Positions 1 through 61,541 of a stretch of 61,541 nt of DNA are shown here, in pieces. The translations under genes were made by a program, and so were the position numbers. This DNA comes from Alphaproteobacteria bacterium (lineage in GTDB: Bacteria; Pseudomonadota; Gammaproteobacteria; Burkholderiales; Burkholderiaceae_C). Below the pieces are notes generated by a model. It had not been told where the DNA came from and made no database searches. It was given only the letters and a program-made list of their open reading frames with translations. The stretch is from assembly GCA_030054175.1 (NCBI GenBank), contig JASGCM010000021.1, positions 1 through 61,541 of the forward strand, in the 5' to 3' direction. Each line of letters begins with the position of its first letter. The first letter of the stretch is position 1.

Positions 1-51
1 TTTCAACGTGTAAAGCTCGGAAATTGGCTCAGATTTGGTTGTGATTCAACA
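1..51. mobile_element. Insertion-sequence end (IS21-like), cut by the window edge
   Basis: Reverse-complemented, these bases match the right edge of the window (61488-61541): both begin TGTTGA-T/A-TCA and share CCAAA-(T)CTGAGCCA and CACGTTGAA in the same order. That is what the two inverted ends of one IS type look like. Multiple short GGCTCA-type repeats at the termini remind me of IS21-family ends, but no transposase is visible, so the family is a guess. The element ends at base 51 and interrupts a SIR2 gene. Confidence 0.6.
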
Positions 52-686
52 AACATGACACGATTCCCGCAAGATGGACACGACTTTGGAAACTTCATGG
101 TTCAATCAATTGGGAGAAGAGCGAAGAAACGGTGAATGGAAACAAAATCACTCGCGTTGTCCGCGTCACACGCGAGGCAGAGACCGGCAAAGTAATGATT
201 TTCCCGTCTCATCTCAAATTTGATCAAAGTCGCCGGATGCCATATCTTGCGATGCTGGATCGCCTCCGGGCATTCTTCCAAGGAAAGGATGCCCCGAGAC
301 TCGTCGTGTGCGGATACTCGTTCTTGGATGATCATCTCAATGAAGTTCTGCTCGATGGGCTCCGGGGGAATCGAAATGCTCAATGCTTTGCGTTGATGTT
401 TTCAGGTCTTAACCAACATCCTCGGGTTGTTGAATACGCACAAAGGCAGAGCAACCTCACAGTGCTTGCCTGGGATGGTGCCGTTGTTGGCACTCGTGTT
501 GGCGGTTACCGGGCAGGTACTGCCGGTGGCCAGGAACACGCGCCTTGGTTGCTTGAGGAAACGCAATCTGAGGGTGAATCCAAGGAGGCTTATCCGCGTA
601 GTCGTCTCGGTGATTTTCACTACTTCGGACTTTTTCTTGAGCAACTTTGCGGCGGGGGTGGGCATGACGCGCGACCAGTTATCTAA
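52..686 (+). pseudogene. SIR2-family protein, C-terminal remnant
   Basis: The open frame runs directly out of the IS end and begins mid-protein with RLWKLHGSINW, the KLHGS-type motif common in SIR2-like defence proteins, followed by LVVCGYSFLDDHLNEVL. The N-terminal NAD-binding half is missing, so the NADase should be dead unless another copy exists. The stop (684-686) lies inside the HerA gene, a 23-base overlap. A SIR2 gene followed by HerA is the arrangement of the known SIR2-HerA anti-phage system, in which SIR2 depletes NAD on infection. A GTG at 132 could restart a 184-residue fragment. Confidence 0.7.
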
Positions 687-2571
687 CACTGATCCCTCAC
701 GGCTTGGTTCCGTCGAAGATGTGAATGGCGCGAGCGTCAGCGTGAAGCTTTCAGACAGTGCGCCAGGCGGGCTGCTCTTCGTGAACGGTGAGGCCTATCG
801 GGTTGGCCAAGTTGGTGGCTTCGTTCGAATTCCCTCGGGGTACGTCGATCTGTACGGCGTAATTTCTCAGGTCGGCGCTGGCGCAGCTCCAGGGTCGCAG
901 GAACTTGCTCCTCAGTTCGGCAATCGATGGCTGAGAGTTGAACTGGTAGGGCAGGGACGGCGAGGAACGAAGTTCGAGCGCGGCATAGCTCAGTACCCTT
1001 CAATTGGAGATTCGGTGCATGTCGTCACTGAATCTGATTTGAAAACGGTCTATGCACCTGGGGATGAAGATGGGTACGTAGCAGTCGGTCGCGTAGCGAG
1101 TGCTGAATCAATCCGCGCCTACCTAGACCTCAATCGTCTGACCAGTCGCCATTCAGCCGTCGTTGGCAGTACTGGTTCTGGAAAATCAAATGCGGTAGCC
1201 AACATCTTGGGGGCCGTTTCCAACGCAGATCGTTTCAAGTCAGCTCGTGTCGTGCTATTTGATCTGCATGGCGAATATGCGAAGGCGTTCGGCGATCAAG
1301 CCCGAGTTTTCCGTGTTGGAGCAAATATAGCCGAGAGAGAACGGGAGCTTCATGTACCGTTCTGGGCGCTTACCGCTGAGGAGTTCATCTCCATTTCGAT
1401 GGGCTCGGTTACGGGTACGCCGATGGCATTGCTCCAGGAGAGGCTCTTATCCGCCAAGCGCGAATCGAAACCCGCCGGTACTGCACATGGAATGCCGGAG
1501 CTAGCAGTAACCGTTGATACACCGTTGCCGTTCTCGGTTTATCAACTCTGGCATGACCTTTACTCACTGCATTGCGCCACGCATACCGCAAGCAGTAATC
1601 AGAATCAAACAGAAGCAACAAGAGCTTACGTTGAAGAGGGCACTCCGTTAGCGAAGGCCATTGGCGACGCAGACCAACTAGTTCGGCCCCGCTTCCAGCC
1701 CGTGTCCAACGAAGCTGGGGGAATCAAGGTCTACAAGGGGCAGTACAGCGAACAATCGCGAGTACATCTTGATGTACTGGAGGGCAGACTTCGCGACCCT
1801 CGCATGCAGTTCCTGTTCAATCCAGGGGAGTGGGCCGTTGCAAAGGATGGGACAACCACGTCCGATCTCGATGCATTGCTTTCTTCATGGATTGGTGCGG
1901 AATCCCCTGTCTCCGTCTTTGACCTTTCCGGCATTCCTGCGGCCATCGTGGACGATATGGTTGGTGCAATCCTGCGCATCCTCTACGACGCGGTATTCTG
2001 GGGCCGTATGAAACAAGAAGGTGGGCGTGAGCGACCTTTGCTTCTTGTCCTTGAAGAGGCCCACGTCTACCTCGGCACACAATCAAAAAGCCGCGCGGCC
2101 ACGGCAGCTAGACGCATAGCGAAGGAAGGTCGTAAGTATGGTGTGGGACTAATGTTGGTAAGTCAGCGCCCATCCGAGGTTGATTCGACGATCTTGTCCC
2201 AGTGTGGAACCATTGTGGCGCTACGCTTGACGAACGATTCAGACCGTGGCCAAGTAGCGTCCTGTGCGTCTGACAACCTCAAGGGTCTTTTTTCGATGTT
2301 GCCTGTGTTACGTACGGGAGAAGCGCTAATCGTTGGGGAGGCAGTCAATATGCCGATTCGCGCAATCATTGATCGCCCGCCGGAAGGGCGCCGACCCGAT
2401 AGTGATGATCCCGTCGTTGTAGTGCCCAAGGGGGCTGATGGAAAGCGTTTGCGCAGCGGGGGATGGACGGAACCCGTTTTAAACGAAGACTACAGGCCAC
2501 TCGTGGAGGCTTGGCGAAGACAAGATCCAACAGCCGATGTCGCCAAAACAGCCACAAATCAGCCTGTTTAG
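664..2571 (+). CDS. HerA-type ATPase (DUF87), SIR2-HerA system partner
   Basis: This 635-residue P-loop ATPase has Walker A GSTGSGKS near residues 167-174 and Walker B LLLVLEEAH near residues 460-468. Further on come the SQRPSEVDSTILSQC and AEALIVG-like segments typical of HerA/FtsK-like hexameric translocases. An N-terminal HAS-barrel-like region precedes the ATPase. I chose the ATG at 664, after a G-rich stretch, because residues encoded upstream in this frame overlap SIR2 and look non-protein-like. In known systems HerA assembles with SIR2 to form an NAD-depleting defence complex. Here the ATPase looks complete while its partner is truncated, so the system is probably inactive. Confidence 0.85.
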   Translation: MTRDQLSNTDPSRLGSVEDVNGASVSVKLSDSAPGGLLFVNGEAYRVGQVGGFVRIPSGYVDLYGVISQVGAGAAPGSQELAPQFGNRWLRVELVGQGRRGTKFERGIAQYPSIGDSVHVVTESDLKTVYAPGDEDGYVAVGRVASAESIRAYLDLNRLTSRHSAVVGSTGSGKSNAVANILGAVSNADRFKSARVVLFDLHGEYAKAFGDQARVFRVGANIAERERELHVPFWALTAEEFISISMGSVTGTPMALLQERLLSAKRESKPAGTAHGMPELAVTVDTPLPFSVYQLWHDLYSLHCATHTASSNQNQTEATRAYVEEGTPLAKAIGDADQLVRPRFQPVSNEAGGIKVYKGQYSEQSRVHLDVLEGRLRDPRMQFLFNPGEWAVAKDGTTTSDLDALLSSWIGAESPVSVFDLSGIPAAIVDDMVGAILRILYDAVFWGRMKQEGGRERPLLLVLEEAHVYLGTQSKSRAATAARRIAKEGRKYGVGLMLVSQRPSEVDSTILSQCGTIVALRLTNDSDRGQVASCASDNLKGLFSMLPVLRTGEALIVGEAVNMPIRAIIDRPPEGRRPDSDDPVVVVPKGADGKRLRSGGWTEPVLNEDYRPLVEAWRRQDPTADVAKTATNQPV

Positions 2572-2596
2572 GTATCTCAAAGAGAGAAAGACAATT

Positions 2597-2806
2597 ATGG
2601 AACGAACACCAGTTAGCTCAAGCAATATCGCTGCGATCGGCTATGAACCGGAGAGCGGAGTGCTTGAGGTCGAGTTCATCAACGGGGCCGTGTACTCCTA
2701 CTCCGGAGTTCCGCTTGGCGAATATGAGGGGCTAATGAGTTCAGACTCGAAGGGCAAGTATTTGCACGCGAACATCAAGGGACGCTACCCGTATTCGAAG
2801 TTGTGA
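2597..2806 (+). CDS. KTSC domain protein
   Basis: This 69-residue protein reads as a complete KTSC domain: it has the pattern SSNIAAIGY, EVEFINGAVYSYSGVP and a C-terminal KGKYLHANIKGRY. KTSC domains are small and predicted to bind nucleic acid or act with lysyl-tRNA synthetase-like or defence proteins; no activity is established. It begins 25 bases after the HerA stop and is probably co-transcribed with it. The ATG at 2597 starts the conserved domain exactly. Confidence 0.75.
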   Translation: MERTPVSSSNIAAIGYEPESGVLEVEFINGAVYSYSGVPLGEYEGLMSSDSKGKYLHANIKGRYPYSKL

Positions 2807-2990
2807 GAGGTACCGCTCACACATACATCGACTGGCCTTTGCTGTGCCTGTTCTGCACGTCGAACTACCTATGTGTGGATTTTGGCATTCCCCTATGGGA
2901 TCAAGCTTTCGATTGCACTTAAAAGTGCTAGATCTTAGATCTCGAATTAAACGCGCATGACTTTGGGCAGAGCTTCGTTAGATTTTTGGG

Positions 2991-3117
2991 GTGACTTCAC
3001 TGCCTCCGATTATCAAAGTCGGCCCTTGGCTCTTTCTGTATGTAGTGCTTACCTTGCATGACAAGGACAGAGGCACGAAGCAGAATTAGGGGCCTTGGTG
3101 TCGCCCAGTGAAGTCAC
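2991..3117. repeat. 12-bp perfect inverted repeat in a 435-bp gene-free stretch
   Basis: Between the KTSC gene and the exonuclease (2807-3241) I see no gene. The stretch contains GTGACTTCACTG at 2991-3002 and its exact reverse complement CAGTGAAGTCAC at 3106-3117, enclosing 103 bases. The 127-bp unit could be a small non-autonomous element or a paired operator. I see no target-site duplication next to the arms. Confidence 0.5.
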
Positions 3118-3241
3118 ATGTCAATGTTAATCCTAATTTGAATCATCGCTGAAACCGCAAGCTGAGGGCAGGGTAGACTGCTGTATTTTGAGCGTCATTT
3201 CGTGGTGATATTCGGTCTTTAGGATCAAGCCACATTGTTTG

Positions 3242-3856
3242 TCAAAGGTTTTTAATCTGTGACACGCATCCTTCAAGGGTGCGCTGGCGATCTAGGATGG
3301 CAAAAAACAGTCGCAGCGTATTAAACGCATCGACATCAGCGCGGTGGGCTTTGCCCACGAACTGAAGCTTGTAGCGCGCCATGGCCTTGGACAAGCCGCC
3401 ATGCTGAACTGTGGCAGTGCGCGTTCGAGCCAATGACAGCAATGTGGTCCAAGTCTTTACATCAATCCAGCGACGGCCGAAATGATGAAACTCGATCTGC
3501 GCTTGAGCAAATGTCCGTAGCAGGTCGGCGGAGTCCCCTCCACCCCAAGTGACTGGATTGACGAATACCTCTTGCTCACGCAGTAGGTCTCCAAGCTCTC
3601 GCGCACATTGCGCTAGGGCCACGCCTGCACTGCAGTCTTCATTGGTGATGCCCGTGAGTTGTGTAATGAACTCGCTGATGGGCTCATCCACTTGCAGATT
3701 CCATCGCCGGACAATGTACTGTTGCTGGTTTTGCGAAGCACTACCGATGGCAATGCCGACTTGGATGATGGCCCCGCTGGGCTGGTTGTATTCAAGGTCC
3801 AACGCCACGTAACGCTGGTTGTCCTCCATGGTGGCGCTGTGACTTTGATCGTTCAT
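3242..3856 (-). CDS. DnaQ-like DEDDh 3'-5' exonuclease
   Basis: The 204-residue protein has the three Exo motifs of the DEDD superfamily. Exo I is ALDLEYN (Asp-x-Glu) near residue 18, a central Asp lies in GGGDSADLLRTF, and Exo III is HRADVDAFNTLRL with His and Asp five residues apart, making it DEDDh type. Family members remove 3' nucleotides from DNA or RNA using two metal ions. The ATG at 3856 follows GGAG about eight bases upstream. It stands alone, divergent from the Fic gene. Whether it serves repair, RNA turnover or defence cannot be told. Confidence 0.75.
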   Translation of the reverse strand: MNDQSHSATMEDNQRYVALDLEYNQPSGAIIQVGIAIGSASQNQQQYIVRRWNLQVDEPISEFITQLTGITNEDCSAGVALAQCARELGDLLREQEVFVNPVTWGGGDSADLLRTFAQAQIEFHHFGRRWIDVKTWTTLLSLARTRTATVQHGGLSKAMARYKLQFVGKAHRADVDAFNTLRLFFAILDRQRTLEGCVSQIKNL

Positions 3857-4073
3857 TTTGGTCTCCGGTGATAGTTAGTCCATATTGCCATTAAGTGTGG
3901 AAAGAGTCCGATTTAGGCGGGGTGTTGAAGATGCACTTAGCCAGACGACTTGTGGATGTGGGTTCAAATCCAGAAGACGATTTGCAGCTTAGGTGATACA
4001 GAATTGCCCACAATGATCGGCAAAGAGGAGGATGGTCATTTCCCCATTTGTGCTTTGTTGAGTTAATTTACTC

Positions 4074-4149
4074 AGTCATTGACCGTGCATCGAGGACTGA
4101 TTGCGGTGAATATTTAACTTATTTCCCGTAAAAAATGCGGTCAATGACT
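4074..4149. promoter_or_regulatory. Perfect 12-bp inverted repeat upstream of the Fic gene
   Basis: AGTCATTGACCG at 4074-4085 is repeated as its exact reverse complement CGGTCAATGACT at 4138-4149, ending 19 bases before the first possible Fic start. The 312-bp gap between the divergent exonuclease and Fic genes holds nothing else I can name. Position suggests a paired operator or a cis hairpin controlling Fic expression; the Fic protein carries its own C-terminal winged-helix-like segment that could bind it. This role is inference. Confidence 0.45.
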
Positions 4150-4168
4150 TGTTTTTGCGGGGAATTGG

Positions 4169-5299
4169 GTGTTTAATTGCCGCATGAATAGCGGAGAAAA
4201 ACTCTACATCTGGCAGGCCGACAGCTGGCCCAACTGGCGGTACGACTTGTCAAGTCTGGCCGGGCTGTTGGCGCATGTCAGTCGTTCTCAAGGTGTATTG
4301 CTGGGTCGTTTGGCAGACGTAGGGCTGGCATTACGCGACCAGGCCAGTCTTGCTGCGTTGACAGAAGATGTGGTCAAGACCAGTGAAATCGAAGGCGAGG
4401 TGCTCAATGTCGAATCTGTGCGTTCGTCCATCGCACGCCGTCTGGGCGTGGACATTGGCGCAGTTACACCGGTGGATCGGCATATCGAAGGCGTGGTTGA
4501 GATGGTGCTTGACGCCACCACACGCAGCTACGAATCGCTGACTTCTGATCGACTGTTCGGTTGGCATGCGGCACTGTTTCCCACCGGGTACTCCGGCATG
4601 AGCAAAATCGCGGTCGGCCAGTGGCGTGATGATGCAGATGGGCCAATGCAAGTTGTCTCTGGCCCGGCGGGGCGGCGCAAGGTCCACTTTCAGGCACCAC
4701 CCGCGAAGGGTCTGCCTGTCGAAATGACGCGCTTTCTCGCCTGGGCAAATGAGGAAACGGGTGAGCCGCTGCTCATCAAGGCGGGCCTGGCGCACCTGTG
4801 GTTCGTGACCCTGCATCCATTTGACGATGGCAATGGTCGTATCGCCCGAGCGGTGGGAGACTTGTTCCTTGCACGCGCCGATGGCAGTCCGCAACGTTTT
4901 TACAGCCTATCGGCACAAATCCAACGGGATCGTCGGGACTACTACGATGTGCTCGAACGCACACAAAAAGGCACACTTGATGTCACCGGTTGGCTGTCGT
5001 GGTTCCTTGGCACATTGGCGCGCGCTCTGGACAGTGCGCAAACCACATTGGATGCAGTGCTGGTCAAGGCGCGCTTCTGGCAACGGTGGGCAGGCACGCC
5101 ACTGAACGAGCGGCAGGTGAAACTGATCAACCGTTTGCTCGATGGATTCGAAGGCAAACTCACCAGCAGCAAGTGGGCTGCCATCGCCAAATGCTCGCCC
5201 GACTCCGCATTGCGCGACATCACTCTGTTGCTGGAGCTGGGGGTGCTCAAGAAAGCGCCTGGTGGCGGGCGCAGCACGAGCTATGAGCTGTCAAATTGA
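4169..5299 (+). CDS. Fic family protein (DUF4172-type N-terminus)
   Basis: The 376-residue protein contains the Fic catalytic loop HPFDDGNGRIAR near residues 216-227. The invariant His transfers AMP or another nucleotide from a nucleotide donor to a target hydroxyl. Upstream, KTSEIEGE near residues 70-77 is the inhibitory [S/T]xxxE[G/N] helix of class II Fic proteins, so the enzyme is probably self-inhibited. The C-terminal 80 residues look like a winged helix (SSKWAAIAKCSPDSALRDI). The start is either GTG at 4169, which has GGGGAA about five bases upstream, or ATG at 4184 (MNSGEKLYIW), which better fits the usual N-terminus. Such Fic proteins are often autoregulated toxins or regulators. Confidence 0.88.
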   Translation: MFNCRMNSGEKLYIWQADSWPNWRYDLSSLAGLLAHVSRSQGVLLGRLADVGLALRDQASLAALTEDVVKTSEIEGEVLNVESVRSSIARRLGVDIGAVTPVDRHIEGVVEMVLDATTRSYESLTSDRLFGWHAALFPTGYSGMSKIAVGQWRDDADGPMQVVSGPAGRRKVHFQAPPAKGLPVEMTRFLAWANEETGEPLLIKAGLAHLWFVTLHPFDDGNGRIARAVGDLFLARADGSPQRFYSLSAQIQRDRRDYYDVLERTQKGTLDVTGWLSWFLGTLARALDSAQTTLDAVLVKARFWQRWAGTPLNERQVKLINRLLDGFEGKLTSSKWAAIAKCSPDSALRDITLLLELGVLKKAPGGGRSTSYELSN

Positions 5300-5370
5300 A
5301 TTCGGCCGAATCGGCAAAACGACATCCACATGGCCGAGGGGACATCTGATTCGGATGTGTGGACGTCGGT

Positions 5371-6009
5371 TCAATTCCTAATGCCGGATTTGAAGTTATG
5401 AAAGAGAAGTGCATTGACTCTGCGGCGTGTGACCATGTCGCCGAAGTTGTCGACCGCCCGTAGAAGTGCGGGGCGATTGAGGTGGCGTAACTTGCTGCTT
5501 GCCTGATCCAATACAGCGTTGACCAGAGCGCTTGTTTTCTCGAGGTTGTTGATCAAGTCGACAAAAAGTACTTCAGGCGTCAAATTTTCCGTGTGGTCTC
5601 CTAGTTCAATCTCGTCAGAATCGCGGGAGGTGATGTTGAGCGTCATTAGGGTTCTGAAGTCATCAATGGCTTTTTGCTGGCAGCAGGTAGGCAGACGGTC
5701 TGACAAGTGGGTGAGGTAGGTCTGGATGATGGCTTGTGATTTCTTCTCAGAAAATTTGGATCGTCGCAATCGACCAATTTTTTTGGTCGGTATTTCCATG
5801 AATGCAGTGACTGAGATGCGTTTGCTCCAGTAGCGCTCATTTTTCATCCGACGTTCAAATGCCTCGACTTCAGCAACGGGGTAGCGGATAAGTCTTCCGA
5901 CTTGAATGAAGCAGGGGCCTTTTCCGTGTTGCCGCCACAGGGCTAAGGTGCCTGTGGGAATGCCCCATCGATCAGCAAGATCTTGTGAGGACAGCGGCCG
6001 ATTAAGCAT
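5371..6009 (-). CDS. HTH (excisionase/MerR-like) protein with unknown C-terminal domain
   Basis: The first 55 or so residues form a helix-turn-helix of the HTH_17 type: SSQDLADRWGIPTGTLALWR followed by a beta-wing RLIRYPVAEVEAFE. Residues 60-212 match no family I recognise and are mostly predicted helical. The start overlaps the preceding gene by eight bases, so the two HTH proteins form one operon. With the C-terminal extension it is much longer than an excisionase, so a regulator or replication-linked role is more likely. It runs convergent to the Fic gene. Confidence 0.6.
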   Translation of the reverse strand: MLNRPLSSQDLADRWGIPTGTLALWRQHGKGPCFIQVGRLIRYPVAEVEAFERRMKNERYWSKRISVTAFMEIPTKKIGRLRRSKFSEKKSQAIIQTYLTHLSDRLPTCCQQKAIDDFRTLMTLNITSRDSDEIELGDHTENLTPEVLFVDLINNLEKTSALVNAVLDQASSKLRHLNRPALLRAVDNFGDMVTRRRVNALLFHNFKSGIRN

Positions 6010-6445
6010 CGACTGAGCAAAGGCTGTAGACGACGGTCATGACCGGGGAGCTGGGTTCCAGTGCCAGCATGGTGGCCTTGATCCGTGGTGGTGTGCAGCG
6101 CGTCAACCGATAAAGGTGATTCTGGATTTGGCCGCGTGACTTTTTGCCGCCCAGGCAGGCAGCGCGGATCTGATCGAGGTCAGCTTGGCCAGCTTGCTGG
6201 AGAAAGAGCAAAATTTCTTCGGCACCTGCGAACGCGATGTTGGTTCTGATTTGGTTCTCGTAATCCTCGATGGCCGCCAGCGGGTACTGAATCTTCTTGC
6301 TAAGCTTCAAGTACTCAGGGCCCCGGTGTGTCGAACGCCAGCGCTGTAGGGTCTTGGGACTCATGGCCCATCGCGCTGCAAGTTCGATTTCATTCAGGCT
6401 TGTACTCACGTTGCATGCTCCTTGAGATAACGGAGCTGCATTCAC
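6002..6445 (-). CDS. HTH (excisionase/MerR-like) protein
   Basis: This 147-residue protein has an N-terminal HTH_17-like domain: EIELAARWAMSPKTLQRWR near residues 19-37, then a wing LSKKIQYPLAAIEDYE. The remaining 75 residues are helical and of unknown function. It is upstream of, and overlaps, a second HTH protein of similar build (5371-6009), suggesting an ancient duplication plus different C-terminal extensions. No other gene in the operon indicates a target. Confidence 0.6.
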   Translation of the reverse strand: MNAAPLSQGACNVSTSLNEIELAARWAMSPKTLQRWRSTHRGPEYLKLSKKIQYPLAAIEDYENQIRTNIAFAGAEEILLFLQQAGQADLDQIRAACLGGKKSRGQIQNHLYRLTRCTPPRIKATMLALEPSSPVMTVVYSLCSVDA

Positions 6446-7152
6446 GCGTACTTCTCCCCAGAAGTCCAGCGGTTATGATCTACTACCGCTCATTCGCTAC
6501 CACGCACGCTTGAGTACGAAGAGAGAATTTTCTAGTGGTCAACCATCCACCACCAATACACAATCCCCAACTCGTCTGAGTTGGGGATTTTTTTCGTCCG
6601 TTGGCGCGTGTTGCCCCGTGTTGTTGCGGGTTCATGCGGAAACTTGTGGACCTCGCCCACAGCACCACCAGGCCGGTTCAGCGCCTTGTTCTCTCTCATT
6701 TGGCCATTTCTCTCTGGATTCCTCGCGCCGGGAAATGGGCCGAAGTCCACAAGACCCTCCGGCCGGGGCCAAGCAGATCAACAACTTACAAGTGGACGAT
6801 TCGATCGGTTTCTTTCCAGCATTGGTTGGCGAGAGGACATCACAACCAGAACGATGAGTTGCGATCCAATATCGTCTATTGCTTATCTTCTGAGCAGTCA
6901 ACTCAACATCTAGGCTGCTGGTAAGGGCGTAGTCGGCGGACATCAACGATGGGAGGTACGAGAGTAGAAATGTTTGCAGCGTTACACGATACGGAGTGCC
7001 GCCGATCGTCAAGTACAAGAGTGAATTCTCATAAAATCTTGACTGTTTTAGGATAAGCTAGAGGGCACAGTGTGGTGTCTCTGGATGCGCTTATCTGAAT
7101 GGTTTGAAGCATGGCTCAAATGTAGCCCATGTGACTCGGAGCTCAATTAAAC
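6446..7152. other. 707-bp stretch without a recognisable gene
   Basis: I find no convincing coding frame here on either strand. The stretch contains a strong plus-strand terminator (6563-6595) with no plus-strand gene ahead of it. Just before that terminator is the sequence CCACCACCAATA, which also occurs before a similar terminator at 58672. From about 6950 the DNA becomes AT-richer toward the next cassette and probably contains its promoter. Confidence 0.5.
6563..6595 (+). terminator. Rho-independent terminator
   Basis: A perfect 12-bp stem (AATCCCCAACTC / GAGTTGGGGATT) with a GTCT loop is followed by seven T. It is well formed but follows no visible plus-strand gene, which hints at an unrecognised RNA gene or a leftover 3' end of one. 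Confidence 0.8.
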
Positions 7153-7944
7153 ATGCCCAATCCTGATAACTATGAAAAAGTCTGCTACGCGAAGCCATTT
7201 TTGAAAGAGGTCATCGCTAGAGTTGATTTTCCAGAGCCAGTGGCCATGCTCTCTAAAGCATTGCCGGCAAAATTTTCAAAATCAATCCTTTCCCGTTTTC
7301 CAATTTCTGAGCCTCAGCAGGTGCAGGCTCAAGAGTTGCAGTTCTCAGCTACAGGGGCAATCTCTACAAATACACGTGAAGAGAAGCATTGGACCTATTA
7401 TGGAAAAGAGCGTGAGAAGACTTTGACACTCGCGCCTCAACATGTTGTTCAAACATCCAGGGCATACACAACATTTGAGGCGTTTACCGATGATTTTCTT
7501 GAGGTTATTGAGGCTATTTCCAAAATTGACAGCGAACTAGCGGCTAATAGGGTAGGTTTGCGTTACATCAATGTTATTGAGATTGATAGTGGTGATCCAC
7601 TTGAATGGTCTGATTATATAGATGGTGCGATGCTGGGAAATATAAATCTGAATAATCAAAAATCCAATATTTCCAGAGCTTTTAACGTGCTTGAGTACAA
7701 TTACGGAAATATAAATTTAAAATATCAATTTGGTGTTGCAAATCCGGATTACCCGGCGATAGTGAGGCGAAAGCAGTTTATTTTAGATCTTGATGCGTTT
7801 GCTGTGGGTGCATACGAATTGTCGGAAATAAAGAACGTTGTGAATAACTCTCATGCTCTTATCCAAGATTTCTTTGAGGCAAGTCTGAAGGAGAAGGCAA
7901 GGAAGCTTATGGGGCGAAAGAAAAATGAGCGAAAGCCAAAATAA
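7153..7944 (+). CDS. TIGR04255-like family protein
   Basis: The 263-residue protein opens with KVCYAKPFLKEVIARVDFP, the N-terminal signature I associate with the TIGR04255 family, and has an internal VGLRYINVIEI typical of it. Family function is unknown to me. By eye the gene is much AT-richer than everything around it (many AAA, ATA and ATT codons), indicating recent acquisition. It leads three overlapping genes (7153-8663), so the cassette likely works as a unit. Confidence 0.7.
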   Translation: MPNPDNYEKVCYAKPFLKEVIARVDFPEPVAMLSKALPAKFSKSILSRFPISEPQQVQAQELQFSATGAISTNTREEKHWTYYGKEREKTLTLAPQHVVQTSRAYTTFEAFTDDFLEVIEAISKIDSELAANRVGLRYINVIEIDSGDPLEWSDYIDGAMLGNINLNNQKSNISRAFNVLEYNYGNINLKYQFGVANPDYPAIVRRKQFILDLDAFAVGAYELSEIKNVVNNSHALIQDFFEASLKEKARKLMGRKKNERKPK

Positions 7945-8122
7945 TATATTCGATGCGACCTATGTTGGAAAGAGTCAAGTGACCGTAGGAGATGAGCAAA
8001 AAAAATCAGGAATTAAGCAATTCTTGAAGAACCCAATTGCCGTCGAAGATGTCAAGCAGTACGGTACTTCAAAGCCATCGCGTACCGTTATTCGTGCATC
8101 GCTTCAAAATGGTAAAAGTTGA
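7925..8122 (+). CDS. Small hypothetical protein in the TIGR04255 cassette
   Basis: This is a 65-residue protein that I do not recognise. It overlaps the end of the TIGR04255-like gene by 20 bases and the start of the next by 14, which argues for translational coupling. It is polar and lysine-rich with no hydrophobic segment, so it is probably soluble. It could bridge the flanking proteins, but nothing in the sequence proves this. Confidence 0.6.
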   Translation: MSESQNNIFDATYVGKSQVTVGDEQKKSGIKQFLKNPIAVEDVKQYGTSKPSRTVIRASLQNGKS

Positions 8123-8663
8123 AAAAATACCAGTCGGCAGAATTGCTCAAGGCGACATAATTCGCGATATCGAGCATATTGAGTACGCCGTTATTAAGGG
8201 CGGCACTGTGGAGCTGTCGAAAATCAACTTCCCGTTGGGGATTGTTCTTACCCAGGATTGTGATTTAGAACAGGATCATTCATTTAGGTCGGCTGAAGAG
8301 CAGAAATCTACGCAAGATAAATATCTGCTCTCTGTATTGGTTGCGCCGCTCTACAACGTTGAACAAGTCTATCGAGGTGAGCACCTTCAAGATTTGGGTC
8401 TAACTATGGCCAGTATTAATAAAAATAAAACAGCTGGTCAGAATCTACGCAATAACGAAACTCCTAGATTTCATTATTTGGAATTCCCTGATGAAGTGCC
8501 TGTTGCGCCGGCCGTAATTGATTTTAAGCACTATTTTTCATGCAATGTAGAATATCTAAAAAATCACAAATCTTTGAACTTTGTTTGCCAGCTTTCAGAT
8601 TTGTATAGGGAGGATGTTTCGCATAGGTTCTCCAGTTTCCTGTCACGAATTGGATTGCCATGA
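8109..8663 (+). CDS. Hypothetical protein of the TIGR04255 cassette (LTQDCDLEQD motif)
   Basis: The 184-residue protein contains GIVLTQDCDLEQDHS near residues 47-61, a striking acidic/Cys motif that could bind metal or be an active site, and a late PRFHYLEFPDE segment. I cannot assign a family. The ATG at 8109 overlaps the preceding gene and removes a poorly coding extension. AT-rich composition matches the other two cassette genes. The cassette sits between regulators and a recombinase, a place where cargo or defence genes are common. Confidence 0.65.
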   Translation: MVKVEKIPVGRIAQGDIIRDIEHIEYAVIKGGTVELSKINFPLGIVLTQDCDLEQDHSFRSAEEQKSTQDKYLLSVLVAPLYNVEQVYRGEHLQDLGLTMASINKNKTAGQNLRNNETPRFHYLEFPDEVPVAPAVIDFKHYFSCNVEYLKNHKSLNFVCQLSDLYREDVSHRFSSFLSRIGLP

Positions 8664-8806
8664 ACGTCCACCTTTCTGTCGACAATTGGAAAATTTTTCG
8701 TTGAGAGTGCTGCTTCAGTATTTATCGGTAGATGACAAGTTAATGTAGGCTGCAAACGACCTATGCAACCAACGCACCTACAAGCGCAATATTCCGCCAG
8801 TCACAA

Positions 8807-9232
8807 TCACAGCAACTTCCGCTGCTCATCCCACAGCAACGGCGTGCCAGACGCCAGGTCAAACAAGGTGACGTGGTCTGGCAATGACTCGTCCAGGATG
8901 GCAGCCACGATGTCAGGTGCCAGCGTGGTGAGGTTCACCATCCGACTTACGTAGGCCCGGTCCATCCCTTCCATCTCTGCAACCTCGGCCAGATTCCTAG
9001 CCTTGCCGGACTCCAGGATGGCCAGCCATCGATGCCCACGGACCAAGGCCAATTGCATCGGGGTGGGCTGGTTGTCCCACGCACGCGGTTGCACGGCGGT
9101 GCCGTCCGGCAGGGTCACAGCCTTGCGCCGGCCACGGCGGATGATCCTGATCGGGATGGTCACGTTCATGCTGCCATTGCTGGCGCTGACCACGTCGGCA
9201 TCCCCGGTCGCCTTGATCGTGATCTCGTTCAT
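8807..9232 (-). CDS. Recombinase-associated HTH protein
   Basis: A 141-residue protein whose second half carries NLAEVAEMEGMDRAYVSRMV, a ParB-type helix-turn-helix, followed by TLAPDIVAAILD. Its ATG overlaps the recombinase stop by four bases. Two proteins with the same block lie next to the second recombinase of this window (58978-59819). Such proteins accompany large serine recombinases and DUF2924 proteins in mobile elements; a role as directionality or regulatory factor is plausible but unproven. Confidence 0.65.
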   Translation of the reverse strand: MNEITIKATGDADVVSASNGSMNVTIPIRIIRRGRRKAVTLPDGTAVQPRAWDNQPTPMQLALVRGHRWLAILESGKARNLAEVAEMEGMDRAYVSRMVNLTTLAPDIVAAILDESLPDHVTLFDLASGTPLLWDEQRKLL

Positions 9233-10584
9233 GCGGTCACCTCAACTGCTTCTTTGGGGGCAGGCAGATTCAATTCAGCGGCTAGCCGCTCCAGGCCATT
9301 CGGCATGAACTGCACTTCGATGTTGTGGGGCGTGACCACCACTTTCTTGATCAGCAGGCGGACGATGCGCTCTTGCTCTGCCGGGAACAGCTGGTCCCAA
9401 ATCTTGTCGATCTGCAGCATGGCAATGCACACCTTGCCTTCATCCACCTCTGGATCCCGGGCCGTTATCAGTGCTGCCACCCGGGTCTTGAGATCGGGCG
9501 CGCGCAGGATCCTGCGCATCTGCGCCAACACGTTGGCCTCCAGCTCGATTGCCGGCAGCCGTGGCAGACCGGACGCACCGGCGTGCTCTTTGTTCTCTCG
9601 CGTGTGGATGTAGTACCGGTACAGCTTGCCGGTGCCTTTGCGACTCCAGGCCACAGTCAAGGCTCGCCCATCTGCGCCCTGGACGATGCCCTTGAGCAGG
9701 AAGGGAATGGTGGCGCGGGTGTTGTTGCCCCGGGTGCGCGGGCTGACCTTGAGGACGGACTGCACGGCCTCCCATGTACTGGGCTCGATCAGCGGCTGGT
9801 GCTCGCCCTTGAACCATTCATCCTTGTGCCGCAACTCGCCCAAGTAGGTCCTGTTGCCCAGGAGTTTGTAGATCAGCCCCTTGTCGATGAGCTTGCCCTC
9901 GCGGACGTTGCCGTCCTGGGTGGTCCATGCCTTGGACGTGACGCCGTCCATGCGCAACTCCTTCATGAGCTTGGTGGTGGAGCCCAGTTCCACGAACCGC
10001 GTAAAGATGTGCTTGATGATCTTGGCCTCCCGCTCATTGGGGATCAGGCGCCGGTCCTTCACGTCGTAGCCCAGCGGCGGCACACCACCCATCCACATGC
10101 CCTTGCGTTTTGAAGCCGTGATCTTGTCGCGGATGCGCTCACCCGTGACCTCGCGTTCGAATTGCGCGAAAGACAGCAGGACGTTGAGCATCAGCCTGCC
10201 CATGGATGTGGTGGTGTTGAACTGCTGGGTGACCGAGACAAAGGACACGCCAGCGCGCTCGAACACTTCGACCATTTTGGAGAAATCGGCCAGGCTGCGG
10301 GTGAGGCGGTCGATTTTGTAGACCACCACGATGTCAACGCGGCCGTCCTCGATGTCGGTCATCAATCGGCGCAGGGCGGGACGCTCCATGTTGCCGCCCG
10401 AGAAGCCGCCATCATCGTAGTCGTCGGCCACCGGAATCCAGCCTTCGCTGCGCTGGCTGGCGATGTAGGCATGGCCGGCTTCCTTCTGGGCGTCGATGGA
10501 GTTGAAGGATTGGTCCAGCCGTTCGTCGCTGGAGACCCGGCAGTACACGGCGCATCGCTGACGGCGTTTGAGAACCTCGCTCAT
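9229..10584 (-). CDS. Large serine recombinase (site-specific integrase)
   Basis: The 451-residue protein begins at ATG 10584. The resolvase domain has the nucleophile region YCRVSSDERLDQ (Ser near residue 18), then YKIDRLTRSLADF and SFAQFEREVTGERIRDK. The recombinase domain includes MGGVPPLGYDV and NRTYLGELRHK. Enzymes of this class cut and exchange DNA through a 5'-phosphoserine link and integrate phages or cassettes at att sites. It overlaps DUF2924 upstream and the HTH gene downstream by four bases each. Placed at the left end of the phage genes, it is the best candidate integrase. Confidence 0.9.
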   Translation of the reverse strand: MSEVLKRRQRCAVYCRVSSDERLDQSFNSIDAQKEAGHAYIASQRSEGWIPVADDYDDGGFSGGNMERPALRRLMTDIEDGRVDIVVVYKIDRLTRSLADFSKMVEVFERAGVSFVSVTQQFNTTTSMGRLMLNVLLSFAQFEREVTGERIRDKITASKRKGMWMGGVPPLGYDVKDRRLIPNEREAKIIKHIFTRFVELGSTTKLMKELRMDGVTSKAWTTQDGNVREGKLIDKGLIYKLLGNRTYLGELRHKDEWFKGEHQPLIEPSTWEAVQSVLKVSPRTRGNNTRATIPFLLKGIVQGADGRALTVAWSRKGTGKLYRYYIHTRENKEHAGASGLPRLPAIELEANVLAQMRRILRAPDLKTRVAALITARDPEVDEGKVCIAMLQIDKIWDQLFPAEQERIVRLLIKKVVVTPHNIEVQFMPNGLERLAAELNLPAPKEAVEVTA

Positions 10585-11081
10585 TTGCGTGCCCCCTTCT
10601 TCGCGGCTGGCTTGGAAGGTGCGTTGGCCTTCAGTCCAAAGAAAACGGGGCCGGACCATGCCGTGCCGGTGATCTCCTTGGCGATGCGCGAGAGGCTGCG
10701 GTACGGGCGCCCCTCGAATTCATACTGGCCGTCGACCGTGGCCATGACCTGGTATTCCTTGCCCTGGTACTCGCGGGTGAGGAGCGTGCCGGCCATCAGA
10801 TGGAAGTCGCGTTCCAGTTTCTTGTTCTGGCCCGAATCCATGATCGCCTGGATCCGGCGCTTGTTGCGGTCGACCATGTTGCGATCGATCTTGCGGAACT
10901 CGATTTCCTGCAGCCGGAAGGCCAGGCGGCGCTCCAGGAACTGGCGGTTGTGCGTCGGCGTGTCTTTGCCGAACAGGTCTTTCCAGAGCGCCTTGATGTC
11001 GAGCATCGACAGCTCGGGTAATCCGGCGATTTGCGCCAGCACCGAGGGCGGCGTGACGTAGGGTGATTGCGTGGTGGTCAT
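10581..11081 (-). CDS. DUF2924 protein
   Basis: This 166-residue protein has the DUF2924 hallmarks: a helical N-terminus (LWKDLFGKDTPTHNRQFLERR), TLLTREYQGKEYQVMATVDG, and the closing YRSLSRIAKEITGTAWSGP followed by FFGL. ATG 11081 follows GGAG. Function is unestablished; the family is consistently encoded immediately upstream of serine recombinases, as here with a 4-base overlap, so a DNA-binding or accessory role in recombination is likely. Confidence 0.85.
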   Translation of the reverse strand: MTTTQSPYVTPPSVLAQIAGLPELSMLDIKALWKDLFGKDTPTHNRQFLERRLAFRLQEIEFRKIDRNMVDRNKRRIQAIMDSGQNKKLERDFHLMAGTLLTREYQGKEYQVMATVDGQYEFEGRPYRSLSRIAKEITGTAWSGPVFFGLKANAPSKPAAKKGARK

Positions 11082-11293
11082 TTGGACTCCGTGACTTTGG
11101 TTGACGGGTCCGTATGAACGCTCTGGTGGCCGGAATAGCCAAGTCCTAAATGGCTCTTGGAGGCCGCATTTGCGGACTTCGCGACAGATTGATCCCACAC
11201 ACGGGAAATGCCCCTTGCCAGCAGGGCAGCCACCTCGTCCATGCGCTCCGACACGGTCATGGATTCGGGCGGGCGGCGTTTGATTTCTTGCAT
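11078..11293 (-). CDS. Small first gene of the recombinase operon
   Basis: A 71-residue protein with EIKRRPPESMTVSERMDEVA followed by ALLARGI, a short conserved-looking helical segment seen with DUF2924/recombinase pairs. It starts at ATG 11293 and its stop overlaps the DUF2924 start by four bases. It is the first of four coupled genes (11293 down to 8807). The divergent S24 repressor gene begins about 175 bases away, so the shared intergenic region probably controls both. Confidence 0.65.
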   Translation of the reverse strand: MQEIKRRPPESMTVSERMDEVAALLARGISRVWDQSVAKSANAASKSHLGLGYSGHQSVHTDPSTKVTESK

Positions 11294-11447
11294 TGGTTGC
11301 CAGTCCTTGATGTTCAACGATCGAAGGAAAAAATTGTCTCCAGAGGGCCATGGCAAGGCCAGCAGGAGGTTTCGGACAGGTGCGGAAGGTTGAGGGCAAT
11401 TGCCAAAACCAGGCCAAAAGTTCACTCCGAATGCCATCGGTTGCATG

Positions 11448-11463
11448 GAGAACGAACGTTCTC
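11448..11463. promoter_or_regulatory. Candidate LexA/S24 operator (GAAC-N4-GTTC)
   Basis: GAGAACGAACGTTCTC is an inverted repeat with a 4-base spacer, placed five bases before the repressor start and overlapping a TACAAT-like -10 element. GAAC-N4-GTTC is the form of the Gram-positive SOS box, unlike the CTGT-N8-ACAG box usual in proteobacteria. Position suggests autorepression by the adjacent S24 protein. Confidence 0.6.
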
Positions 11464-11467
11464 TACA

Positions 11468-12064
11468 ATGAGTGCCGTGAAGAAAGCCATCAACGACCAC
11501 GAACACCTCGCCACGCTGCAGAGCTATTACGCCGAGCACCGGGTGCTGCCGTCTTACGCCCGTCTGATGAGCCTGCTTGGATTCGCCTCCAAGTCGGCCG
11601 TCAAGAAGGTGTTGGAGCGGCTGGAGGGCATGGACATGCTGGAGCGCACCCCCGATGGGGACTGGGCGCCGAGCGAACGATTTTTTGATCGCGCCATTGC
11701 GACCCAGCCTGTGCCGGCCGGCATGCCGATTTCAGCCGATAGCGACGTTCATGAACAGATCACCATCGATCGCTTCCTGATTCAGCAGCCCAACAAGACA
11801 GTGCTCATTCGGGTCAAGGGCGACAGCATGGTGAACGCCGGCATTCACGATGGCGATCTGGCTGTCGTGGAGCGCAAGACCGAAGCCACGCAGGGAGATA
11901 TCGTGGTCGCGGTCGTTGATGACCAATTCACTCTAAAAACACTTGCACGAGACAAAGACGGATATCACCTGTTGCCTGCCAATCCGAATTTCCCTGTGAT
12001 TCGGCCCAACGGCAGGCTCGAGATTTTTGGCGTCCTGGTTGGCCTTGTGCGCAAGTACCAATGA
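11468..12064 (+). CDS. LexA/S24-type phage repressor
   Basis: The 198-residue protein couples an N-terminal LexA-like winged helix (LPSYARLMSLLGFASKSAVKK, DNA recognition) to a C-terminal S24 peptidase domain. The catalytic Ser is in VKGDSMVNAGIHDGDL and the Lys in AVVDDQFTLKTL. Family members cleave themselves when RecA filaments form, lifting repression, so prophage induction by DNA damage is expected. The cleavage site should lie in the linker between the two domains. ATG at 11468 is assumed; because a -10-like TACAAT overlaps it, the in-frame GTG at 11477 is an alternative. Confidence 0.85.
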   Translation: MSAVKKAINDHEHLATLQSYYAEHRVLPSYARLMSLLGFASKSAVKKVLERLEGMDMLERTPDGDWAPSERFFDRAIATQPVPAGMPISADSDVHEQITIDRFLIQQPNKTVLIRVKGDSMVNAGIHDGDLAVVERKTEATQGDIVVAVVDDQFTLKTLARDKDGYHLLPANPNFPVIRPNGRLEIFGVLVGLVRKYQ

Positions 12065-12076
12065 GGACCCATCACT

Positions 12077-13315
12077 TTGAAAATCTTTTCTCCAGCCCAC
12101 TTTCTGCGCCATGTCTCGATGCCCACGCTGCGCGAGTTCACGGACGCGCATCCGATTGCCCCCCGCCTGACCATTGACTGGGATAGTCCGCCCGAGACCT
12201 TGCCTGCCATGGTCAATGCGGCTATCGAAGCGCTGCATGCGTCGATGGGTGCAGACGGCATGTCCGACGAGGAAATGTCCGCGCTTGGGCAAGACTTGCA
12301 CCTCTGGCATGACGACCTGCGACGCGTGCATCTGCTGTCCAACGATCTGGCCAGCAATGAATTTCATACGGCGTGCGCTGCGGATCAAGAGGCCCTGGAT
12401 GCCTTTGCCAGTCGTGACCCGCGCGAACAGGCACTGTGGGTGTTTCACGCCCGTGATCACCTATTCCGTGACGTCGAGTTGCATTTGGCCTTCCAGGCGA
12501 AGGCCAACGGCAAGTATTGGAAGAAGCACCGCATCGAGGCTGGCCTGGACCTGACCAACGAGCGGGAGAAGTTGGAGGCGTTCAGCCATGAGGTGGCCAA
12601 GCTCTTCGAAAAATCTGGCGCTGGCAAAAGCACCCACATTGAGCAGAGCGTCCATGCTGCTGATGGCAGTGTGCAACTGACCATCTATGTGGAAGGCCCG
12701 ATCACGGCGCTGGCGCACTTCACCGAAAACAAGTTCAACCGGCAGACCACACGCATCGCCTTGGAAACAGCCGTTGTCTACCAGCCGGCTACCGGCGTTA
12801 TCGAAAGCGTGGTCAAGGGCGGTTCCAAGAACCACCAGACCGTGCTGCAGTTGTTCGGCAAGCATGTGGTTGGCCGTGAGATCCAGCCTGAAGAAATCGA
12901 GAAGACCCGCTTCAAGCTCAATGAACTGCGCGAAGGCCTGGAGACCTTCGATGATCTGTCGTCCCTTGGGGTCGAGAAAATCCGTTTGCGCCGCGCACAG
13001 TTCCGGCCACGCGGCAGCACGGGCGTTGCCATTCGTATTGAGGCATCGGCAGAGCAGGATCAGGATGACGCGATCGAACTGGCCCGCAAGACGCTCAAGA
13101 TCCAGCATTCATTCGAGACCGAGTACAACCTCGACGGGGCGTCGGTCATCGTGTACCTGGCACCGGTGGATGGCCAGAAGCCCAAGCGTTTCAGCTTCGA
13201 CCTGTACTCGACCGGGTCGTCCACCATCAAGAACCTGTCCGAGAAAAACCAGCCCATCGCCAATGCCGTGCTGCAGTCGCTCAATGTGATTGAGGCCGAG
13301 GAGGCAGCAGCTTGA
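12077..13315 (+). CDS. Hypothetical phage protein (412 aa)
   Basis: I do not recognise this soluble 412-residue protein. It has a P-loop-like KSGAGKST near residues 178-185, but neither a convincing Walker B nor an ATPase layout follows, so nucleotide binding is doubtful. It starts 12 bases after the repressor and its stop overlaps the next gene, so the three form a regulatory operon. It may pair with the zinc-ribbon protein downstream. Confidence 0.7.
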   Translation: MKIFSPAHFLRHVSMPTLREFTDAHPIAPRLTIDWDSPPETLPAMVNAAIEALHASMGADGMSDEEMSALGQDLHLWHDDLRRVHLLSNDLASNEFHTACAADQEALDAFASRDPREQALWVFHARDHLFRDVELHLAFQAKANGKYWKKHRIEAGLDLTNEREKLEAFSHEVAKLFEKSGAGKSTHIEQSVHAADGSVQLTIYVEGPITALAHFTENKFNRQTTRIALETAVVYQPATGVIESVVKGGSKNHQTVLQLFGKHVVGREIQPEEIEKTRFKLNELREGLETFDDLSSLGVEKIRLRRAQFRPRGSTGVAIRIEASAEQDQDDAIELARKTLKIQHSFETEYNLDGASVIVYLAPVDGQKPKRFSFDLYSTGSSTIKNLSEKNQPIANAVLQSLNVIEAEEAAA

Positions 13316-14277
13316 GCGGCAAGCTGGTCAATGCGACGGGAGTGCTTTGCCGCCTGCTGGAGCAATCGAAACCAACGATCAACGGCGCGGCATTGCTCGG
13401 TGGAGAATTCGGCGAGGGTGGCCATGAGCTTGTTCGTGAACGCCTGCTGGTGCTCGGGCCTGCACTTTCCTACGTCACTTGCCCTGACTGCGGGATCGAG
13501 ATGGCCCGCGCCGTCCGTTCCGTGGGTGTCGACCAGGTCCTGCTGTATTGCGATGAGTGCGGTGAAGTCGACGCCGATCGCGCGCTGCTCCAGACCTACA
13601 CGGTCAGCCTATCACGCTTTATCGATCGCATGGTCAGCAGCTTGGAATTGACGCCGTCCAATCGCAAGGCCATCGGCAACGACATCTCGTGGCGCCTGGG
13701 TGTGCAGGAGCACAAGCGTGGCAAAGCGCAGACATGGTATTTCGCGCGCCACTTGAATGACCACACCGTGGCGCGTCACCTGCTGGATCAGATCCGTTCC
13801 GACAATGCAGCCCAATCCGCCAAGATCATCACCAGCACCGATGTGCCTTTGCCAGATGGCTCTCCGCTGGTTGGATACGACATCAAGAATCTGGCCGCCA
13901 TTGCGCGCATGTCGCAGAACGTGTTTCTCTTCTTCGATGACAGGGCCGAGGTCACGGTTTCTCAGCCCGAGGAAGAGCCGGCACCAGTCACATCGTTGCG
14001 CCATGTCCGTCACAAAGGCTGGGCCTATGTGGATGGCGTGAAGTACGAACTGGAAGGAATGCAGCAGAAGATTCTGTTGGCCTTGATGGACGACTTTGAC
14101 CACCGTATGGAAGCCAATCAGATCCGCGACAAATGCGGGTCCCGCGCTGCCAGATTTGTGCCCATCAAGTATTTTGGTCGTAACCCACTCGTGTATCACC
14201 AGTTCATTCAATACGTTGATGGCGATGACGAGTACGAATTGAAAATTTCAGAGGAAGACAGAAGCTGGTTGAGCTAA
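13312..14277 (+). CDS. Zinc-ribbon hypothetical protein
   Basis: The 321-residue protein starts at TTG 13312, overlapping the upstream stop (TTGA). Residues 57-84 contain CPDC and CDEC pairs, a four-cysteine zinc ribbon. The C-terminal third (DGVKYELEGMQQKILLALM) resembles a winged helix. I cannot assign a family. A regulator or DNA-binding partner of the 412-residue protein is the simplest reading. A strong terminator follows 27 bases after the stop. Confidence 0.65.
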   Translation: MSGKLVNATGVLCRLLEQSKPTINGAALLGGEFGEGGHELVRERLLVLGPALSYVTCPDCGIEMARAVRSVGVDQVLLYCDECGEVDADRALLQTYTVSLSRFIDRMVSSLELTPSNRKAIGNDISWRLGVQEHKRGKAQTWYFARHLNDHTVARHLLDQIRSDNAAQSAKIITSTDVPLPDGSPLVGYDIKNLAAIARMSQNVFLFFDDRAEVTVSQPEEEPAPVTSLRHVRHKGWAYVDGVKYELEGMQQKILLALMDDFDHRMEANQIRDKCGSRAARFVPIKYFGRNPLVYHQFIQYVDGDDEYELKISEEDRSWLS

Positions 14278-14304
14278 TCAGTGGCTCCTTTAAAACGCAA
14301 TCAG

Positions 14305-14338
14305 AACCCGGCTCCTGTACGTAGGAGGCCGGGTTTTT
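14305..14338 (+). terminator. Rho-independent terminator
   Basis: AACCCGGCTCCT pairs with AGGAGGCCGGGTT (one bulged base) around a GTACGT loop, followed by six T. It ends the repressor operon. The loop-side sequence TACGTAGGAG recurs in the hairpins at 22452-22508. Confidence 0.85.
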
Positions 14339-14362
14339 TGCATTCTGCACGCACGAATCCGG

Positions 14363-14406
14363 TTTGCAGAACGGATGCGTAGAACTTGCAGAACGGTTTG
14401 CAGAAC
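14363..14406. repeat. Three direct repeats TTGCAGAAC
   Basis: TTGCAGAAC occurs three times within 44 bases (starting near 14364, 14385 and 14398), the first two followed by GG. They lie between the repressor-operon terminator and the HTH gene that opens the replication operon, the right place for operators or activator sites of the early promoter. Confidence 0.5.
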
Positions 14407-14490
14407 CTGCCTTGGGAAATTCTAGGCACTGGTTAGCGCGGCTCCCAAGCCGCACGAAACAGAGCCTTTTTCACCTTCAAGGAGATTCAA

Positions 14491-14715
14491 TTGCAACCCT
14501 CAGAACCCGTCCGTCATCTCAACCAGCGGCAGCTTGCCGAACGTTGGGATTTGAGCGAGGCCACCCTGGAGCGCTGGCGCTCCGAGGGCATCGGTCCCGT
14601 CTTCCTCAAACTGCAAGGCCAGGTCCGCTATCGGATCGAAGACATCGAAGCCTTCGAAGTCGACAGCCTGCGCCGGAGCACATCCACGCGTGAAGTGATC
14701 GGAGGTGCGGCATGA
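14491..14715 (+). CDS. HTH_17 (AlpA/excisionase-like) protein
   Basis: A 74-residue DNA-binding protein: RQLAERWDLSEATLERWR is the helix-turn-helix and GQVRYRIEDIEAFE the wing. It starts at TTG 14491, chosen because AAGGAG lies seven bases upstream. Its stop overlaps the next gene. Two close relatives lie at 54787-54984 and 56059-56274, sharing ERWRS-GIGP. As first gene of the early operon it may regulate excision or early transcription. Confidence 0.7.
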   Translation: MQPSEPVRHLNQRQLAERWDLSEATLERWRSEGIGPVFLKLQGQVRYRIEDIEAFEVDSLRRSTSTREVIGGAA

Positions 14716-15191
14716 GCACCGATCTGACCTTCACGCCCGAACAGGTGCTGGCCACCCCGGCAGGCACGTTGGCGCAGCAACCGGCTGAACTGCTCTTCAG
14801 CATCAAGAACGCCGCCGCTGATTTGTTGGCCGCTGGCAAAGCCCTAGGCGATCACATCGACCAGGCCATCGACTTCAAGTGGGGCGAGCGTGCCCGCAAC
14901 CTGCGCCACGACGCTGGCAAGGATACCGGAGTCGTGCATTTCGATGACGGCGATGTGCGCGTTACCGCAGATCTGCCCAAGAAAGTCGAGTGGGACCAGA
15001 CCCGCCTGGCCGACATGACGCGCCGTATCACCGAGAGCGGTGACGACCCTAGGCAGTACGTCGAGATCACCTATCGCGTGAGCGAGACCAAGTTCAACGC
15101 TTGGCCTGAAACCCTCAAGTCCGCCTTCGAGGCTGCCCGCACGGTCAAGACCGGCAAGCCCTCGTACCGCCTCGCCCTCATGAAGGAGTAA
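14712..15191 (+). CDS. Hypothetical phage early protein
   Basis: A 159-residue soluble protein with no family I can name. It overlaps the HTH gene by four bases. The order HTH, this gene, a 105-residue protein, a Sak4-like ATPase and a DUF669-like protein is typical of phage recombination modules, so an accessory role in recombination is plausible. The middle section (VVHFDDGDVRVTADLPKKVE) suggests a beta-rich fold. Confidence 0.6.
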   Translation: MSTDLTFTPEQVLATPAGTLAQQPAELLFSIKNAAADLLAAGKALGDHIDQAIDFKWGERARNLRHDAGKDTGVVHFDDGDVRVTADLPKKVEWDQTRLADMTRRITESGDDPRQYVEITYRVSETKFNAWPETLKSAFEAARTVKTGKPSYRLALMKE

Positions 15192-15196
15192 TTGCC

Positions 15197-15514
15197 ATGT
15201 TCTTCAAAAAGAAAACCACTGTCCAGAAGCTGCGTGAGCGTCCCGAATGGTACGTGCGTGAGCTGCCTGAAGAAATCTTTGTTCCGGCGCTTGATGGCCA
15301 TCGTCCGGATGACATGACCGTCGCGCTCGAGGACGCCACGCTAGACGACCTTGCCTTTGCCATCATCGGCATCGAAGCCCAGGTTGCCAAGGCACGTCGA
15401 GGCTTGAGCGGGCTGCGTGAACTGTATGAGCAGGCGCGCAAGCGTGGCGCTGCTGGGACCAACACCGTGGCCGAGGTGTTCTTCGGTGATGAGTTCGAGG
15501 AGGTGTCGAAATGA
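15197..15514 (+). CDS. Hypothetical phage early protein
   Basis: A 105-residue protein of unknown function, with a basic start (MFFKKKTTVQKL) and an acidic end (DEFEEVSK). It overlaps the Sak4-like gene by four bases. Predicted helices at residues 45-85 may form a small helical hairpin. It is probably an accessory of the adjacent ATPase. Confidence 0.55.
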   Translation: MFFKKKTTVQKLRERPEWYVRELPEEIFVPALDGHRPDDMTVALEDATLDDLAFAIIGIEAQVAKARRGLSGLRELYEQARKRGAAGTNTVAEVFFGDEFEEVSK

Positions 15515-16419
15515 GCCTTCCCATCATCACCGCAGACCAACGCCTGGCTGAGCGCCGTGGCGTCAAGGGCGTCCTCGTCGGCAAGTCCGGCATAGGCAAG
15601 ACCTCCCAGCTCTGGACGCTGCCCCCGGCATCCACGTTGTTCTTCGATTTGGAGGCCGGCGATCTGGCCGTCGAAGGCTATGCCGGCGACACCATTCGTC
15701 CCCGCACCTGGCAGGAATGCCGCGACTTCGCCGTGTTCATCGGCGGCCCCAATCCGGCGCTCCGTGAGGATCAACCTTACAGCGAAGCCCACTACCAGGC
15801 GGTATGCCAGCGCTTCGGTGATCCGGCCGTTCTGGACAAGTACGAAACCGTGTTCGTCGATTCGATCACCGTGGCCGGCCGTCTGTGCCTGCAATGGTGC
15901 AAGGGCCAGCCGCAGGCCTATTCCGAAAAGACCGGCAAGCCCGACAGCCGTGGCGCCTACGGCCTGATGGGCCAGGAAATGATCGGCTGGCTGACCCACC
16001 TGCAACACACGCGTCGCAAGAACGTGTGGTTCGTCGGGATCCTCAACGAGGCCCTGGACGATTTCAACCGTCGGGTTTTCACGCTGCAAATCGATGGCTC
16101 CAAGACTGGTCTGGAGTTGCCCGGCATCGTTGATGAGGTGGTCACGTTGGCCGAGGTCAAGGCTGACGACGGCAGCAGCTACCGCGCATTCGTGTGCCAC
16201 ACGCTCAATCAGTGGGGCTACCCGGCGAAGGACCGCTCTGGTCGCCTTGACCCGGTGGAAGAGCCCAACCTCGGGCGCCTCATGCAGAAGATCGCCGGCC
16301 CCGCACGTCCCGCCAGCGAGCGCCTGGACTTTGCCCGTCCGCAGGCTAGTGCCGCAGAGCCCGCTTCCAACGCAACCCCATCCGCCACCACGGCATCCGT
16401 TTCCTCTCAGGAGTCCTGA
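15511..16419 (+). CDS. Sak4-like phage recombinase ATPase (AAA_24)
   Basis: The 302-residue protein has Walker A GKSGIGKTS near residues 23-31 and TLFFDLEAGD, a conserved acidic strand; KYETVFVDSIT near 114 is the Walker B. The layout fits the AAA_24/Sak4 family, RecA-like single-strand annealing proteins of phages that work with an SSB. The following gene looks like that SSB, supporting the call. The C-terminal 50 residues are Ala/Ser-rich and probably disordered. Confidence 0.7.
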   Translation: MSLPIITADQRLAERRGVKGVLVGKSGIGKTSQLWTLPPASTLFFDLEAGDLAVEGYAGDTIRPRTWQECRDFAVFIGGPNPALREDQPYSEAHYQAVCQRFGDPAVLDKYETVFVDSITVAGRLCLQWCKGQPQAYSEKTGKPDSRGAYGLMGQEMIGWLTHLQHTRRKNVWFVGILNEALDDFNRRVFTLQIDGSKTGLELPGIVDEVVTLAEVKADDGSSYRAFVCHTLNQWGYPAKDRSGRLDPVEEPNLGRLMQKIAGPARPASERLDFARPQASAAEPASNATPSATTASVSSQES

Positions 16420-16421
16420 TC

Positions 16422-17030
16422 ATGACCTTTTTCGATTTCAACTCGGCCGCCGAGCAGTCCAGCTACGACCTCATCCCCAAAGGCACGGTGGTGCGCGTGC
16501 GCATGACCATCAAGCCGGGCGGCTATGACGATCCGTCCCAGGGCTGGACCGGCGGCTACGCGACCCGCAGCATGACCACCGGCTCGGTGTATCTGAACTG
16601 CGAGTTCGTGGTGCTCGATGGACCGTTCGCCCGTCGCAAGATGTGGTCGCTCATTGGCCTGTACAGCGCCAAGGGGGCCGAGTGGACCAATATGGGCCGG
16701 ACCTTCATCAAGGCCATCCTGAACTCCGCACGCGGCATCAATCCGAACGACAGCAGCCCGGCGGCGCAGAACGCCCGACGCATCAGCGGCTTCGCCGACC
16801 TGGAGGGCATCGAGTTCGTTGGCAAGGTGGACTGGGATAAGGACCAGAACGGCCAGGACAAGTGCGTCATCAAGTCGGCCGTCACGCCGGAGCACAAGGA
16901 CTACGCCGCTCACATGAATGGTGCGCCAGCGGGGGCAGCCAGTGCGCCGGCCAGCAGTGGTGGTGCCAATTCCTATGCTCAGGCCACCGGTCGCGCGCCG
17001 GTGCCGGGTCGTCCCAGCTGGGCGCAGTAA
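16422..17030 (+). CDS. DUF669-like candidate ssDNA-binding protein
   Basis: The 202-residue protein opens FFDFNSAAEQSSYDLIPKGT and continues VRVRMTIKPGG, the beta-barrel start of DUF669-type phage proteins. The last 40 residues are Gly/Ala/Ser-rich and end PSWAQ, similar to the flexible tails of SSBs, though not acidic. Starting three bases after the Sak4-like gene, it is probably the ssDNA-binding partner. The alternative is a structural DUF669 protein with another role. Confidence 0.6.
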   Translation: MTFFDFNSAAEQSSYDLIPKGTVVRVRMTIKPGGYDDPSQGWTGGYATRSMTTGSVYLNCEFVVLDGPFARRKMWSLIGLYSAKGAEWTNMGRTFIKAILNSARGINPNDSSPAAQNARRISGFADLEGIEFVGKVDWDKDQNGQDKCVIKSAVTPEHKDYAAHMNGAPAGAASAPASSGGANSYAQATGRAPVPGRPSWAQ

Positions 17031-17042
17031 GGGGGAATTGCC

Positions 17043-18731
17043 ATGATTCTTCGCCCCCGCCAAGCCCTGCTTGTGCAGAGGACCCTCGCGGCCCTCGGCG
17101 AGCATGGCAACACCCTGGCCGTTGCGCCCACCGGTTCGGGCAAGACCATCATGCTGTCGGCCGTGGCCGGCAGCCTTTTGGCTGAACCCGATGCCAAGGC
17201 TTGCATCCTGGCCCATCGCACCGAATTGACCGGCCAGAACCGCAGCAAGTTCGAGCGCGTCAACCCGGGCCTCAAAACGTCGGTGTTCGACGCCAACGAG
17301 AAGTCCTGGGATGGCAACGCCACCTTCGCGATGGTGCAGACCCTCTCGCGAAAGACAAACCTGGACCAGCTGCCCACCCTGGACCTGTTGGTCATTGATG
17401 AAGCGCACCATGCTGCTTCGCCCAGCTACCGGGAGGTGATTGACCAGGTGCTGGTCAAGAACCCGAAGGCGGCCATCTGCGGGCTGACTGCCACCCCGAA
17501 CCGGGGTGACGGCAAGGGCCTGCGCGAAGTGTTCAGCAACGTGGCTGACCAGATCACGCTGGGCGAGATGATCGCCAGCGGCCACCTGGTGCCGCCACGG
17601 ACCTATGTGATCGACGTTGGCACGCAAGAGGCGCTGCGCAAGGTGCGCCGCACTGCGATCGACTTCGACATGAACGAGGTTGCCAACATCCTCAACAAGA
17701 CGCTGGTCACCGAGTCGGTGATCAACAACTGGAAGGCCAAGGCACGCGACCGCAAGACTATCGTGTTCTGCTCGACCGTCGAGCACGCCACGGATGTGTG
17801 CTCCGCTTTCAATCGGGCAGGAATCGAATCCGTCCTGATTCACGGTGAGTTGTCCGATGGCGAGCGCAAGGAGCGTCTGGCCGCCTATGAAAACGGCAGC
17901 ACCCAGGTCGTCGTCAACGTGGCCGTGCTGACCGAGGGATACGACTACACGCCCACCTCGTGCGTGGTCCTGCTGCGCCCCAGCTCCTACAAGTCCACCT
18001 TCATTCAGATGGTGGGCCGTGGCCTGCGCACGGTCGATCCGCAGGAGTTTCCGGGCTTAGTTAAGACCGACTGCATTGTCCTAGACTTCGGCACGGCAAG
18101 TCTGATGCACGGCGCGCTGGAGCAAGAGGTCAACCTCGATGGCCATGACAACCTCGGCGATGCCCCCACCAAGGAATGTCCGGAGTGCGGTGCCACGGTA
18201 CCGATGGCCGTCATGGAGTGCCCGCTGTGCGGCCATGTCTGGGAAAAGCAGGACAACCAATCACGCGGGGTGCTCGATCACTTTGTGATGAGTGAGATCG
18301 ATCTGCTCAGTCGATCCAACTTCCGCTGGTGCGACCTCTTTGGCAGTGACGACGCGCTCATGGCCACCGGCTTCAATGCATGGGGTGGCATCTTCTTTCT
18401 CAACGGGCGCTGGCACGCCGTGGGCGGTGCCAAGGGGCACACCACGCAGATGCTTGCTGTTGGCGAACGCACAGTCTGCATGGCCAAGGCCGATGACTGG
18501 CTCAACGAGCATGAGTCGGAGGACTCGGCGCACAAGACGCGGCGCTGGCTCAACGAGTCGCCCACGCCGAAGCAACTGCAGTACTTGCCGCCAGAACTGA
18601 GGGCCGACTTCGGCCTGACCCGCTATCAGGCTTCGGCACTGCTGTCGTTCCGCTTCAACCGCAATGCCATCGTGCGGCTGGTCAATGCTGCCAATGACGC
18701 CCACGCCCACCAAGTTCTGGAGGCTGCGTGA
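17043..18731 (+). CDS. SF2 DEAH-type helicase with zinc ribbon
   Basis: A 562-residue helicase with Walker A APTGSGKT (residues 28-35), DEAH near 119-122, motif III GLTATP, and motifs V/VI TEGYDYTP and QMVGRGLR. A CPEC-x9-CPLC zinc ribbon follows near residue 379. The C-terminal part is an extra domain of unknown fold. It likely unwinds branched or duplex DNA during phage replication/recombination. The stop overlaps the next GTG (GTGA). Confidence 0.9.
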   Translation: MILRPRQALLVQRTLAALGEHGNTLAVAPTGSGKTIMLSAVAGSLLAEPDAKACILAHRTELTGQNRSKFERVNPGLKTSVFDANEKSWDGNATFAMVQTLSRKTNLDQLPTLDLLVIDEAHHAASPSYREVIDQVLVKNPKAAICGLTATPNRGDGKGLREVFSNVADQITLGEMIASGHLVPPRTYVIDVGTQEALRKVRRTAIDFDMNEVANILNKTLVTESVINNWKAKARDRKTIVFCSTVEHATDVCSAFNRAGIESVLIHGELSDGERKERLAAYENGSTQVVVNVAVLTEGYDYTPTSCVVLLRPSSYKSTFIQMVGRGLRTVDPQEFPGLVKTDCIVLDFGTASLMHGALEQEVNLDGHDNLGDAPTKECPECGATVPMAVMECPLCGHVWEKQDNQSRGVLDHFVMSEIDLLSRSNFRWCDLFGSDDALMATGFNAWGGIFFLNGRWHAVGGAKGHTTQMLAVGERTVCMAKADDWLNEHESEDSAHKTRRWLNESPTPKQLQYLPPELRADFGLTRYQASALLSFRFNRNAIVRLVNAANDAHAHQVLEAA

Positions 18732-19147
18732 AATGTGCCGTCTGCCATCGCAAAGCCAAGGGGTACGGCTGGTTCAACCCGCGTGTGCCCCGCTCGGACC
18801 CATCCCGTCACAACGACAAGTGGGTGTTCTGCAGCCGTCCCTGTCAGGAGGCCTTCTCCAAGCTCATGAACAAAACGGAGGGCCAAATGATTGACCCCAG
18901 CGATATGGAAATCGCCGCCATGCAGTCCTGCCTCGGCCCTCTGGGGGAGTACGTCGGCTCCATCGGAATGCAGCGGCCTCTGGCCGACTACAGCCGGGAC
19001 GAGGTGCTCATCCTCATTGATGTGGTCGTCACCCGGTACCAGGACAGCATGCTTGAGGAACACGAGCGCATGGCCGCTCGCGACAGGCAGTTTCTGGAAC
19101 AGCGCATCGCCATCCAGGCCGCAGGCCGGCAGCAAGGACGGTCGTGA
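18728..19147 (+). CDS. DUF6511-like zinc-finger protein
   Basis: A 139-residue protein with CAVC near the start and CSRPCQEAF near residue 35, spaced to bind one zinc ion, then a helical C-terminus (DEVLILIDVVVTRYQDSMLE). I recall similar phage proteins classed as DUF6511. It starts at GTG 18728, overlapping the helicase stop, and probably acts in the replication complex. Confidence 0.6.
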   Translation: MKCAVCHRKAKGYGWFNPRVPRSDPSRHNDKWVFCSRPCQEAFSKLMNKTEGQMIDPSDMEIAAMQSCLGPLGEYVGSIGMQRPLADYSRDEVLILIDVVVTRYQDSMLEEHERMAARDRQFLEQRIAIQAAGRQQGRS

Positions 19148-19902
19148 TGCTGGACTTCAATCACCGTCCGAAATTTCATGAGCAGGTCGGTGCGCTCATC
19201 GATGACGCGCTGGCGCTGGAGCGCGATGGGCAGACGCCGCGCGACTATCTGGGCGCATCCCGGCTGGGTGTGGCGTGTGAACGCGCGCTGCAGTTTGAGT
19301 ACACCCGCACGCCGGTGGATCCGGGGCGCGATTTCTCCGGCCGCGTGCTGCGCATCTTCGAGGTGGGCCATGTACTAGAAGACCTGGCCATCCGCTGGTT
19401 GCGACTGATCGGCTTTGACCTCTACACCCGCAAGGCCCATGGCGGCCAGTTTGGCTTCTCCGTGGCCGGCGGCCGCATCAAGGGTCACGTCGACGGCATC
19501 CTGAACGATGGTCCCTCGGAGCTGGGCATGCGCTACCCGGCGCTGTGGGAGTGCAAGACCATGAATGACAAGTCCTGGCGGGACACGGTCAAGAACGGTG
19601 TGGCCAAGTCCAAGCCGGTCTATGCCGCGCAGATGGCCATCTACCAGGCGTACATGGAAGGCGGCATTCCCGGGATCTCGGAGAACCCGGCGCTGTTCAC
19701 GGCCATCAACAAGGACACCCAGGAAATCTGGTTCGAGTTGGTGCCCTTCGATGGCGGGCTCGCGCAGCGCATGTCCGACCGGGCGGTGCGCGTCATCAGC
19801 GCCACCGATGCGGGCGAGGTGCTGCCCCGTTTTTCGACCACGCCAACCCACCAGGAGTGCCGCTTCTGTTCATGGCAGGAACGCTGCTGGGGTGGGACCT
19901 GA
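19144..19902 (+). CDS. PD-(D/E)XK nuclease, Cas4/RecB-like
   Basis: The 252-residue protein has GHVDGIL and, about 24 residues on, WECKTMN, giving the D...ExK catalytic core, plus QMAIYQAYM. Cysteines at the N-terminal side (GVACERA) and C-terminus (CRFCSWQERCW) match the iron-sulfur cluster ligands of Cas4-like exonucleases. It likely processes phage DNA ends for Sak4-type annealing. The start is GTG 19144 or the adjacent ATG 19147. Confidence 0.8.
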   Translation: MMLDFNHRPKFHEQVGALIDDALALERDGQTPRDYLGASRLGVACERALQFEYTRTPVDPGRDFSGRVLRIFEVGHVLEDLAIRWLRLIGFDLYTRKAHGGQFGFSVAGGRIKGHVDGILNDGPSELGMRYPALWECKTMNDKSWRDTVKNGVAKSKPVYAAQMAIYQAYMEGGIPGISENPALFTAINKDTQEIWFELVPFDGGLAQRMSDRAVRVISATDAGEVLPRFSTTPTHQECRFCSWQERCWGGT

Positions 19903-22091
19903 TGCACGAGTCCAGCTACTTTGACTTCAACGATGCAGCAGACAGGACCACCGGGGCAGTCGAGGACGTCGAGACCCTGCGCCAGGCGCTGATCGACAGG
20001 CTCGAGTCGGTCCTTCTGTTCCTTTTCCCCCAGGGCCGTATCCGTGGAGGCAAGTTCTATGTCGGCGATATCGACGGCTCTGCAGGCAAAAGCCTCGTGG
20101 TGGAGATGGAAGGATCGCGACGCGGCCTTTGGTTCGATTTCGCCACCGACATGGGCGGCGATGTGTTCGATGCCTGGGCCATGTCGCGCAACTTGTCGGT
20201 CAGGACCGACTTCCCACGCCTCCTGGATGAAGTGCGCCAGTGGTGTGGCGTGGCGCCACCCATGGCCTCCAACCCTCGGCGCGAGGTCCGGTCACAGCCG
20301 GTGGATGAACTGGGGCCGTACACGGCCACCTGGGACTATCAGACCCCTCTGGGTGAATTGATCGCTCGGGTGTACCGCTACGACCCTGAGCCTGGCCGCA
20401 AGGAGTTCAGGCCCTGGGATGTACGCGCCCGCATGTGGCGTGCGCCTGATCCGCGTCCGCTCTATAACCAGCCGGCCATGGCGACAGCCAGACAGGTGGT
20501 GCTGGTGGAAGGTGAAAAGTGCGCCCAGGCCCTCATCGAGCAAGACATCGTGGCCACCACCGCGATGAACGGCGCGCGCGCACCGATCGACAAAACCGAC
20601 TGGTCCCCTCTGCGTGGCAAGGACGTCGTGATCTGGCCGGACCGCGATCCGCCGGGCTGGGACTATGCCGAGGCAGCTGCCAAAGCCTGTGTGGATGTGG
20701 GCAGTCGTTCAGTGGTGATCGTCATCCCGCCCGAAGGCAAGCCGGATAAGTGGGATGCGGCCGATGCCATCGACGAGGGGTTCGACTGCAAGGCATTCAT
20801 CGAGCGTGGCGAGCGCATCACGGTGAAGGCCAGCGCGGCTGTCCTGCCGGCTTTCACGATGGGCGAGATGCTCGACGACGACACACCGCTGCCGATCGAT
20901 CTGGTGTCGGGCAGGATCATCACGACCGGTGGCATCACGATCTTTGGCGGAGCGCCCAAGGTGGGCAAGAGCGACTTCCTGCTGTCGTGGCTGGCGCACA
21001 TGGCAGCAGGCCTGCCGTTCCTGGACATGGTGCCGGCACGCCCTTTGAAGGTTTTTTACCTCCAGGCCGAGGTGCAGTACCCGTACCTCAAGGAGAGGAT
21101 GAAAGCCATACGTCTGCCCAAAGAGGCGCTCAGGCTCGCCCGGCGCAATCTGGTGGTGACGCCCCAGTTGCACCTCATCCTTGATGAGGAAGGGCTGGAG
21201 AAGTTGATCCAAACCATCAGCGCGCAGTTCGGTGGCGAGCCGCCGGACATCATCGCCATCGACCCGATCCGCAACGTGTTCGACGGTGGCGGCTCCGGTG
21301 GTGAGAACGACAACGACGCGATGATGTTTTTCCTCACGCGCCGGGTGGCCAGGCTACAGCAGCGGGTCAATCCGGACTCGGGCGTGTTGCTGGTCCATCA
21401 CACCAAGAAGATGACCAAGCGCCAGTTCGAGGAGGACCCGTTCCAGGCCTTCGCGGGTGCCAGCAGCCTGCGCAGCTTCTATACCTCAGCCATGCTGCTG
21501 CACCGGCCAGACGAGTTGTCCACGGTGCGGCAGTTGTATTTCGAGCTGCGCAATGGTCCAGGCCTTGCCCCCCGGTACGTCGACAAGGTCGATGGCCAGT
21601 GGAAGGTCGTCAATGACAGCGAACGTCTGGTCAACAAGGATTACGGGAAGCGGCTCGATGCCGAGCGACGGCGCAAGACCGATGTGATCCTGCAGATCCT
21701 CTTTGATGAGGGCCTGAAGGGCAACTTCTACACCGCCAACCAGTTCGCCGAAGCGTTCGAGGGCAAGGCGGGCCTTGGCGGCGAGCGCTCGATTCGCGAG
21801 CGCCTGTCGGCCCTGGCCACGCAGGGCTACATCAAGTACTTCCGCAACGCGGCGGACTATGGGCTGCCGCCATTTGGCCGCTCCAAGTTTGGCTACATGT
21901 GCGTCGAGGGCATGGTCCACAACCAGCCCAAGGGCGAGCCCGATCCGGACACCGGAGAGGTGGCCGTGGTGTCCCTGTGCGTGCTCCCCACCCACTACAA
22001 GTGCCCACTTTCCGGGGCGGCGATGCCCGTCGAAAACCCGGAGGTGTGGGTCTATCCCGAAAACAGCAACGACCCACAGGAGTCCGAATGA
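19902..22091 (+). CDS. Primase-helicase (TOPRIM plus RepA-like ATPase)
   Basis: A 729-residue multidomain protein. Residues 30-100 resemble a primase zinc-binding/DUF segment. VVLVEGEKCAQAL near 199-211 and VVIWPDRD near 245 form the TOPRIM metal site. FGGAPKVGKSDF near 347-358 is Walker A of an AAA_25/RepA-type helicase, and IIAIDPIRN near 450 its Walker B, with LLVHHTKK further on. It would prime and unwind DNA at the phage origin. The ATG overlaps the nuclease stop (TGATG). The iteron-like array begins 160 bases after its end. Confidence 0.85.
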   Translation: MHESSYFDFNDAADRTTGAVEDVETLRQALIDRLESVLLFLFPQGRIRGGKFYVGDIDGSAGKSLVVEMEGSRRGLWFDFATDMGGDVFDAWAMSRNLSVRTDFPRLLDEVRQWCGVAPPMASNPRREVRSQPVDELGPYTATWDYQTPLGELIARVYRYDPEPGRKEFRPWDVRARMWRAPDPRPLYNQPAMATARQVVLVEGEKCAQALIEQDIVATTAMNGARAPIDKTDWSPLRGKDVVIWPDRDPPGWDYAEAAAKACVDVGSRSVVIVIPPEGKPDKWDAADAIDEGFDCKAFIERGERITVKASAAVLPAFTMGEMLDDDTPLPIDLVSGRIITTGGITIFGGAPKVGKSDFLLSWLAHMAAGLPFLDMVPARPLKVFYLQAEVQYPYLKERMKAIRLPKEALRLARRNLVVTPQLHLILDEEGLEKLIQTISAQFGGEPPDIIAIDPIRNVFDGGGSGGENDNDAMMFFLTRRVARLQQRVNPDSGVLLVHHTKKMTKRQFEEDPFQAFAGASSLRSFYTSAMLLHRPDELSTVRQLYFELRNGPGLAPRYVDKVDGQWKVVNDSERLVNKDYGKRLDAERRRKTDVILQILFDEGLKGNFYTANQFAEAFEGKAGLGGERSIRERLSALATQGYIKYFRNAADYGLPPFGRSKFGYMCVEGMVHNQPKGEPDPDTGEVAVVSLCVLPTHYKCPLSGAAMPVENPEVWVYPENSNDPQESE

Positions 22092-23002
22092 ACACGATTT
22101 GCCAAGATAGAGGCATCACGGCCAGCAGTTTTGAATACGCCGGCATTGACCTGCACGGGCACGCTTTGGCCTTCACGCGACGGGCATTGGACAGAATCCG
22201 CAATCGTCCGCAACTGTGCGATCCCGCGCACATCGGCTCGCAGCAGCAAGTTGGCAAAAACACCCCCGAAAGTTGGCAAACTTTTGCCAACTGGATTCAG
22301 TTGGCAGACCCTTGCCAACTTGATTTCGTTGTAAATCAACAAGTTACGTCGAAGTTGGCAAGATGGCAGGAAGGCAGCTCTGCCAACTTGCCAACTGAGC
22401 TAACTCGTTGTTTTTGTTCACTTTCCACCCCTTGTCCAGTTGTCGGAGACTCCCCCTCCTACTACGTAGGAGAGGGGGCTAAAGCCCTCTCTCCGTTACG
22501 TAGGGGAGATGCCTGCCCGGTCGATCCGGTGCCTGCATCGCGCACCGTGGTCATGGCCATCGACCTGGGCACCACGACCGGCTGGGCCATGCGAACGATG
22601 GATGGTCAGATCGCGCACGGCTTCGCGAGCTTCCGGCCCAACCGCTATGAGGGCGGTGGCATGCGCTACCTGCGCTTCAAGCGGTGGCTCTCCGACATGC
22701 GCCACCTGGCCACCGACATCCACAGCGTGTACTTCGAGGAAGTGCGTCGGCACGCTGGGGTGGACGCCGCCCATGTGTACGGCGGCCTGCTGGCCACGCT
22801 CACCGCTTGGTGTGAGCACCACAACCTGCCGTACCAGGGTGTGCCAGTGGGCACGATCAAAAAACACGCCACCGGCAAAGGTAATGCCAGCAAGGGCGAG
22901 GTCATCCAGTCCATGCGGGCACTGGGCCACCCGGTGACCGATGACAACGAAGCGGATGCCCTGGCGCTGTTGCACTGGGCTTTGGACACACAGGAGGGAT
23001 GA
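22088..23002 (+). CDS. RuvC-like Holliday junction resolvase
   Basis: The catalytic domain begins around residue 150 with VVMAIDLGTTTGWAM (first Asp). It continues with VYFEEVRRH (Glu) and DDNEADALALLHW (final Asp), the RNase H-fold acid set of phage RuvC-like resolvases. The ATG at 22088 has CAGGAG five bases upstream and overlaps the primase stop. However, the first 147 residues look unlike a folded protein and coincide with the iteron array and two hairpins. A GTG at 22529 would give a normal-sized resolvase, so the true start is unsettled. Confidence 0.75.
   Translation: MNTICQDRGITASSFEYAGIDLHGHALAFTRRALDRIRNRPQLCDPAHIGSQQQVGKNTPESWQTFANWIQLADPCQLDFVVNQQVTSKLARWQEGSSANLPTELTRCFCSLSTPCPVVGDSPSYYVGEGAKALSPLRRGDACPVDPVPASRTVVMAIDLGTTTGWAMRTMDGQIAHGFASFRPNRYEGGGMRYLRFKRWLSDMRHLATDIHSVYFEEVRRHAGVDAAHVYGGLLATLTAWCEHHNLPYQGVPVGTIKKHATGKGNASKGEVIQSMRALGHPVTDDNEADALALLHWALDTQEG
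22250..22396. repeat. Iteron-like array of TTGGCAA / TTGCCAA (about 8 copies)
   Basis: GTTGGCA(A) or its complement TTGCCAAC occurs near 22250, 22272, 22283, 22300, 22312, 22353, 22381 and 22388, in both orientations and with irregular spacing. Two or three may be chance, eight in 147 bases are not. Placement just after the primase-helicase gene fits a replication origin; alternatively these are binding sites for a dimeric repressor. Confidence 0.65.
22452..22508. other. Overlapping alternative hairpins
   Basis: CTCCTAC / GTAGGAG with a 3-base loop and extra C/G pairs forms one hairpin (about 22452-22478). GGAGAGGGGGCT / AGCCCTCTCTCC forms another (about 22469-22494) that uses some of the same bases, so both cannot form together. 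A further TTACGTAGGGGAG follows. The arrangement suits an origin unwinding element or an RNA switch ahead of the resolvase core. Confidence 0.55.
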
Positions 23003-23397
23003 ACATGGTTGCAGCAACACTCGAATGGACGACGGACGACGTCGCGAACTGGCTGATCGAAGCGGCACGCACGGCGCATCGCCTGCCACCGGTCAGGGTG
23101 CAAGGCTACTTCAACTGCTGGCCCACCATCGTGCGATCGGAGTACGAACGCATGGCCAGCGACGATGCGCCGGTCTACCGCTTCCCACCCACGCCCGCCG
23201 AGGTCGAGCGCATGCTCGTGGTCATGCAGTGGGTGCAGTGCCTGCGCACCGATCAGCGCAAGCTGGTGTGGATGCGGGCCGAGCGGTGGCGTTGGCACGA
23301 TATCGGCAAACGCTTCGGTGTGGCACCCCGTACCGCGCAGCGCCACTGGGAAGTCGCAATCCAGGTCATCACCGACCATCTTTCGCAGGGAGGTTGA
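22999..23397 (+). CDS. DUF6362-like HTH protein
   Basis: The 132-residue protein ends in WRWHDIGKRFGVAPRTAQRHW, a sigma-70 region 4-like helix-turn-helix. The N-terminal WTTDDVANWLIEAARTAHRLP resembles phage proteins grouped as DUF6362. Its ATG overlaps the resolvase stop by four bases. Lying last in the replication operon and before the packaging genes, it may be a late-gene activator. Confidence 0.65.
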   Translation: MNMVAATLEWTTDDVANWLIEAARTAHRLPPVRVQGYFNCWPTIVRSEYERMASDDAPVYRFPPTPAEVERMLVVMQWVQCLRTDQRKLVWMRAERWRWHDIGKRFGVAPRTAQRHWEVAIQVITDHLSQGG

Positions 23398-23547
23398 TAG
23401 ACGTTTCGAGGTGCAGCGAAGCAGCGCCTGCCAATGCGGACAGATGCGAAAGAAACGCGATCTTGAGGGTGTCGCGTTTTGCCCGGATTCACGATAAATT
23501 CTGTCTACGGTCGCGAGAGATGCGTCTCCGACCACATCAACTTCAAG

Positions 23548-23589
23548 AACCCGCCCGGTGGCCCATGTGGCATGACCTGGCGGGTTTTT
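23548..23589 (+). terminator. Rho-independent terminator before the methyltransferase
   Basis: AACCCGCC (23548-23555) pairs with GGCGGGTT (23579-23586), followed by five T and then a short leader into the ATG at 23604. The rest of 23398-23603 holds no gene I can see. Similar hairpin-plus-leader units precede the capsid gene and the DUF6127 gene. Confidence 0.7.
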
Positions 23590-23603
23590 CACTTCTGGTC
23601 CCC

Positions 23604-24848
23604 ATGAACCCCATCCACATCGAGTACCGCCAGGTCGAGGCGCTGATCCCCTATGCCCGCAATGCCAAGCAGCATTCGGAGGCACAGGTGGCCCAGATCG
23701 CGGCCAGCATCCGTGAGTTCGGCTGGGGCGCACCGATCCTGGTCGACGGCCAGAACAACGTGATCGCCGGTCACGGCCGTTTGCTGGCAGCGCGCAAGCT
23801 GGGTCTGCCCGAGGTGCCCGTCGTACCGATGGATCACCTGTCCGACACCCAGCGTCGCGCCCTGATCCTGGCCGACAACAAGATCGGCGAGAACGCATCC
23901 TGGGAAGACGAACTGCTGGGCATCGAATTGGCCGACCTAAAGGATGCTGGATTCGACCTGGGCCTGACCGGTTTCTCGCAAGAGGAGTGGGAGGCCCTGA
24001 TCGCTGGCGAGGAGGCCACCAAGGATGGCCTGACCGATGAGGACGCTGTGCCCGAGGTCAGTGAAACGTCCATCTCCAAAACGGGCGATGTCTGGATCCT
24101 GGGTGAGCACAAGCTGCTGTGCGGCGATGCGACCAAGACCGATGACTTCAAGGTCCTGCTGGGCGATGAACTGGTGGACATGACCTTCACCGATCCACCG
24201 TACAACGTGAACTACGCCAACACAGCCAAGGACAAAATGCGCGGTAAGAACCGCCCCATCATGAACGACAACCTGGGCGACGGCTTTGGCAGCTTCCTGA
24301 CGGACGCCTGCACCAACATCCTGACCCATACCAAGGGCGCGGTGTACATCGCCATGAGTTCGTCAGAACTGGACACGCTGCAGTCGGCATTCCGCGCTGC
24401 AGGCGGTCGCTGGTCCACGTTCATCATTTGGGCCAAGAACACTTTCACGCTCGGACGCGCGGACTACCAGCGCCAGTACGAGCCCATCCTGTACGGCTGG
24501 CGCGACGGTGCCGATCACTTCTGGTGCGGTGCCCGTGACCAGGGCGATGTCTGGAACGTCAAGAAGCCACAGAAGAACGATCTGCATCCGACCATGAAAC
24601 CGGTGGAACTTGTGGAGCGTGCAGTGCGCAACAGCAGCAAGACCCGCGATCTGGTCCTCGATCCCTTCGGTGGCTCGGGCTCCACGTTGATCGCCTGCGA
24701 AAAATCAGGACGACGTGCCCGGCTCATTGAACTTGATCCCAAGTACGTCGACGTGATCGTCAAGCGTTGGGAGGAGTTCACCGGGAAAAAGGCAGTGCGG
24801 GTCGGTGACCCGGTGCCGGAGCAGGAACCCGCTCTGGAGCCTGTTTAA
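23604..24848 (+). CDS. ParB-like nuclease domain / DNA methyltransferase fusion
   Basis: A 414-residue protein. Residues 1-110 are a ParB-N-like domain (IPYARNAKQHSEAQV, VIAGHGRLLAARKLG). Residues 155-395 are a beta-class N6-adenine/N4-cytosine methyltransferase with catalytic FTDPPYNVNY and SAM-binding LDPFGGSGST. It likely methylates phage DNA for protection from host restriction. ATG 23604 starts the ParB domain, and longer upstream frames cross a terminator. It is convergent with, and overlaps by four bases, the next minus-strand gene. Confidence 0.9.
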   Translation: MNPIHIEYRQVEALIPYARNAKQHSEAQVAQIAASIREFGWGAPILVDGQNNVIAGHGRLLAARKLGLPEVPVVPMDHLSDTQRRALILADNKIGENASWEDELLGIELADLKDAGFDLGLTGFSQEEWEALIAGEEATKDGLTDEDAVPEVSETSISKTGDVWILGEHKLLCGDATKTDDFKVLLGDELVDMTFTDPPYNVNYANTAKDKMRGKNRPIMNDNLGDGFGSFLTDACTNILTHTKGAVYIAMSSSELDTLQSAFRAAGGRWSTFIIWAKNTFTLGRADYQRQYEPILYGWRDGADHFWCGARDQGDVWNVKKPQKNDLHPTMKPVELVERAVRNSSKTRDLVLDPFGGSGSTLIACEKSGRRARLIELDPKYVDVIVKRWEEFTGKKAVRVGDPVPEQEPALEPV

Positions 24849-25204
24849 CCCAGCCTGGCCACGTACCTCGGATAGTCCCCGCCAGACGGGTCGATGAACA
24901 AGTAGGGTCGCCCGGGTGCGTGGACTTCCACGCACAGCCGGCCCAGCATGAAGTAGCCACCCTTGCCCTTGAGCCAGTCGCGCGACTTGGAGAGGTTCTT
25001 GGCGAAGCTGTCGAACTCCTCCGTTTCCATTTCCCGGGTCTCGGTGACATAGACCACGTAATCACCCGTGGCGGCGATGTCGGTGATGTCAGCGGGCTTG
25101 CGTCCAAAGGGCAGTCGGATGCTCAACTCTTCAACCTGCATCTCCTGGCCATCAAACGTGATGGTCAGAGGCTTGCGATCGATTGTGATGGTCATTGTTT
25201 TCAT
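24845..25204 (-). CDS. Hypothetical phage protein (119 aa)
   Basis: A beta-rich, soluble 119-residue protein starting at ATG 25204 behind AGGAG. It has no family I recognise; EMQVEELSIRLPFGR and YFMLGRLCVEVHAPG are its distinctive parts. It is last in a minus-strand run of four small genes (26123 down to 24845) between the replication and packaging genes. Such clusters often hold host-takeover or anti-restriction proteins. Confidence 0.6.
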   Translation of the reverse strand: MKTMTITIDRKPLTITFDGQEMQVEELSIRLPFGRKPADITDIAATGDYVVYVTETREMETEEFDSFAKNLSKSRDWLKGKGGYFMLGRLCVEVHAPGRPYLFIDPSGGDYPRYVARLG

Positions 25205-25218
25205 GGCTTGGCTCCTGG

Positions 25219-25698
25219 TCAGGCGACGCGGTAAATCCGCTGTCCACCAACCTCCTTCGTCGAGGTGATCTCCAGGCCGAGCTTCTTCTTGAAGGCGCCG
25301 GCAAACGTGCCCCTGACCGTGTGGGCTTGCCACTGAGTGACCTCGCAGATCTGTTCGATCGTGGCGCCCTCGGGACGCTTGAGCATCGCGATCACCTGCG
25401 CTTGCTTGCTGTTGTCGCGCATCCGAGGTTTCGCAGCTGTCGCTGCCTCGATGACCTCGTCGATGGCTTGGGCGCTCACAGGCGCTTTGCGTGGCACACC
25501 CAGGGCCTCGTAGCCCTCAGCGGCCACGAACCAGTCCTTGCCGTCGTAGGTGATCAGGGTGCGTTTGAACAGGCCATCGATCACCTTCTGGCGCGCACCG
25601 CCTTTGATGTTCTCAGGGAACCAGGCGATCTTGCCCTCGGTGTGCTGATGGGCATGGGAAAGGATGGCTTGCTGGGCGGGAGTGAGTTGGATGGTCAT
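25219..25698 (-). CDS. DUF3489 protein
   Basis: The 159-residue protein has the DUF3489 signature KQAQVIAMLKRPEGATIEQI followed by WQAHTVRGTFAGAFKKKLGL, a winged-helix-like DNA-binding fold. The N-terminal 80 residues (TPAQQAILSHAHQHTEGKI) form a second, WHTH-like unit. The function is not established, probably transcriptional or DNA-structure related. It belongs to the minus-strand four-gene group. Confidence 0.85.
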   Translation of the reverse strand: MTIQLTPAQQAILSHAHQHTEGKIAWFPENIKGGARQKVIDGLFKRTLITYDGKDWFVAAEGYEALGVPRKAPVSAQAIDEVIEAATAAKPRMRDNSKQAQVIAMLKRPEGATIEQICEVTQWQAHTVRGTFAGAFKKKLGLEITSTKEVGGQRIYRVA

Positions 25699-25710
25699 GG
25701 TGTGCTCCGA

Positions 25711-25917
25711 TCAGGATTGGGTGTGAATGGGTGTGGTTTTGGTTTGAGCGGCCTTGAGGCCAGCCTCGTAGGCGGCTTGCAACGCAGACTTGACGCCCCA
25801 GACGCTCACGTCGTGAAAGTCGAGCCGGTCACTGCTCTGGGTTTCCAGGGTTTCGATGAACAGGTGCTGCTTGGCGATCTGCTCGAGCAGCTGGTTGAGA
25901 TTCTTGGCGGTTTTCAC
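25711..25917 (-). CDS. DUF6900-like small protein
   Basis: A 68-residue protein with LLEQIAKQHLFIETLETQ and RLDFHDVSVWGVKSALQAAY, which I associate with DUF6900, small acidic proteins common next to DUF3489. Its ATG overlaps the stop of the preceding gene by four bases. No activity is known. Confidence 0.7.
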   Translation of the reverse strand: MKTAKNLNQLLEQIAKQHLFIETLETQSSDRLDFHDVSVWGVKSALQAAYEAGLKAAQTKTTPIHTQS

Positions 25918-26123
25918 TTGGCAGCCTCCACCTGATGGATCTGGCGGGCGCGATCGAAGCCAACCCAGTTGCCGTCGCGGTCCAGGCCTCGCGAGGCCAT
26001 CTCCTCGCGGGCCAGGCGGTTGAGGTCCAGCTCACCGCGTGCTGCGGCGGCGAGGACTTTGTTGAGCGCGGTCTGGATGAAGCCCAGCTCGTCGACGGTG
26101 AATTCGGTGCTTTGGTAGGTCAT
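25914..26123 (-). CDS. Small hypothetical protein
   Basis: A 69-residue, largely helical protein (ELGFIQTALNKVLAAAARGE) of unknown function. It is the first gene of the minus-strand small-gene operon and is translationally coupled to the next. The divergent HNH gene starts 116 bases away; the space between probably holds both promoters. Confidence 0.6.
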   Translation of the reverse strand: MTYQSTEFTVDELGFIQTALNKVLAAAARGELDLNRLAREEMASRGLDRDGNWVGFDRARQIHQVEAAK

Positions 26124-26239
26124 TGGCGATTCCTTTGGTTGGTTGATGGTGTTCGTATGAACGCTCTGTTTCCAGAGGAAGCCAAGCGGAATCTCCGAAG
26201 CAGTTGCTTCTTTCTTGAATCAGTTGGAAACCTCGCGAA

Positions 26240-26623
26240 ATGCCCCGCAGCGCACCCACTCCCTGTCGGCATCCAGGGTGCGCCGCCGTGGTGGCAACGC
26301 CGGGGTTTTGCGAGGCGCACAGGCCGTTGATCCACCGCGATTACGGGCGTGCGCGGCGCGGTTTCGATGCCGAGGTCGGCTTCTACCAATCACGGCAGTG
26401 GCGCTCGGTGCGGGCAGCCTTCTTGCGTGAGCACCCGTTGTGTGGCGGGTGTGGCGCTAAGGGCCTACTGGTGCCAGCCCGTGTCGTGGATCACGTTCGG
26501 CCCATCAAAGACGGTGGCCCACGGTTTGACGCGGCCAACCTGCAGTCGCTGTGCGTGCCCTGTCACAACAGCAAGACCGCACGTGAGTCAGCGGCGCGGT
26601 CGGGTCCCCCCAGGGGGGGATGA
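26240..26623 (+). CDS. HNH endonuclease
   Basis: A 127-residue nuclease with two CxxC-type zinc sites (CRHPGC, CGGCG, CVPCHNSKT) and the HNH core VVDHVRPIKDGGPRFDAANL. HNH proteins next to terminase are required for specific DNA cleavage in HK97-like cos phages, where they assist the large terminase. It is directly upstream of the candidate cos region and TerS. The C-terminus runs into a G-tract. Confidence 0.9.
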   Translation: MPRSAPTPCRHPGCAAVVATPGFCEAHRPLIHRDYGRARRGFDAEVGFYQSRQWRSVRAAFLREHPLCGGCGAKGLLVPARVVDHVRPIKDGGPRFDAANLQSLCVPCHNSKTARESAARSGPPRGG

Positions 26624-26704
26624 ATCTCTACGGTTGGCAAGCCGCGATGCGCGCGCCTGCCCAAATTTTTTCGCATGCAAATTGAACTAGGGGGGGATCC
26701 CCCC
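26606..26704. repeat. Paired G/C-tract palindromes upstream of TerS (candidate cos/pac region)
   Basis: CCCCCCAGGGGGGG lies at 26606-26619 and the perfect palindrome GGGGGGATCCCCCC at 26691-26704, with an A/T-rich stretch (AAATTTTTT) between. The 95-bp space between HNH stop and TerS start is the usual place for a packaging site in this phage type. Confidence 0.5.
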
Positions 26705-26718
26705 TGGACGGGATACCT

Positions 26719-27180
26719 ATGTCCGGTCGCAAACCGCTGCCCACCAAAGTCAAGCAAATCAAAGGAACGCTGCAACGCTGCCGCACCAACCTGCGTGAAC
26801 CCAAGCCGGAAGGTGACCTGGTAGAGCCGCCCGAGTACATGCCTGAGGGGGCAAAGGCCGCATGGCGTTACGCCTTGGAATGCGCCCCACCGCACCTGCT
26901 GAAAAAGCTCGACATGTCAGTGCTGGAAATCTGGGCCTGTGCAGCCGACCTGTACCGCAAGGCCCAGGCAGGCATTGCCAAGACAGGTCTGCTCGTGAAG
27001 GCACCCAACACCGGTGTGCCAATGCAGTCGCCGTATCTGGCGATTGCAAACAAGCAGGCACAGATCATGACCAAGGCGGCAACCGAGATGGGGTTCACCC
27101 CGGCATCCCGGTCCCGGGTCACGCTGCCCTTGGAAGCGGCCGATGATGACCTGGACCCCTGGGCCGACATTGCAGGGTGA
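26719..27180 (+). CDS. Phage terminase small subunit, P27 family
   Basis: The 153-residue protein begins MSGRKPLPTKVKQIKGTL, the P27-family N-terminus, and has the helical DNA-binding part AAWRYALECAPPHLLKKLD. TerS recognises the packaging site and recruits the large subunit. It lies six bases upstream of TerL and follows HNH, the standard HK97-like order. Confidence 0.9.
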   Translation: MSGRKPLPTKVKQIKGTLQRCRTNLREPKPEGDLVEPPEYMPEGAKAAWRYALECAPPHLLKKLDMSVLEIWACAADLYRKAQAGIAKTGLLVKAPNTGVPMQSPYLAIANKQAQIMTKAATEMGFTPASRSRVTLPLEAADDDLDPWADIAG

Positions 27181-27186
27181 TAGGCC

Positions 27187-28899
27187 ATGGCGGTGACGAA
27201 CTATGCGGCCATGGCAAAGCGCTATGCCGAACAGGTGGTGGCCGGCGAAGTCCTTGCCTGCCGCTGGGTGCAGCTGGCGTGCCAGCGGCAACTGAACGAT
27301 CTGGCCCGGTTCAAGGGAAAAGGCAGTCCTTACCGCTTCAACCCCAAGCTGCTGGATCGGGATGGCCGGAGCTTTCATCCGGCCGACAACCTGTGCGCAT
27401 TCATTGAGCGGCTACCTCACGTCAAGGGGCCGCTGGCCGGCGAGCCGATAAGCCTTGAGCCCTGGCAGGTGTTCATCCTGTCCACGGTGTTCGGCTGGGT
27501 GAAGATTGACGGCAAGCGGCGTTTCCGGCGCTCGTATATCGAGGTGCCGCGAGGAAATGCCAAGTCGACCCTGTCATCGGCGGTGGCGCTGTACATGCTG
27601 GCCGCTGACCGTGAAGGCGGCGCCGAGGTTTATTCGCTGGCCACCACCCGTGACCAGGCACGCATCGTCTTTGGGGACGCGCAGACCATGGCCCGGCGCA
27701 GCCCTGGGTTTCGCAGCCGATTTTCAGTGAACGTCGGCGCGCACAACATGCACGTTCTGGCCTCGGGTTCCAAGTTCGAGGCGCTGTCAGCTGAAGGTTC
27801 GACCCTAGACGGGCTGAACATTCACTTCGGCTGCGTGGACGAACTCCACGCCCACAAGACCCGCACGGTCTACGACGTGGTTGAAACCGGCACTGGCAAG
27901 CGGGACAACTCGCTGCTGTGGGTCATCACCACCGCCGGCAGCAACCGCGCCGGCATCTGCTACGAGGTGCGGACCTTCGTCACCAAGTTGCTTGATGGCG
28001 TGTTCGAGGATGACAGCCAGTTCGGGATCATTTACGGCCTGGACGACGGCGACGACTGGACCAATGAAGAGTCGCTGATCAAGGCCAACCCGAACTGGGG
28101 GATTTCGGTCCGCCAGGAAATCCTGGGGCCGCTCCAGGCCAAGGCCATGCAGTTGCCCAGCGCGGTCAACAACTTCAAGACCAAGCACCTCAACGAATGG
28201 GTCAACGCAGACACGGCCTGGATGGACATGCGAGCCTGGGATGCCAATGCGGACCCTGGCCTAGATATCGAAGCCTTCACCGGCCAGCCTTGTTGGGTCG
28301 GGTTGGACCTGGCCAGCAAGACGGACATCGCCGCATTGGTGCTGGTGTTCCAGCACCCCGATATCGCCGATGCCTATGCGGTGTTCGGCAAGTACTACCT
28401 GCCCGAGGACACGGTCCACGCTGCTGGCAACAGCCAGTACCCGGGCTGGATGAGGACCGGACGCCTAACAGTGACGCCTGGCAACGTGATCGATTTCGGT
28501 TGGATCGAGGCGGACCTCATGGATCTGGCCTCACGTTTTTCCATACAGGCGGTGGCCTTCGATCCCTTCCAAGCGACGCAGTTGTCGACCCGGATGCTGG
28601 CCGAAGGGCTGCCCATGATCGAAGTGCGTCCCACGGTCCTGAACTTCAGCGAACCGATGAAGACGCTCGAAGCCCTGGTGCTTCAGAAAAAGCTGGCCCA
28701 TGACGGAGACCCGGTGCTTGGCTGGATGGCCAGCAACGTGGTGGCCCACCTGGATGCCAAAGACAACATCTATCCACGCAAGGAGCGGGCAGAAAACAAG
28801 ATCGACGGCATCGTGGCACTGATCATGGCGCTATCGCGCGCGATCAAACCGGGCGACTCGGTGGTGCTGGGATCCGACTACGAACTGATGCTGCTCTGA
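27187..28899 (+). CDS. Phage terminase large subunit
   Basis: A 570-residue packaging motor. The ATPase has a deviant Walker A VPRGNAKST near residue 118 and Walker B FGCVDELHAH near 212-221. The nuclease domain has WVGLDLASKTDIAAL near 370 and ENKIDGIVALIMAL near 537 with acidic metal ligands. It translocates DNA into the prohead and cuts it. Length and order (HNH-TerS-TerL-portal) are normal. Confidence 0.95.
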   Translation: MAVTNYAAMAKRYAEQVVAGEVLACRWVQLACQRQLNDLARFKGKGSPYRFNPKLLDRDGRSFHPADNLCAFIERLPHVKGPLAGEPISLEPWQVFILSTVFGWVKIDGKRRFRRSYIEVPRGNAKSTLSSAVALYMLAADREGGAEVYSLATTRDQARIVFGDAQTMARRSPGFRSRFSVNVGAHNMHVLASGSKFEALSAEGSTLDGLNIHFGCVDELHAHKTRTVYDVVETGTGKRDNSLLWVITTAGSNRAGICYEVRTFVTKLLDGVFEDDSQFGIIYGLDDGDDWTNEESLIKANPNWGISVRQEILGPLQAKAMQLPSAVNNFKTKHLNEWVNADTAWMDMRAWDANADPGLDIEAFTGQPCWVGLDLASKTDIAALVLVFQHPDIADAYAVFGKYYLPEDTVHAAGNSQYPGWMRTGRLTVTPGNVIDFGWIEADLMDLASRFSIQAVAFDPFQATQLSTRMLAEGLPMIEVRPTVLNFSEPMKTLEALVLQKKLAHDGDPVLGWMASNVVAHLDAKDNIYPRKERAENKIDGIVALIMALSRAIKPGDSVVLGSDYELMLL

Positions 28900-28903
28900 G
28901 TCA

Positions 28904-30370
28904 ATGGGATTTTTCAGCTTCTTCGACCGCTTCCGTGCCTCGAGCGATGACCGGTCTCCTTGGGGTGACTTCTGGTTCGAGCCTGTGTCGATCCGCTCCA
29001 GCAGCGGAATCCGCGTGTCGCCCGACGGCGCCTTGCGCCTGTCGGCCGTCTACGCCTGTGTGCGCATCCTGTCGGAGACCATGGCGTCGCTGCCTCTGGT
29101 TCTGTACCGCAACCGTGCGGACGGCGGTAAGGACCGGGTCACCGATCACTGGCTGCATGAATTGCTGTGCCGCAGGCCCAACCGTTACCAGAACCCCTTC
29201 GAGTGGCGCGAGATGCTGCAAGGGCATCTGGCCTTGCGTGGCAACGCGTACAACCAGATCATCACCAACCCGCGTGGCGAGATCGTCGAACTCATCCCCA
29301 TCCACCCGGACCGCATCCGGGTCGAGATTCTCAAGACGGGTGAGTACCGCTACCGCGTGACCGATCGCGTGGGTGAGGAGACGGTCCTGCCGCGTGGCCA
29401 GGTCTGGCACCTGCGGGGCCTGTCCTCTGATGGTTTGATGGGCATGAGTCCCATCGAACTGGCCCGTGAAAGTCTGGGCATGGCCTTGGCGGCCCAGGAC
29501 TATGGTGCTCGGTTCTTTGCCAATGACGCCAAACCCACCGGTGGCTGGATTGAATTTCCGGGGTCGTTCAAGGATGCGGAAGCCAAGAAGGTGTTCCGCG
29601 AGTCCTACCAGCAGGCCCAGTCCGGTGCCAACCGGGGCAAGGTGCTGGTCCTGGAAAACGGCATGAAGTTCCACGAGGTGGGCGTCACCAACAAGGACGC
29701 CCAGTTTCTGGAGCTGCGCAAGTTCCAGATCACGGATATCGCGCGCCTGTTCCGGGTGCCACCGCACATGATCGCGGACCTGGACCGGGCGACGTTCTCG
29801 AACATCGAACAGCAGAGCCTGGAGTTCGTGATGCACACGATGACCCCCTGGGCCGAGCGCTGGGAGGCATCGATCGAGTCCGAATTGCTGCTCGATGGTG
29901 ACGACATCGAAATCGAGTTCGACTTCGCCAATCTCATGCGTGGCGATGCGGCCAGCCGCTCGGCGTACTACCAAAGTGGCATCCAGAACGGCTGGCTCAC
30001 CCGCAATGAGGCGCGCATCGCCGAAAACCTGAACCCCATCGATGGTCTGGATGAACCCCTGCGCCCGCTGAACATGGTCGAGGAAAGTGATGCTGAAGAT
30101 CTGGCCACGGCTTCTGATCCAGAACCACAGACCACGCAGGATGACCAGCCTTCGGCCAGGCTCCACGCAGTGGTGGCCTCGGCCGCAGACCGCTGGGCCA
30201 GACGCATCAGCCGCTCAGGCGTGATCGATGAAAAAGACATCGCATTGATCGCGGAGGCACTGGCCGTACCGCTGGCATCAGCCGAGCGCTGGGCATCCGA
30301 ACAAAACGGGCAGGAGTTGGCCGAGGCCGACTTGCGTGCCTCATTGAACCAACTGGGAATGAATCCATGA
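28904..30370 (+). CDS. HK97-type portal protein
   Basis: A 488-residue portal. LSAVYACVRILSETMASLPL near residue 48 and the later IARLFRVPPHMIADL are hallmarks of the HK97 portal family. Twelve copies form the DNA entry ring at one capsid vertex and bind the terminase. A C-terminal extension past residue 380 is Ala/Glu-rich. Its stop overlaps the protease start by four bases. Confidence 0.95.
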   Translation: MGFFSFFDRFRASSDDRSPWGDFWFEPVSIRSSSGIRVSPDGALRLSAVYACVRILSETMASLPLVLYRNRADGGKDRVTDHWLHELLCRRPNRYQNPFEWREMLQGHLALRGNAYNQIITNPRGEIVELIPIHPDRIRVEILKTGEYRYRVTDRVGEETVLPRGQVWHLRGLSSDGLMGMSPIELARESLGMALAAQDYGARFFANDAKPTGGWIEFPGSFKDAEAKKVFRESYQQAQSGANRGKVLVLENGMKFHEVGVTNKDAQFLELRKFQITDIARLFRVPPHMIADLDRATFSNIEQQSLEFVMHTMTPWAERWEASIESELLLDGDDIEIEFDFANLMRGDAASRSAYYQSGIQNGWLTRNEARIAENLNPIDGLDEPLRPLNMVEESDAEDLATASDPEPQTTQDDQPSARLHAVVASAADRWARRISRSGVIDEKDIALIAEALAVPLASAERWASEQNGQELAEADLRASLNQLGMNP

Positions 30371-31293
30371 ACCATCAATTGCTGGTCGCCGAGTTTTTGG
30401 CGACCCCCTGGGCACTCATGCCCGAACGCCTCAATGCCCTGGCTGCGGTCGTCAGGCGCTGGTCTGCCGGCATCCCGGCCGAAGCGGACAACCTGATCCG
30501 CATCCAGGCCGATCGCGTTATCCGAGAAACGCGGCGCCAGTCGGCGACCGCCCAATCTTCGGGTGGCATCGCAGTACTACCGCTTTACGGCGTCGTGACT
30601 CAGCGCGGCAACATGGTCGACGATGTGTCTGGTCCTGGCAGCACCAGCACTCAGCAGTTTTCCGCTGCCCTGCGGCAGTTGCTGGCTGATGACACGGTGG
30701 GCCAGATCCTGATCGACATCGACAGTCCGGGCGGCAGCGTCTACGGTGTGGCCGAATTGGCCGATGAAATCCAGAGCGCCCGTGCTCAAAAGCCCGTGGT
30801 CGCCGTGGCCAATTCACTGGCGGCGTCTGCCGCCTACTGGATCGGTTGCTCGGCTTCCGAGTTCTACGTCACCCCGGGTGGCGAGGTCGGCTCCATCGGT
30901 GTCTGGCAGGCCCACCAGGACTACAGCAAGGCCCTGGATGACGCTGGTGTCAAAACCACGCTGATCTCGGCCGGCAAGTTCAAGGTCGAGGGAAACCCCT
31001 ACAGCCCGCTGGACGATGAGGCTCAGAGTTTCATGCAGTCGCGGGTCGATGACTACTACGCGGCTTTCACCAAGGCTGTGGCCCGTGGCCGGGGCGTTCC
31101 GATTGCGCAGGTGCGCGACGGCATGGGCCAAGGTCGCGTGCTGGGCGCCGATGCGGCCCTGGCGCAGAACATGGTGGACGGCGTTGCCACGTTTGACGAC
31201 GTCCTCAAAAAGATGCGGCGCGATGCCAAGCAACAGGCCCGGCCTGGAGCATCACGCCTCAAGCAAGCGCGCGATTCGCTCGCCTTGCTGTAA
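30367..31293 (+). CDS. Prohead protease, S49/SppA-like
   Basis: A 308-residue serine protease. LIDIDSPGGSVYGV holds the oxyanion-hole glycines, NSLAASAAYW the nucleophile Ser, and SAGKFKVEGNPY the general-base Lys of the S49 Ser-Lys dyad. It should trim the scaffold/delta domain of the capsid protein during maturation. It is encoded between portal and capsid as expected. Confidence 0.92.
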   Translation: MNHQLLVAEFLATPWALMPERLNALAAVVRRWSAGIPAEADNLIRIQADRVIRETRRQSATAQSSGGIAVLPLYGVVTQRGNMVDDVSGPGSTSTQQFSAALRQLLADDTVGQILIDIDSPGGSVYGVAELADEIQSARAQKPVVAVANSLAASAAYWIGCSASEFYVTPGGEVGSIGVWQAHQDYSKALDDAGVKTTLISAGKFKVEGNPYSPLDDEAQSFMQSRVDDYYAAFTKAVARGRGVPIAQVRDGMGQGRVLGADAALAQNMVDGVATFDDVLKKMRRDAKQQARPGASRLKQARDSLALL

Positions 31294-31365
31294 CCCCCTC
31301 CCGGCGCGGCTCCGTCGAGTCGCCCAGGTTTGAACACGACCCGTCGGTCGTACCCACCTCAGTCC

Positions 31366-31398
31366 ACCGCCACACCGTCAGGTGTCAGGCGGTTTTTT
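31366..31398 (+). terminator. Hairpin with T-tract before the capsid gene
   Basis: ACCGCC-ACACC pairs with GGTGT-CA-GGCGGT around GTCA, followed by six T. The capsid ribosome binding site (CTGGAGA) follows within 15 bases. It may act as a partial terminator or as a 5' stabiliser for a highly made capsid mRNA. Confidence 0.7.
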
Positions 31399-31416
31399 CA
31401 TTTCTGGAGAACCCAA

Positions 31417-32733
31417 ATGAGCAAGCAACTCCGTGAATTGCAGGCCCGCAAATCCGGCCTGATCAAGGAAGCCCGCGCGCTGACCGACCGCGCAGCTTCC
31501 GACAACCGTGACATGAACGATGAAGAGGTCGTCGCCTTTGACGCCCTCAAGGTCCGCATCGATGCAGCCAGTGCGGCCATTGATCGCGAGGCAGCCCTGA
31601 TCGCTGAAGAGGCGCAGATGGCCATGACCGTTGCCACCCCGTCCAGCGGCATCATCACCGTGACCGACAACCGTGCGGCCGATCCGCAGCATGGCTTTCA
31701 GAGCATGGGCGAATTCATGCAGGCGGTTTTCCAGGCCGAGAAGCCCGGCAAGGGCGTCGATGAGCGCCTGCTCATTGGCGGCGGTCGCAGTGCCGCAGCA
31801 CCGGGCACGTTCAGCAACGAAGCGGCCGGCCAGGACGGTGGCTTTCTGGTCCCGCCCCAGTTCTCGCAGGAGATCTTCAAGCTCTCGCTGGGCGAGGATT
31901 CCCTGCTGCCCATGACCGACAACGTCGAGATCAGCGGCAACAGTATGGCCTTCCCCAAGGACGAGACCACGCCCTGGGGCACCAACGGTATCCGTGCCTA
32001 CTGGCAGGGTGAGGCGGCGTCAGCCATCGCCACCAAGCCGGTGCTGGGCCTGGCCACGCTGCGCCTCAAAAAGCTCATGGCGCTGGTGCCCACCACCGAC
32101 GAACTGCTGGACGACGCCAATGCGCTGACCAGTTACCTGCCGCAGAAGGTGGCCCTGTCGATCCGTTGGAAAACCAACGAATCGATCCTGTTCGGTGCCG
32201 GTAACGGCGTGCCGATCGGTGCGCTGTCGGCCGGTGCAACGGTGACGGTCGCCAAGGAGTCGGGCCAGACCACCCAGACGCTTCTGCCGCAGAACCTGGC
32301 CAAGATGATCGCGCGCCTGCCCTCGGGGTCGTTTGCGAACTCGGTCTGGATCGTGAACAACGATGTCCTGCCGGCGCTCTTCACCCTGTCGCTGGGCAAC
32401 TACCCGATCTACCTGCCCACGGGCCTGCCGGTGGGTGGCATCCAGGTCTCGCCCTACGGCACCTTGCTGGGTCGCCCGGTGTTCGTCTCGCAGCACGCCA
32501 ACACCTTCTCGTCCCAGGGCGACGTAATCCTGGTGGACCTGTCGTACTACCAGACCATCACCAAGGCGGGCGGCATGCAGACGGCCACCTCCATGCACCT
32601 TTACTTCGACGCCGATCTGACGGCCTTCCGGACCACCTTCCGCATGGACGGTCAATCCAAGATCGTCGCGCCGATTTCGCCGGCCAAGGGCGCCACCACC
32701 ATGTCGCCTTACGTCCAGCTGGGCGCCCGCTGA
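31417..32733 (+). CDS. Phage major capsid protein, HK97 fold
   Basis: A 438-residue capsid subunit. Residues 1-100 are a coiled, charged delta/scaffold region (ELQARKSGLIKEARALTDRA). The shell domain includes GGFLVPPQFSQEIFKL, and LVPTTDELLDDA lies in the family core. ATG 31417 follows GGAGA. The protease upstream would remove the N-terminal part after assembly. Confidence 0.93.
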   Translation: MSKQLRELQARKSGLIKEARALTDRAASDNRDMNDEEVVAFDALKVRIDAASAAIDREAALIAEEAQMAMTVATPSSGIITVTDNRAADPQHGFQSMGEFMQAVFQAEKPGKGVDERLLIGGGRSAAAPGTFSNEAAGQDGGFLVPPQFSQEIFKLSLGEDSLLPMTDNVEISGNSMAFPKDETTPWGTNGIRAYWQGEAASAIATKPVLGLATLRLKKLMALVPTTDELLDDANALTSYLPQKVALSIRWKTNESILFGAGNGVPIGALSAGATVTVAKESGQTTQTLLPQNLAKMIARLPSGSFANSVWIVNNDVLPALFTLSLGNYPIYLPTGLPVGGIQVSPYGTLLGRPVFVSQHANTFSSQGDVILVDLSYYQTITKAGGMQTATSMHLYFDADLTAFRTTFRMDGQSKIVAPISPAKGATTMSPYVQLGAR

Positions 32734-32764
32734 TCGCTGTTTTCAACTCATCAAGGAGAACCTC

Positions 32765-33214
32765 ATGTTTCCCAATGCAAAAGGCAGCGAACTGTTTGCC
32801 GTCCTCGCCACCATCGATCCTGCCAGCCTGGCGGTGGGCACTGCCACCACCGGCTGGATTTCGGTGGCCAACTTCCACGCCCTGGTGGCCAGCATTGAAA
32901 CCGGTGCGCTGGGCACCTCGGCCACGCTGGACGCCAAGCTGCAGCAGGCCCTCGACAGTTCTGGCACCAGTGCCAAGGACATCACCGGCAAGGCCATCAC
33001 GCAGCTGACCCAAGCGGGTGGTGGCTCGGCCAAGCAGGCGCTCATCAACGTCAAGCCCGAGGAACTCGATACGGTCAACGGCTTCGGCTTCGTGCGCCTG
33101 TCGATCACAGTGGGTGTAGCCGCGAGCCTGGCTGGCGCGCAGGTGTTGGGCGTGAATCCGCGCTATGCCACGGCGGACGCCTTTAACCAGGCGGCCGTGG
33201 CCCAGATCGTCTGA
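32765..33214 (+). CDS. Head-associated hypothetical protein
   Basis: A 149-residue Ala/Thr/Ser-rich protein immediately after the capsid gene, with a strong ribosome binding site (AAGGAG). I do not recognise the family. Position suggests a capsid decoration or stabilising protein. No transmembrane segment or enzymatic motif is visible. Confidence 0.6.
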   Translation: MFPNAKGSELFAVLATIDPASLAVGTATTGWISVANFHALVASIETGALGTSATLDAKLQQALDSSGTSAKDITGKAITQLTQAGGGSAKQALINVKPEELDTVNGFGFVRLSITVGVAASLAGAQVLGVNPRYATADAFNQAAVAQIV

Positions 33215-33225
33215 GGAGGCAAGCC

Positions 33226-33465
33226 ATGAAATCGATTCGATTCCTGGCCGACTTCTATTCGGTCGACGGCACGGGCAACTGCTTCGTGAAATACGCTAAG
33301 GGCGGCCTCTACCCTTTGAGCGATGAAACCGCTGGCCAAGTGGCTGCCGGCTTCGCTGAAGAGGTGGACGCCCCCGAGGCGGTTCCAGCAGTGGCACCGG
33401 CTCCTGCACCCACACCTGCAACCGGGACCACCAAGCCGGCAGGCCAGAGCGCTGACGGGGCCTGA
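33226..33465 (+). CDS. Small head protein with Pro/Ala-rich tail
   Basis: A 79-residue protein. The first 45 residues are a compact segment (IRFLADFYSVDGTGNCFVKY) and the rest is a Pro/Ala/Thr-rich disordered tail. It lies between the decoration candidate and the head-tail connector. The function is unknown, probably minor structural. Confidence 0.55.
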   Translation: MKSIRFLADFYSVDGTGNCFVKYAKGGLYPLSDETAGQVAAGFAEEVDAPEAVPAVAPAPAPTPATGTTKPAGQSADGA

Positions 33466-33470
33466 TCGCC

Positions 33471-34094
33471 ATGCCGCTGCAACTTGTCAGCCCACCCTCG
33501 GAGGAGCCGGTGTCCCTCGCTGATGCCAAACTCCACCTGAGGGTGGACTTCACCGATGACGATGCGCTGATCACGGCACTCATCTCGGCGGCGAGGCAGG
33601 CAGCGGAGACAATCACGGGGCGCCAAATCGTGACGGCGCGCTGGAAGATAGTTCTGGACAGCTTCCCCGGTCCGAGCTTGATGGGGGTGCCTGCGGGCAG
33701 TCCCTTCACGTTGCCCGGACACGCGATCCTGATACCGAAGTGCCCGGTGCAGTCCGTGGTCAGCATCCAGTATCTGGACATGGCCGGCGCCTGGCAGGTC
33801 ATGCCAGCCACTGACTACACGGTGGACCTGGTCTGCGAGCCCGCACGCATCACGCCCGTGTACGGAAAGATCTGGCCCATCACACTGCCGCAGATCGGAG
33901 CCGTCTCGGTGACCTTTGATGCCGGGTTTGGCCCGGCCAGCGCCGTTCCGGAAGGCATCAAGAGTTGGATCAAGCTGCGTCTGGGCAGTCTCTACGCACA
34001 CCGCGAGGAGGTCGCCTTGCTCAGTCGCGGAAAGATCGAGCCCCTGCCTTTCATTGACGGCCTGCTTGATCCGTTCAAGGTGGTTTTGGCATGA
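33471..34094 (+). CDS. Head-tail connector (gp6-like)
   Basis: A 207-residue protein with SLADAKLHLRVDFTDDDALI near the N-terminus and AARQAAETITGRQIV, typical of the phage gp6-like connector family. It would form the ring below the portal. The stop overlaps the head-closure gene by four bases. Confidence 0.85.
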   Translation: MPLQLVSPPSEEPVSLADAKLHLRVDFTDDDALITALISAARQAAETITGRQIVTARWKIVLDSFPGPSLMGVPAGSPFTLPGHAILIPKCPVQSVVSIQYLDMAGAWQVMPATDYTVDLVCEPARITPVYGKIWPITLPQIGAVSVTFDAGFGPASAVPEGIKSWIKLRLGSLYAHREEVALLSRGKIEPLPFIDGLLDPFKVVLA

Positions 34095-34441
34095 CGGCGC
34101 TGCGTGCAGGTCAATTGACCCGGCGTCTGAAGATCCAGAGCCGCTCGACAAACCAGGACACGTTTGGTGGGCCGAGTCTTGTCTGGACCGATGTGGCGAC
34201 GGTGTGGGCCGAAATCCAGCCGCTCACCGGACGGGAACTGGAGAGCGCCCAGCGCATGGCCAGCGAGGTGTCGCACCAGATCACGGTGCGTTACCAGGCG
34301 ATCTTTGCCGACCCCAAGGTCGTTGCGGGCTACCGGGCCATTTACAAGGGCCGTGTTTTCAACATCCACGCCAGCCTCAATGAGGACGAACGTAACACGG
34401 TACTCACGTTGCTGGCATCGGAGGGCTTGGACGATGGCTAA
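34091..34441 (+). CDS. Phage head closure (head-tail adaptor) protein
   Basis: A 116-residue protein starting RAGQLTRRLKIQSRS, with TVWAEIQPLTGRELESAQ and GYRAIYKGRVFNI: the head-tail joining family (SPP1 gp16/HK97 gp7-like). It closes the filled head before tail attachment. It overlaps neighbours on both sides. Confidence 0.88.
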   Translation: MTALRAGQLTRRLKIQSRSTNQDTFGGPSLVWTDVATVWAEIQPLTGRELESAQRMASEVSHQITVRYQAIFADPKVVAGYRAIYKGRVFNIHASLNEDERNTVLTLLASEGLDDG

Positions 34442-34919
34442 AACCGAAGAAGTCCGTGTCGAGGGACTCGACGAACTGGCCAAGGCGCTGAAAGAACTGC
34501 CCAAGCGGCTCGCGCGCAATGGCCTGCGGGCATCGGTTTATGCCGGCGCCAAGGTCATCCGTGACGAGGCACGCCTGAAGGCACCCGTCGCGACACGGCA
34601 ACTGGGGCCAAACCAGCAGCCGCCCGGAACGCTGAAGCGCTCAATCGTCATGAAACAGATCCCGGAGCAGTCCGACGCGCAGAAGCAGGTGTTCTTTGTC
34701 GCGGTACGCCACGGCAAGAAATACCGCAATCAGGGCAAGAAGGGAAACCTTTCCCAGGACGCGTACTACGCGCACTTCGTGGAGTTTGGCACAGTGAAGA
34801 TGTCGCCGCAGCCCTTCATGCGGCCGGCCTTCGAGGGCAAGAAGAACGAAGCTGTCGATGCGATCAAGGACAAGCTCGCTGAGCGCATCGAAGCCAATGC
34901 GCAGGACCTGAACAAATGA
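34434..34919 (+). CDS. HK97 gp10-like tail protein
   Basis: A 161-residue protein with VEGLDELAKALKELPKRLA, RDEARLKAPV and the late YYAHFVEFGTVKMSPQPFMR, the gp10 family signature. It is needed for tail joining. ATG 34434 lies eight bases inside the end of the closure gene. Confidence 0.88.
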   Translation: MAKTEEVRVEGLDELAKALKELPKRLARNGLRASVYAGAKVIRDEARLKAPVATRQLGPNQQPPGTLKRSIVMKQIPEQSDAQKQVFFVAVRHGKKYRNQGKKGNLSQDAYYAHFVEFGTVKMSPQPFMRPAFEGKKNEAVDAIKDKLAERIEANAQDLNK

Positions 34920-35257
34920 TCCAGGAGCAACTGTTCACGGCCCTGTCTGCAGTGGCCGGTGGTCGGGTGTTCCCGAACGTCGCCCCCAACAACGTCGCCA
35001 AGCCCTATGTGGTCTACGCCCGGGTGGCCAGCACCCCGGAGAACACCCTGGCCGATGGCGTCCCGGTGGAAAACACCCGCGTCCAGATCGATTGTTTGGA
35101 CACGACCTACGCGGCTGTGATCGCTCTTGCCGAAGCCGTCAAGGCGGCCATGAAGACTTCCGGCCTCACCAACTTGCTGCTCTTGGAGCAGGACCAGTTC
35201 GAACCCGATGCCTTGCTGCATCGGGTGATTCTTGATTTTTCCATTTGGCACTACTGA
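34916..35257 (+). CDS. Tail terminator/completion protein (DUF3168)
   Basis: A 113-residue DUF3168-type protein (ALSAVAGGRVFPNVAPNN, YVVYARVASTPENTLADG). It caps the tail tube and sets tail end. The 4-base overlap with gp10 and the tail tube gene 13 bases downstream fit the expected order. Confidence 0.85.
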   Translation: MIQEQLFTALSAVAGGRVFPNVAPNNVAKPYVVYARVASTPENTLADGVPVENTRVQIDCLDTTYAAVIALAEAVKAAMKTSGLTNLLLLEQDQFEPDALLHRVILDFSIWHY

Positions 35258-35270
35258 TAGGAGATACGAC

Positions 35271-35918
35271 ATGCCCAGCACCGCCATTTCCGCTCAAGGC
35301 ACCACCTTCAGCATCGGCACCACCACCGGAACGGCCCAGACCATCACGGCCGTGGCCCTCACCAACCCTTGCCGTATCACGCTCTCGGCCGTCACTGGCC
35401 TGAACAAGGGCGACGTACTCACGATCGCCGGTGTGGTCGGCACCACCCAACTCAACGGCAACAGCTATGTGGTGCAGTACATCGAGCCGACGACCAAGAT
35501 CGTGACGCTGGCCAACGTAGATGCAACGGGCTTCACGGCCTGGACCAGTGGTGGCACGGCCACGCCGGTGCAATGGACCAAGGTGGGCAACGTGCGCAGC
35601 TACAACGGCTTCGATGGCGCCGCCTCGGAAATCGACCGCACCAACTTCGACTCCACCGCTAAGGAATTCATCCTAGGCTTGGTGGATCCTGGCCACTTCG
35701 GGGTGGAGGTCGATCAGGACAACACGGACGCGGGTCAGATTGCGCTGATGACCGCCCAGGTCACGGGCCTGATCAAGAACTTCAAGCTGCTTCTGCCCAA
35801 CGGCAATACCGCCACGTTTGCGGGCTTCGTCAAGAAGTTCAGCAGCCAGGGGGCGGTTGACCAGGCCATCCGGCGCTCGGCCGACCTACGCATCTCAGGC
35901 GCCGTGACCTGGGCCTGA
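35271..35918 (+). CDS. Phage tail tube protein
   Basis: A 215-residue beta-rich protein. It contains EIDRTNFDSTAKEFILGLVD and DNTDAGQIALMTA, features of lambda gpV/TTP-like tube subunits, and ends with RISGAVTW. N-terminal Thr/Gly-rich strands (residues 1-100) look like an extra Ig-like insertion. It polymerises around the tape measure to form the tail tube. Confidence 0.88.
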   Translation: MPSTAISAQGTTFSIGTTTGTAQTITAVALTNPCRITLSAVTGLNKGDVLTIAGVVGTTQLNGNSYVVQYIEPTTKIVTLANVDATGFTAWTSGGTATPVQWTKVGNVRSYNGFDGAASEIDRTNFDSTAKEFILGLVDPGHFGVEVDQDNTDAGQIALMTAQVTGLIKNFKLLLPNGNTATFAGFVKKFSSQGAVDQAIRRSADLRISGAVTWA

Positions 35919-35950
35919 TCCTCATCCACAAACTGAATGGAAATACTGAC

Positions 35951-36394
35951 ATGACACTGTTGACCAAATCCGCCATCCTGTCCGCTGACGACCTCAAAAC
36001 CGAAGACGTCGAAGTCCCCGAGTGGGGTGGTGCCGTGCGCGTGCGGGCTTTCTCTGGCCGTGAACGCGATGCCTTTGAAGCTAGTCTGGTGCGTGGTGAT
36101 GGCAAAGACCGCAAGGTGGACCTGACCAACATGCGCGCGCGCCTGGTGGCACTCACCGTGGTCGATGAGACCGGCCAGAAGCTATTCACCCATGACGACG
36201 TCGATCTGCTGGGGGCCAAGTCCGGGGCCGCACTGGATCGCGTGTTCGCTGTGGCGCAAAAACTCAATGGCCTGTCCGCTGCGGATGTCGAGGACCTCAC
36301 AAAAAACTCCAGCGGCGCCCCGAGCGCCGACTCTACTTCCGGCTTGCCCTTGCCCTCGGATACGCCCACCCAGACCACCTCCTTGGGTGCCTGA
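35951..36394 (+). CDS. Tail assembly chaperone (gpG-like)
   Basis: A 147-residue chaperone (KTEDVEVPEWGGAVRVRAFS, RDAFEASLVRGDG) placed between tail tube and tape measure, the gpG position of lambda. Codons ACA-AAA-AAC at 36299-36307 contain a canonical -1 slippery heptamer. Ribosomes that slip make the gpGT-like fusion. The non-slipped product ends at 36394 after a Ser/Pro/Thr-rich tail. Confidence 0.88.
   Translation: MTLLTKSAILSADDLKTEDVEVPEWGGAVRVRAFSGRERDAFEASLVRGDGKDRKVDLTNMRARLVALTVVDETGQKLFTHDDVDLLGAKSGAALDRVFAVAQKLNGLSAADVEDLTKNSSGAPSADSTSGLPLPSDTPTQTTSLGA
36301..36307 (+). promoter_or_regulatory. -1 ribosomal frameshift site A AAA AAC
   Basis: In the gpG frame the bases read A-AAA-AAC, so both tRNAs can re-pair after slipping back one base to AAA-AAA. 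The -1 frame is open from here to 36663 and encodes a gpT-like sequence. G/C-rich sequence just downstream could provide the stimulatory structure. Confidence 0.85.
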
Positions 36395-36663
36395 GCAGTC
36401 AACAACTGGCCGAGTGGATCGCTTTCGTGAGCCTGGAGGGCTTGCCGGATGTCCGCTCGGACTTTGCCTTCGGGCAAGTCTGCGCCCTGATCGCCAATGT
36501 CAACCGGCGCGATGAGACCAAGACCTGGGCGCCAGACGACTTTTTCCCCGCACTGCGCGGGACGCATGGCCAGCGTGACGCTGGCGATTCAAAACCTCCC
36601 GATCCCGAACAGCACAGCCGATTGATTTCGGCGCTGCTGGGGCGATCCGGCTCCAAGGAATAG
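36307..36663 (+). CDS. gpT-like extension of the tail chaperone (frameshift product)
   Basis: This frame has no plausible own start near its beginning. Read from the slip site it encodes RRLYFRLALALGYAHPDHL, then LSSQQLAEWIAFVSLEGL, which closely resembles the T domain of tail chaperones. The full gpGT fusion would have about 237 residues (119 from gpG plus 118). The T domain binds tape measure and tube subunits. An internal GTG at 36427 could start a 78-residue fragment, but I consider frameshifting far more likely. Confidence 0.85.
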   Translation, partial: LQRRPERRLYFRLALALGYAHPDHLLGCLSSQQLAEWIAFVSLEGLPDVRSDFAFGQVCALIANVNRRDETKTWAPDDFFPALRGTHGQRDAGDSKPPDPEQHSRLISALLGRSGSKE

Positions 36664-36666
36664 CCA

Positions 36667-38880
36667 ATGGCCAATCTCGCAAGCCTCGTGGTCAGCCTCG
36701 AGGCCAACATCGCACGCTTCGAATCCGACCTGTCCAAGGCTGAACAGGTGGCCCGTCATGCGATGGACACCATCACCAACGTCTCCGAGACCGCCATGAA
36801 AGCAGTCAAAGGGGCTGTGGCGGGTCTGGCTGCGGCCTACACCTTCGATGCCTTTGCCAGCGGCATCAAGGGTGCGATCGAATCGGCCGGTGAACTCGAT
36901 CACATGGCCAAGAAAACCGGTGCTTCGGTGGAGGCACTCTCGGGCCTGAAGTCCGCTGCCAAGCTCTCAGGCACCAGCTTGGAGGAAGTGGGCGGCGGAC
37001 TGCAAAAGCTCTCCAAGGCGATGTTCGAGGCGGCCGGTGGCAGCCAGAAGCAGGCGGACCTTTTCAAGACCCTGGGGGTTTCGACCACAGACACCTCGGG
37101 GCGCCTGCGCGACTCGGGCGAGGTCATGCTGGATTTGGCCAAGAAGCTCAATGTCATGGAAAGCGGCACTCAAGCGGTGGCCACGGCGCAGATGCTGCTG
37201 GGCAAGCGTGGCGCCGAACTCATGCCGTTCCTACAGGACCTGGCTGAAATCGGTGAGTTGAACGCCAAGGTGACCGCGCAGATGGCGGCCGAGGCCGACG
37301 CCTACGAGAAGAACCTCATCAAGCTCGAAGGGCGCAAGAAGTCTCTTTACGCCACGATCGCAGCTGGCGTCCTCCCCGCCATGCGTGACTTCACCGATGC
37401 CATGGTCGCCGCCGGCAGCGTGACCGACCGCTTAAATCAGACGGCCAAGCAATTGCAGCAGGACAACGTGATCGAGGCCTGGGCGCGCAATGGCATGCGG
37501 GCTGTGGCCGCGCTCATCGATGTGTTCGACGCGGTGGTCCGCGTGGTGCGCATTGTCGGCAATGCCTTCGCGGCTGTGGCTGCTGACATCGTGTCCGTGG
37601 GTGAATTCATGGACGGCATCCTGGGTGAAATCCTGAGCGAGCGCAGCCTGGATCCGGTCAAGCGACGCTTTGGCAAGTTGACCTCAGACCTGACGGCGCA
37701 CGCCGAAGGGTTCAACGAGGACATGTCCAGGATCTGGAATGCGCCCTTGTTCCTGACCAAGCTTGAAGCTCAGTTCACAGCGCGTGACGCAGGCCTTAAG
37801 AAGCTAACCGAAACCGCCAAGCAGTCATTCGCTATTCCCGACCAGTCAGGCGGCAAGACCAGCCCGTTCGACAAGTACCTCGACTCGCTCAATGTCGAGG
37901 CCGTGCGCGACAAGCTGGGCAAGTACGAGGCCATGATCGAAAAAGGACGTCTGCTGGCCGAGAAGGAAGGTCGACTGGGCGAAATGAGCAAGGTGACCGC
38001 CATCGTCACCAGCATCCAGAAAACCGACGAGGCCAAGCGGGTCGATGCCTTCACCCGCAGCCTGGAAGAAGCCAACAAGCAGTACGAGTTCCAGAACTCC
38101 CTGATCGGCATGAACGCCCGCGAGCAGGAAATCGCAACCGCCACGCGCAAGAACTTCGTGGCGGTGGAGCAGCAGATCTGGGACGCAGAAAAGAACGGCG
38201 CCAAGCTCTCGGCCGAGGCCCAGCAGAACCTGCGTGATGCGGCCGTTCAGGCCAGCGCCCGCATGGTGCAGGCGATCAATGCCCGCTGGGAAGCCGAACA
38301 CGCCTGGGACACGGGTGTGACCAAGGCGATCAACAACTACATCGACAACGTCACGAACGCTGCAGCCCAGTCGGAGAAGCTCTTCACCAACGCGTTCAAG
38401 AACATGGAGGACGCGCTGGTGAATTTCGTTCGCACGGGCAAGCTCGACTTCAAGAGTCTGGCCGATTCGATCATCTCGGACCTGATTCGTATCCAGATCC
38501 AAAACAGCATCATGAAACCCCTGGCCCAGGCCACGAGCGGACTGTCGTTTTCTGGGTTGTTCTCGGGCGCGGGCAGCTTTTTCTCCAACCTGTTTCGCGC
38601 CAGTGGCGGGCCGGTCACGTCTGGCCAGCCCTATGTGGTGGGCGAGCAAGGACCGGAGTGGTTTGTCCCCAACGGTGCTGGGAGCATCTTGCCCAACGGC
38701 ACCCAGCCAGCAACGGGCTCTGCCGGGTCGTCAGCGCAGGGACCGATCAACATCAACTTTTCGGTCACCGCAATGGATTCGCGCAGCTTCCAGACCGCCA
38801 TGGTGCAGAACAAGGCAGTGGTGGTCGGGATCGTGAACCAGGCGCTCAACATGCGCGGCCGATATGGGATCACGGGGTAA
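36667..38880 (+). CDS. Tail tape measure protein
   Basis: A 737-residue, mostly helical protein with long coiled-coil-prone segments, a hydrophobic stretch (VKGAVAGLAAAYTFDAFASG) and a lambda gpH-like end (SIISDLIRIQIQNSIMKPLA). Its length sets tail length; by the usual 0.15 nm per residue rule the tail would be roughly 110 nm. It is directly after the frameshifted chaperone, which supports the call. Confidence 0.92.
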   Translation: MANLASLVVSLEANIARFESDLSKAEQVARHAMDTITNVSETAMKAVKGAVAGLAAAYTFDAFASGIKGAIESAGELDHMAKKTGASVEALSGLKSAAKLSGTSLEEVGGGLQKLSKAMFEAAGGSQKQADLFKTLGVSTTDTSGRLRDSGEVMLDLAKKLNVMESGTQAVATAQMLLGKRGAELMPFLQDLAEIGELNAKVTAQMAAEADAYEKNLIKLEGRKKSLYATIAAGVLPAMRDFTDAMVAAGSVTDRLNQTAKQLQQDNVIEAWARNGMRAVAALIDVFDAVVRVVRIVGNAFAAVAADIVSVGEFMDGILGEILSERSLDPVKRRFGKLTSDLTAHAEGFNEDMSRIWNAPLFLTKLEAQFTARDAGLKKLTETAKQSFAIPDQSGGKTSPFDKYLDSLNVEAVRDKLGKYEAMIEKGRLLAEKEGRLGEMSKVTAIVTSIQKTDEAKRVDAFTRSLEEANKQYEFQNSLIGMNAREQEIATATRKNFVAVEQQIWDAEKNGAKLSAEAQQNLRDAAVQASARMVQAINARWEAEHAWDTGVTKAINNYIDNVTNAAAQSEKLFTNAFKNMEDALVNFVRTGKLDFKSLADSIISDLIRIQIQNSIMKPLAQATSGLSFSGLFSGAGSFFSNLFRASGGPVTSGQPYVVGEQGPEWFVPNGAGSILPNGTQPATGSAGSSAQGPININFSVTAMDSRSFQTAMVQNKAVVVGIVNQALNMRGRYGITG

Positions 38881-38886
38881 GGCGTC

Positions 38887-39486
38887 ATGAGCGGATCATT
38901 TCCTCTGACCCCATCCCCGAGCGCTATCAAGATCCAGTCGATGGCACCCACCCGCGTGTCCGTGGCGCACAGCCTGCGTCGCAGCACCCGCACGACCGGT
39001 GCTCAGCGCTGGGTGGTCACGGCCGACTGGGAGGGTCTGACCCGGGCGCAGTTCGCTCCGATCCAAGCCTTTGTGATCGCGCAGCGCGGCCAGTGGGACA
39101 GTTTTTCCATGGTGCTGCCGGGCCACAAGGCGCCGCAGGGTGTGGCCACCGGTACGCCGCTGGTCAATGGGGCGAGTCAGTCCGGCCGGACCCTGGCCAC
39201 CAAGGGCTGGACGGCCAACGTGAGCGGCATCCTGAAAGCCGGTGACTTCATCGGCATCGGCGGGCAGACCAAGGTTTACATGGTCACGGCGGACGCCAAT
39301 GCGGACGCCAGCGGCAATGCCACGCTCAACATCGAGCCGGCGCTGATGGCGACACCCGCCGATGGGGCGGCGCTCACCGTGCGCAACGTGCCATTCACAC
39401 TGGCACTGGCCTCCGACACCCTGGAGATGGGTGTGCAGCCGCCAGTGCTCTACAACTTTTCATTGTCTCTGGTCGAGGCGTTTTAA
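38887..39486 (+). CDS. Tail protein downstream of tape measure (gpM-like position)
   Basis: A 199-residue beta-rich protein (RVSVAHSLRRSTRTTGAQRW, PPVLYNFSLSLVEAF) with a Gly/Ala/Asp-rich insertion in the middle. Position and the terminal segment suggest a distal tail or minor tail protein like lambda gpM. The family is not firmly recognised. Confidence 0.7.
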   Translation: MSGSFPLTPSPSAIKIQSMAPTRVSVAHSLRRSTRTTGAQRWVVTADWEGLTRAQFAPIQAFVIAQRGQWDSFSMVLPGHKAPQGVATGTPLVNGASQSGRTLATKGWTANVSGILKAGDFIGIGGQTKVYMVTADANADASGNATLNIEPALMATPADGAALTVRNVPFTLALASDTLEMGVQPPVLYNFSLSLVEAF

Positions 39487-39496
39487 GAGAGGTGAT

Positions 39497-40060
39497 ATGG
39501 ATCGCGGAGCAAGTCCGGCCTTCATCACGGAAATCCTCAAGAGCAGCAACCAGCCGGTCTACCTGATCGAGGCTTGGTTCGACGACGGGGCGATCCGCAT
39601 GACCGATGGCTGGATCAACATCGCCTGGAACGGCAACACCTACACCGCCAACGGCTACTACCTCGGGTTCTCGGGCTTGTCGGAAACCAACGACATGACC
39701 ATCCCCAACGTCACGGTGCAGGTCTCGGCGGTGGACCAGACCTGGATCGCCATTGCGCTGTCCAAACCCTACATCGACCGCCGGATCACCATCTACAAGG
39801 CATTCCTGGATTACACGATGGCGGTGGTCAGCAACCCGCTGCTGATCTTCGACGGGCGCATCGACGCGATGGAGATCAGCGACGACCCGACCCATGGCAC
39901 GTGCACGATCGCCGTGACCGCCAGCTCGCAGTGGGTGGATTTTCAACGCACGCCTGGTCGGCACACCAATGACCAGGAAGAGCAGATCTGGTACCCCGGT
40001 GACCGAGGCTTCCAGTTCGTCACCAACATCAACCAGCAAATCAAGTGGGGAGCCGCGTGA
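39497..40060 (+). CDS. Minor tail protein (gpL-like/DUF2163-like)
   Basis: A 187-residue protein (ITEILKSSNQPVYLIEAWFD, NGNTYTANGYYLGFSGLSET) with a late Trp-rich end (EEQIWYPGDRGFQFV), consistent with the tail-hub protein encoded before the tip genes. ATG 39497 follows GAGAGGTG. It overlaps the next gene at its stop. Confidence 0.75.
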   Translation: MDRGASPAFITEILKSSNQPVYLIEAWFDDGAIRMTDGWINIAWNGNTYTANGYYLGFSGLSETNDMTIPNVTVQVSAVDQTWIAIALSKPYIDRRITIYKAFLDYTMAVVSNPLLIFDGRIDAMEISDDPTHGTCTIAVTASSQWVDFQRTPGRHTNDQEEQIWYPGDRGFQFVTNINQQIKWGAA

Positions 40061-40551
40061 ACGCAACAACCAATCGCAGCGGCTATGCCTTCGCCCGTGT
40101 GCCCATTGCACGCGTGGTCACCCAGTTGCAGGCGCTGGCCATGCGCGAATACGACGAGGTGGGCCAGAAGGATCTGGACCGGCTGTGCGTCGACTGGGGT
40201 CGCTACCGTGAACTGGACGAGGCCGGCAAATTGGCCACGTTCATCGCCAAGAAGGGTGAGCAAATAGTGGGATACGCCGTTTTCATCGTGCAGACCCACA
40301 TCCATTACTCGGATGCTCTGGTCGCGGCCAACAGCGCGATTTACATCGCGCCCGAAGCCCGTGCGGGCCGGGTGGTGCTGAACCTGCTTCGCTTTGCCGA
40401 AGCCGGATTGCAGGCCCAGGGCGTGCGCAAGGTCTACTACCACGTCAAGCGGGAGAAGGACTTTGGCCGCCTGCTGGAGCGCATTGGCTACCGTGACAGC
40501 GAGCGCATGTTCGCCAAGGTCATCGGCTCTGTGGGTGGCGAGGTAGTCTGA
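40057..40551 (+). CDS. GNAT-fold acetyltransferase-like protein in the tail-tip cluster
   Basis: A roughly 164-residue protein with FIAKKGEQIVGYAVFIVQ, IYIAPEARAGRVVLNLLRFA and VRKVYYHVKREKDFGRLLER, which matches the order of GNAT strands and the acetyl-CoA-binding loop (PEARAGR in the R-x-x-G-x-G/A position). I chose GTG 40057, which overlaps the upstream stop; GTG 40045 is possible. In lambda-like tails this slot holds a tip peptidase (gpK). A GNAT here could acetylate a tail or receptor component, or be structural. Confidence 0.65.
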   Translation: MNATTNRSGYAFARVPIARVVTQLQALAMREYDEVGQKDLDRLCVDWGRYRELDEAGKLATFIAKKGEQIVGYAVFIVQTHIHYSDALVAANSAIYIAPEARAGRVVLNLLRFAEAGLQAQGVRKVYYHVKREKDFGRLLERIGYRDSERMFAKVIGSVGGEVV

Positions 40552-43500
40552 TGGCTGGAGTCATCATTGGCGCCATCGTCGGCTCGGCCGTGTCCGAGGC
40601 CGTGGGGGCGGTGGTTGCAGACGCAGTGCTGGGCACAGTCATCGAATCCGGCATCGTGGCCGGCGCCGCCGATGTGCTCGGGGCCTCCATTGCGACTGCC
40701 AATTTCATCGGTGGCGCTGCTGGCCTGGTGGCGGGTGGGCTGGCCAATGTTGCCACCCAGTCCGTCCTGGGCTCCTTGTCGCCTTCACGGGCGCAGTCTT
40801 CGGTCGCTTCGGCCCAGGCCCAGGGCATACTGATCAATTCCCAGAGCAACGTCGACCCCATCCCGGTCATCTATGGCCGGCGCCGGGTGGGTGGCACACG
40901 CATCTTCATTGAGGTGTCGGGCACCAGCAACGAATACCTGCACCTGATCATCGTGCTGGGCGAAGGGCCGGTGGCGGCGATCGACAACGTCTATTTGAAC
41001 GACGTCCTCTCCACTGACCCCAAGTTCAACGGGCTGGTGACCATCAACAAGCACCTGGGATTCCCGGGCGATGCCGCCGACGCGACCCTCATGGCGGCGG
41101 TGTCCAAATGGACCAGTGCCTGCACGCTTTCGGGTCTGGCCTATCTGTACGTCCAGCTCAAGTACGACAGCAATGCCTTCTCGGGTTTGCCCACCATCAC
41201 GGCCGATGTGCGTGGCCGCACCCTGTACGACCCGCGCGACGCTGGTACCCGGTACGCGAACAACCCGGCGCTGGTCATTCGGGATTACTTGACCAACACC
41301 CTGTACGGCCGGGGCATTGCCGCGACCAGCATCGACGATACGAGCATCGTGGCGGCTGCCAATGCCTGCGATGCTCGCCTGGCTGCACCGGCTTATTCGG
41401 ATTCGTTCTCGGTGGATCCAGCCACCGATGTGCTGACCTTCGCCCAGCCCGAGCCCATCGACACGGGCGACGGGGTGAAGATCTCATCGTCCATCACGCT
41501 GCCCACGCCACTCGTGGCGGGTACCACCTACTACGCTATCAAGGTCACGGACACGACCTACAAACTCGCGACATCGGTGGCCAATGCATTTGCGGGCAGC
41601 GCCATGGACATAACCTCGGCCGGGTCCGGCACCCTGACGCTGACCCAGGCCGATTACGCGACCTATGCCATCGATGGCGCGATCGACACCAACCAGACCG
41701 CCTACGACAACATCCGGGCCTTGCTCACGGCCTGCAGGGGCATGCTGGTGTTCAGCGCTGGCAAGTACCGTCTGGTGCTGGATCAGGTGGCCACTCCGGG
41801 CAGCTTTGGCTTCACCGAGAACAACATCACCGGGTCCTGGGTGATCACGCAAGCCGGCAAGCGCACCAAGTTCAATCGGGTCACCGCCGGTTTCTACAAC
41901 CCGGCCAAGAAGTGGCAGCCCGATCTGGCCATGGTGGAGTCCACGCCGCTGCGCGCAGTGGACAACGGCCTGCTGCTGGAAGCCAAGATCGACCTGCCGT
42001 TCTCGGCCAACGTGTATCGGGCACAGAACATCGCTCAGCAGACCCTGAACCAAAGCCGCTACGGTTTGATTGCCAAGTTCTCCGCCTTTCAGGAAGGCCT
42101 GCGCTGCGAGGTCGGGGATGTCGTGCCGATCACGCACTCCACTCCAGGCTGGAACGGCAAGCTGTTCCGCATCCTGCAGATCGAGTTGAAGGACACCGAT
42201 GAGGTGTCCATCGTGGCCCAGGAGTACGACCCAAGCGTCTACACCCTGGCCAATCTGGCGCCGGCCTCCATCGTCTCGCGCTCGAACCTGCCCGATCCCT
42301 TCACGGTGCCGGTCATTGCCGGACTGGTGCTGACCACGGGCACCACCGAGCTTCTGCGGTTGGGGGACGGCTCGATCATCTCGCGCATCAAGGCCAGCTG
42401 GACGGCACCCTCGGATGCATTCGCCCAGAAGGGCAGTGTGGAGGTGCAGTACAAGAAGTCGGCCGATACGACCTGGTCGCCCGGTGATGTGGTGGCAGCA
42501 GACCTTACCGCCACCTGGATTGCCCCGGTGCAGGACGGGGTCAGCTACGACGTGCGCGTGCGCTCGATCAACACCATGGGCGTGCGCGGCCAGTGGGTGC
42601 AGGCTACGGCCACCGTCATTGGCAAGACCGCGCCACCGTCGGATGTGGCTTCTGCCACCGCGAACGTTTTGCTGGACGGCATCCTGCTGTCCTGGGGCGC
42701 CGTCAGTGATGCCGATCTGGCGCAGTACGAGGTTCGCACCGGTGGTACCAGTTGGGCGACCGCCACCTTGCTGGCCACTGCCAAGACCACCCAGCTGAAG
42801 ATGCCCATGTCGACGGGCGGCACCTATGTCTGGCGCATCAAGGCGCTGGATACCAGCGGCAACTACTCGACCAATGCGGCGACCGCTACGGTAACGGTGG
42901 TTGCAGCCAGCGCACCGGTCGTCAAGCAGACCTTCCTGGGCGACAGCGTGGTCCTGTCCTGGGCGGCTGTCGCGGGAAGCTTTGCCACCGACCATTACGA
43001 CATTCGCACGGGCGGCACGTCGTGGGCGACGGCCACCCCGCTGGCCAGTGTCAGTACCACCCTGTACTCCGAGCGGGCCGTCTGGTCTGGTACCAAGAAA
43101 TACTGGGTGGCTGCAGTCGATGCGTTCGGCAACGTCGGGCCGGCCGCACTGGTCACGGCCAGCATCACCTCGGCGCCTGCGCCAACAATCACCCAGCAGG
43201 TGATCGACAACACGGTGCTGTTGTACTGGAACCAGACCAGCGGCTCACTGCCCACGGCCACTTTTGAGATCCGTCGCGGTGCGACCTGGGCAACCGCCAC
43301 CCTGATCGGGGCCAAGTCGGGCGGGTTCACGACCATCATGGAAACGGTGGCCGGCACCTACACCTACTGGATCTGTGCCATCGACACGGCCGGCAACTAT
43401 GGGACCCCGGGGTCTGTGGCGGCCACTGTCAGTGCGCCGCCGGACTATGTGCTCAAAGCGAACTACGCCACCACCTTCAACGGCACGCGCTCCTCAATGG

Positions 43501-44156
43501 CGCCCGACATCGATGGCGGCTGGGTGATGCCAGTCAACGCAGTAGAGACGATCGCCACGCACTTCAGCAGCCGCAGCTGGAGCACGCCGCAGGATCAGGT
43601 GACAGCCAGTTTCCCGCTGTTCATCCAGCCGAACCAGACACCCGCCTATTACGAGGAGGTGATCGATTACGGCTCGGTGCTAGCGGGCTGCAAGATCACG
43701 GTGACGGCCAATGGCCTGGCGGTGGTCGGCACGCCGACGATCGCCTGTGACATCTGGACCAGCATTGATGGGGTCACGTACACCATCAACGCGGGCGTCT
43801 GGCAGGTCTATTCCACGAACTTCCGGTTCGTAAAGTACCGCCTGACCGTGCAGGCCACAGACTCGACCAGCCTCTACAAGCTCTCGGGCGCCAACGTCCG
43901 CCTGGACGTGAAGCTCAAGAACGATGGCGGCACGGTGGCCTGCAATGCCGGGGATATAAACGGCACGACCGCGAATTTCGTGGTCCCGTTCATCAGTGTC
44001 ACCAGCATCACGCTCACGCCTTCGGGCACGACACCGCTGACGGCGGTCTACAACTTTTCAGGAGCTGCGAACCCCACGGGTTTCAGCGTTTTCCTGTTCA
44101 ACAGTGCCGGACAGCGCGTCTCCGGCAACGTGTCCTGGTCGGCCAAAGGCTACTGA
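40551..44156 (+). CDS. Tail tip/host-specificity protein (gpJ-like)
   Basis: A 1201-residue tip protein. Residues 1-75 form a Gly/Ala-rich hydrophobic segment like lambda gpI, apparently fused here. Residues 90-580 are the gpJ core (IPVIYGRRRVGGTRIFIEVS, ALVIRDYLTNTLYGRGI, VARVIQAGKRTKFNRVTAG-like region). Residues 650-970 hold three fibronectin-III-like repeats with the recurring motif GGTSWATAT. The C-terminal 200 residues are beta-rich. It anchors the fibre to the tail tip and contacts the host. Confidence 0.9.
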   Translation: MAGVIIGAIVGSAVSEAVGAVVADAVLGTVIESGIVAGAADVLGASIATANFIGGAAGLVAGGLANVATQSVLGSLSPSRAQSSVASAQAQGILINSQSNVDPIPVIYGRRRVGGTRIFIEVSGTSNEYLHLIIVLGEGPVAAIDNVYLNDVLSTDPKFNGLVTINKHLGFPGDAADATLMAAVSKWTSACTLSGLAYLYVQLKYDSNAFSGLPTITADVRGRTLYDPRDAGTRYANNPALVIRDYLTNTLYGRGIAATSIDDTSIVAAANACDARLAAPAYSDSFSVDPATDVLTFAQPEPIDTGDGVKISSSITLPTPLVAGTTYYAIKVTDTTYKLATSVANAFAGSAMDITSAGSGTLTLTQADYATYAIDGAIDTNQTAYDNIRALLTACRGMLVFSAGKYRLVLDQVATPGSFGFTENNITGSWVITQAGKRTKFNRVTAGFYNPAKKWQPDLAMVESTPLRAVDNGLLLEAKIDLPFSANVYRAQNIAQQTLNQSRYGLIAKFSAFQEGLRCEVGDVVPITHSTPGWNGKLFRILQIELKDTDEVSIVAQEYDPSVYTLANLAPASIVSRSNLPDPFTVPVIAGLVLTTGTTELLRLGDGSIISRIKASWTAPSDAFAQKGSVEVQYKKSADTTWSPGDVVAADLTATWIAPVQDGVSYDVRVRSINTMGVRGQWVQATATVIGKTAPPSDVASATANVLLDGILLSWGAVSDADLAQYEVRTGGTSWATATLLATAKTTQLKMPMSTGGTYVWRIKALDTSGNYSTNAATATVTVVAASAPVVKQTFLGDSVVLSWAAVAGSFATDHYDIRTGGTSWATATPLASVSTTLYSERAVWSGTKKYWVAAVDAFGNVGPAALVTASITSAPAPTITQQVIDNTVLLYWNQTSGSLPTATFEIRRGATWATATLIGAKSGGFTTIMETVAGTYTYWICAIDTAGNYGTPGSVAATVSAPPDYVLKANYATTFNGTRSSMAPDIDGGWVMPVNAVETIATHFSSRSWSTPQDQVTASFPLFIQPNQTPAYYEEVIDYGSVLAGCKITVTANGLAVVGTPTIACDIWTSIDGVTYTINAGVWQVYSTNFRFVKYRLTVQATDSTSLYKLSGANVRLDVKLKNDGGTVACNAGDINGTTANFVVPFISVTSITLTPSGTTPLTAVYNFSGAANPTGFSVFLFNSAGQRVSGNVSWSAKGY

Positions 44157-44192
44157 CCGGTCTCTGTATTTCATCTTTTTGGAGGACTCACC

Positions 44193-45281
44193 ATGGCAGA
44201 CTGGTCAAAGCCAGGGCTGACGGATACCTACGCCAATTTTCTGAGCTACCTGGCTGCTCGGGATACGGATCTGGCCGCAGGGCTGGATCCTGCCAAGGTC
44301 ACTGTCACCAACCCGCCGGCCAACGCCATCCGCTGGAACTCGGCGAATGGCTACTGGGAATATTGGAACGGTACGGCCTGGGGCGCCTTGGCCGCCACCT
44401 ACAACATCGTCGCGGCACAGGCCAACAAGCTCAAGACGCCGGTGGCCATCGCGCTGTCGGGCGACATCTCGGGCAGTGCCAACTTCGATGGCAGCGCGGG
44501 GATCTCGATTGCCGCAACGTTGCCGAACGTGAACGCCAACGCGGGCACCGCTGGCAACGCGACCACGGTGCCGGTCATCACGACCAACGCCAAGGGTCAG
44601 GTCACAGCAGTCACGCCCACAGCGATCAGTTTTCCGGCTGTGCCGGTGACCTCGGTCTTTGGGCGCACCGGTGCCGTCGCATTGACCTCGACCGATGTGA
44701 CGGGTGCTCTGGGCTTTACCCCCTACAACGCCACCAGTGCAACGGGCAAGCTCGACAAGACGGGTGGCACCATGACCGGCAGCATCACCATGTCCAGCGG
44801 TGCGCTCATCTACTCCAGCCAGGCGGGCTCGGCCGATAACGCCCGCAACACGGGCTACAAGATGAACGACGGCCAGGACATCGGTGAGATGGGTCGCAGC
44901 AACCAGTACTACGACGACCTGGCAGCCAACTGCAATGGTTATCTCCCAACCGGAAACTGCGCCAGCAACGCCTACTGGACTCCGCCCAATCTGAACTGGT
45001 GGACCTGGGGTTTGGGTTTCAACTACTGCGCCAACAGTGCTCAGTACGACGGTGCGGGTGGAACAACCTATGCCTACAACGCCGTGCCTTCCTCCGGGCT
45101 GAACTACGACGGGTACTACCTGGCTCAGGATGAGATTGGTGGAGGCGAATACCACCGCTGGTACCGGGCGTGCAATTGCAATTGCAACTGCGGCAGCTAC
45201 ACCAACTGCAACTGTGGAGCGACGGCCTTCAACTGCCGCACGAACTGCAATTGCAACTGCGCCTGCTGCGGCTGCTGCTGA
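44193..45281 (+). CDS. Tail-fibre-like protein with a 14-cysteine C-terminal tail
   Basis: A 362-residue fibre-type protein. Residues 45-80 contain NGYWEYWNGTAWG, residues 85-185 are fibre repeats (NAKGQVTAVTPT, TGALGFTPYN), and KLDKTGGTMTGSITMSSGA near 190 is a common fibre shaft motif. Residues 240-326 are Tyr/Asn/Trp/Gly-rich. Residues 327-362 are extraordinary: 36 residues with 14 Cys and 9 Asn, starting CNCNCNCGSYTNCNC and ending NCNCNCACCGCC. Ribosome binding site GGAGGA precedes ATG 44193. Three oxygenases and a radical SAM enzyme follow in the same transcript, so this tail is the probable substrate. Confidence 0.88.
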   Translation: MADWSKPGLTDTYANFLSYLAARDTDLAAGLDPAKVTVTNPPANAIRWNSANGYWEYWNGTAWGALAATYNIVAAQANKLKTPVAIALSGDISGSANFDGSAGISIAATLPNVNANAGTAGNATTVPVITTNAKGQVTAVTPTAISFPAVPVTSVFGRTGAVALTSTDVTGALGFTPYNATSATGKLDKTGGTMTGSITMSSGALIYSSQAGSADNARNTGYKMNDGQDIGEMGRSNQYYDDLAANCNGYLPTGNCASNAYWTPPNLNWWTWGLGFNYCANSAQYDGAGGTTYAYNAVPSSGLNYDGYYLAQDEIGGGEYHRWYRACNCNCNCGSYTNCNCGATAFNCRTNCNCNCACCGCC

Positions 45282-45290
45282 GGTGACGTC

Positions 45291-46097
45291 ATGAAAGTGT
45301 TCCTTGTTCGTGCCGGAAAACTGTCCACTGCGCTGGACTATGGCATTCACATCAAGGTCGACAAAACAGCAGAGCGGGTCCTCATGCGGTTTGGTCTGCG
45401 CCATCGGCCAGACAGCGGCAATGATCCGGACTTCTTTGTTGGCGATGTGTCATACCAGGTGATTTCCCAGCAGAGCTTCAACTACCGGGAACTCAAGCTC
45501 ACCCGGGGTTGGTCTGACCGGCAGACGTTCATGACAGGCTATCGATGGGCAGAAAAACGGCTCATCGACCCCATGCCGCTGTACGTCTACACGCTGTCCA
45601 CACGATTTACTGCCCCCGAGGCCTCTGGCCATGTCTGGAACGGCAATTTCCTGACAGGCTTCAATGTTCCGTTTGCCGATAGCTCATTTGAAGAGTGCTT
45701 CGTCACGGTGAACCTGCACCCGACCCTTGGGGGGTGTCTGGTGGAGGGAGTGGATCCTGAGGATGTGGAACAGACCGACTACCAGTCCTCCGCTCAAGTA
45801 CGCGAGATGCAATTCCCTGACTTGAAGGTCATTGCGCCGGCCAGCGTGACCGCAGGGGATCAGGCGGTATTTACCGTGCAAATGCTTGACGGTCTGGGCG
45901 ACGCCAGCACTCGAGATGCTGAGTTGTACCTCGAGTCCGTAAATGGCTACCTGCCGGTCACACGACGCCGGACGCTGGGGGGAACTGCTACTGCCGCAAT
46001 CATCACGACAGGCCTGCAACCCGGAGATACCGTGCGCCTGAAGGCAGGCTTCAAGTTCTATCCCGGCTGCGCCGATGCTCAGGTGACCCTCACATGA
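45291..46097 (+). CDS. Unknown protein with C-terminal Ig-like domain
   Basis: A 268-residue protein I do not recognise. Residues 1-180 are mixed, with few cysteines and many aromatic residues (FFVGDVSYQVISQQSFNYRE). Residues 182-268 look like a bacterial Ig-like beta sandwich (APASVTAGDQAVFTVQMLDG, GLQPGDTVRLKAGFKF). It starts nine bases after the Cys-rich fibre and overlaps the first oxygenase by four bases. It could be a fibre partner that presents or folds the Cys tail, a fibre-tip subunit, or part of the modification complex. Confidence 0.75.
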   Translation: MKVFLVRAGKLSTALDYGIHIKVDKTAERVLMRFGLRHRPDSGNDPDFFVGDVSYQVISQQSFNYRELKLTRGWSDRQTFMTGYRWAEKRLIDPMPLYVYTLSTRFTAPEASGHVWNGNFLTGFNVPFADSSFEECFVTVNLHPTLGGCLVEGVDPEDVEQTDYQSSAQVREMQFPDLKVIAPASVTAGDQAVFTVQMLDGLGDASTRDAELYLESVNGYLPVTRRRTLGGTATAAIITTGLQPGDTVRLKAGFKFYPGCADAQVTLT

Positions 46098-46693
46098 TCC
46101 GCGAACTGTTTTCAGCGCGGATCTACCAAGATCTCCTGATCTTCGAAGATGGCCTGCGCGATCAGATGCGCCAGACGGCGCTGGATTTCCACCAGCGGCT
46201 CAATCGGGATGGGCAACCTTGGGCGCGCAAAAGCCGACAGTCGCTAATCAACCCTGAAGGCGGGTGTGATGTGTTCAGACCACTGGTTGATCTGGTGCGA
46301 GAGGCTATCCGGAAAGCCTACCAGTGTGAACCGGTCTGGCAAACCGCCCGGGAGGTCATCACGCTTCCTGGTCAGTTCATTCCGCTTCACGCCGAGGACA
46401 CGGATCTCTCGGCGGTCTATTGGGTGGACGGGGATGCGCGGCCCGATCCCTCACAGCAGGACTATTCCGGCGCATTTGTGCTGGTCAATCCCAGTGGCGC
46501 TTACGGTAGCCGCAAATTGCCATGGGAGGGCTGGCGCTCGGAAATCATCCATCCCCGTCCGGGACTGTTGGTGATTTTTCCGAGCTACCTGGCTCACCAC
46601 TCCCATCCCTACAACGGTACCCGACCGAGTGTGGAGATCCATTTTGAGTTTCGGGTTCAGGCATTGGAGGGACAAACCCATGCAAATCATTGA
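46094..46693 (+). CDS. 2OG-Fe(II) oxygenase-like protein (first of three)
   Basis: A 199-residue protein with the outline of phage-type 2-oxoglutarate oxygenases. GQFIPLHAEDTDLSAVYWV carries the first metal ligands (H99 with E101 or D102), RPGLLVIFPSYLAHHSH the distal His (H168/H169), and RPSVEIHFEF an Arg (R177) placed to bind 2-oxoglutarate. The family hydroxylates or desaturates side chains. The ligand pair HxE/HxxD is slightly unusual. Overlaps on both sides tie it to the fibre operon. Confidence 0.75.
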   Translation: MIRELFSARIYQDLLIFEDGLRDQMRQTALDFHQRLNRDGQPWARKSRQSLINPEGGCDVFRPLVDLVREAIRKAYQCEPVWQTAREVITLPGQFIPLHAEDTDLSAVYWVDGDARPDPSQQDYSGAFVLVNPSGAYGSRKLPWEGWRSEIIHPRPGLLVIFPSYLAHHSHPYNGTRPSVEIHFEFRVQALEGQTHANH

Positions 46694-47258
46694 CGGGTTG
46701 ATCGAGCCTGACTTGGCAGACCATTGCAGGCAATGGCTGTTGAGCCAAAACCTGGTCTTTGGCTGGAAGGCGCACACCAATGCGCCCGGCGTCTTTTGGC
46801 ATCGCAACTTCGTGCTGCCTGGCACGCACAACCATCACTACGACCCGGGCGCATGGCAGCCGGAATGCACTTTTGATGCGTTTGTGGCCCATGGGGGTCC
46901 TCTGGCACTTGTCGCCATGCGAGTCAAAGAGCGCTTCTTCCCGCAGGCTGAGATCACACGCCTGTGGGTCAATGTGCAGGCATTCGGAGATGAGGCTTCG
47001 CTGCACAGGGACTTTCCGCCAGAGTTTCGGGATACGGCCAGATCCGTGATCTGGTACCCCGTAGCCGAGTGGCATCCGGACTGGGGAGGGGATTTCGTGC
47101 TGTTGAACGATCTGGGTGAGATCGAGGCAGCTGCACTGGTCAAACCCAATCGGATAGTGCAGATCAATGGTTGCCTGAACCACGCCGCTCGGCCGATTTC
47201 CCGCTACTGCAATGCCTTGCGCATCGCGGTGGCGTTTGGTGCGGAGGTGGCCGAATGA
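46680..47258 (+). CDS. 2OG-Fe(II) oxygenase (second of three)
   Basis: A 192-residue protein with a clean facial triad: H109-x-D111 in LHRDFPPEF, distal H168 in CLNHAARPIS, and R181 in LRIAVAF for the 2-oxoglutarate carboxylate. ATG 46680 has GGAGG ten bases upstream and lies 14 bases inside the previous gene. It is the most canonical of the three and the easiest to test biochemically. Known relatives hydroxylate Pro, Asn, Asp or Lys. Confidence 0.82.
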   Translation: MQIIDGLIEPDLADHCRQWLLSQNLVFGWKAHTNAPGVFWHRNFVLPGTHNHHYDPGAWQPECTFDAFVAHGGPLALVAMRVKERFFPQAEITRLWVNVQAFGDEASLHRDFPPEFRDTARSVIWYPVAEWHPDWGGDFVLLNDLGEIEAAALVKPNRIVQINGCLNHAARPISRYCNALRIAVAFGAEVAE

Positions 47259-47938
47259 TTGATTACTTGTGGCCCACCCCCGTCCTGTATGACAGCGCGC
47301 CATGGAGCGAAGCTGAGATTGAGGAATTGAGACAGTTCACGGTGGATCGGTTTCATGCTCACAAGACGTGTCCGCCAGTCCATGGATTGCCGGATGTGGA
47401 CGTTAAGCTCCGAGTGCAGTTGAACCTGTTTCACGAACATCACGAGGTTCATGCACCAGATGTCTGGATCAGGTTTAAGCAGTGGGTCGATAGCGTCTAT
47501 CGAAAGTACCTGCTTGAAGCTCATGGGGTTCGAAACGTCCACGACCTCAAGTTGCAGGCTAGGTGCATTCCCGTGCGATATCTACCTGGCATGCGAGCGC
47601 AGCCGCATTACCACCACACCTGTGACCATGTTCTGTGCCTGTATCTGGACTGCGGGCGTGGTCGAAGTCCACCAGATCAGCGCGACTGGACCGTAGGTGA
47701 CGGTGAACTCATCCTTCAGGACCCCCGCCCAATGGCGGGGTTTCCATTTTGGGAAAAGCTTAGATACATCGAGACCTTCCCGGGGCTCGTTGTGTTGCAC
47801 CCATCGCGTGTCTGGCACGAAACCAATCCATTCAACGCTCAAGGCGAGCGAACCCTGCTGGTGGTGACCCTGCGGGTCATGTCCCACAACTACTGCGAGC
47901 TCTACACAGACCTCGGAGGGAGTGCTCTATGCCCCTGA
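47255..47938 (+). CDS. 2OG-Fe(II) oxygenase-like protein (third of three)
   Basis: A 227-residue protein. RAQPHYHHTCDHVLCLYL contains the likely first ligands (H118/H120/H121 and D124) but in a non-standard spacing. RVWHETNPF gives distal H188 and GERTLLVVTLRV gives R199. The N-terminus (LWPTPVLYDSAPWSEAEIEE) resembles that of putative phage 2OG oxygenases. It may be a divergent oxygenase or use an altered metal site. It overlaps the gene on each side. Confidence 0.7.
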   Translation: MIDYLWPTPVLYDSAPWSEAEIEELRQFTVDRFHAHKTCPPVHGLPDVDVKLRVQLNLFHEHHEVHAPDVWIRFKQWVDSVYRKYLLEAHGVRNVHDLKLQARCIPVRYLPGMRAQPHYHHTCDHVLCLYLDCGRGRSPPDQRDWTVGDGELILQDPRPMAGFPFWEKLRYIETFPGLVVLHPSRVWHETNPFNAQGERTLLVVTLRVMSHNYCELYTDLGGSALCP

Positions 47939-48138
47939 ACCTTCAAACCCGACCAGGGTATGCCGTCGAAGTGATCCAGGTCGATCAGTCCAATTTACTC
48001 ATGACCGTTCTGGTCACCAATCCGGATGGCAAGCCATCCGGTCGTCACATTTTCAACCTCAAGACGCTGCCCGGAGCCGATCAGGCTCGGGTGTGCCGCG
48101 AGGCGTACCCCATTGCATTCGAGGAGCCTGCACCATGA
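47929..48138 (+). CDS. Small protein between oxygenase and radical SAM genes
   Basis: A 69-residue protein (GYAVEVIQVDQSNLLMTVLV, SGRHIFNLKTLPGADQARVC) of unknown family. It has GGAGG ten bases upstream, overlaps the preceding gene by 10 bases and the radical SAM start by 4. Small proteins next to RiPP maturases often act as peptide-recognition or chaperone units; I do not see PqqD/RRE hallmarks strong enough to claim that here. Confidence 0.65.
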   Translation: MPLNLQTRPGYAVEVIQVDQSNLLMTVLVTNPDGKPSGRHIFNLKTLPGADQARVCREAYPIAFEEPAP

Positions 48139-49556
48139 AATTCACCCTGACTCTCAACGGCCAACGCGGCTTCGTGCGGGAGGCCGTCTATGACCCGGAG
48201 GATTCATCGCTCGTCTGGAAAGACAGTGGGGAACCCTTGCCGCTGCCGGCGGCCTTTCCCCGCCAATCGGATATGCAGTGGAGCCCGTTCTGGCACATCC
48301 ACCACCCCAGCAACTCGGCCGGAAAATCAACTGCAATCCGGCACCTGAAGTTGCAGCTGGGACTGAAGTGCAACTATTCCTGCCAGTACTGCTCGCAGGC
48401 TCACCAGCCGCATGACATCGACGGCCACCCGGGTGATGTAGAGCCTTTCATGACGCAACTGGCCGACTGGTTCGCCGGTGGGGACGACGGACATGGGGCC
48501 GGTGTGAAGATTGAATTCTGGGGTGGCGAGCCCTTTGTCTACTGGAAGCTGCTCAAACCTCTGGGTGAGGCGGTCAAGGAAAAGTACCCGAACGCTCAGT
48601 TGTCAATCGTGACCAACGGCTCCCTGTTCGATGATGAAAAGCTGTCGTGGGTTGAGGCCCTGGATATTGGCATCGGCCTGTCCCACGACGGACCTGCCCA
48701 GCAGTTCCGGGGACCCGATCCGCTGGACGATCCCGTCTGCCTGGCGCAGATCAAACGCTGGGTTGCCCGGCGCATGACGATTAACCGCATGAGCTTCAAC
48801 ACGGTGCTGCATCGGCATAACCAGTCGTTGAAAGCCGTGCGCAGCTACTTCTCGGAAAAGCTGGATCTGCCAGCTCAGGCCATCGTGCTGGCCACGGAAG
48901 AAGTGATGTTGCCCTATGACCAGGGTGGCATGTCGCTGTCCTTGCTGGGCCAAGATCGATCGCGCTACCTGCACCAGGTGTTTTGGGAGCTTGCCACCGG
49001 CTCTGCCATGGCCGTTGGCACGATGCGGGACAAGGTCGATGAGTTCATGCGTGCCCAGGCACAGTCCCGACCGCTGGCCGCACTCGGGCAGAAATGCGGC
49101 ATGGACCGGGACGACTCGATCGCAGTGGACATGAAGGGCAACGTGGTGACTTGCCAGAACATGAGTGCCTCGACACATCACAAGATCGGGCACGTTGATC
49201 AGTTCGACGAAATCCAGCTCAACACGGCCTATCACTTCAGCACCCGCAGCGAATGCCCGCGTTGCCCAGTGGTTCAACTGTGCAAGGGCGCCTGCCTCTT
49301 TTTGGAGGACGAGTTCTGGGCGGCAGCATGTGACAACGCCTTCGCTCACAACCTGGCCGTGCTGGCAGCGGCGCTGTACTACCAGACGCAGGGGCTGATC
49401 CTCACCCGCATTGAGGGTGAGGCCATTCGCCGCGATGGCGTCACGGTGCTCGATGTCATCAACCTTGATTTCGTCGAAAGCAACGGCGACATGAGCACGG
49501 TCGCACCGCCGATCCGTCAGCACAAGCCATTTCCTGTCCAGGTCGTCTCGGCCTGA
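48135..49556 (+). CDS. Radical SAM/SPASM enzyme, candidate fibre maturase
   Basis: A 473-residue enzyme. KCNYSCQYC (C79, C83, C86) is the CX3CX2C motif that binds the SAM-cleaving 4Fe-4S cluster, and WGGEPF near residue 129 is the SAM-binding GGE motif. The C-terminus matches SPASM exactly: C321-X13-G-X4-C340, then C374-X2-C377-X5-C383-X3-C387, and C399, binding two more clusters. SPASM enzymes such as the sactipeptide and ranthipeptide maturases act on ribosomal peptides, often forming Cys thioethers. It ends the operon that begins with the Cys-rich fibre. Confidence 0.92.
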   Translation: MKFTLTLNGQRGFVREAVYDPEDSSLVWKDSGEPLPLPAAFPRQSDMQWSPFWHIHHPSNSAGKSTAIRHLKLQLGLKCNYSCQYCSQAHQPHDIDGHPGDVEPFMTQLADWFAGGDDGHGAGVKIEFWGGEPFVYWKLLKPLGEAVKEKYPNAQLSIVTNGSLFDDEKLSWVEALDIGIGLSHDGPAQQFRGPDPLDDPVCLAQIKRWVARRMTINRMSFNTVLHRHNQSLKAVRSYFSEKLDLPAQAIVLATEEVMLPYDQGGMSLSLLGQDRSRYLHQVFWELATGSAMAVGTMRDKVDEFMRAQAQSRPLAALGQKCGMDRDDSIAVDMKGNVVTCQNMSASTHHKIGHVDQFDEIQLNTAYHFSTRSECPRCPVVQLCKGACLFLEDEFWAAACDNAFAHNLAVLAAALYYQTQGLILTRIEGEAIRRDGVTVLDVINLDFVESNGDMSTVAPPIRQHKPFPVQVVSA

Positions 49557-49575
49557 TTCATCTTTTCCTTGTCCC

Positions 49576-49611
49576 GCCCGCCTGGTTCACGACAGAGCGG
49601 GCATTTTCATT
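49576..49611 (+). terminator. Weak hairpin with T-rich tail before the lysis genes
   Basis: GCCCGC (49576-49581) pairs with GCGGGC (49597-49602) around a 15-base loop, followed by ATTTTCATTTT. It closes the modification operon and, like 23548 and 31366, is followed at once by a ribosome binding site (TTGGAGA). Confidence 0.5.
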
Positions 49612-49623
49612 TTGGAGACCACG

Positions 49624-49914
49624 ATGACCGATGAAACCCAACAGCCCTCGGTGCTCAGCATGCGCCAGGAGGATATCGATGAACTATTGACGCTGGCAGC
49701 AGAGCGGGGCGCCGAGCGTTGTCTGGCCCATCTCGGCCTTGAAAACGGACATGCCGCCCGCGACATCAGGGAGCTTCGCGACCTTTTGGACGCATGGCGT
49801 GATGCCCGGCACACCGCTTGGCAAACCGTGATCAAGGTTGCGACCACTGGCATCTTGGCCAGCCTGCTGGTCGGTGCCGCGATCAAGCTCAAGATCCTGG
49901 AAGGCTCGCAATGA
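49624..49914 (+). CDS. DUF6127-like small membrane protein of the lysis cassette
   Basis: A 96-residue protein with a helical, acidic start (QEDIDELLTLAAERGAERC), then RELRDLLDAWRDARHTAWQ and one transmembrane segment (VATTGILASLLVGAAIKL) at residues 72-90. I recall such proteins as DUF6127, usually next to a GTA-type holin. It overlaps the holin start by four bases and probably modulates lysis timing. Confidence 0.75.
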   Translation: MTDETQQPSVLSMRQEDIDELLTLAAERGAERCLAHLGLENGHAARDIRELRDLLDAWRDARHTAWQTVIKVATTGILASLLVGAAIKLKILEGSQ

Positions 49915-50387
49915 TCGAAACCTTGCTTGGTGGCCTTCTTGGTGGAGCTTTCCGTCTGGTGCCCGAAATTCTCAAATGGATGGATCGCCAGGGTGAGCGC
50001 AGCCATGAACTGGCCATGCAGGACAAAGCCCTGGAGTTCGAAAAGCTGCGAGGCGCACAGCGCATGGCGGAAATCGGCGCCACGGCTGATGTGGCCTGGA
50101 ACACGGGTGCGCTGGATGCCCTGAAGGATGCAATCGCTGCACAGGGCCAGACCTCGGGCGTGAAGTGGGTTGATGGATTGTCCAGCAGTGTCCGGCCGGT
50201 CATCACCTACTGGTTCATGGCGCTCTACTGCGCGGCCAAGTCGGCTGCGCTTGCATCGGCAGTGACTGCCGGAACAGGCTGGGATGTGGCCATCCTCCAT
50301 GCATGGACGGAAGCTGATCAAGCCTTGTGGTCTGGCGTTTTGAACTTCTGGTTCCTTGGACGTGTGTTTGATCGGGTGCGGTCGTGA
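49911..50387 (+). CDS. Holin, three-TM gene-transfer-agent type
   Basis: A 158-residue protein. A Gly-rich amphipathic start (ETLLGGLLGGAFRLVPEILK) precedes a long charged helix. VRPVITYWFMALYCAAKSAA is a membrane segment and LWSGVLNFWFLGRVFDR another; the layout matches the 3TM GTA holin family. It would permeabilise the inner membrane for the endolysin encoded next, whose start overlaps its stop. Confidence 0.82.
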   Translation: MIETLLGGLLGGAFRLVPEILKWMDRQGERSHELAMQDKALEFEKLRGAQRMAEIGATADVAWNTGALDALKDAIAAQGQTSGVKWVDGLSSSVRPVITYWFMALYCAAKSAALASAVTAGTGWDVAILHAWTEADQALWSGVLNFWFLGRVFDRVRS

Positions 50388-50854
50388 TCGCGGTTCCGCA
50401 GGCGGCCGTCGATCTGGCGAAGCGGTTCGAGGGATTCCAGCGCGTGGCGAAATCCGACCCGGGCAGTGCGCAGCCATACATCTGCCCAGCCGGGTTCTGG
50501 ACCATTGGGTATGGCCATCTCTGCGCACCGACACATCCGCCGATCACGGAAGCCGAGGGCGAGGCTTATCTGGCGAGCGACCTGCAAACCGCGCTGGTCG
50601 CGACGTTGCGCTACTGCCCAGCGCTGGCCACCGAGACAGAGGGTCGGCTCGCCGCCATCGTGGACTTCACATTCAACTTGGGGGCAGGGCGTCTGCAGAC
50701 ATCAACGCTTCGACGACGGGTGAACCAGCGAGACTGGGGCGCTGCTGGGCATGAACTGCGCCGATGGGTCTATGGCGGTGGGAAAGTGCTACCCGGATTG
50801 ATCATCAGACGGGTAGCAGAGTCAGCATTGCTATTCGAAGGGGTGATCAATTAG
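50384..50854 (+). CDS. Endolysin, GH24 lysozyme
   Basis: A 156-residue T4-lysozyme-type muramidase: catalytic Glu in KRFEGFQRV, TIGYGHLCAP as the active-site strand, and FTFNLGAGRLQTSTLRRRVN typical of GH24. There is no signal peptide or SAR anchor, so it depends on the holin. It starts at GTG 50384. Its end overlaps by eight bases the convergent minus-strand gene, marking the switch to accessory DNA. Confidence 0.92.
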   Translation: MIAVPQAAVDLAKRFEGFQRVAKSDPGSAQPYICPAGFWTIGYGHLCAPTHPPITEAEGEAYLASDLQTALVATLRYCPALATETEGRLAAIVDFTFNLGAGRLQTSTLRRRVNQRDWGAAGHELRRWVYGGGKVLPGLIIRRVAESALLFEGVIN

Positions 50855-51845
50855 CCGTCAGGTAGCCTAGTGTTCTGTAACCAAGTGCGTTTCGCTTGGT
50901 ATTTCCAGGGTTTCTGGATTCGGCATACGCGTCGTTCTCAACATACACGTCCATTTGATTACCATTGATATCAAGAACGACGTTTCCAGCCTGATTATTC
51001 GTGATCTTATCGAGTCCGCGCCGATTCCACGCATCATATGCCAAGTGTTCGGAATTGGCGACGCCAAAGAGAGTGAGTCGTGGTTTCAATATGTCCAAAA
51101 ATTCCCAAGATCGGCCCGAATCCCGTCCGTGATGTGGTGCAATGAGAATGTCGCAGTCCGCGACATCGGCAGCGTGGTTTTCCAAAATGTGCTCCCAAGT
51201 CGCATCATGGGAGTCGCCCGAGAATATGAGCTTAAATCCGCCTGTACGATAGAGGATCACGTATGAACAATCGTTGAAATCTTCACTCGTATTGGCGTCA
51301 TTGACTAAACTCTGGGTAGGAGCAATGATCTTCAAACCATCTCCGCCTCCCCCGTTATCGTCCTCGTTGGCATATTTAAATATCTTGCCTGCGAGAACCT
51401 TAAGGGTTGTGATTCCCGGTTCCTTGTCGTCGCGCACATTCGCATACCGATCCCAGTCCTCTTCTCTGTAGCCGTTGTACCCGGCGAAGTCCGGCTTAGG
51501 CTTGTTGGCACCGGAGTGCCAGAAGTTGTTGACCTTAATCTCGTCAAGCAAAGCGTTAAAGCCATCCAAATGATCCATGTCCGGATGGGTCAGAATGAAA
51601 CGCCAGATTGATTGGATTCCCAACGCGGTCAAGTAGTTCTGCGGCCTCGTAGGATAGGCTTTCATGTTGAAGTTGCCGCCCGCATTTGAGCCCGCCAAGC
51701 CCGATGATTTTATGAGGCGGTTAGTCGACTCCTGTATCTCAGTCATGTTTCCACAGGAGATGTCGATCATACTGATACGGTCACTGTTGTGCTGAATAAC
51801 AATGCAGTCACCTTCCCCCACGTTAAGAAAATGAACCGTTGCCAT
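50847..51845 (-). CDS. Metallo-beta-lactamase-fold hydrolase, ComEC-like
   Basis: A 332-residue protein: VGEGDCIVIQ at the N-terminus, the metal motif LTHPDMDHLDG near residue 87, LIFSGDSHDATWE near 210 and APHHGRD near 238. This layout fits the ComEC/Rec2-type MBL group, which includes nucleases and cyclic-nucleotide-related enzymes. ATG 51845 is used (GTG 51848 is adjacent). By eye it is AT-richer than the phage genes. It lies 87 bases downstream of a second MBL protein and probably belongs to one cargo cassette. Confidence 0.8.
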   Translation of the reverse strand: MATVHFLNVGEGDCIVIQHNSDRISMIDISCGNMTEIQESTNRLIKSSGLAGSNAGGNFNMKAYPTRPQNYLTALGIQSIWRFILTHPDMDHLDGFNALLDEIKVNNFWHSGANKPKPDFAGYNGYREEDWDRYANVRDDKEPGITTLKVLAGKIFKYANEDDNGGGGDGLKIIAPTQSLVNDANTSEDFNDCSYVILYRTGGFKLIFSGDSHDATWEHILENHAADVADCDILIAPHHGRDSGRSWEFLDILKPRLTLFGVANSEHLAYDAWNRRGLDKITNNQAGNVVLDINGNQMDVYVENDAYAESRNPGNTKRNALGYRTLGYLTAN

Positions 51846-51932
51846 CACTCAATCTATCGCTTGTGAATTGATATTCGAGCAACGCGCTGCGCATTGATCG
51901 TAAGACCTTCCAGCTCTTTCGGTGATTCCATT

Positions 51933-52889
51933 TCAGCGAAGTCCTTTAAAGCCTGGTCGGTAGATATTTCTCAGTGTGTCGGCATTCATTGATAGCCAGT
52001 GACTTTTTCGTGTCACGAAATCTAGTTGTCTTGAAATTTTCGTTGAGTCGGCAATCAGATTCGTTGCACGAAACTTGTTCGAATGCGGGTGTAGCGAATG
52101 AATGAGCACGTCGCCCGTCTTGGTCGTCATGATCGGAATATCAAGATCAAAAAGTCTTTGACGAACCTCTGGCTTAGGATGTTCGAATTGATTGTCGAAC
52201 TGGCTCCCACAGATTGCAATTCTTGGCTGAATTACTTCAAAAAACTTTTTCGAATTAGTTGCGCAGTCCGCTCCGTGATGGGCCAGCAGTAGGACATCGA
52301 CCTCGCGCTTAAAAATCTTGCAGCGGCGAAGGTATGCGCCAATGTTGGCATCCTCGACATCACCCAGGCTGGCGACGTTGAAGCACCCCTGACGAAACAA
52401 CTTGACGGTCGAGTTGTTGTTTGATTCAGCGTCTTGTATGGCGCGAGGGTGGTACACAACATCTCGGTACGCTAGATCCTCGGCACTCTTTAGGCCCTTG
52501 ATGTACTCGGGGTTGACGGAGACGCACTTGACAGTGCGCCCCTTGTTCGCGTTCGTCGCCCGGTACTGTTGAATAAGCTTCAGGCAATCCTTCGCGGTGG
52601 CACTATGCGGCGGATATCCCGGGTACTCAATCGTCGCTGGCTTATAGCGCGAGAGTATTTCTTCGAGGTCAGCCGTTGCGCAATGGTCTTGATCCCATCC
52701 CGTGATGTGAAGGACGTCGATGGTAAATTTACCGCACTCCGCAAGTTCTCTGTCCAAATTGGGGCGACTCAGATCAGTCAACCTTGCTTCAATCAAGGTG
52801 AATGTGCTGTCTGCGAAATGAGAAAAGGAAGCGCCAGCCGTGCCAAGCTGATATGCGCGAAATCTCGTAACGATGGATCGGGCGGTCAT
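51933..52889 (-). CDS. Metallo-beta-lactamase-fold protein with altered metal motif
   Basis: A 318-residue protein starting at ATG 52889. ITGWDQDHCA near residue 66 occupies the HxHxDH position but has Gly where the first His is expected, so metal binding may be weakened or different. Later LLLAHHGADC matches the ComEC-type HHG motif. It overlaps the upstream chimeric membrane gene by four bases. Together with the 332-residue paralog it forms a tandem MBL pair. Confidence 0.7.
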   Translation of the reverse strand: MTARSIVTRFRAYQLGTAGASFSHFADSTFTLIEARLTDLSRPNLDRELAECGKFTIDVLHITGWDQDHCATADLEEILSRYKPATIEYPGYPPHSATAKDCLKLIQQYRATNANKGRTVKCVSVNPEYIKGLKSAEDLAYRDVVYHPRAIQDAESNNNSTVKLFRQGCFNVASLGDVEDANIGAYLRRCKIFKREVDVLLLAHHGADCATNSKKFFEVIQPRIAICGSQFDNQFEHPKPEVRQRLFDLDIPIMTTKTGDVLIHSLHPHSNKFRATNLIADSTKISRQLDFVTRKSHWLSMNADTLRNIYRPGFKGLR

Positions 52890-53914
52890 TTCTTTTTCCC
52901 CCCATCGTTGCTCGACTCCAGAGCTAAGACGTTTTGAACAAGTCGTATGCCTGTATTTCGAGCAGAGATAGCAAGCCAAAGGAATTGCAATGCCAATCCA
53001 CCGATAACCGTTGCCTGTGCGCCAAGTGGAATTCCAGATATTGTTGCTGCTATGCTGGAAATCACGAGGATCAGAAGCGTCAGGCTGGAAGAATCCCGAA
53101 ACAGAAGGAATCGCTTGTGCGAATCACTGACAATGACATTGGACTGATGCTTTTGGAACAACCGATACCAGCAGGTGTTTTGATCTCTCGCGCTCTGCGG
53201 AAACTCCCCAACTTTCTTCTTCAGAACCGCTATGTCGATCCGAGGATCAGCGTCGGCGTGCTCGCTGAACGCACGATGGCCAGGTAATGCATTTTTGAGA
53301 CGCCAGAATACGATTGAGGCTTTAATGTTGGATGACAGCAGGTCATTTAAGAAGACGGCAACAAGCGGGCCAGTGGAAGCCAGCAGTATCCCTCTGACGA
53401 ATGCCGACTGCGCCAGCTCCGCTACTGATGCTTGGGTATCCACTAACGCGAAGGGCACGATGACTCGCTCGGACTCGCCGCTGCTCATCGAGTGGTAGCG
53501 GATGGCAACTGGCCGCTTGGCGTGGATCGCCCGGCAGACCGGGGCCAGCACATCCATCTTCGGGTTGCTCAAGGCGGTGGGCGACTCGCACGGCAGCAGC
53601 GGCTGGGTTGCGCCGTTCACGCCATCGCCGAAACCCAGAGCAAGTGCCGATAGCACGCGCTGCGATGCGTGGTCGAACAGCGGGAAGAACGCCTGCCCGA
53701 TGCGGTAGATCTTGTTGCTGCCATCAAAGATGATGTTCTGCGGCGCGATTTCCCGGTACAGCGCCAAGTCGCGTGTCGCCCCTGCCGGTGCCATGCCGAA
53801 ACGGTCGATCAGGTCTGGGCGACCGATTTCACCGAAGAAGTAGAGCCGGAAGTCGATGTAGGCCAGCCGCTCGCGCTGGGCGTTACTTAGATTCTCGACG
53901 CGCTGGGCCTTCAT
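52886..53914 (-). CDS. Chimeric gene: BrxR/WYL regulator N-terminus fused to a membrane protein
   Basis: Residues 1-160 read like a BrxR/CapW-type regulator: a winged helix (DLIDRFGMAPAGATRDLALY, NIIFDGSNKIYRIGQAFFP) and the first strands of a WYL domain (RPVAIRYHSM, RVIVPFALVD). At VDT the WYL domain stops abruptly. Residues 165-342 are a membrane protein with three hydrophobic segments (around 172-192, 285-305 and 308-328) and a WRLKNALPGHRAF motif. Base composition also changes at the junction (about 53440), GC-rich before it and AT-rich after. I infer a deletion or recombination fusion. Confidence 0.6.
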   Translation of the reverse strand: MKAQRVENLSNAQRERLAYIDFRLYFFGEIGRPDLIDRFGMAPAGATRDLALYREIAPQNIIFDGSNKIYRIGQAFFPLFDHASQRVLSALALGFGDGVNGATQPLLPCESPTALSNPKMDVLAPVCRAIHAKRPVAIRYHSMSSGESERVIVPFALVDTQASVAELAQSAFVRGILLASTGPLVAVFLNDLLSSNIKASIVFWRLKNALPGHRAFSEHADADPRIDIAVLKKKVGEFPQSARDQNTCWYRLFQKHQSNVIVSDSHKRFLLFRDSSSLTLLILVISSIAATISGIPLGAQATVIGGLALQFLWLAISARNTGIRLVQNVLALESSNDGGKKK

Positions 53915-54031
53915 GCCAGTAACAACCTTTGCCGGATGGATAGACTATTTTCGAACAAATGATATCATCAATATGATGATGATTGGTGGTCCGTTTGCAT
54001 GGAATATCCTGTCTTGACCAAGGAGTGACTC

Positions 54032-54763
54032 ATGGGCTTTCGTTTCCAGAAACGCATCCGAATTTTCAAGGGGATGAACCTGAACTTGAGCAAGTCGGGC
54101 TCGTCCTTGACCGTCGATGTCGCTGAGGAGAGGAAAAAAGTCCATGCAGACTTGAAGGCAGAGCTATTCAAGCGCCAGCTCTCGAACTCTGACAACTTTG
54201 ACAAAGCAATACTTACATACTCCTCTGCCGGTCTCGCACTGTCTCTTGGTTTCCTAAAGGACTTCATTCCCATCACCCGTGCCGACGCCTCCTGGCTTTT
54301 ATTTTTGTCGTGGGTGCTTTTTGTTGTGGCGGTAGTAGTTACGCTGGCCTCGTTTATTTCCTCACAGCGGGGAATCACGAGGCAGTTGGAAATTAACGAG
54401 CGTTACTACCTTCAGTTGGATGACACCGCTCTGTCCGCGAAAAATTTCTTCGCGCGATTCACAGACTGCCTTGGGTATGTTGCTGGTGCCGCTTTTGTTG
54501 TGGCAATCGCGTGCAGTACGATTTTTGTGTCAATCAATCTTGAAAGGGCAGCGATCATGGCCGAACAAAAGCAGGTACCGTTGAGAGAAGGTGCACCGGT
54601 TCCCACTATTCAGCAAGTTCCGCAGACGTTACAAAAGGGTGCTCCCGTGCCTGGCATTCAGCAGGTGCCTCAACAAACCACTCAGGGTACGGGTTCTGCT
54701 GGTGCCTCAGGCAGCGCCGTTGGATCTTCAAACTCTGGCTCCGCTGCCAAAGGCAAGCCTTAA
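54032..54763 (+). CDS. DUF4236-like N-terminus fused to a membrane protein
   Basis: A 243-residue protein. Residues 1-28 (GFRFQKRIRIFKGMNLNLSK then SGSSLTV) match the start of DUF4236 proteins. Residues 60-180 hold three to four transmembrane segments, such as ASWLLFLSWVLFVVAVVVT and YVAGAAFVVAIACSTIFVS. The C-terminus has an imperfect tandem repeat (GAPVPTIQQVPQ / GAPVPGIQQVPQ) and a Gly/Ser tail. The function is unknown; a small membrane effector or stress protein is possible. Confidence 0.6.
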   Translation: MGFRFQKRIRIFKGMNLNLSKSGSSLTVDVAEERKKVHADLKAELFKRQLSNSDNFDKAILTYSSAGLALSLGFLKDFIPITRADASWLLFLSWVLFVVAVVVTLASFISSQRGITRQLEINERYYLQLDDTALSAKNFFARFTDCLGYVAGAAFVVAIACSTIFVSINLERAAIMAEQKQVPLREGAPVPTIQQVPQTLQKGAPVPGIQQVPQQTTQGTGSAGASGSAVGSSNSGSAAKGKP

Positions 54764-54786
54764 CTTCTCGATCATCCTGCTCGGCT

Positions 54787-54984
54787 TCAACCATGAACCG
54801 ACTTGGTGGAGCTCGTAAGGCAAGATTCCTCGAACGCCTCGATGTCCGTCAGCCGGTACCGAACTTGCCCAGACAGCTTCAGGAAGACCGGGCCGATCCC
54901 AACGGACCTCCACCGCTCCAAGGTGGCCTCACTGATGGCCCATCGGGCGGCCAGTTGTTTCTGATTGATGTGTACGACGTCCAT
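54787..54984 (-). CDS. HTH_17 (AlpA/excisionase-like) protein, second paralog
   Basis: A 65-residue protein starting at ATG 54984 after GGAGA. QKQLAARWAISEATLERWR and GQVRYRLTDIEAFEE make the same HTH-plus-wing as the gene at 14491, with GIGPVFLKL identical between them. It may be the excisionase or regulator of an element that ends here, or a relic of an earlier integration. Confidence 0.7.
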   Translation of the reverse strand: MDVVHINQKQLAARWAISEATLERWRSVGIGPVFLKLSGQVRYRLTDIEAFEESCLTSSTKSVHG

Positions 54985-55105
54985 GTGTTCTCCAGCCAAA
55001 AGTTGAAACGTCCCAATGAACCCTTCGGTTCGGGAAGAAGTCAACGGGTGCAGACTTGCGCGGGTCGCTTCGGACAGTGGAACGAGCATTGACGGCCAAG
55101 GTGCT

Positions 55106-55126
55106 CATTGGCATAATCTGCCAATG
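55106..55126. promoter_or_regulatory. ParD operator: inverted repeat over a -10 element
   Basis: CATTGGCA-TAATC-TGCCAATG is a perfect 8-bp inverted repeat with a 5-base spacer that contains a CATAAT -10-like sequence, 22 bases before the antitoxin start. Type II toxin-antitoxin operons are usually autorepressed at just such a site. Confidence 0.65.
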
Positions 55127-55147
55127 GATTTTGATGAGGAGATTGGT

Positions 55148-55429
55148 ATGCCTACGCGTAACGTTGTGCTGACCAACTATCAAGCGTCCTTTGTGGAGCG
55201 ACTTGTCAGCACCGGCCGGTACCAAAACGCCAGCGAAGTCTTGCGGGAAGGCTTGCGCATGGTGGAACAACGGGAAGCCGAAGATGCTTCACGCCTGGAG
55301 GCCCTGCGCAGCGCAGTCAGGGTTGGCATTGATGACTTCGAGCAGGGGCGATACGCCACCTTTGAATCGGGAGCTCAACTTAGAGGTCACTTGGCATCCT
55401 TGGCGTCCAAGGCCATTGCCGGGGCATGA
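55148..55429 (+). CDS. parD: ParD-type antitoxin
   Basis: A 93-residue antitoxin. RNVVLTNYQASFVERLVSTG with RYQNASEVLREGLRMVE is the ribbon-helix-helix domain of the ParD/CopG family, and the C-terminal 40 residues wrap the toxin. ATG 55148 has GAGGAG seven bases upstream. It overlaps the toxin gene by four bases. Confidence 0.9.
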   Translation: MPTRNVVLTNYQASFVERLVSTGRYQNASEVLREGLRMVEQREAEDASRLEALRSAVRVGIDDFEQGRYATFESGAQLRGHLASLASKAIAGA

Positions 55430-55773
55430 GGCAAATTTGGACGGTTCGGCTCGCTCAACAGGCTGATCAGGACTACGTTGAAATCCTGACTTGGACGGTC
55501 AAGACCTTCGGTGAGGGGCAGGCCAGCACCTATGCCGAAACGATGGCGCTTGCGATCGAGGCTTTGGCGGAGGGACCTGATGTTCTGGGCGCCAGAGCAC
55601 GCGATGACATTCAACCAGGCATTCGGACCTTGCACGTCGGGCGGCAGGGACGTGCGGGGCGACACTTCGTGGTGTTCCGTGTGACTGGGTCAGACATCGA
55701 TGTTCTGAGACTGCTTCACGACAGCATGGATCTGCCACGACATTTGCCTGCGGCCAACGATCACACGCCTTGA
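55426..55773 (+). CDS. parE: ParE-type toxin
   Basis: A 115-residue RelE/ParE-superfamily toxin: VRLAQQADQDYVEILTWTVK, then GIRTLHVGR and HFVVFRVTGSDIDVLRLLHD, the family strands. ParE toxins inhibit DNA gyrase and can stabilise mobile elements. With ParD and the operator it makes a complete addiction module in the accessory region. Confidence 0.9.
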   Translation: MRQIWTVRLAQQADQDYVEILTWTVKTFGEGQASTYAETMALAIEALAEGPDVLGARARDDIQPGIRTLHVGRQGRAGRHFVVFRVTGSDIDVLRLLHDSMDLPRHLPAANDHTP

Positions 55774-55932
55774 CGCACAGTCGACAACGGCATGCGTGGG
55801 GCCGTTTTGGGGCGGCGTGACAGATGCGTAGTCGTGCGGAAGAATAAGAAAACCGCTTCAATGGGTCCAAAGTTCCGCGTTTTTCCGCAAGGGACCTAAG
55901 CAGCGGGAAGGTGCCAGGATGCGTCTACTGTA

Positions 55933-55966
55933 CGGAATTGAACCCGGGTCCGCACCCACCACCAAT
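55933..55966. repeat. Copy A of a tmRNA/tRNA T-arm-like repeat
   Basis: CGGAATTGAACCCGGGTCCG is followed by CACCCACCACCAAT. The same unit occurs at 58649-58683. On the minus strand it reads GCGGACCCGGGTTCAATTCC, strongly reminiscent of a tmRNA T-arm, a common integration target. No complete RNA gene surrounds it. Confidence 0.5.
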
Positions 55967-56058
55967 TTCGCATTTGTTAGTAACTGTCCTTGGCAACCCT
56001 CAGGTGTCCGTAGGTGCCAGTAAGGCTCCGCGAGTGCCCTGAGGGTCGCTGCTAATTA

Positions 56059-56274
56059 CTACCGGTCACTGCGGGCTGATGCACGATGAGACGTGCTCCC
56101 GCGAAGGGAATCCTCCTCGAAGTCGGTGATATCGGACAGGCGATAACGTACACGGCCCATCATCTTCATATAGATCGGTCCAATGCCTTCACTGCGCCAG
56201 CGCTCAAGCGTGCTTTCAGCGACTTGCCAGCGTTCGGCCAGTTGGGTTTGGGTCAGGTAGTTGATTTCAGTCAT
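56059..56274 (-). CDS. HTH_17 (AlpA/excisionase-like) protein, third paralog
   Basis: A 71-residue protein (TQLAERWQVAESTLERWR, GRVRYRLSDITDFEE) after an AAGGAG ribosome binding site. Related to 14491 and 54787. It lies between the ParDE module and the TonB receptor; the T-arm-like repeat sits about 90 bases beyond its end, which is compatible with an attachment region. Confidence 0.7.
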   Translation of the reverse strand: MTEINYLTQTQLAERWQVAESTLERWRSEGIGPIYMKMMGRVRYRLSDITDFEEDSLRGSTSHRASARSDR

Positions 56275-56336
56275 GACGACTCCTTGGTTGACGCTGCGAA
56301 ATTGCAGCGTTCCAAGGCTCCACCCACTTAAAAAGC

Positions 56337-58409
56337 TCAGAACTGGACTCTCGCCGTCAACCGGATGGTTCTTGGTTCTGCCGGGTGCACATGCACTCCG
56401 TCCACGCCCGCTAGCGGCTCGCCAGCGACTCGCGAGGTGTGGTAGTAACTGATGTCGTTGTTCTTGCGATCGGCCAGATTCAGGACATCCAGCCCAAGGG
56501 TGATGTCGTTGGATATCTTCCTTGTCACCCGCAGATTGGTCGTCAAACTCGAGGAAGAGCGCACGCTGTTGTTCTCAATCAAAGGGGCTGATCCGATGTA
56601 CCGGACGCCCAGGGATCCAGACCACGGCCCCAGATTCCTGAGTGCGAACGTGAGGTTCGCAACCCGCTGGGTTGCATTGACGATGGAGTGGCCAGCGGGG
56701 TCATCATCCGCGTAGCGTGGCTTGGTCCAGGCCAGGTTTACATCCATCAGGAAGTGTTCTCCCGGCGTCCAATGGTTGCTCCACTCAATGCCAGTGCGTT
56801 TGCTGGGCCTGCCCGCTTCGGTGTTTCCTGCATCTCCCACATAGACCAGTTCGGAGTCGAAGTCCAAGCGCCACAGGGCCAGTGTGCTTTGCAGATTCGG
56901 GATGACTTCAGTCTTGACGCCGACTTCTTGCCCACGGGAACTGACCAGCCCAGGGACACGGTCGATAGGCAGTCCGGTCTTGGGATCCACACGTGCGGTC
57001 ATGCCACGCGCATCGTTGCTGTGAAACCCCTGGCCGGTGTTGAGGAAAAACTCCGTTTTGTTCCATGGGCCAAAGATGAATGACATCTTGGGCGACAGCT
57101 TGAAGGCGCTGGCTTTCCCTGAGTTTTCGCTCAAAGAGTGACTGGTCACGTTGACGTTGAGCTGGTCGGCCCTCAGACCCGCGATCGTTCGCAACCAGCT
57201 GTTCCAGCTGATCTCGTTTTGGCCGTAGACGCCGAGCATGGACTGACGCACCTGATCGTCCCGGACGGTGGCCTGGATTTGTCGCTGAGCGGTGTCGTAT
57301 AGACCCACTCGAATGTCGTCTTGCCTCAACTGGACGCCAATCGTATTGAGCATCGTCCGGCCAGGGCCCAGTTCAGTGATCCAGGTTCTGAACGCCTTGC
57401 CGCCAAGCACCGTCCGATGATCTGTCTGCGCAAACTGATCGGTAGGCCGCTCCAGGGCGTAGGTGAAGTTGGAGTACAGGTCGAGATCGTATTGGAGGGC
57501 GTACCACTGGACCGCCGTGATCTGATTGTTCTCCGATCGTCTCCAAGTGCCAGACAGGCTGACGCGGCTTGTCATGGCACCGTCGCTCGGATCAAGGCTG
57601 TCAAACCGCCCGAACGGCTGTCCATGATAGCTGCCGGCATCAATCAGGCGCTGCGGCACTTGGTCCGTGGAGTTCCAACGGGCTGAATAGGCTGAAAGGC
57701 TGGTGCTCCAGTTTTCTCGCGGTGTCCCGCCGCTGAGGGTCAACAGCGCGTTGAGCTTTCGGATGCCCTCTGGGACGGACCAGGGACCGTCGTTGTTCAT
57801 GCGCTCGACAGCGGTCAGCAGTGTGACCCCCTCGGAGACTTCTCGCGAACCAGCGGCTACGCCGCGAACATAGCCCCGTTGCCCCAAGGTCACTGAGGCG
57901 AAGGGCTTATCCAGTTGTGTCCGGTAAATGATGTTGGCCGAGCCGGCGGACGAAAAGTCGCCCTCGGAAGCAAAGTAGGGGCCCTTGCGGTATTCAACTC
58001 GACTGACCAACTCCGGGATCAGGATGTTCAGGTCGCTGTAGCCATGACCGTGAGCGTGTGTCGGCATGTTGATCGGCACGCCATTGATCGTGGTGGCGAA
58101 GTCTGTGCCGTGATCGAGGTTCATGCCTCGCAGAAAGTACTGGTTGGCTTTGCCATCACCCGAGTGCTGGGTGACGACCATCCCAGGGATGAATTCCAGC
58201 ACCTCGGCCGGTCGCAGCAAGGCGCGGTTGCGCAGCAGTTCAGATCCGATCACGCCCTGGCTTGCCGCGTCGCTCGAGCCTACCGAGTTGTCGTAATGGC
58301 CTGTGACCACCACTGGGGGCAGGTTTGCTATGGAATCATGCGCATAGACTGAACCCGCGCACCACATCAGTGCGAATTGAATCAGGGCAGTTTTATGGCA
58401 GGTGTCCAT
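56337..58409 (-). CDS. TonB-dependent outer-membrane receptor
   Basis: A 690-residue receptor. Residues 1-23 are a signal peptide (cleavage after VYA), followed by a TonB-box-like PPVVVTG. The plug domain has EVLEFIPGMVVTQHSGDG and NQYFLRGMNLDHGTDFAT with a His-rich loop (NMPTHAHGHGYSD), and a 22-strand-type barrel ends with a terminal Phe (LTARVQF). The His-rich plug loop hints at a metal or metal-chelate substrate. It is complete and probably functional. Regulation is not visible. Confidence 0.88.
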   Translation of the reverse strand: MDTCHKTALIQFALMWCAGSVYAHDSIANLPPVVVTGHYDNSVGSSDAASQGVIGSELLRNRALLRPAEVLEFIPGMVVTQHSGDGKANQYFLRGMNLDHGTDFATTINGVPINMPTHAHGHGYSDLNILIPELVSRVEYRKGPYFASEGDFSSAGSANIIYRTQLDKPFASVTLGQRGYVRGVAAGSREVSEGVTLLTAVERMNNDGPWSVPEGIRKLNALLTLSGGTPRENWSTSLSAYSARWNSTDQVPQRLIDAGSYHGQPFGRFDSLDPSDGAMTSRVSLSGTWRRSENNQITAVQWYALQYDLDLYSNFTYALERPTDQFAQTDHRTVLGGKAFRTWITELGPGRTMLNTIGVQLRQDDIRVGLYDTAQRQIQATVRDDQVRQSMLGVYGQNEISWNSWLRTIAGLRADQLNVNVTSHSLSENSGKASAFKLSPKMSFIFGPWNKTEFFLNTGQGFHSNDARGMTARVDPKTGLPIDRVPGLVSSRGQEVGVKTEVIPNLQSTLALWRLDFDSELVYVGDAGNTEAGRPSKRTGIEWSNHWTPGEHFLMDVNLAWTKPRYADDDPAGHSIVNATQRVANLTFALRNLGPWSGSLGVRYIGSAPLIENNSVRSSSSLTTNLRVTRKISNDITLGLDVLNLADRKNNDISYYHTSRVAGEPLAGVDGVHVHPAEPRTIRLTARVQF

Positions 58410-58648
58410 CCAGCGTGACAGGCAAATTCCAGGCCAGTCTACCTCTCAGCAATGTTCTGCTTTTCATCGCGAACCACGCGGAGCTTGTTGCTTGTCGCCA
58501 TGCCTGTGAATCGCCCCTGTTCGGGGGTGAAAGACAGGATCAGAATGATGCGGAAAATTGCGGATGGTGAGGGCGAGGGGGTAGGTGTCAGCACCTTTCC
58601 GCAACCTTCCGCAGGGTCGTAACGGGTGCTAGCAGGCTTACACTTGCT

Positions 58649-58683
58649 CGGAATTGAACCCGGGTCCGCGGCCACCACCAATA
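58649..58683. repeat. Copy B of the T-arm-like repeat
   Basis: CGGAATTGAACCCGGGTCCG is followed by CGGCCACCACCAATA, matching 55933-55966 over the 21-base core and again over CCACCACCAAT. A terminator follows six bases later, as after the CCACCACCAATA at 6549. The copies may be remnants of attachment sites. Confidence 0.5.
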
Positions 58684-58688
58684 CTCAA

Positions 58689-58721
58689 AATCCCAACCCT
58701 TATCCGGTTGGGATTTTTTTT
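58689..58721 (+). terminator. Rho-independent terminator
   Basis: AATCCCAACC pairs with GGTTGGGATT around CTTATCC, followed by eight T. No plus-strand gene precedes it. Its resemblance to the terminator at 6563 (AATCCCCAAC stem, same preceding CCACCACCAATA) suggests common origin. Confidence 0.8.
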
Positions 58722-58933
58722 GCCTGTTCCCCCCTGAAATGCGTCGTTGCCTCGCGAGCGTGACCACCCCAAACTCGGCTTTCTCGCCCCCGTCCATGCG
58801 TCTCTGTTCCCGGTTTTCTCTGCTGGTCTCGAGAGCGTTCTCGAGGCCACTTCCTTTTCCATCAAGGGTTTAGACGCGGTCGGTTGTGGTTGGCAACTCC
58901 TGTAGAGAGGGCGACCGAGCGACGAGGAAGCAC

Positions 58934-58955
58934 AAAAAAACCGCCCGAGGGCGGT
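58934..58955 (-). terminator. Terminator of the right recombinase operon
   Basis: On the minus strand ACCGCCC pairs with GGGCGGT and is followed by seven T. It lies 22 bases after the stop of the last recombinase-associated gene. Confidence 0.8.
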
Positions 58956-58977
58956 GCTCGCGTTAGGTTCAAGGCGG

Positions 58978-59451
58978 TCAGGCGGGCGGCGCGAGCACCC
59001 GCATCTGGTCGCTCCAGCCGTTCGGCCACGGCTGCCGCATCACGTGCTCCAGTACCGCTGTTGGCGATTCCGTTAGCCGTTCCAAGACCTCAGGTGCCAG
59101 CAGGGTCAGGCGCAGCAACCGACGCACCTGCGTCACGTCCATCCCCTCGGCTTGCGCGATTTCGGCCACCGACACGGCGCGCTGCTCGTCCAGCAGGCGT
59201 TGCCAGTGGTGCGCCAACCCGAGCGCCCGCATCAGCGAAGTGTCCCGTGCTGCGGACCGAGCTTCGCGCTCCCTCGTTGCCTCCGACAGGAATTGCTGCG
59301 GGGCATCAAGCGGTGTGATGACCTGCTTCTTGACCCCCCGCTTCACCAGCGTCCAGGGTACGAAGGTTTCCAGTCGCACGCCGCCAGCCGGATTCGGAAG
59401 TTGGTGGGTGACCGGATCACCCTTGAATCGCCCCCGGTGTTTCCTGCTCAT
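58978..59451 (-). CDS. Recombinase-associated HTH protein (right module, distal)
   Basis: A 157-residue protein with VSVAEIAQAEGMDVTQVRRL followed by TLLAPEVLERL, the same ParB-type HTH block as 8807-9232. It begins RKHRGRFKGDPVTHQLPN and has LETFVPWTLVKRG, which is shared with the neighbouring 123-residue protein. Start ATG 59451 overlaps that neighbour's stop. It is probably a DNA-binding accessory of the recombinase. Confidence 0.65.
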   Translation of the reverse strand: MSRKHRGRFKGDPVTHQLPNPAGGVRLETFVPWTLVKRGVKKQVITPLDAPQQFLSEATREREARSAARDTSLMRALGLAHHWQRLLDEQRAVSVAEIAQAEGMDVTQVRRLLRLTLLAPEVLERLTESPTAVLEHVMRQPWPNGWSDQMRVLAPPA

Positions 59452-59819
59452 GCAGCCTCCTCGAATCGATGCACGATCTGCCGCTGCGCCTCCCAATCCA
59501 CGGATAGAGGGTTGCGCTGGAACCAGATCAGGTTCATCCGACGCGGTTGCCGTCCCGACATCAGCGTGTCCAGGATGTCAGGCGCGAGCAGGGTCAGACG
59601 CATCAGCTCGTTGGGCACCGAGGGATGCAGCCCTTCTGCCCGAGCGATGTCCGAGCCGCTCTTTATGGCGCCGCTGTCGACAAGGTGCTGCCAGTAGAAG
59701 CCGCGCGCGATTCCCTCCAGCAAGGTGACGTCGTGAACGTCCCTATCGTCCGCGGCCACCCGACGCGAACCCCGTCGGCGAAAGGTCAGCGGGACGAAGG
59801 TTTCCAGGGAGTCGTCCAT
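59448..59819 (-). CDS. Recombinase-associated HTH protein (right module, proximal)
   Basis: A 123-residue protein with SLETFVPLTFRRRGSRRV and SDIARAEGLHPSVPNELMRL then TLLAPDILDTL. It is a diverged tandem relative of the next gene, so this module carries two such HTH proteins where the left module has one. ATG 59819 shares a base with the recombinase stop (TGATG). Confidence 0.65.
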   Translation of the reverse strand: MDDSLETFVPLTFRRRGSRRVAADDRDVHDVTLLEGIARGFYWQHLVDSGAIKSGSDIARAEGLHPSVPNELMRLTLLAPDILDTLMSGRQPRRMNLIWFQRNPLSVDWEAQRQIVHRFEEAA

Positions 59820-61198
59820 CAGGCCTCCATCTCCACGAGTTCGGCGCCGATCTCCCTCGGGGCGAATTCGCCGATCAGGGCGTCCCAGCCCAATTCCCGC
59901 CACTTGACCCTGATACCCTGCACCTCGCCGACGTGGACAAGGTCGATACGCTCGATCATGAGGTTGGCAATCCGGTGGCGCTCGACCGGGAACAGCTGAT
60001 CCCACACATCGTTCAGCCGGCCCATAGCCATCACCGTGGTGGCCTCGTCGACCTGCACGCCGGTGCGCTGGATGTGACGTACCACCGATGCAATCGATTC
60101 CGGGCTGGTCAGGACCGTGCGGATCTGCGCCACCACAGCTGCCTCGATCTCAGGCGCTGGCAAGCGCTCGTAGCCCTTGCCCGGAGCGCCGAACCGGCTC
60201 TCGGACTTGGACACGTAGTAGTGATACTTGCGCCCGTTCTTGCGCGAGTAGGTCGGGTACATGCGCTCGCCCGAGGGGGCATACAGCAGGCCCCGCAACA
60301 ATGCGTCGGTGCGCGACCTGATCTTGGTCTCCACCGAGCGCGCATGGCTATCGCGGGTCAATACCCTGTGAACCTTCTCCCAAAGGGCCGAATCGATGAT
60401 CGGCGGATGCGCACCCTGATACCAGCTTCCCTTGTGGGAAAGCTCGCCAAGGTAGATGCGGTTGCGCAGCAGCTTGTGGAGGTACTTCTTGTCGATGCGC
60501 GCGCCGCTGCGGGTCTGTCCCTCTTGCGTCGTCCACGCCTTCGTCGTGATTCCCTCGGCGGTCAGGTTGGCGGCGATCTGTGTCGGCGAGCCTATGGTCA
60601 GCATCTCCTCGAAGATGCGGCGCACGACCGCAGCCTCGCTCTCGTTGATGACCAGGAGCCGGTTGTCGACGTCATAGCCCAGAGGCGGAACGCCGCCCAT
60701 CCACATCCCCTTGCGCTTGGCAGCTGCAATCTTGTCTCGGATGCGCTCGCCGGTGACCTCGCGTTCGAACTGCGCGAAGGACAGCAACACGTTCAACATC
60801 AGCCGCCCCATCGAGGTCGCGGAGTTGATCTGCTGGGTGACCGCGCTGAAGCTCACTCCATGCTGGTCGAAGATCTCGACCATCTTGGCGAAGTCGGCGA
60901 GGCTGCGGGTAAGACGGTCGATTTTGTAGACCACGACGATGTCGATCTGGCCGCGATCGATGTCCGCCATCAGTCGCTTGAGTCCAGGCCGATCGGTGTT
61001 CCCGCCTGAGTATCCGGGGTCGTCGTAATCGTCGGCCACCGGGATCCAGCCCTCGGTCCGCTGGCTTGCGATGTAAGCCTGGCCCGCCTCCTTCTGAGCA
61101 TCGATGGAGTTGAACTCCTGGTCGAGTCGTTCGTCGGAAGACACCCGGCAGTAGACGGCGCAGCGTTTGCGGCTGCGATTTGCGGCAATCTCGTTCAT
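59819..61198 (-). CDS. Large serine recombinase (second copy)
   Basis: A 459-residue recombinase closely related to that at 9229: YCRVSSDERLDQEFNSIDAQ (nucleophile Ser near residue 19), YKIDRLTRSLADF, SFAQFEREVTGERIRDK, MGGVPPLGYDV and NRIYLGELSHKG. The C-terminal DNA-binding part differs more, so the two likely use different att sites. It overlaps DUF2924 by four bases. Confidence 0.9.
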   Translation of the reverse strand: MNEIAANRSRKRCAVYCRVSSDERLDQEFNSIDAQKEAGQAYIASQRTEGWIPVADDYDDPGYSGGNTDRPGLKRLMADIDRGQIDIVVVYKIDRLTRSLADFAKMVEIFDQHGVSFSAVTQQINSATSMGRLMLNVLLSFAQFEREVTGERIRDKIAAAKRKGMWMGGVPPLGYDVDNRLLVINESEAAVVRRIFEEMLTIGSPTQIAANLTAEGITTKAWTTQEGQTRSGARIDKKYLHKLLRNRIYLGELSHKGSWYQGAHPPIIDSALWEKVHRVLTRDSHARSVETKIRSRTDALLRGLLYAPSGERMYPTYSRKNGRKYHYYVSKSESRFGAPGKGYERLPAPEIEAAVVAQIRTVLTSPESIASVVRHIQRTGVQVDEATTVMAMGRLNDVWDQLFPVERHRIANLMIERIDLVHVGEVQGIRVKWRELGWDALIGEFAPREIGAELVEMEA

Positions 61199-61487
61199 CG
61201 CGCACCTCCCTTGCCCAAGCCAAAGAACATCGGCCCAGACCGATGCGACCCGGTGATCTGGCGAGCCACCGAGGTCAGGCTCTTGAAGGACTGTCCCTCG
61301 TACTCGAACAGCCCCTCAGCGGTGACCGTCACCCTATGTTCCCGCTCACCCCATTCGCGCAGCAGGATGGTGCCTGGCGCGAACTCGAACTCGCGTGGAG
61401 CGGCGCGGAGCTTGATCTTGGAATGCTTTGCTCCGATGGCTTCAAGTCGCTGCTTGATCTCGGGCGCCAGCCCGCCAAACACCTCCT
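61195..61487 (-). pseudogene. DUF2924 protein, truncated by an insertion sequence
   Basis: The frame keeps the C-terminal DUF2924 part (KEVFGGLAPEIKQRLEAIG, HRVTVTAEGLFEYEG, FKSLTSVARQITGSHRSGP then MFFGLG) but its N-terminal half is cut where the insertion sequence begins at 61488. The complete relative at 10581 has 166 residues; about 95 remain here. A GTG at 61482 could restart translation, but loss of the N-terminal helices probably inactivates it. Confidence 0.75.
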
Positions 61488-61541
61488 TGTTGATTCATCA
61501 GCCAAACTGAGCCAGTGTTCACGTTGAATATTGAGCCACTG
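61488..61541. mobile_element. Insertion-sequence end (IS21-like), cut by the window edge
   Basis: It starts TGTTGATTCATC and contains CCAAACTGAGCCA and CACGTTGAA, aligning to the reverse complement of bases 1-51 with a few mismatches and one internal gap. The two edges are therefore opposite ends of the same IS type. The transposase would lie outside the window. The short repeated GAGCCA motif suggests IS21-like ends. Confidence 0.6.

What the first reader, a model, noticed from the sequence alone, without database searches (positions are those of the whole stretch)
44193..49556. Phage-encoded tail-fibre modification operon: Cys-rich fibre, three 2OG-Fe(II) oxygenases and a radical SAM/SPASM enzyme
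Seen: seven genes with gaps of nine bases or less, or overlaps, sit between the tail tip gene and the lysis cassette. The first is a fibre protein with a 36-residue, 14-Cys C-terminus. The last is a radical SAM protein with CX3CX2C and an exact seven-Cys SPASM pattern, and three oxygenase-like genes lie between. Known: SPASM enzymes modify ribosomal peptides and 2OG oxygenases hydroxylate side chains. Inferred: the fibre tip is a protein-sized RiPP-like substrate, modified on Cys/Asn to give a cross-linked or metal-binding adhesin. I know of no described counterpart.
Basis: partly seen in the sequence, partly recalled or inferred. Interest (0 to 1): 0.96.

Follow-up and report, generated by a model that had tools for sequence, protein, structure and literature searches.

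The report
Phage fibre tips with dedicated maturase
In many bacterial viruses a protein, often a recognisable tail fibre, ends in a run in which every second residue is cysteine (mostly asparagine-cysteine), and a radical SAM enzyme encoded close by, usually downstream, is predicted to cross-link that run; this would be a new way for a virus to finish the likely host-contacting tip of its tail.

Summary
Observation confirmed: seven packed genes (gaps of 9 nt or less, or overlaps); the first encodes a fibre-like protein with 14 Cys in its last 36 residues, the last a radical SAM enzyme with CX3CX2C and an exact seven-Cys SPASM motif.

It is widespread. Starting from the enzyme, 68 of 82 loci have a tail upstream. 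The host genome has five tails and five enzymes, paired one to one. Of four tail-less loci whose neighbours were scanned, three show RiPP-type genes. Enzymes 65-86% identical serve carriers with no detectable similarity next to the tail.

Best reading: a RiPP-like maturase cross-links an interchangeable C-terminal tag. The chemistry is inferred. 10 of 21 carriers scanned singly match tail-fibre families, 11 match nothing. The oxygenases are accessory (49 of 101 loci). No listing in ten paper searches describes it.

The parts
44193..45281 (+). Fibre-like protein (362 aa), the carrier of the tail
   Evidence: PHROGs: head decoration family phrog_3018 46 bits (best), four tail-fibre families 26-32 bits; no Pfam match; directly after gene J
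45171..45278 (+). C-terminal Cys tail, last 36 residues, 14 Cys, mostly Asn-Cys repeats
   Evidence: sequence, count
45291..46097 (+). 268-aa protein; C-terminal Ig-like domain, N-terminal 174 residues not matched; possible virion partner
   Evidence: AF2 model pLDDT 87.5, Foldseek and VIA-align residues 175-268; 29 homologues
46094..46693 (+). 2OG-Fe(II) oxygenase 1 (PF13759, phrog_81)
   Evidence: HAE at residue 99
46680..47258 (+). 2OG-Fe(II) oxygenase 2 (weak PF13640; FlmC-like)
   Evidence: HRD at residue 109
47255..47938 (+). 2OG-Fe(II) oxygenase 3 (PF13759 just under cut-off, phrog_81)
47929..48138 (+). 69-aa protein of unknown role, found in the window's close relatives
   Evidence: no family passes a cut-off; 28 loci by profile, some of them overlapping stretches
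48135..49556 (+). Radical SAM/SPASM enzyme, the predicted tail maturase (phrog_1802)

Best explanation
This operon pairs a likely phage tail-fibre protein that ends in a cysteine run (14 Cys in 36 residues, mostly Asn-Cys repeats) with a radical SAM/SPASM enzyme that is predicted to modify that run, most likely by joining cysteine sulfurs to nearby carbons as thioether cross-links. Shown: tail and enzyme co-occur across many phages and prophages, on the same strand, usually with the tail upstream; the tail is a portable C-terminal element on different carrier bodies, about half of those checked being recognisable tail fibres; the enzyme has the motifs and predicted fold of peptide-modifying SPASM enzymes. 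Inferred: the tail is the substrate; the product is a multiply cross-linked, thiol-poor tip; this stiffens or arms the tip for contact with the host surface. The optional 2OG oxygenases would add a further modification to the carrier or its partner. In some phages a Hint-type or Peptidase_S74 domain follows the run and would cut itself off, leaving the run as the mature C-terminus.
Against: No chemistry is shown. Ten of the 82 enzyme-selected loci have no XC run found. 11 of 21 carriers scanned singly match no PHROGs family, most of them under 140 aa, so a fibre role is not shown for them; the window's own best match is a head decoration family. X is Asn in 75% of units but can be Ala, Asp, Lys or Arg, so a reaction needing one side chain cannot be general. 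No RRE was found in the enzyme (PqqD, PF05402, not listed at E<=1), and there is no classical leader. The enzyme scores far under the cut-offs of the NCBIfam maturases among the 25 families shown. Host contact by the tip rests on position only.
Confidence: 0.6

Rival explanations
1. The Cys run is an unmodified metal- or disulfide-binding tip (like CXC metallothionein runs, or metal-binding fibre tips), and the radical SAM enzyme acts on another target.
For: Strict two-residue spacing would put all Cys on one face of an extended strand, as in metal-binding fibre tips (recalled). 14 Cys in 36 residues.
Against: The enzyme follows the tail across carriers without detectable similarity, and three of four tail-less relatives scanned sit beside RiPP-type genes; no other constant substrate was seen.
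Confidence: 0.15
2. The tail is an assembly tag: the enzyme cross-links carrier to carrier or carrier to a second virion protein (for example the 268-aa Ig-domain protein) rather than within one tail.
For: The 268-aa gene is directly downstream of the carrier and its Ig-like domain is also matched in a phage neck protein; tails sit on interchangeable bodies, several in some loci.
Against: The 268-aa family was found by plain homology only as 29 proteins; the wider profile drifted.
Confidence: 0.17
3. The enzyme is an unrelated moron (viperin-like defence or metabolic gene) parked in the tail module.
For: Viperin-like profile matches: pVip 53.5 bits, NF038283 51.5 bits against a cut-off of 180.
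Against: It has a full SPASM domain; CteB, ChlB, anSME and TigE outrank viperin by Z; the tail linkage.
Confidence: 0.04
4. The Asn-Cys runs are hexanucleotide microsatellites without meaning at the protein level.
For: Perfect AACTGC arrays without the enzyme exist in some genomes.
Against: 119 of 131 tails mix synonymous codons and 67 end at the last unit. In the 11 genomes with the pattern and no enzyme, the stretches fetched hold no near-C-terminal tract in an ORF of 60 aa or more, except two perfect repeats at a contig end or beside a run of N (L324, L326).
Confidence: 0.01

Closest known systems
CteB, thioether-forming radical SAM/SPASM maturase (PDB 5WGG/5WHY)
   Different: 19% identity; the window enzyme scores 42 bits against the SCIFF model's cut-off of 425; CteB acts on a short peptide with a leader (recalled), here a virion-type protein's C-terminus
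PapB-type ranthipeptide maturases (NF047865)
   Same: Second-best NCBIfam match, 63 bits; thioether links from Cys to Asp-type residues (recalled)
   Different: Far under the cut-off of 340; different spacing (CX3D, recalled) and substrate
QhpD, quinohemoprotein amine dehydrogenase maturase (TIGR03906)
   Same: 53.6 bits; makes thioether links inside a protein subunit rather than a small peptide (recalled), the nearest precedent for a protein-sized substrate
   Different: Under the cut-off of 453; a cellular enzyme subunit, no repeat tail (recalled)
phrog_1802, radical SAM domain-containing protein of phages
   Same: 180 bits over residues 62-425; the Achromobacter phage 2-1 record names this family and the JWF protein in it
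   Different: Listed as 'other', with no substrate or function assigned
Phage fibres with self-cleaving C-terminal chaperone (Peptidase_S74)
   Same: Three XC-run carriers (L125, L032, L036) have PF13884, above its cut-off, right after the run
   Different: The run between body and chaperone and its linked radical SAM enzyme are not part of that family's definition (recalled)

Membership tests
Radical SAM/SPASM enzymes | CX3CX2C cluster motif in the core domain | tested here: met
   CNYSCQYC at 79, invariant in 52 rows
Radical SAM/SPASM enzymes | Seven-Cys SPASM motif | tested here: met
   regex at 321-399; TIGR04085 38.3 bits over cut-off 27; but PF13186 under its cut-off, 12.5 vs 21.5
SCIFF/CteB maturases (TIGR03974) | Curated model cut-off | tested here: not met
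   42 vs 425 bits
PapB ranthipeptide maturases (NF047865) | Curated model cut-off | tested here: not met
   63 vs 340 bits
QhpD (TIGR03906) | Curated model cut-off | tested here: not met
   53.6 vs 453 bits
RiPP systems | Short precursor peptide with N-terminal leader and C-terminal core | tested here: not met
   carrier is a 362-aa protein; carriers beside an enzyme range from about 65 to over 700 aa
RiPP systems | Peptide-recognition element (PqqD-like RRE) | tested here: inconclusive
   no PF05402 in the enzyme or the 69-aa protein at E<=1; the CteB alignment starts at residue 1
RiPP systems | Post-translational modification of the core | not testable with these tools
   needs mass spectrometry
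Viperin | Curated model cut-off | tested here: not met
   51.5 vs 180 bits; a SPASM motif is present
2OG-Fe(II) oxygenases (PF13759) | Gathering score | tested here: inconclusive
   met by the first (30.1 vs 27), just missed by the third (26.5); the second matches PF13640 at 20.8 vs 27
phrog_1802 | Profile match | tested here: met
   180 bits; PHROGs gives no curated cut-off

The most novel reading that the evidence does not exclude
Tailed phages have a general maturation tag: an interchangeable (XC)n C-terminal run, put on whatever fibre or small tip protein a phage carries and turned by a dedicated SPASM enzyme into a polycyclic thioether needle at the tail tip. Where a Hint or S74 domain caps the run, the cap is shed only after the run is finished. 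This would be RiPP chemistry moved from secreted peptides to virion architecture, with cellular sister enzymes still in RiPP clusters.
Probability: 0.4. Interest if true: 0.95.

Novelty: categorically new. Interest (0 to 1): 0.9.

Why it matters
If true, phages use carbon-centred radical chemistry to finish a virion protein, which none of the listings of my ten paper searches shows for any virus. It suggests a substrate for a large radical SAM group (1292 homologues at E<=0.001, which may include other radical SAM families; phrog_1802 has no assigned function) and hints at one for some phage 2OG oxygenases. It gives chemists natural enzymes that may cross-link any protein ending in a short tag. 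It is directly testable on cultivated phages (Achromobacter JWF and 2-1).

Tried and rejected
Asn hydroxylation by the oxygenases: Asn share of tails 0.763 with (n = 49) and 0.706 without (n = 52) an oxygenase, P = 0.52; tails are shorter with one (4.7 vs 6.7 units, P = 0.007), unexplained and not corrected for kinship.

The 268-aa protein as a universal third part: an iterated profile hit 104 loci, but it drifted and picked ORFs in overlapping frames; only the 29 direct homologues are used. Residues 1-174 are barely covered in the VIA list; that is no evidence of a new fold.

Calling all carriers fibres: of 20 carriers scanned singly besides the window's, 9 match tail-fibre families and 11 match no PHROGs family. 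The 40-member scan lists families matched by 4-5 members each, mostly tail; it does not say how many of 40 match anything. I lowered the main confidence from 0.62 to 0.60 for this.

Counting all carriers as unrelated: with the tail removed, single linkage merges 88 of 116 bodies; the 110 residues before the tail give 16 groups at E<1e-5 and 12 at E<1e-3.

The figure of 101 tails among 116 dereplicated enzymes includes loci that were picked for the tail, so it is not used as a rate; there 16 of 198 rows had short flanks and were dropped, as were rows under 300 aligned residues or 200 bits and near-copies. The 101 loci are the same set. The 82-locus count leaves out loci with under 6 kb upstream and is not dereplicated; only 79 of 112 genome-contig relatives were returned.

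The small carrier of L049 found no match among cultivated phages. Literature: ten searches (one search was only for phage JWF) of an open library without preprints; listings seen, passages of four papers read, none read whole.
Full report
OBSERVATION. The window is part of a phage-like genome with terminase, portal, head protease, major head protein, tape measure and an integrase (phrog_95, with a DNA-invertase match as well), so probably temperate. Between the J-like tail-tip gene (40551-44156; phrog_31 308 bits) and the lysis genes lie seven genes packed with gaps of +9, -4, -14, -4, -10 and -4 nt. The first encodes a 362-aa protein with 14 Cys in its last 36 residues and 3 in the remaining 326. 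Four tail-fibre families match it (26-32 bits), but its best match is a head decoration family (46 bits). The last gene encodes a 473-aa radical SAM protein with CX3CX2C and an exact seven-Cys SPASM motif. Three genes between are 2OG-Fe(II) oxygenases, one above the Pfam cut-off and two weaker.

ENZYME-BLIND TEST. In 91 the NCNCNCNC lies in the last 30 residues of an ORF of at least 60 aa; 75 of these 91 have a match to a profile of the enzyme (E<=1e-5), each with one on the same strand 38-5443 nt downstream. The 16 without it all have less than 4 kb of held DNA downstream; of those with more, 54 of 54 have it, and 36 carrier clusters occur in those 54. Controls in the same scan: 0 of 16 where the tract sits in a short ORF; 3 of 13 where it is internal to an ORF (L054, a tract followed by another domain; L152, followed by a Hint-type domain; L107, a weak match on the other strand). 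The weakest best score among the 54 is 93 bits. The counts are of stretches, many of them related.

ENZYME-SELECTED TEST. Loci found with the enzyme alone, from viral contigs, named phages and bacterial genomes, were asked for a tail. With at least 6 kb upstream, 68 of 82 have an upstream same-strand XC tail, against 7 upstream on the other strand, 4 downstream on the same strand and 3 downstream on the other strand; 61 of 82 have at least 6 kb downstream. Of the 14 exceptions four have an XC run outside the criterion: L031 in a small ORF next to the enzyme, and L032, L033 and L036 with Lys-Cys runs. In L239 the enzyme is followed by genes like the window's lysis region but no tail was seen, and L281 is a shortened frame. 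The other eight are L234, L265, L283, L287-L290 and L292. Neighbours of three of them and of L311, another tail-less locus, were scanned: L234 has a C39-peptidase ABC transporter and HlyD, L265 a PqqD-like protein beside the enzyme, L287 a YcaO-nitroreductase protein; L311 shows only a second, sub-threshold radical SAM match. So three of four tail-less relatives scanned sit in loci of the RiPP type. Loci picked by gene J with at least 8 kb downstream gave 11 of 12 with both tail and enzyme and one with neither.

WHOLE GENOMES. The window's own 3.1-Mb genome has five enzyme loci, one of them shortened, and (AAYTGY)3 at five sites, each a C-terminal tail in frame near one of them; the reversed pattern is absent. 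In 250 genomes of the order the enzyme (E<=1e-30) is in 7 and the pattern in 15; four have both. In the 11 with the pattern alone the stretches fetched show no enzyme, and no near-C-terminal tract in an ORF of 60 aa or more, except two perfect repeats at a contig end or beside a run of N (L324, L326); not every site of two repeat-rich genomes was fetched. Three genomes with the enzyme alone (G035, G080, G154) show no tail in the fetched stretch. In G110 two tandem carriers have the run followed by a further domain, with five enzyme-like ORFs in the same stretch.

THE TAG IS PORTABLE. Among 131 distinct tails of at least four units X is Asn in 74.7% of units, Ala 8.9%, Asp 8.4%; the longest has 11 units, 67 end exactly at the last unit, 119 mix synonymous codons, and the carrier body has a median of 1.1% Cys (101 bodies). 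Of 21 carriers scanned singly, 10 match tail-fibre families (the window's, L077, L086, L136, L091, L043, L044, L021, L160, JWF) and 11 match no family, eight of these being under 140 aa. Among 40 carriers Pfam finds Collagen in 4, Hom_end_hint in 3, CBM_5_12 in 3 and Peptidase_S74 in 2. Enzymes 65-86% identical serve carriers whose 110 residues before the tail fall into different blastp groups (16 groups at E<1e-5). In JWF a Hint domain (PF05203, 47.5 bits over cut-off 32.1) follows the run at once; L152, L230, L232 and L295 look alike but their Hint matches are under the cut-off. In L125, L032 and L036 Peptidase_S74 follows, above its cut-off, the run ending at a WSD motif. Self-cleavage is recalled from those families, not shown; if it occurs, the run becomes the mature C-terminus in all three arrangements.

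MECHANISM. Shown: linkage, order, portability, motifs, predicted fold, RiPP-type neighbours of some relatives. Inferred: the tail is the substrate; carbon-sulfur cross-links are the product; the finished tip contacts the host. X varies between Asn, Asp, Ala and Lys, so the reaction should depend on Cys and on a feature that any X has. Spacing of two would put all Cys on one face of an extended strand. Oxygenases lie between tail and enzyme in 49 of 101 dereplicated loci, 65 in 176 kb there against 13 in 1394 kb elsewhere on the same strand: clearly associated but optional, and the Asn share does not follow them.

KNOWN OR NEW. Among 50,697 phage records only JWF (two records) and 2-1, both of Achromobacter xylosoxidans, gave matches over most of the enzyme at 26-46% identity in five searches; other records match only in part or weakly. 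Ten paper searches of an open library list no paper on these tails or their enzyme (titles and abstract starts seen; one search was for phage JWF only). I read passages of PMC7029224 and PMC10783043 (radical SAM genes in phages, no such tails there), PMC9959647 and PMC3899368 (about phage JWF); the other listed papers were not opened, and preprints are not held. Since a defining feature of RiPPs (short leader-core precursor) is not met and I found no described phage system like it, I rate the system as categorically new, while its chemistry is probably of a known kind.

Noticed in passing
50850-51848 (-), 51936-52979 (-), 52886-53914 (-): Two genes matching candidate defence family PDC-M48B (140 and 24 bits) and a gene with a weak WYL match (25 bits), right after the lysis genes: a possible defence moron.
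   Followed up: partly
59822-61198 (-): Integrase (phrog_95, 365 bits) that also matches a DNA invertase family, hence probably of the serine type.
   Followed up: partly
G000 contigs C11, C17 (two), C23, C30: One bacterial genome carries five separate copies of the tail-enzyme pair, the C23 copy of the enzyme being shortened. Contamination is given as 4.9%, so not all need belong to one cell.
   Followed up: partly
L287 7260-9671, L234 5572-9876, L265 11350-11649: Tail-less relatives of the enzyme beside YcaO plus nitroreductase, a C39-ABC exporter plus HlyD, or PqqD: RiPP-type clusters whose products I did not look up.
   Followed up: partly
L049, L055, L088, L112: Small proteins of 67-79 aa ending in DDY(S/G)T(A/N)C(NC)n, with one to four radical SAM ORFs in the same stretch: a peptide-sized version of the substrate.
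   Followed up: partly
L032, L033, L036: Runs of about 25 XC units, mostly Lys-Cys, followed by a Peptidase_S74 domain.
   Followed up: partly
L083, L098, L105, L137, L154: Two or more neighbouring small carriers with different bodies and the same kind of tail in one phage, as if a set of tips were kept in store.
   Followed up: no
40045-40548 (+): An ORF matching an acetyltransferase family (phrog_1249, 49 bits) between tape measure and J, where a tail assembly gene is usual.
   Followed up: no
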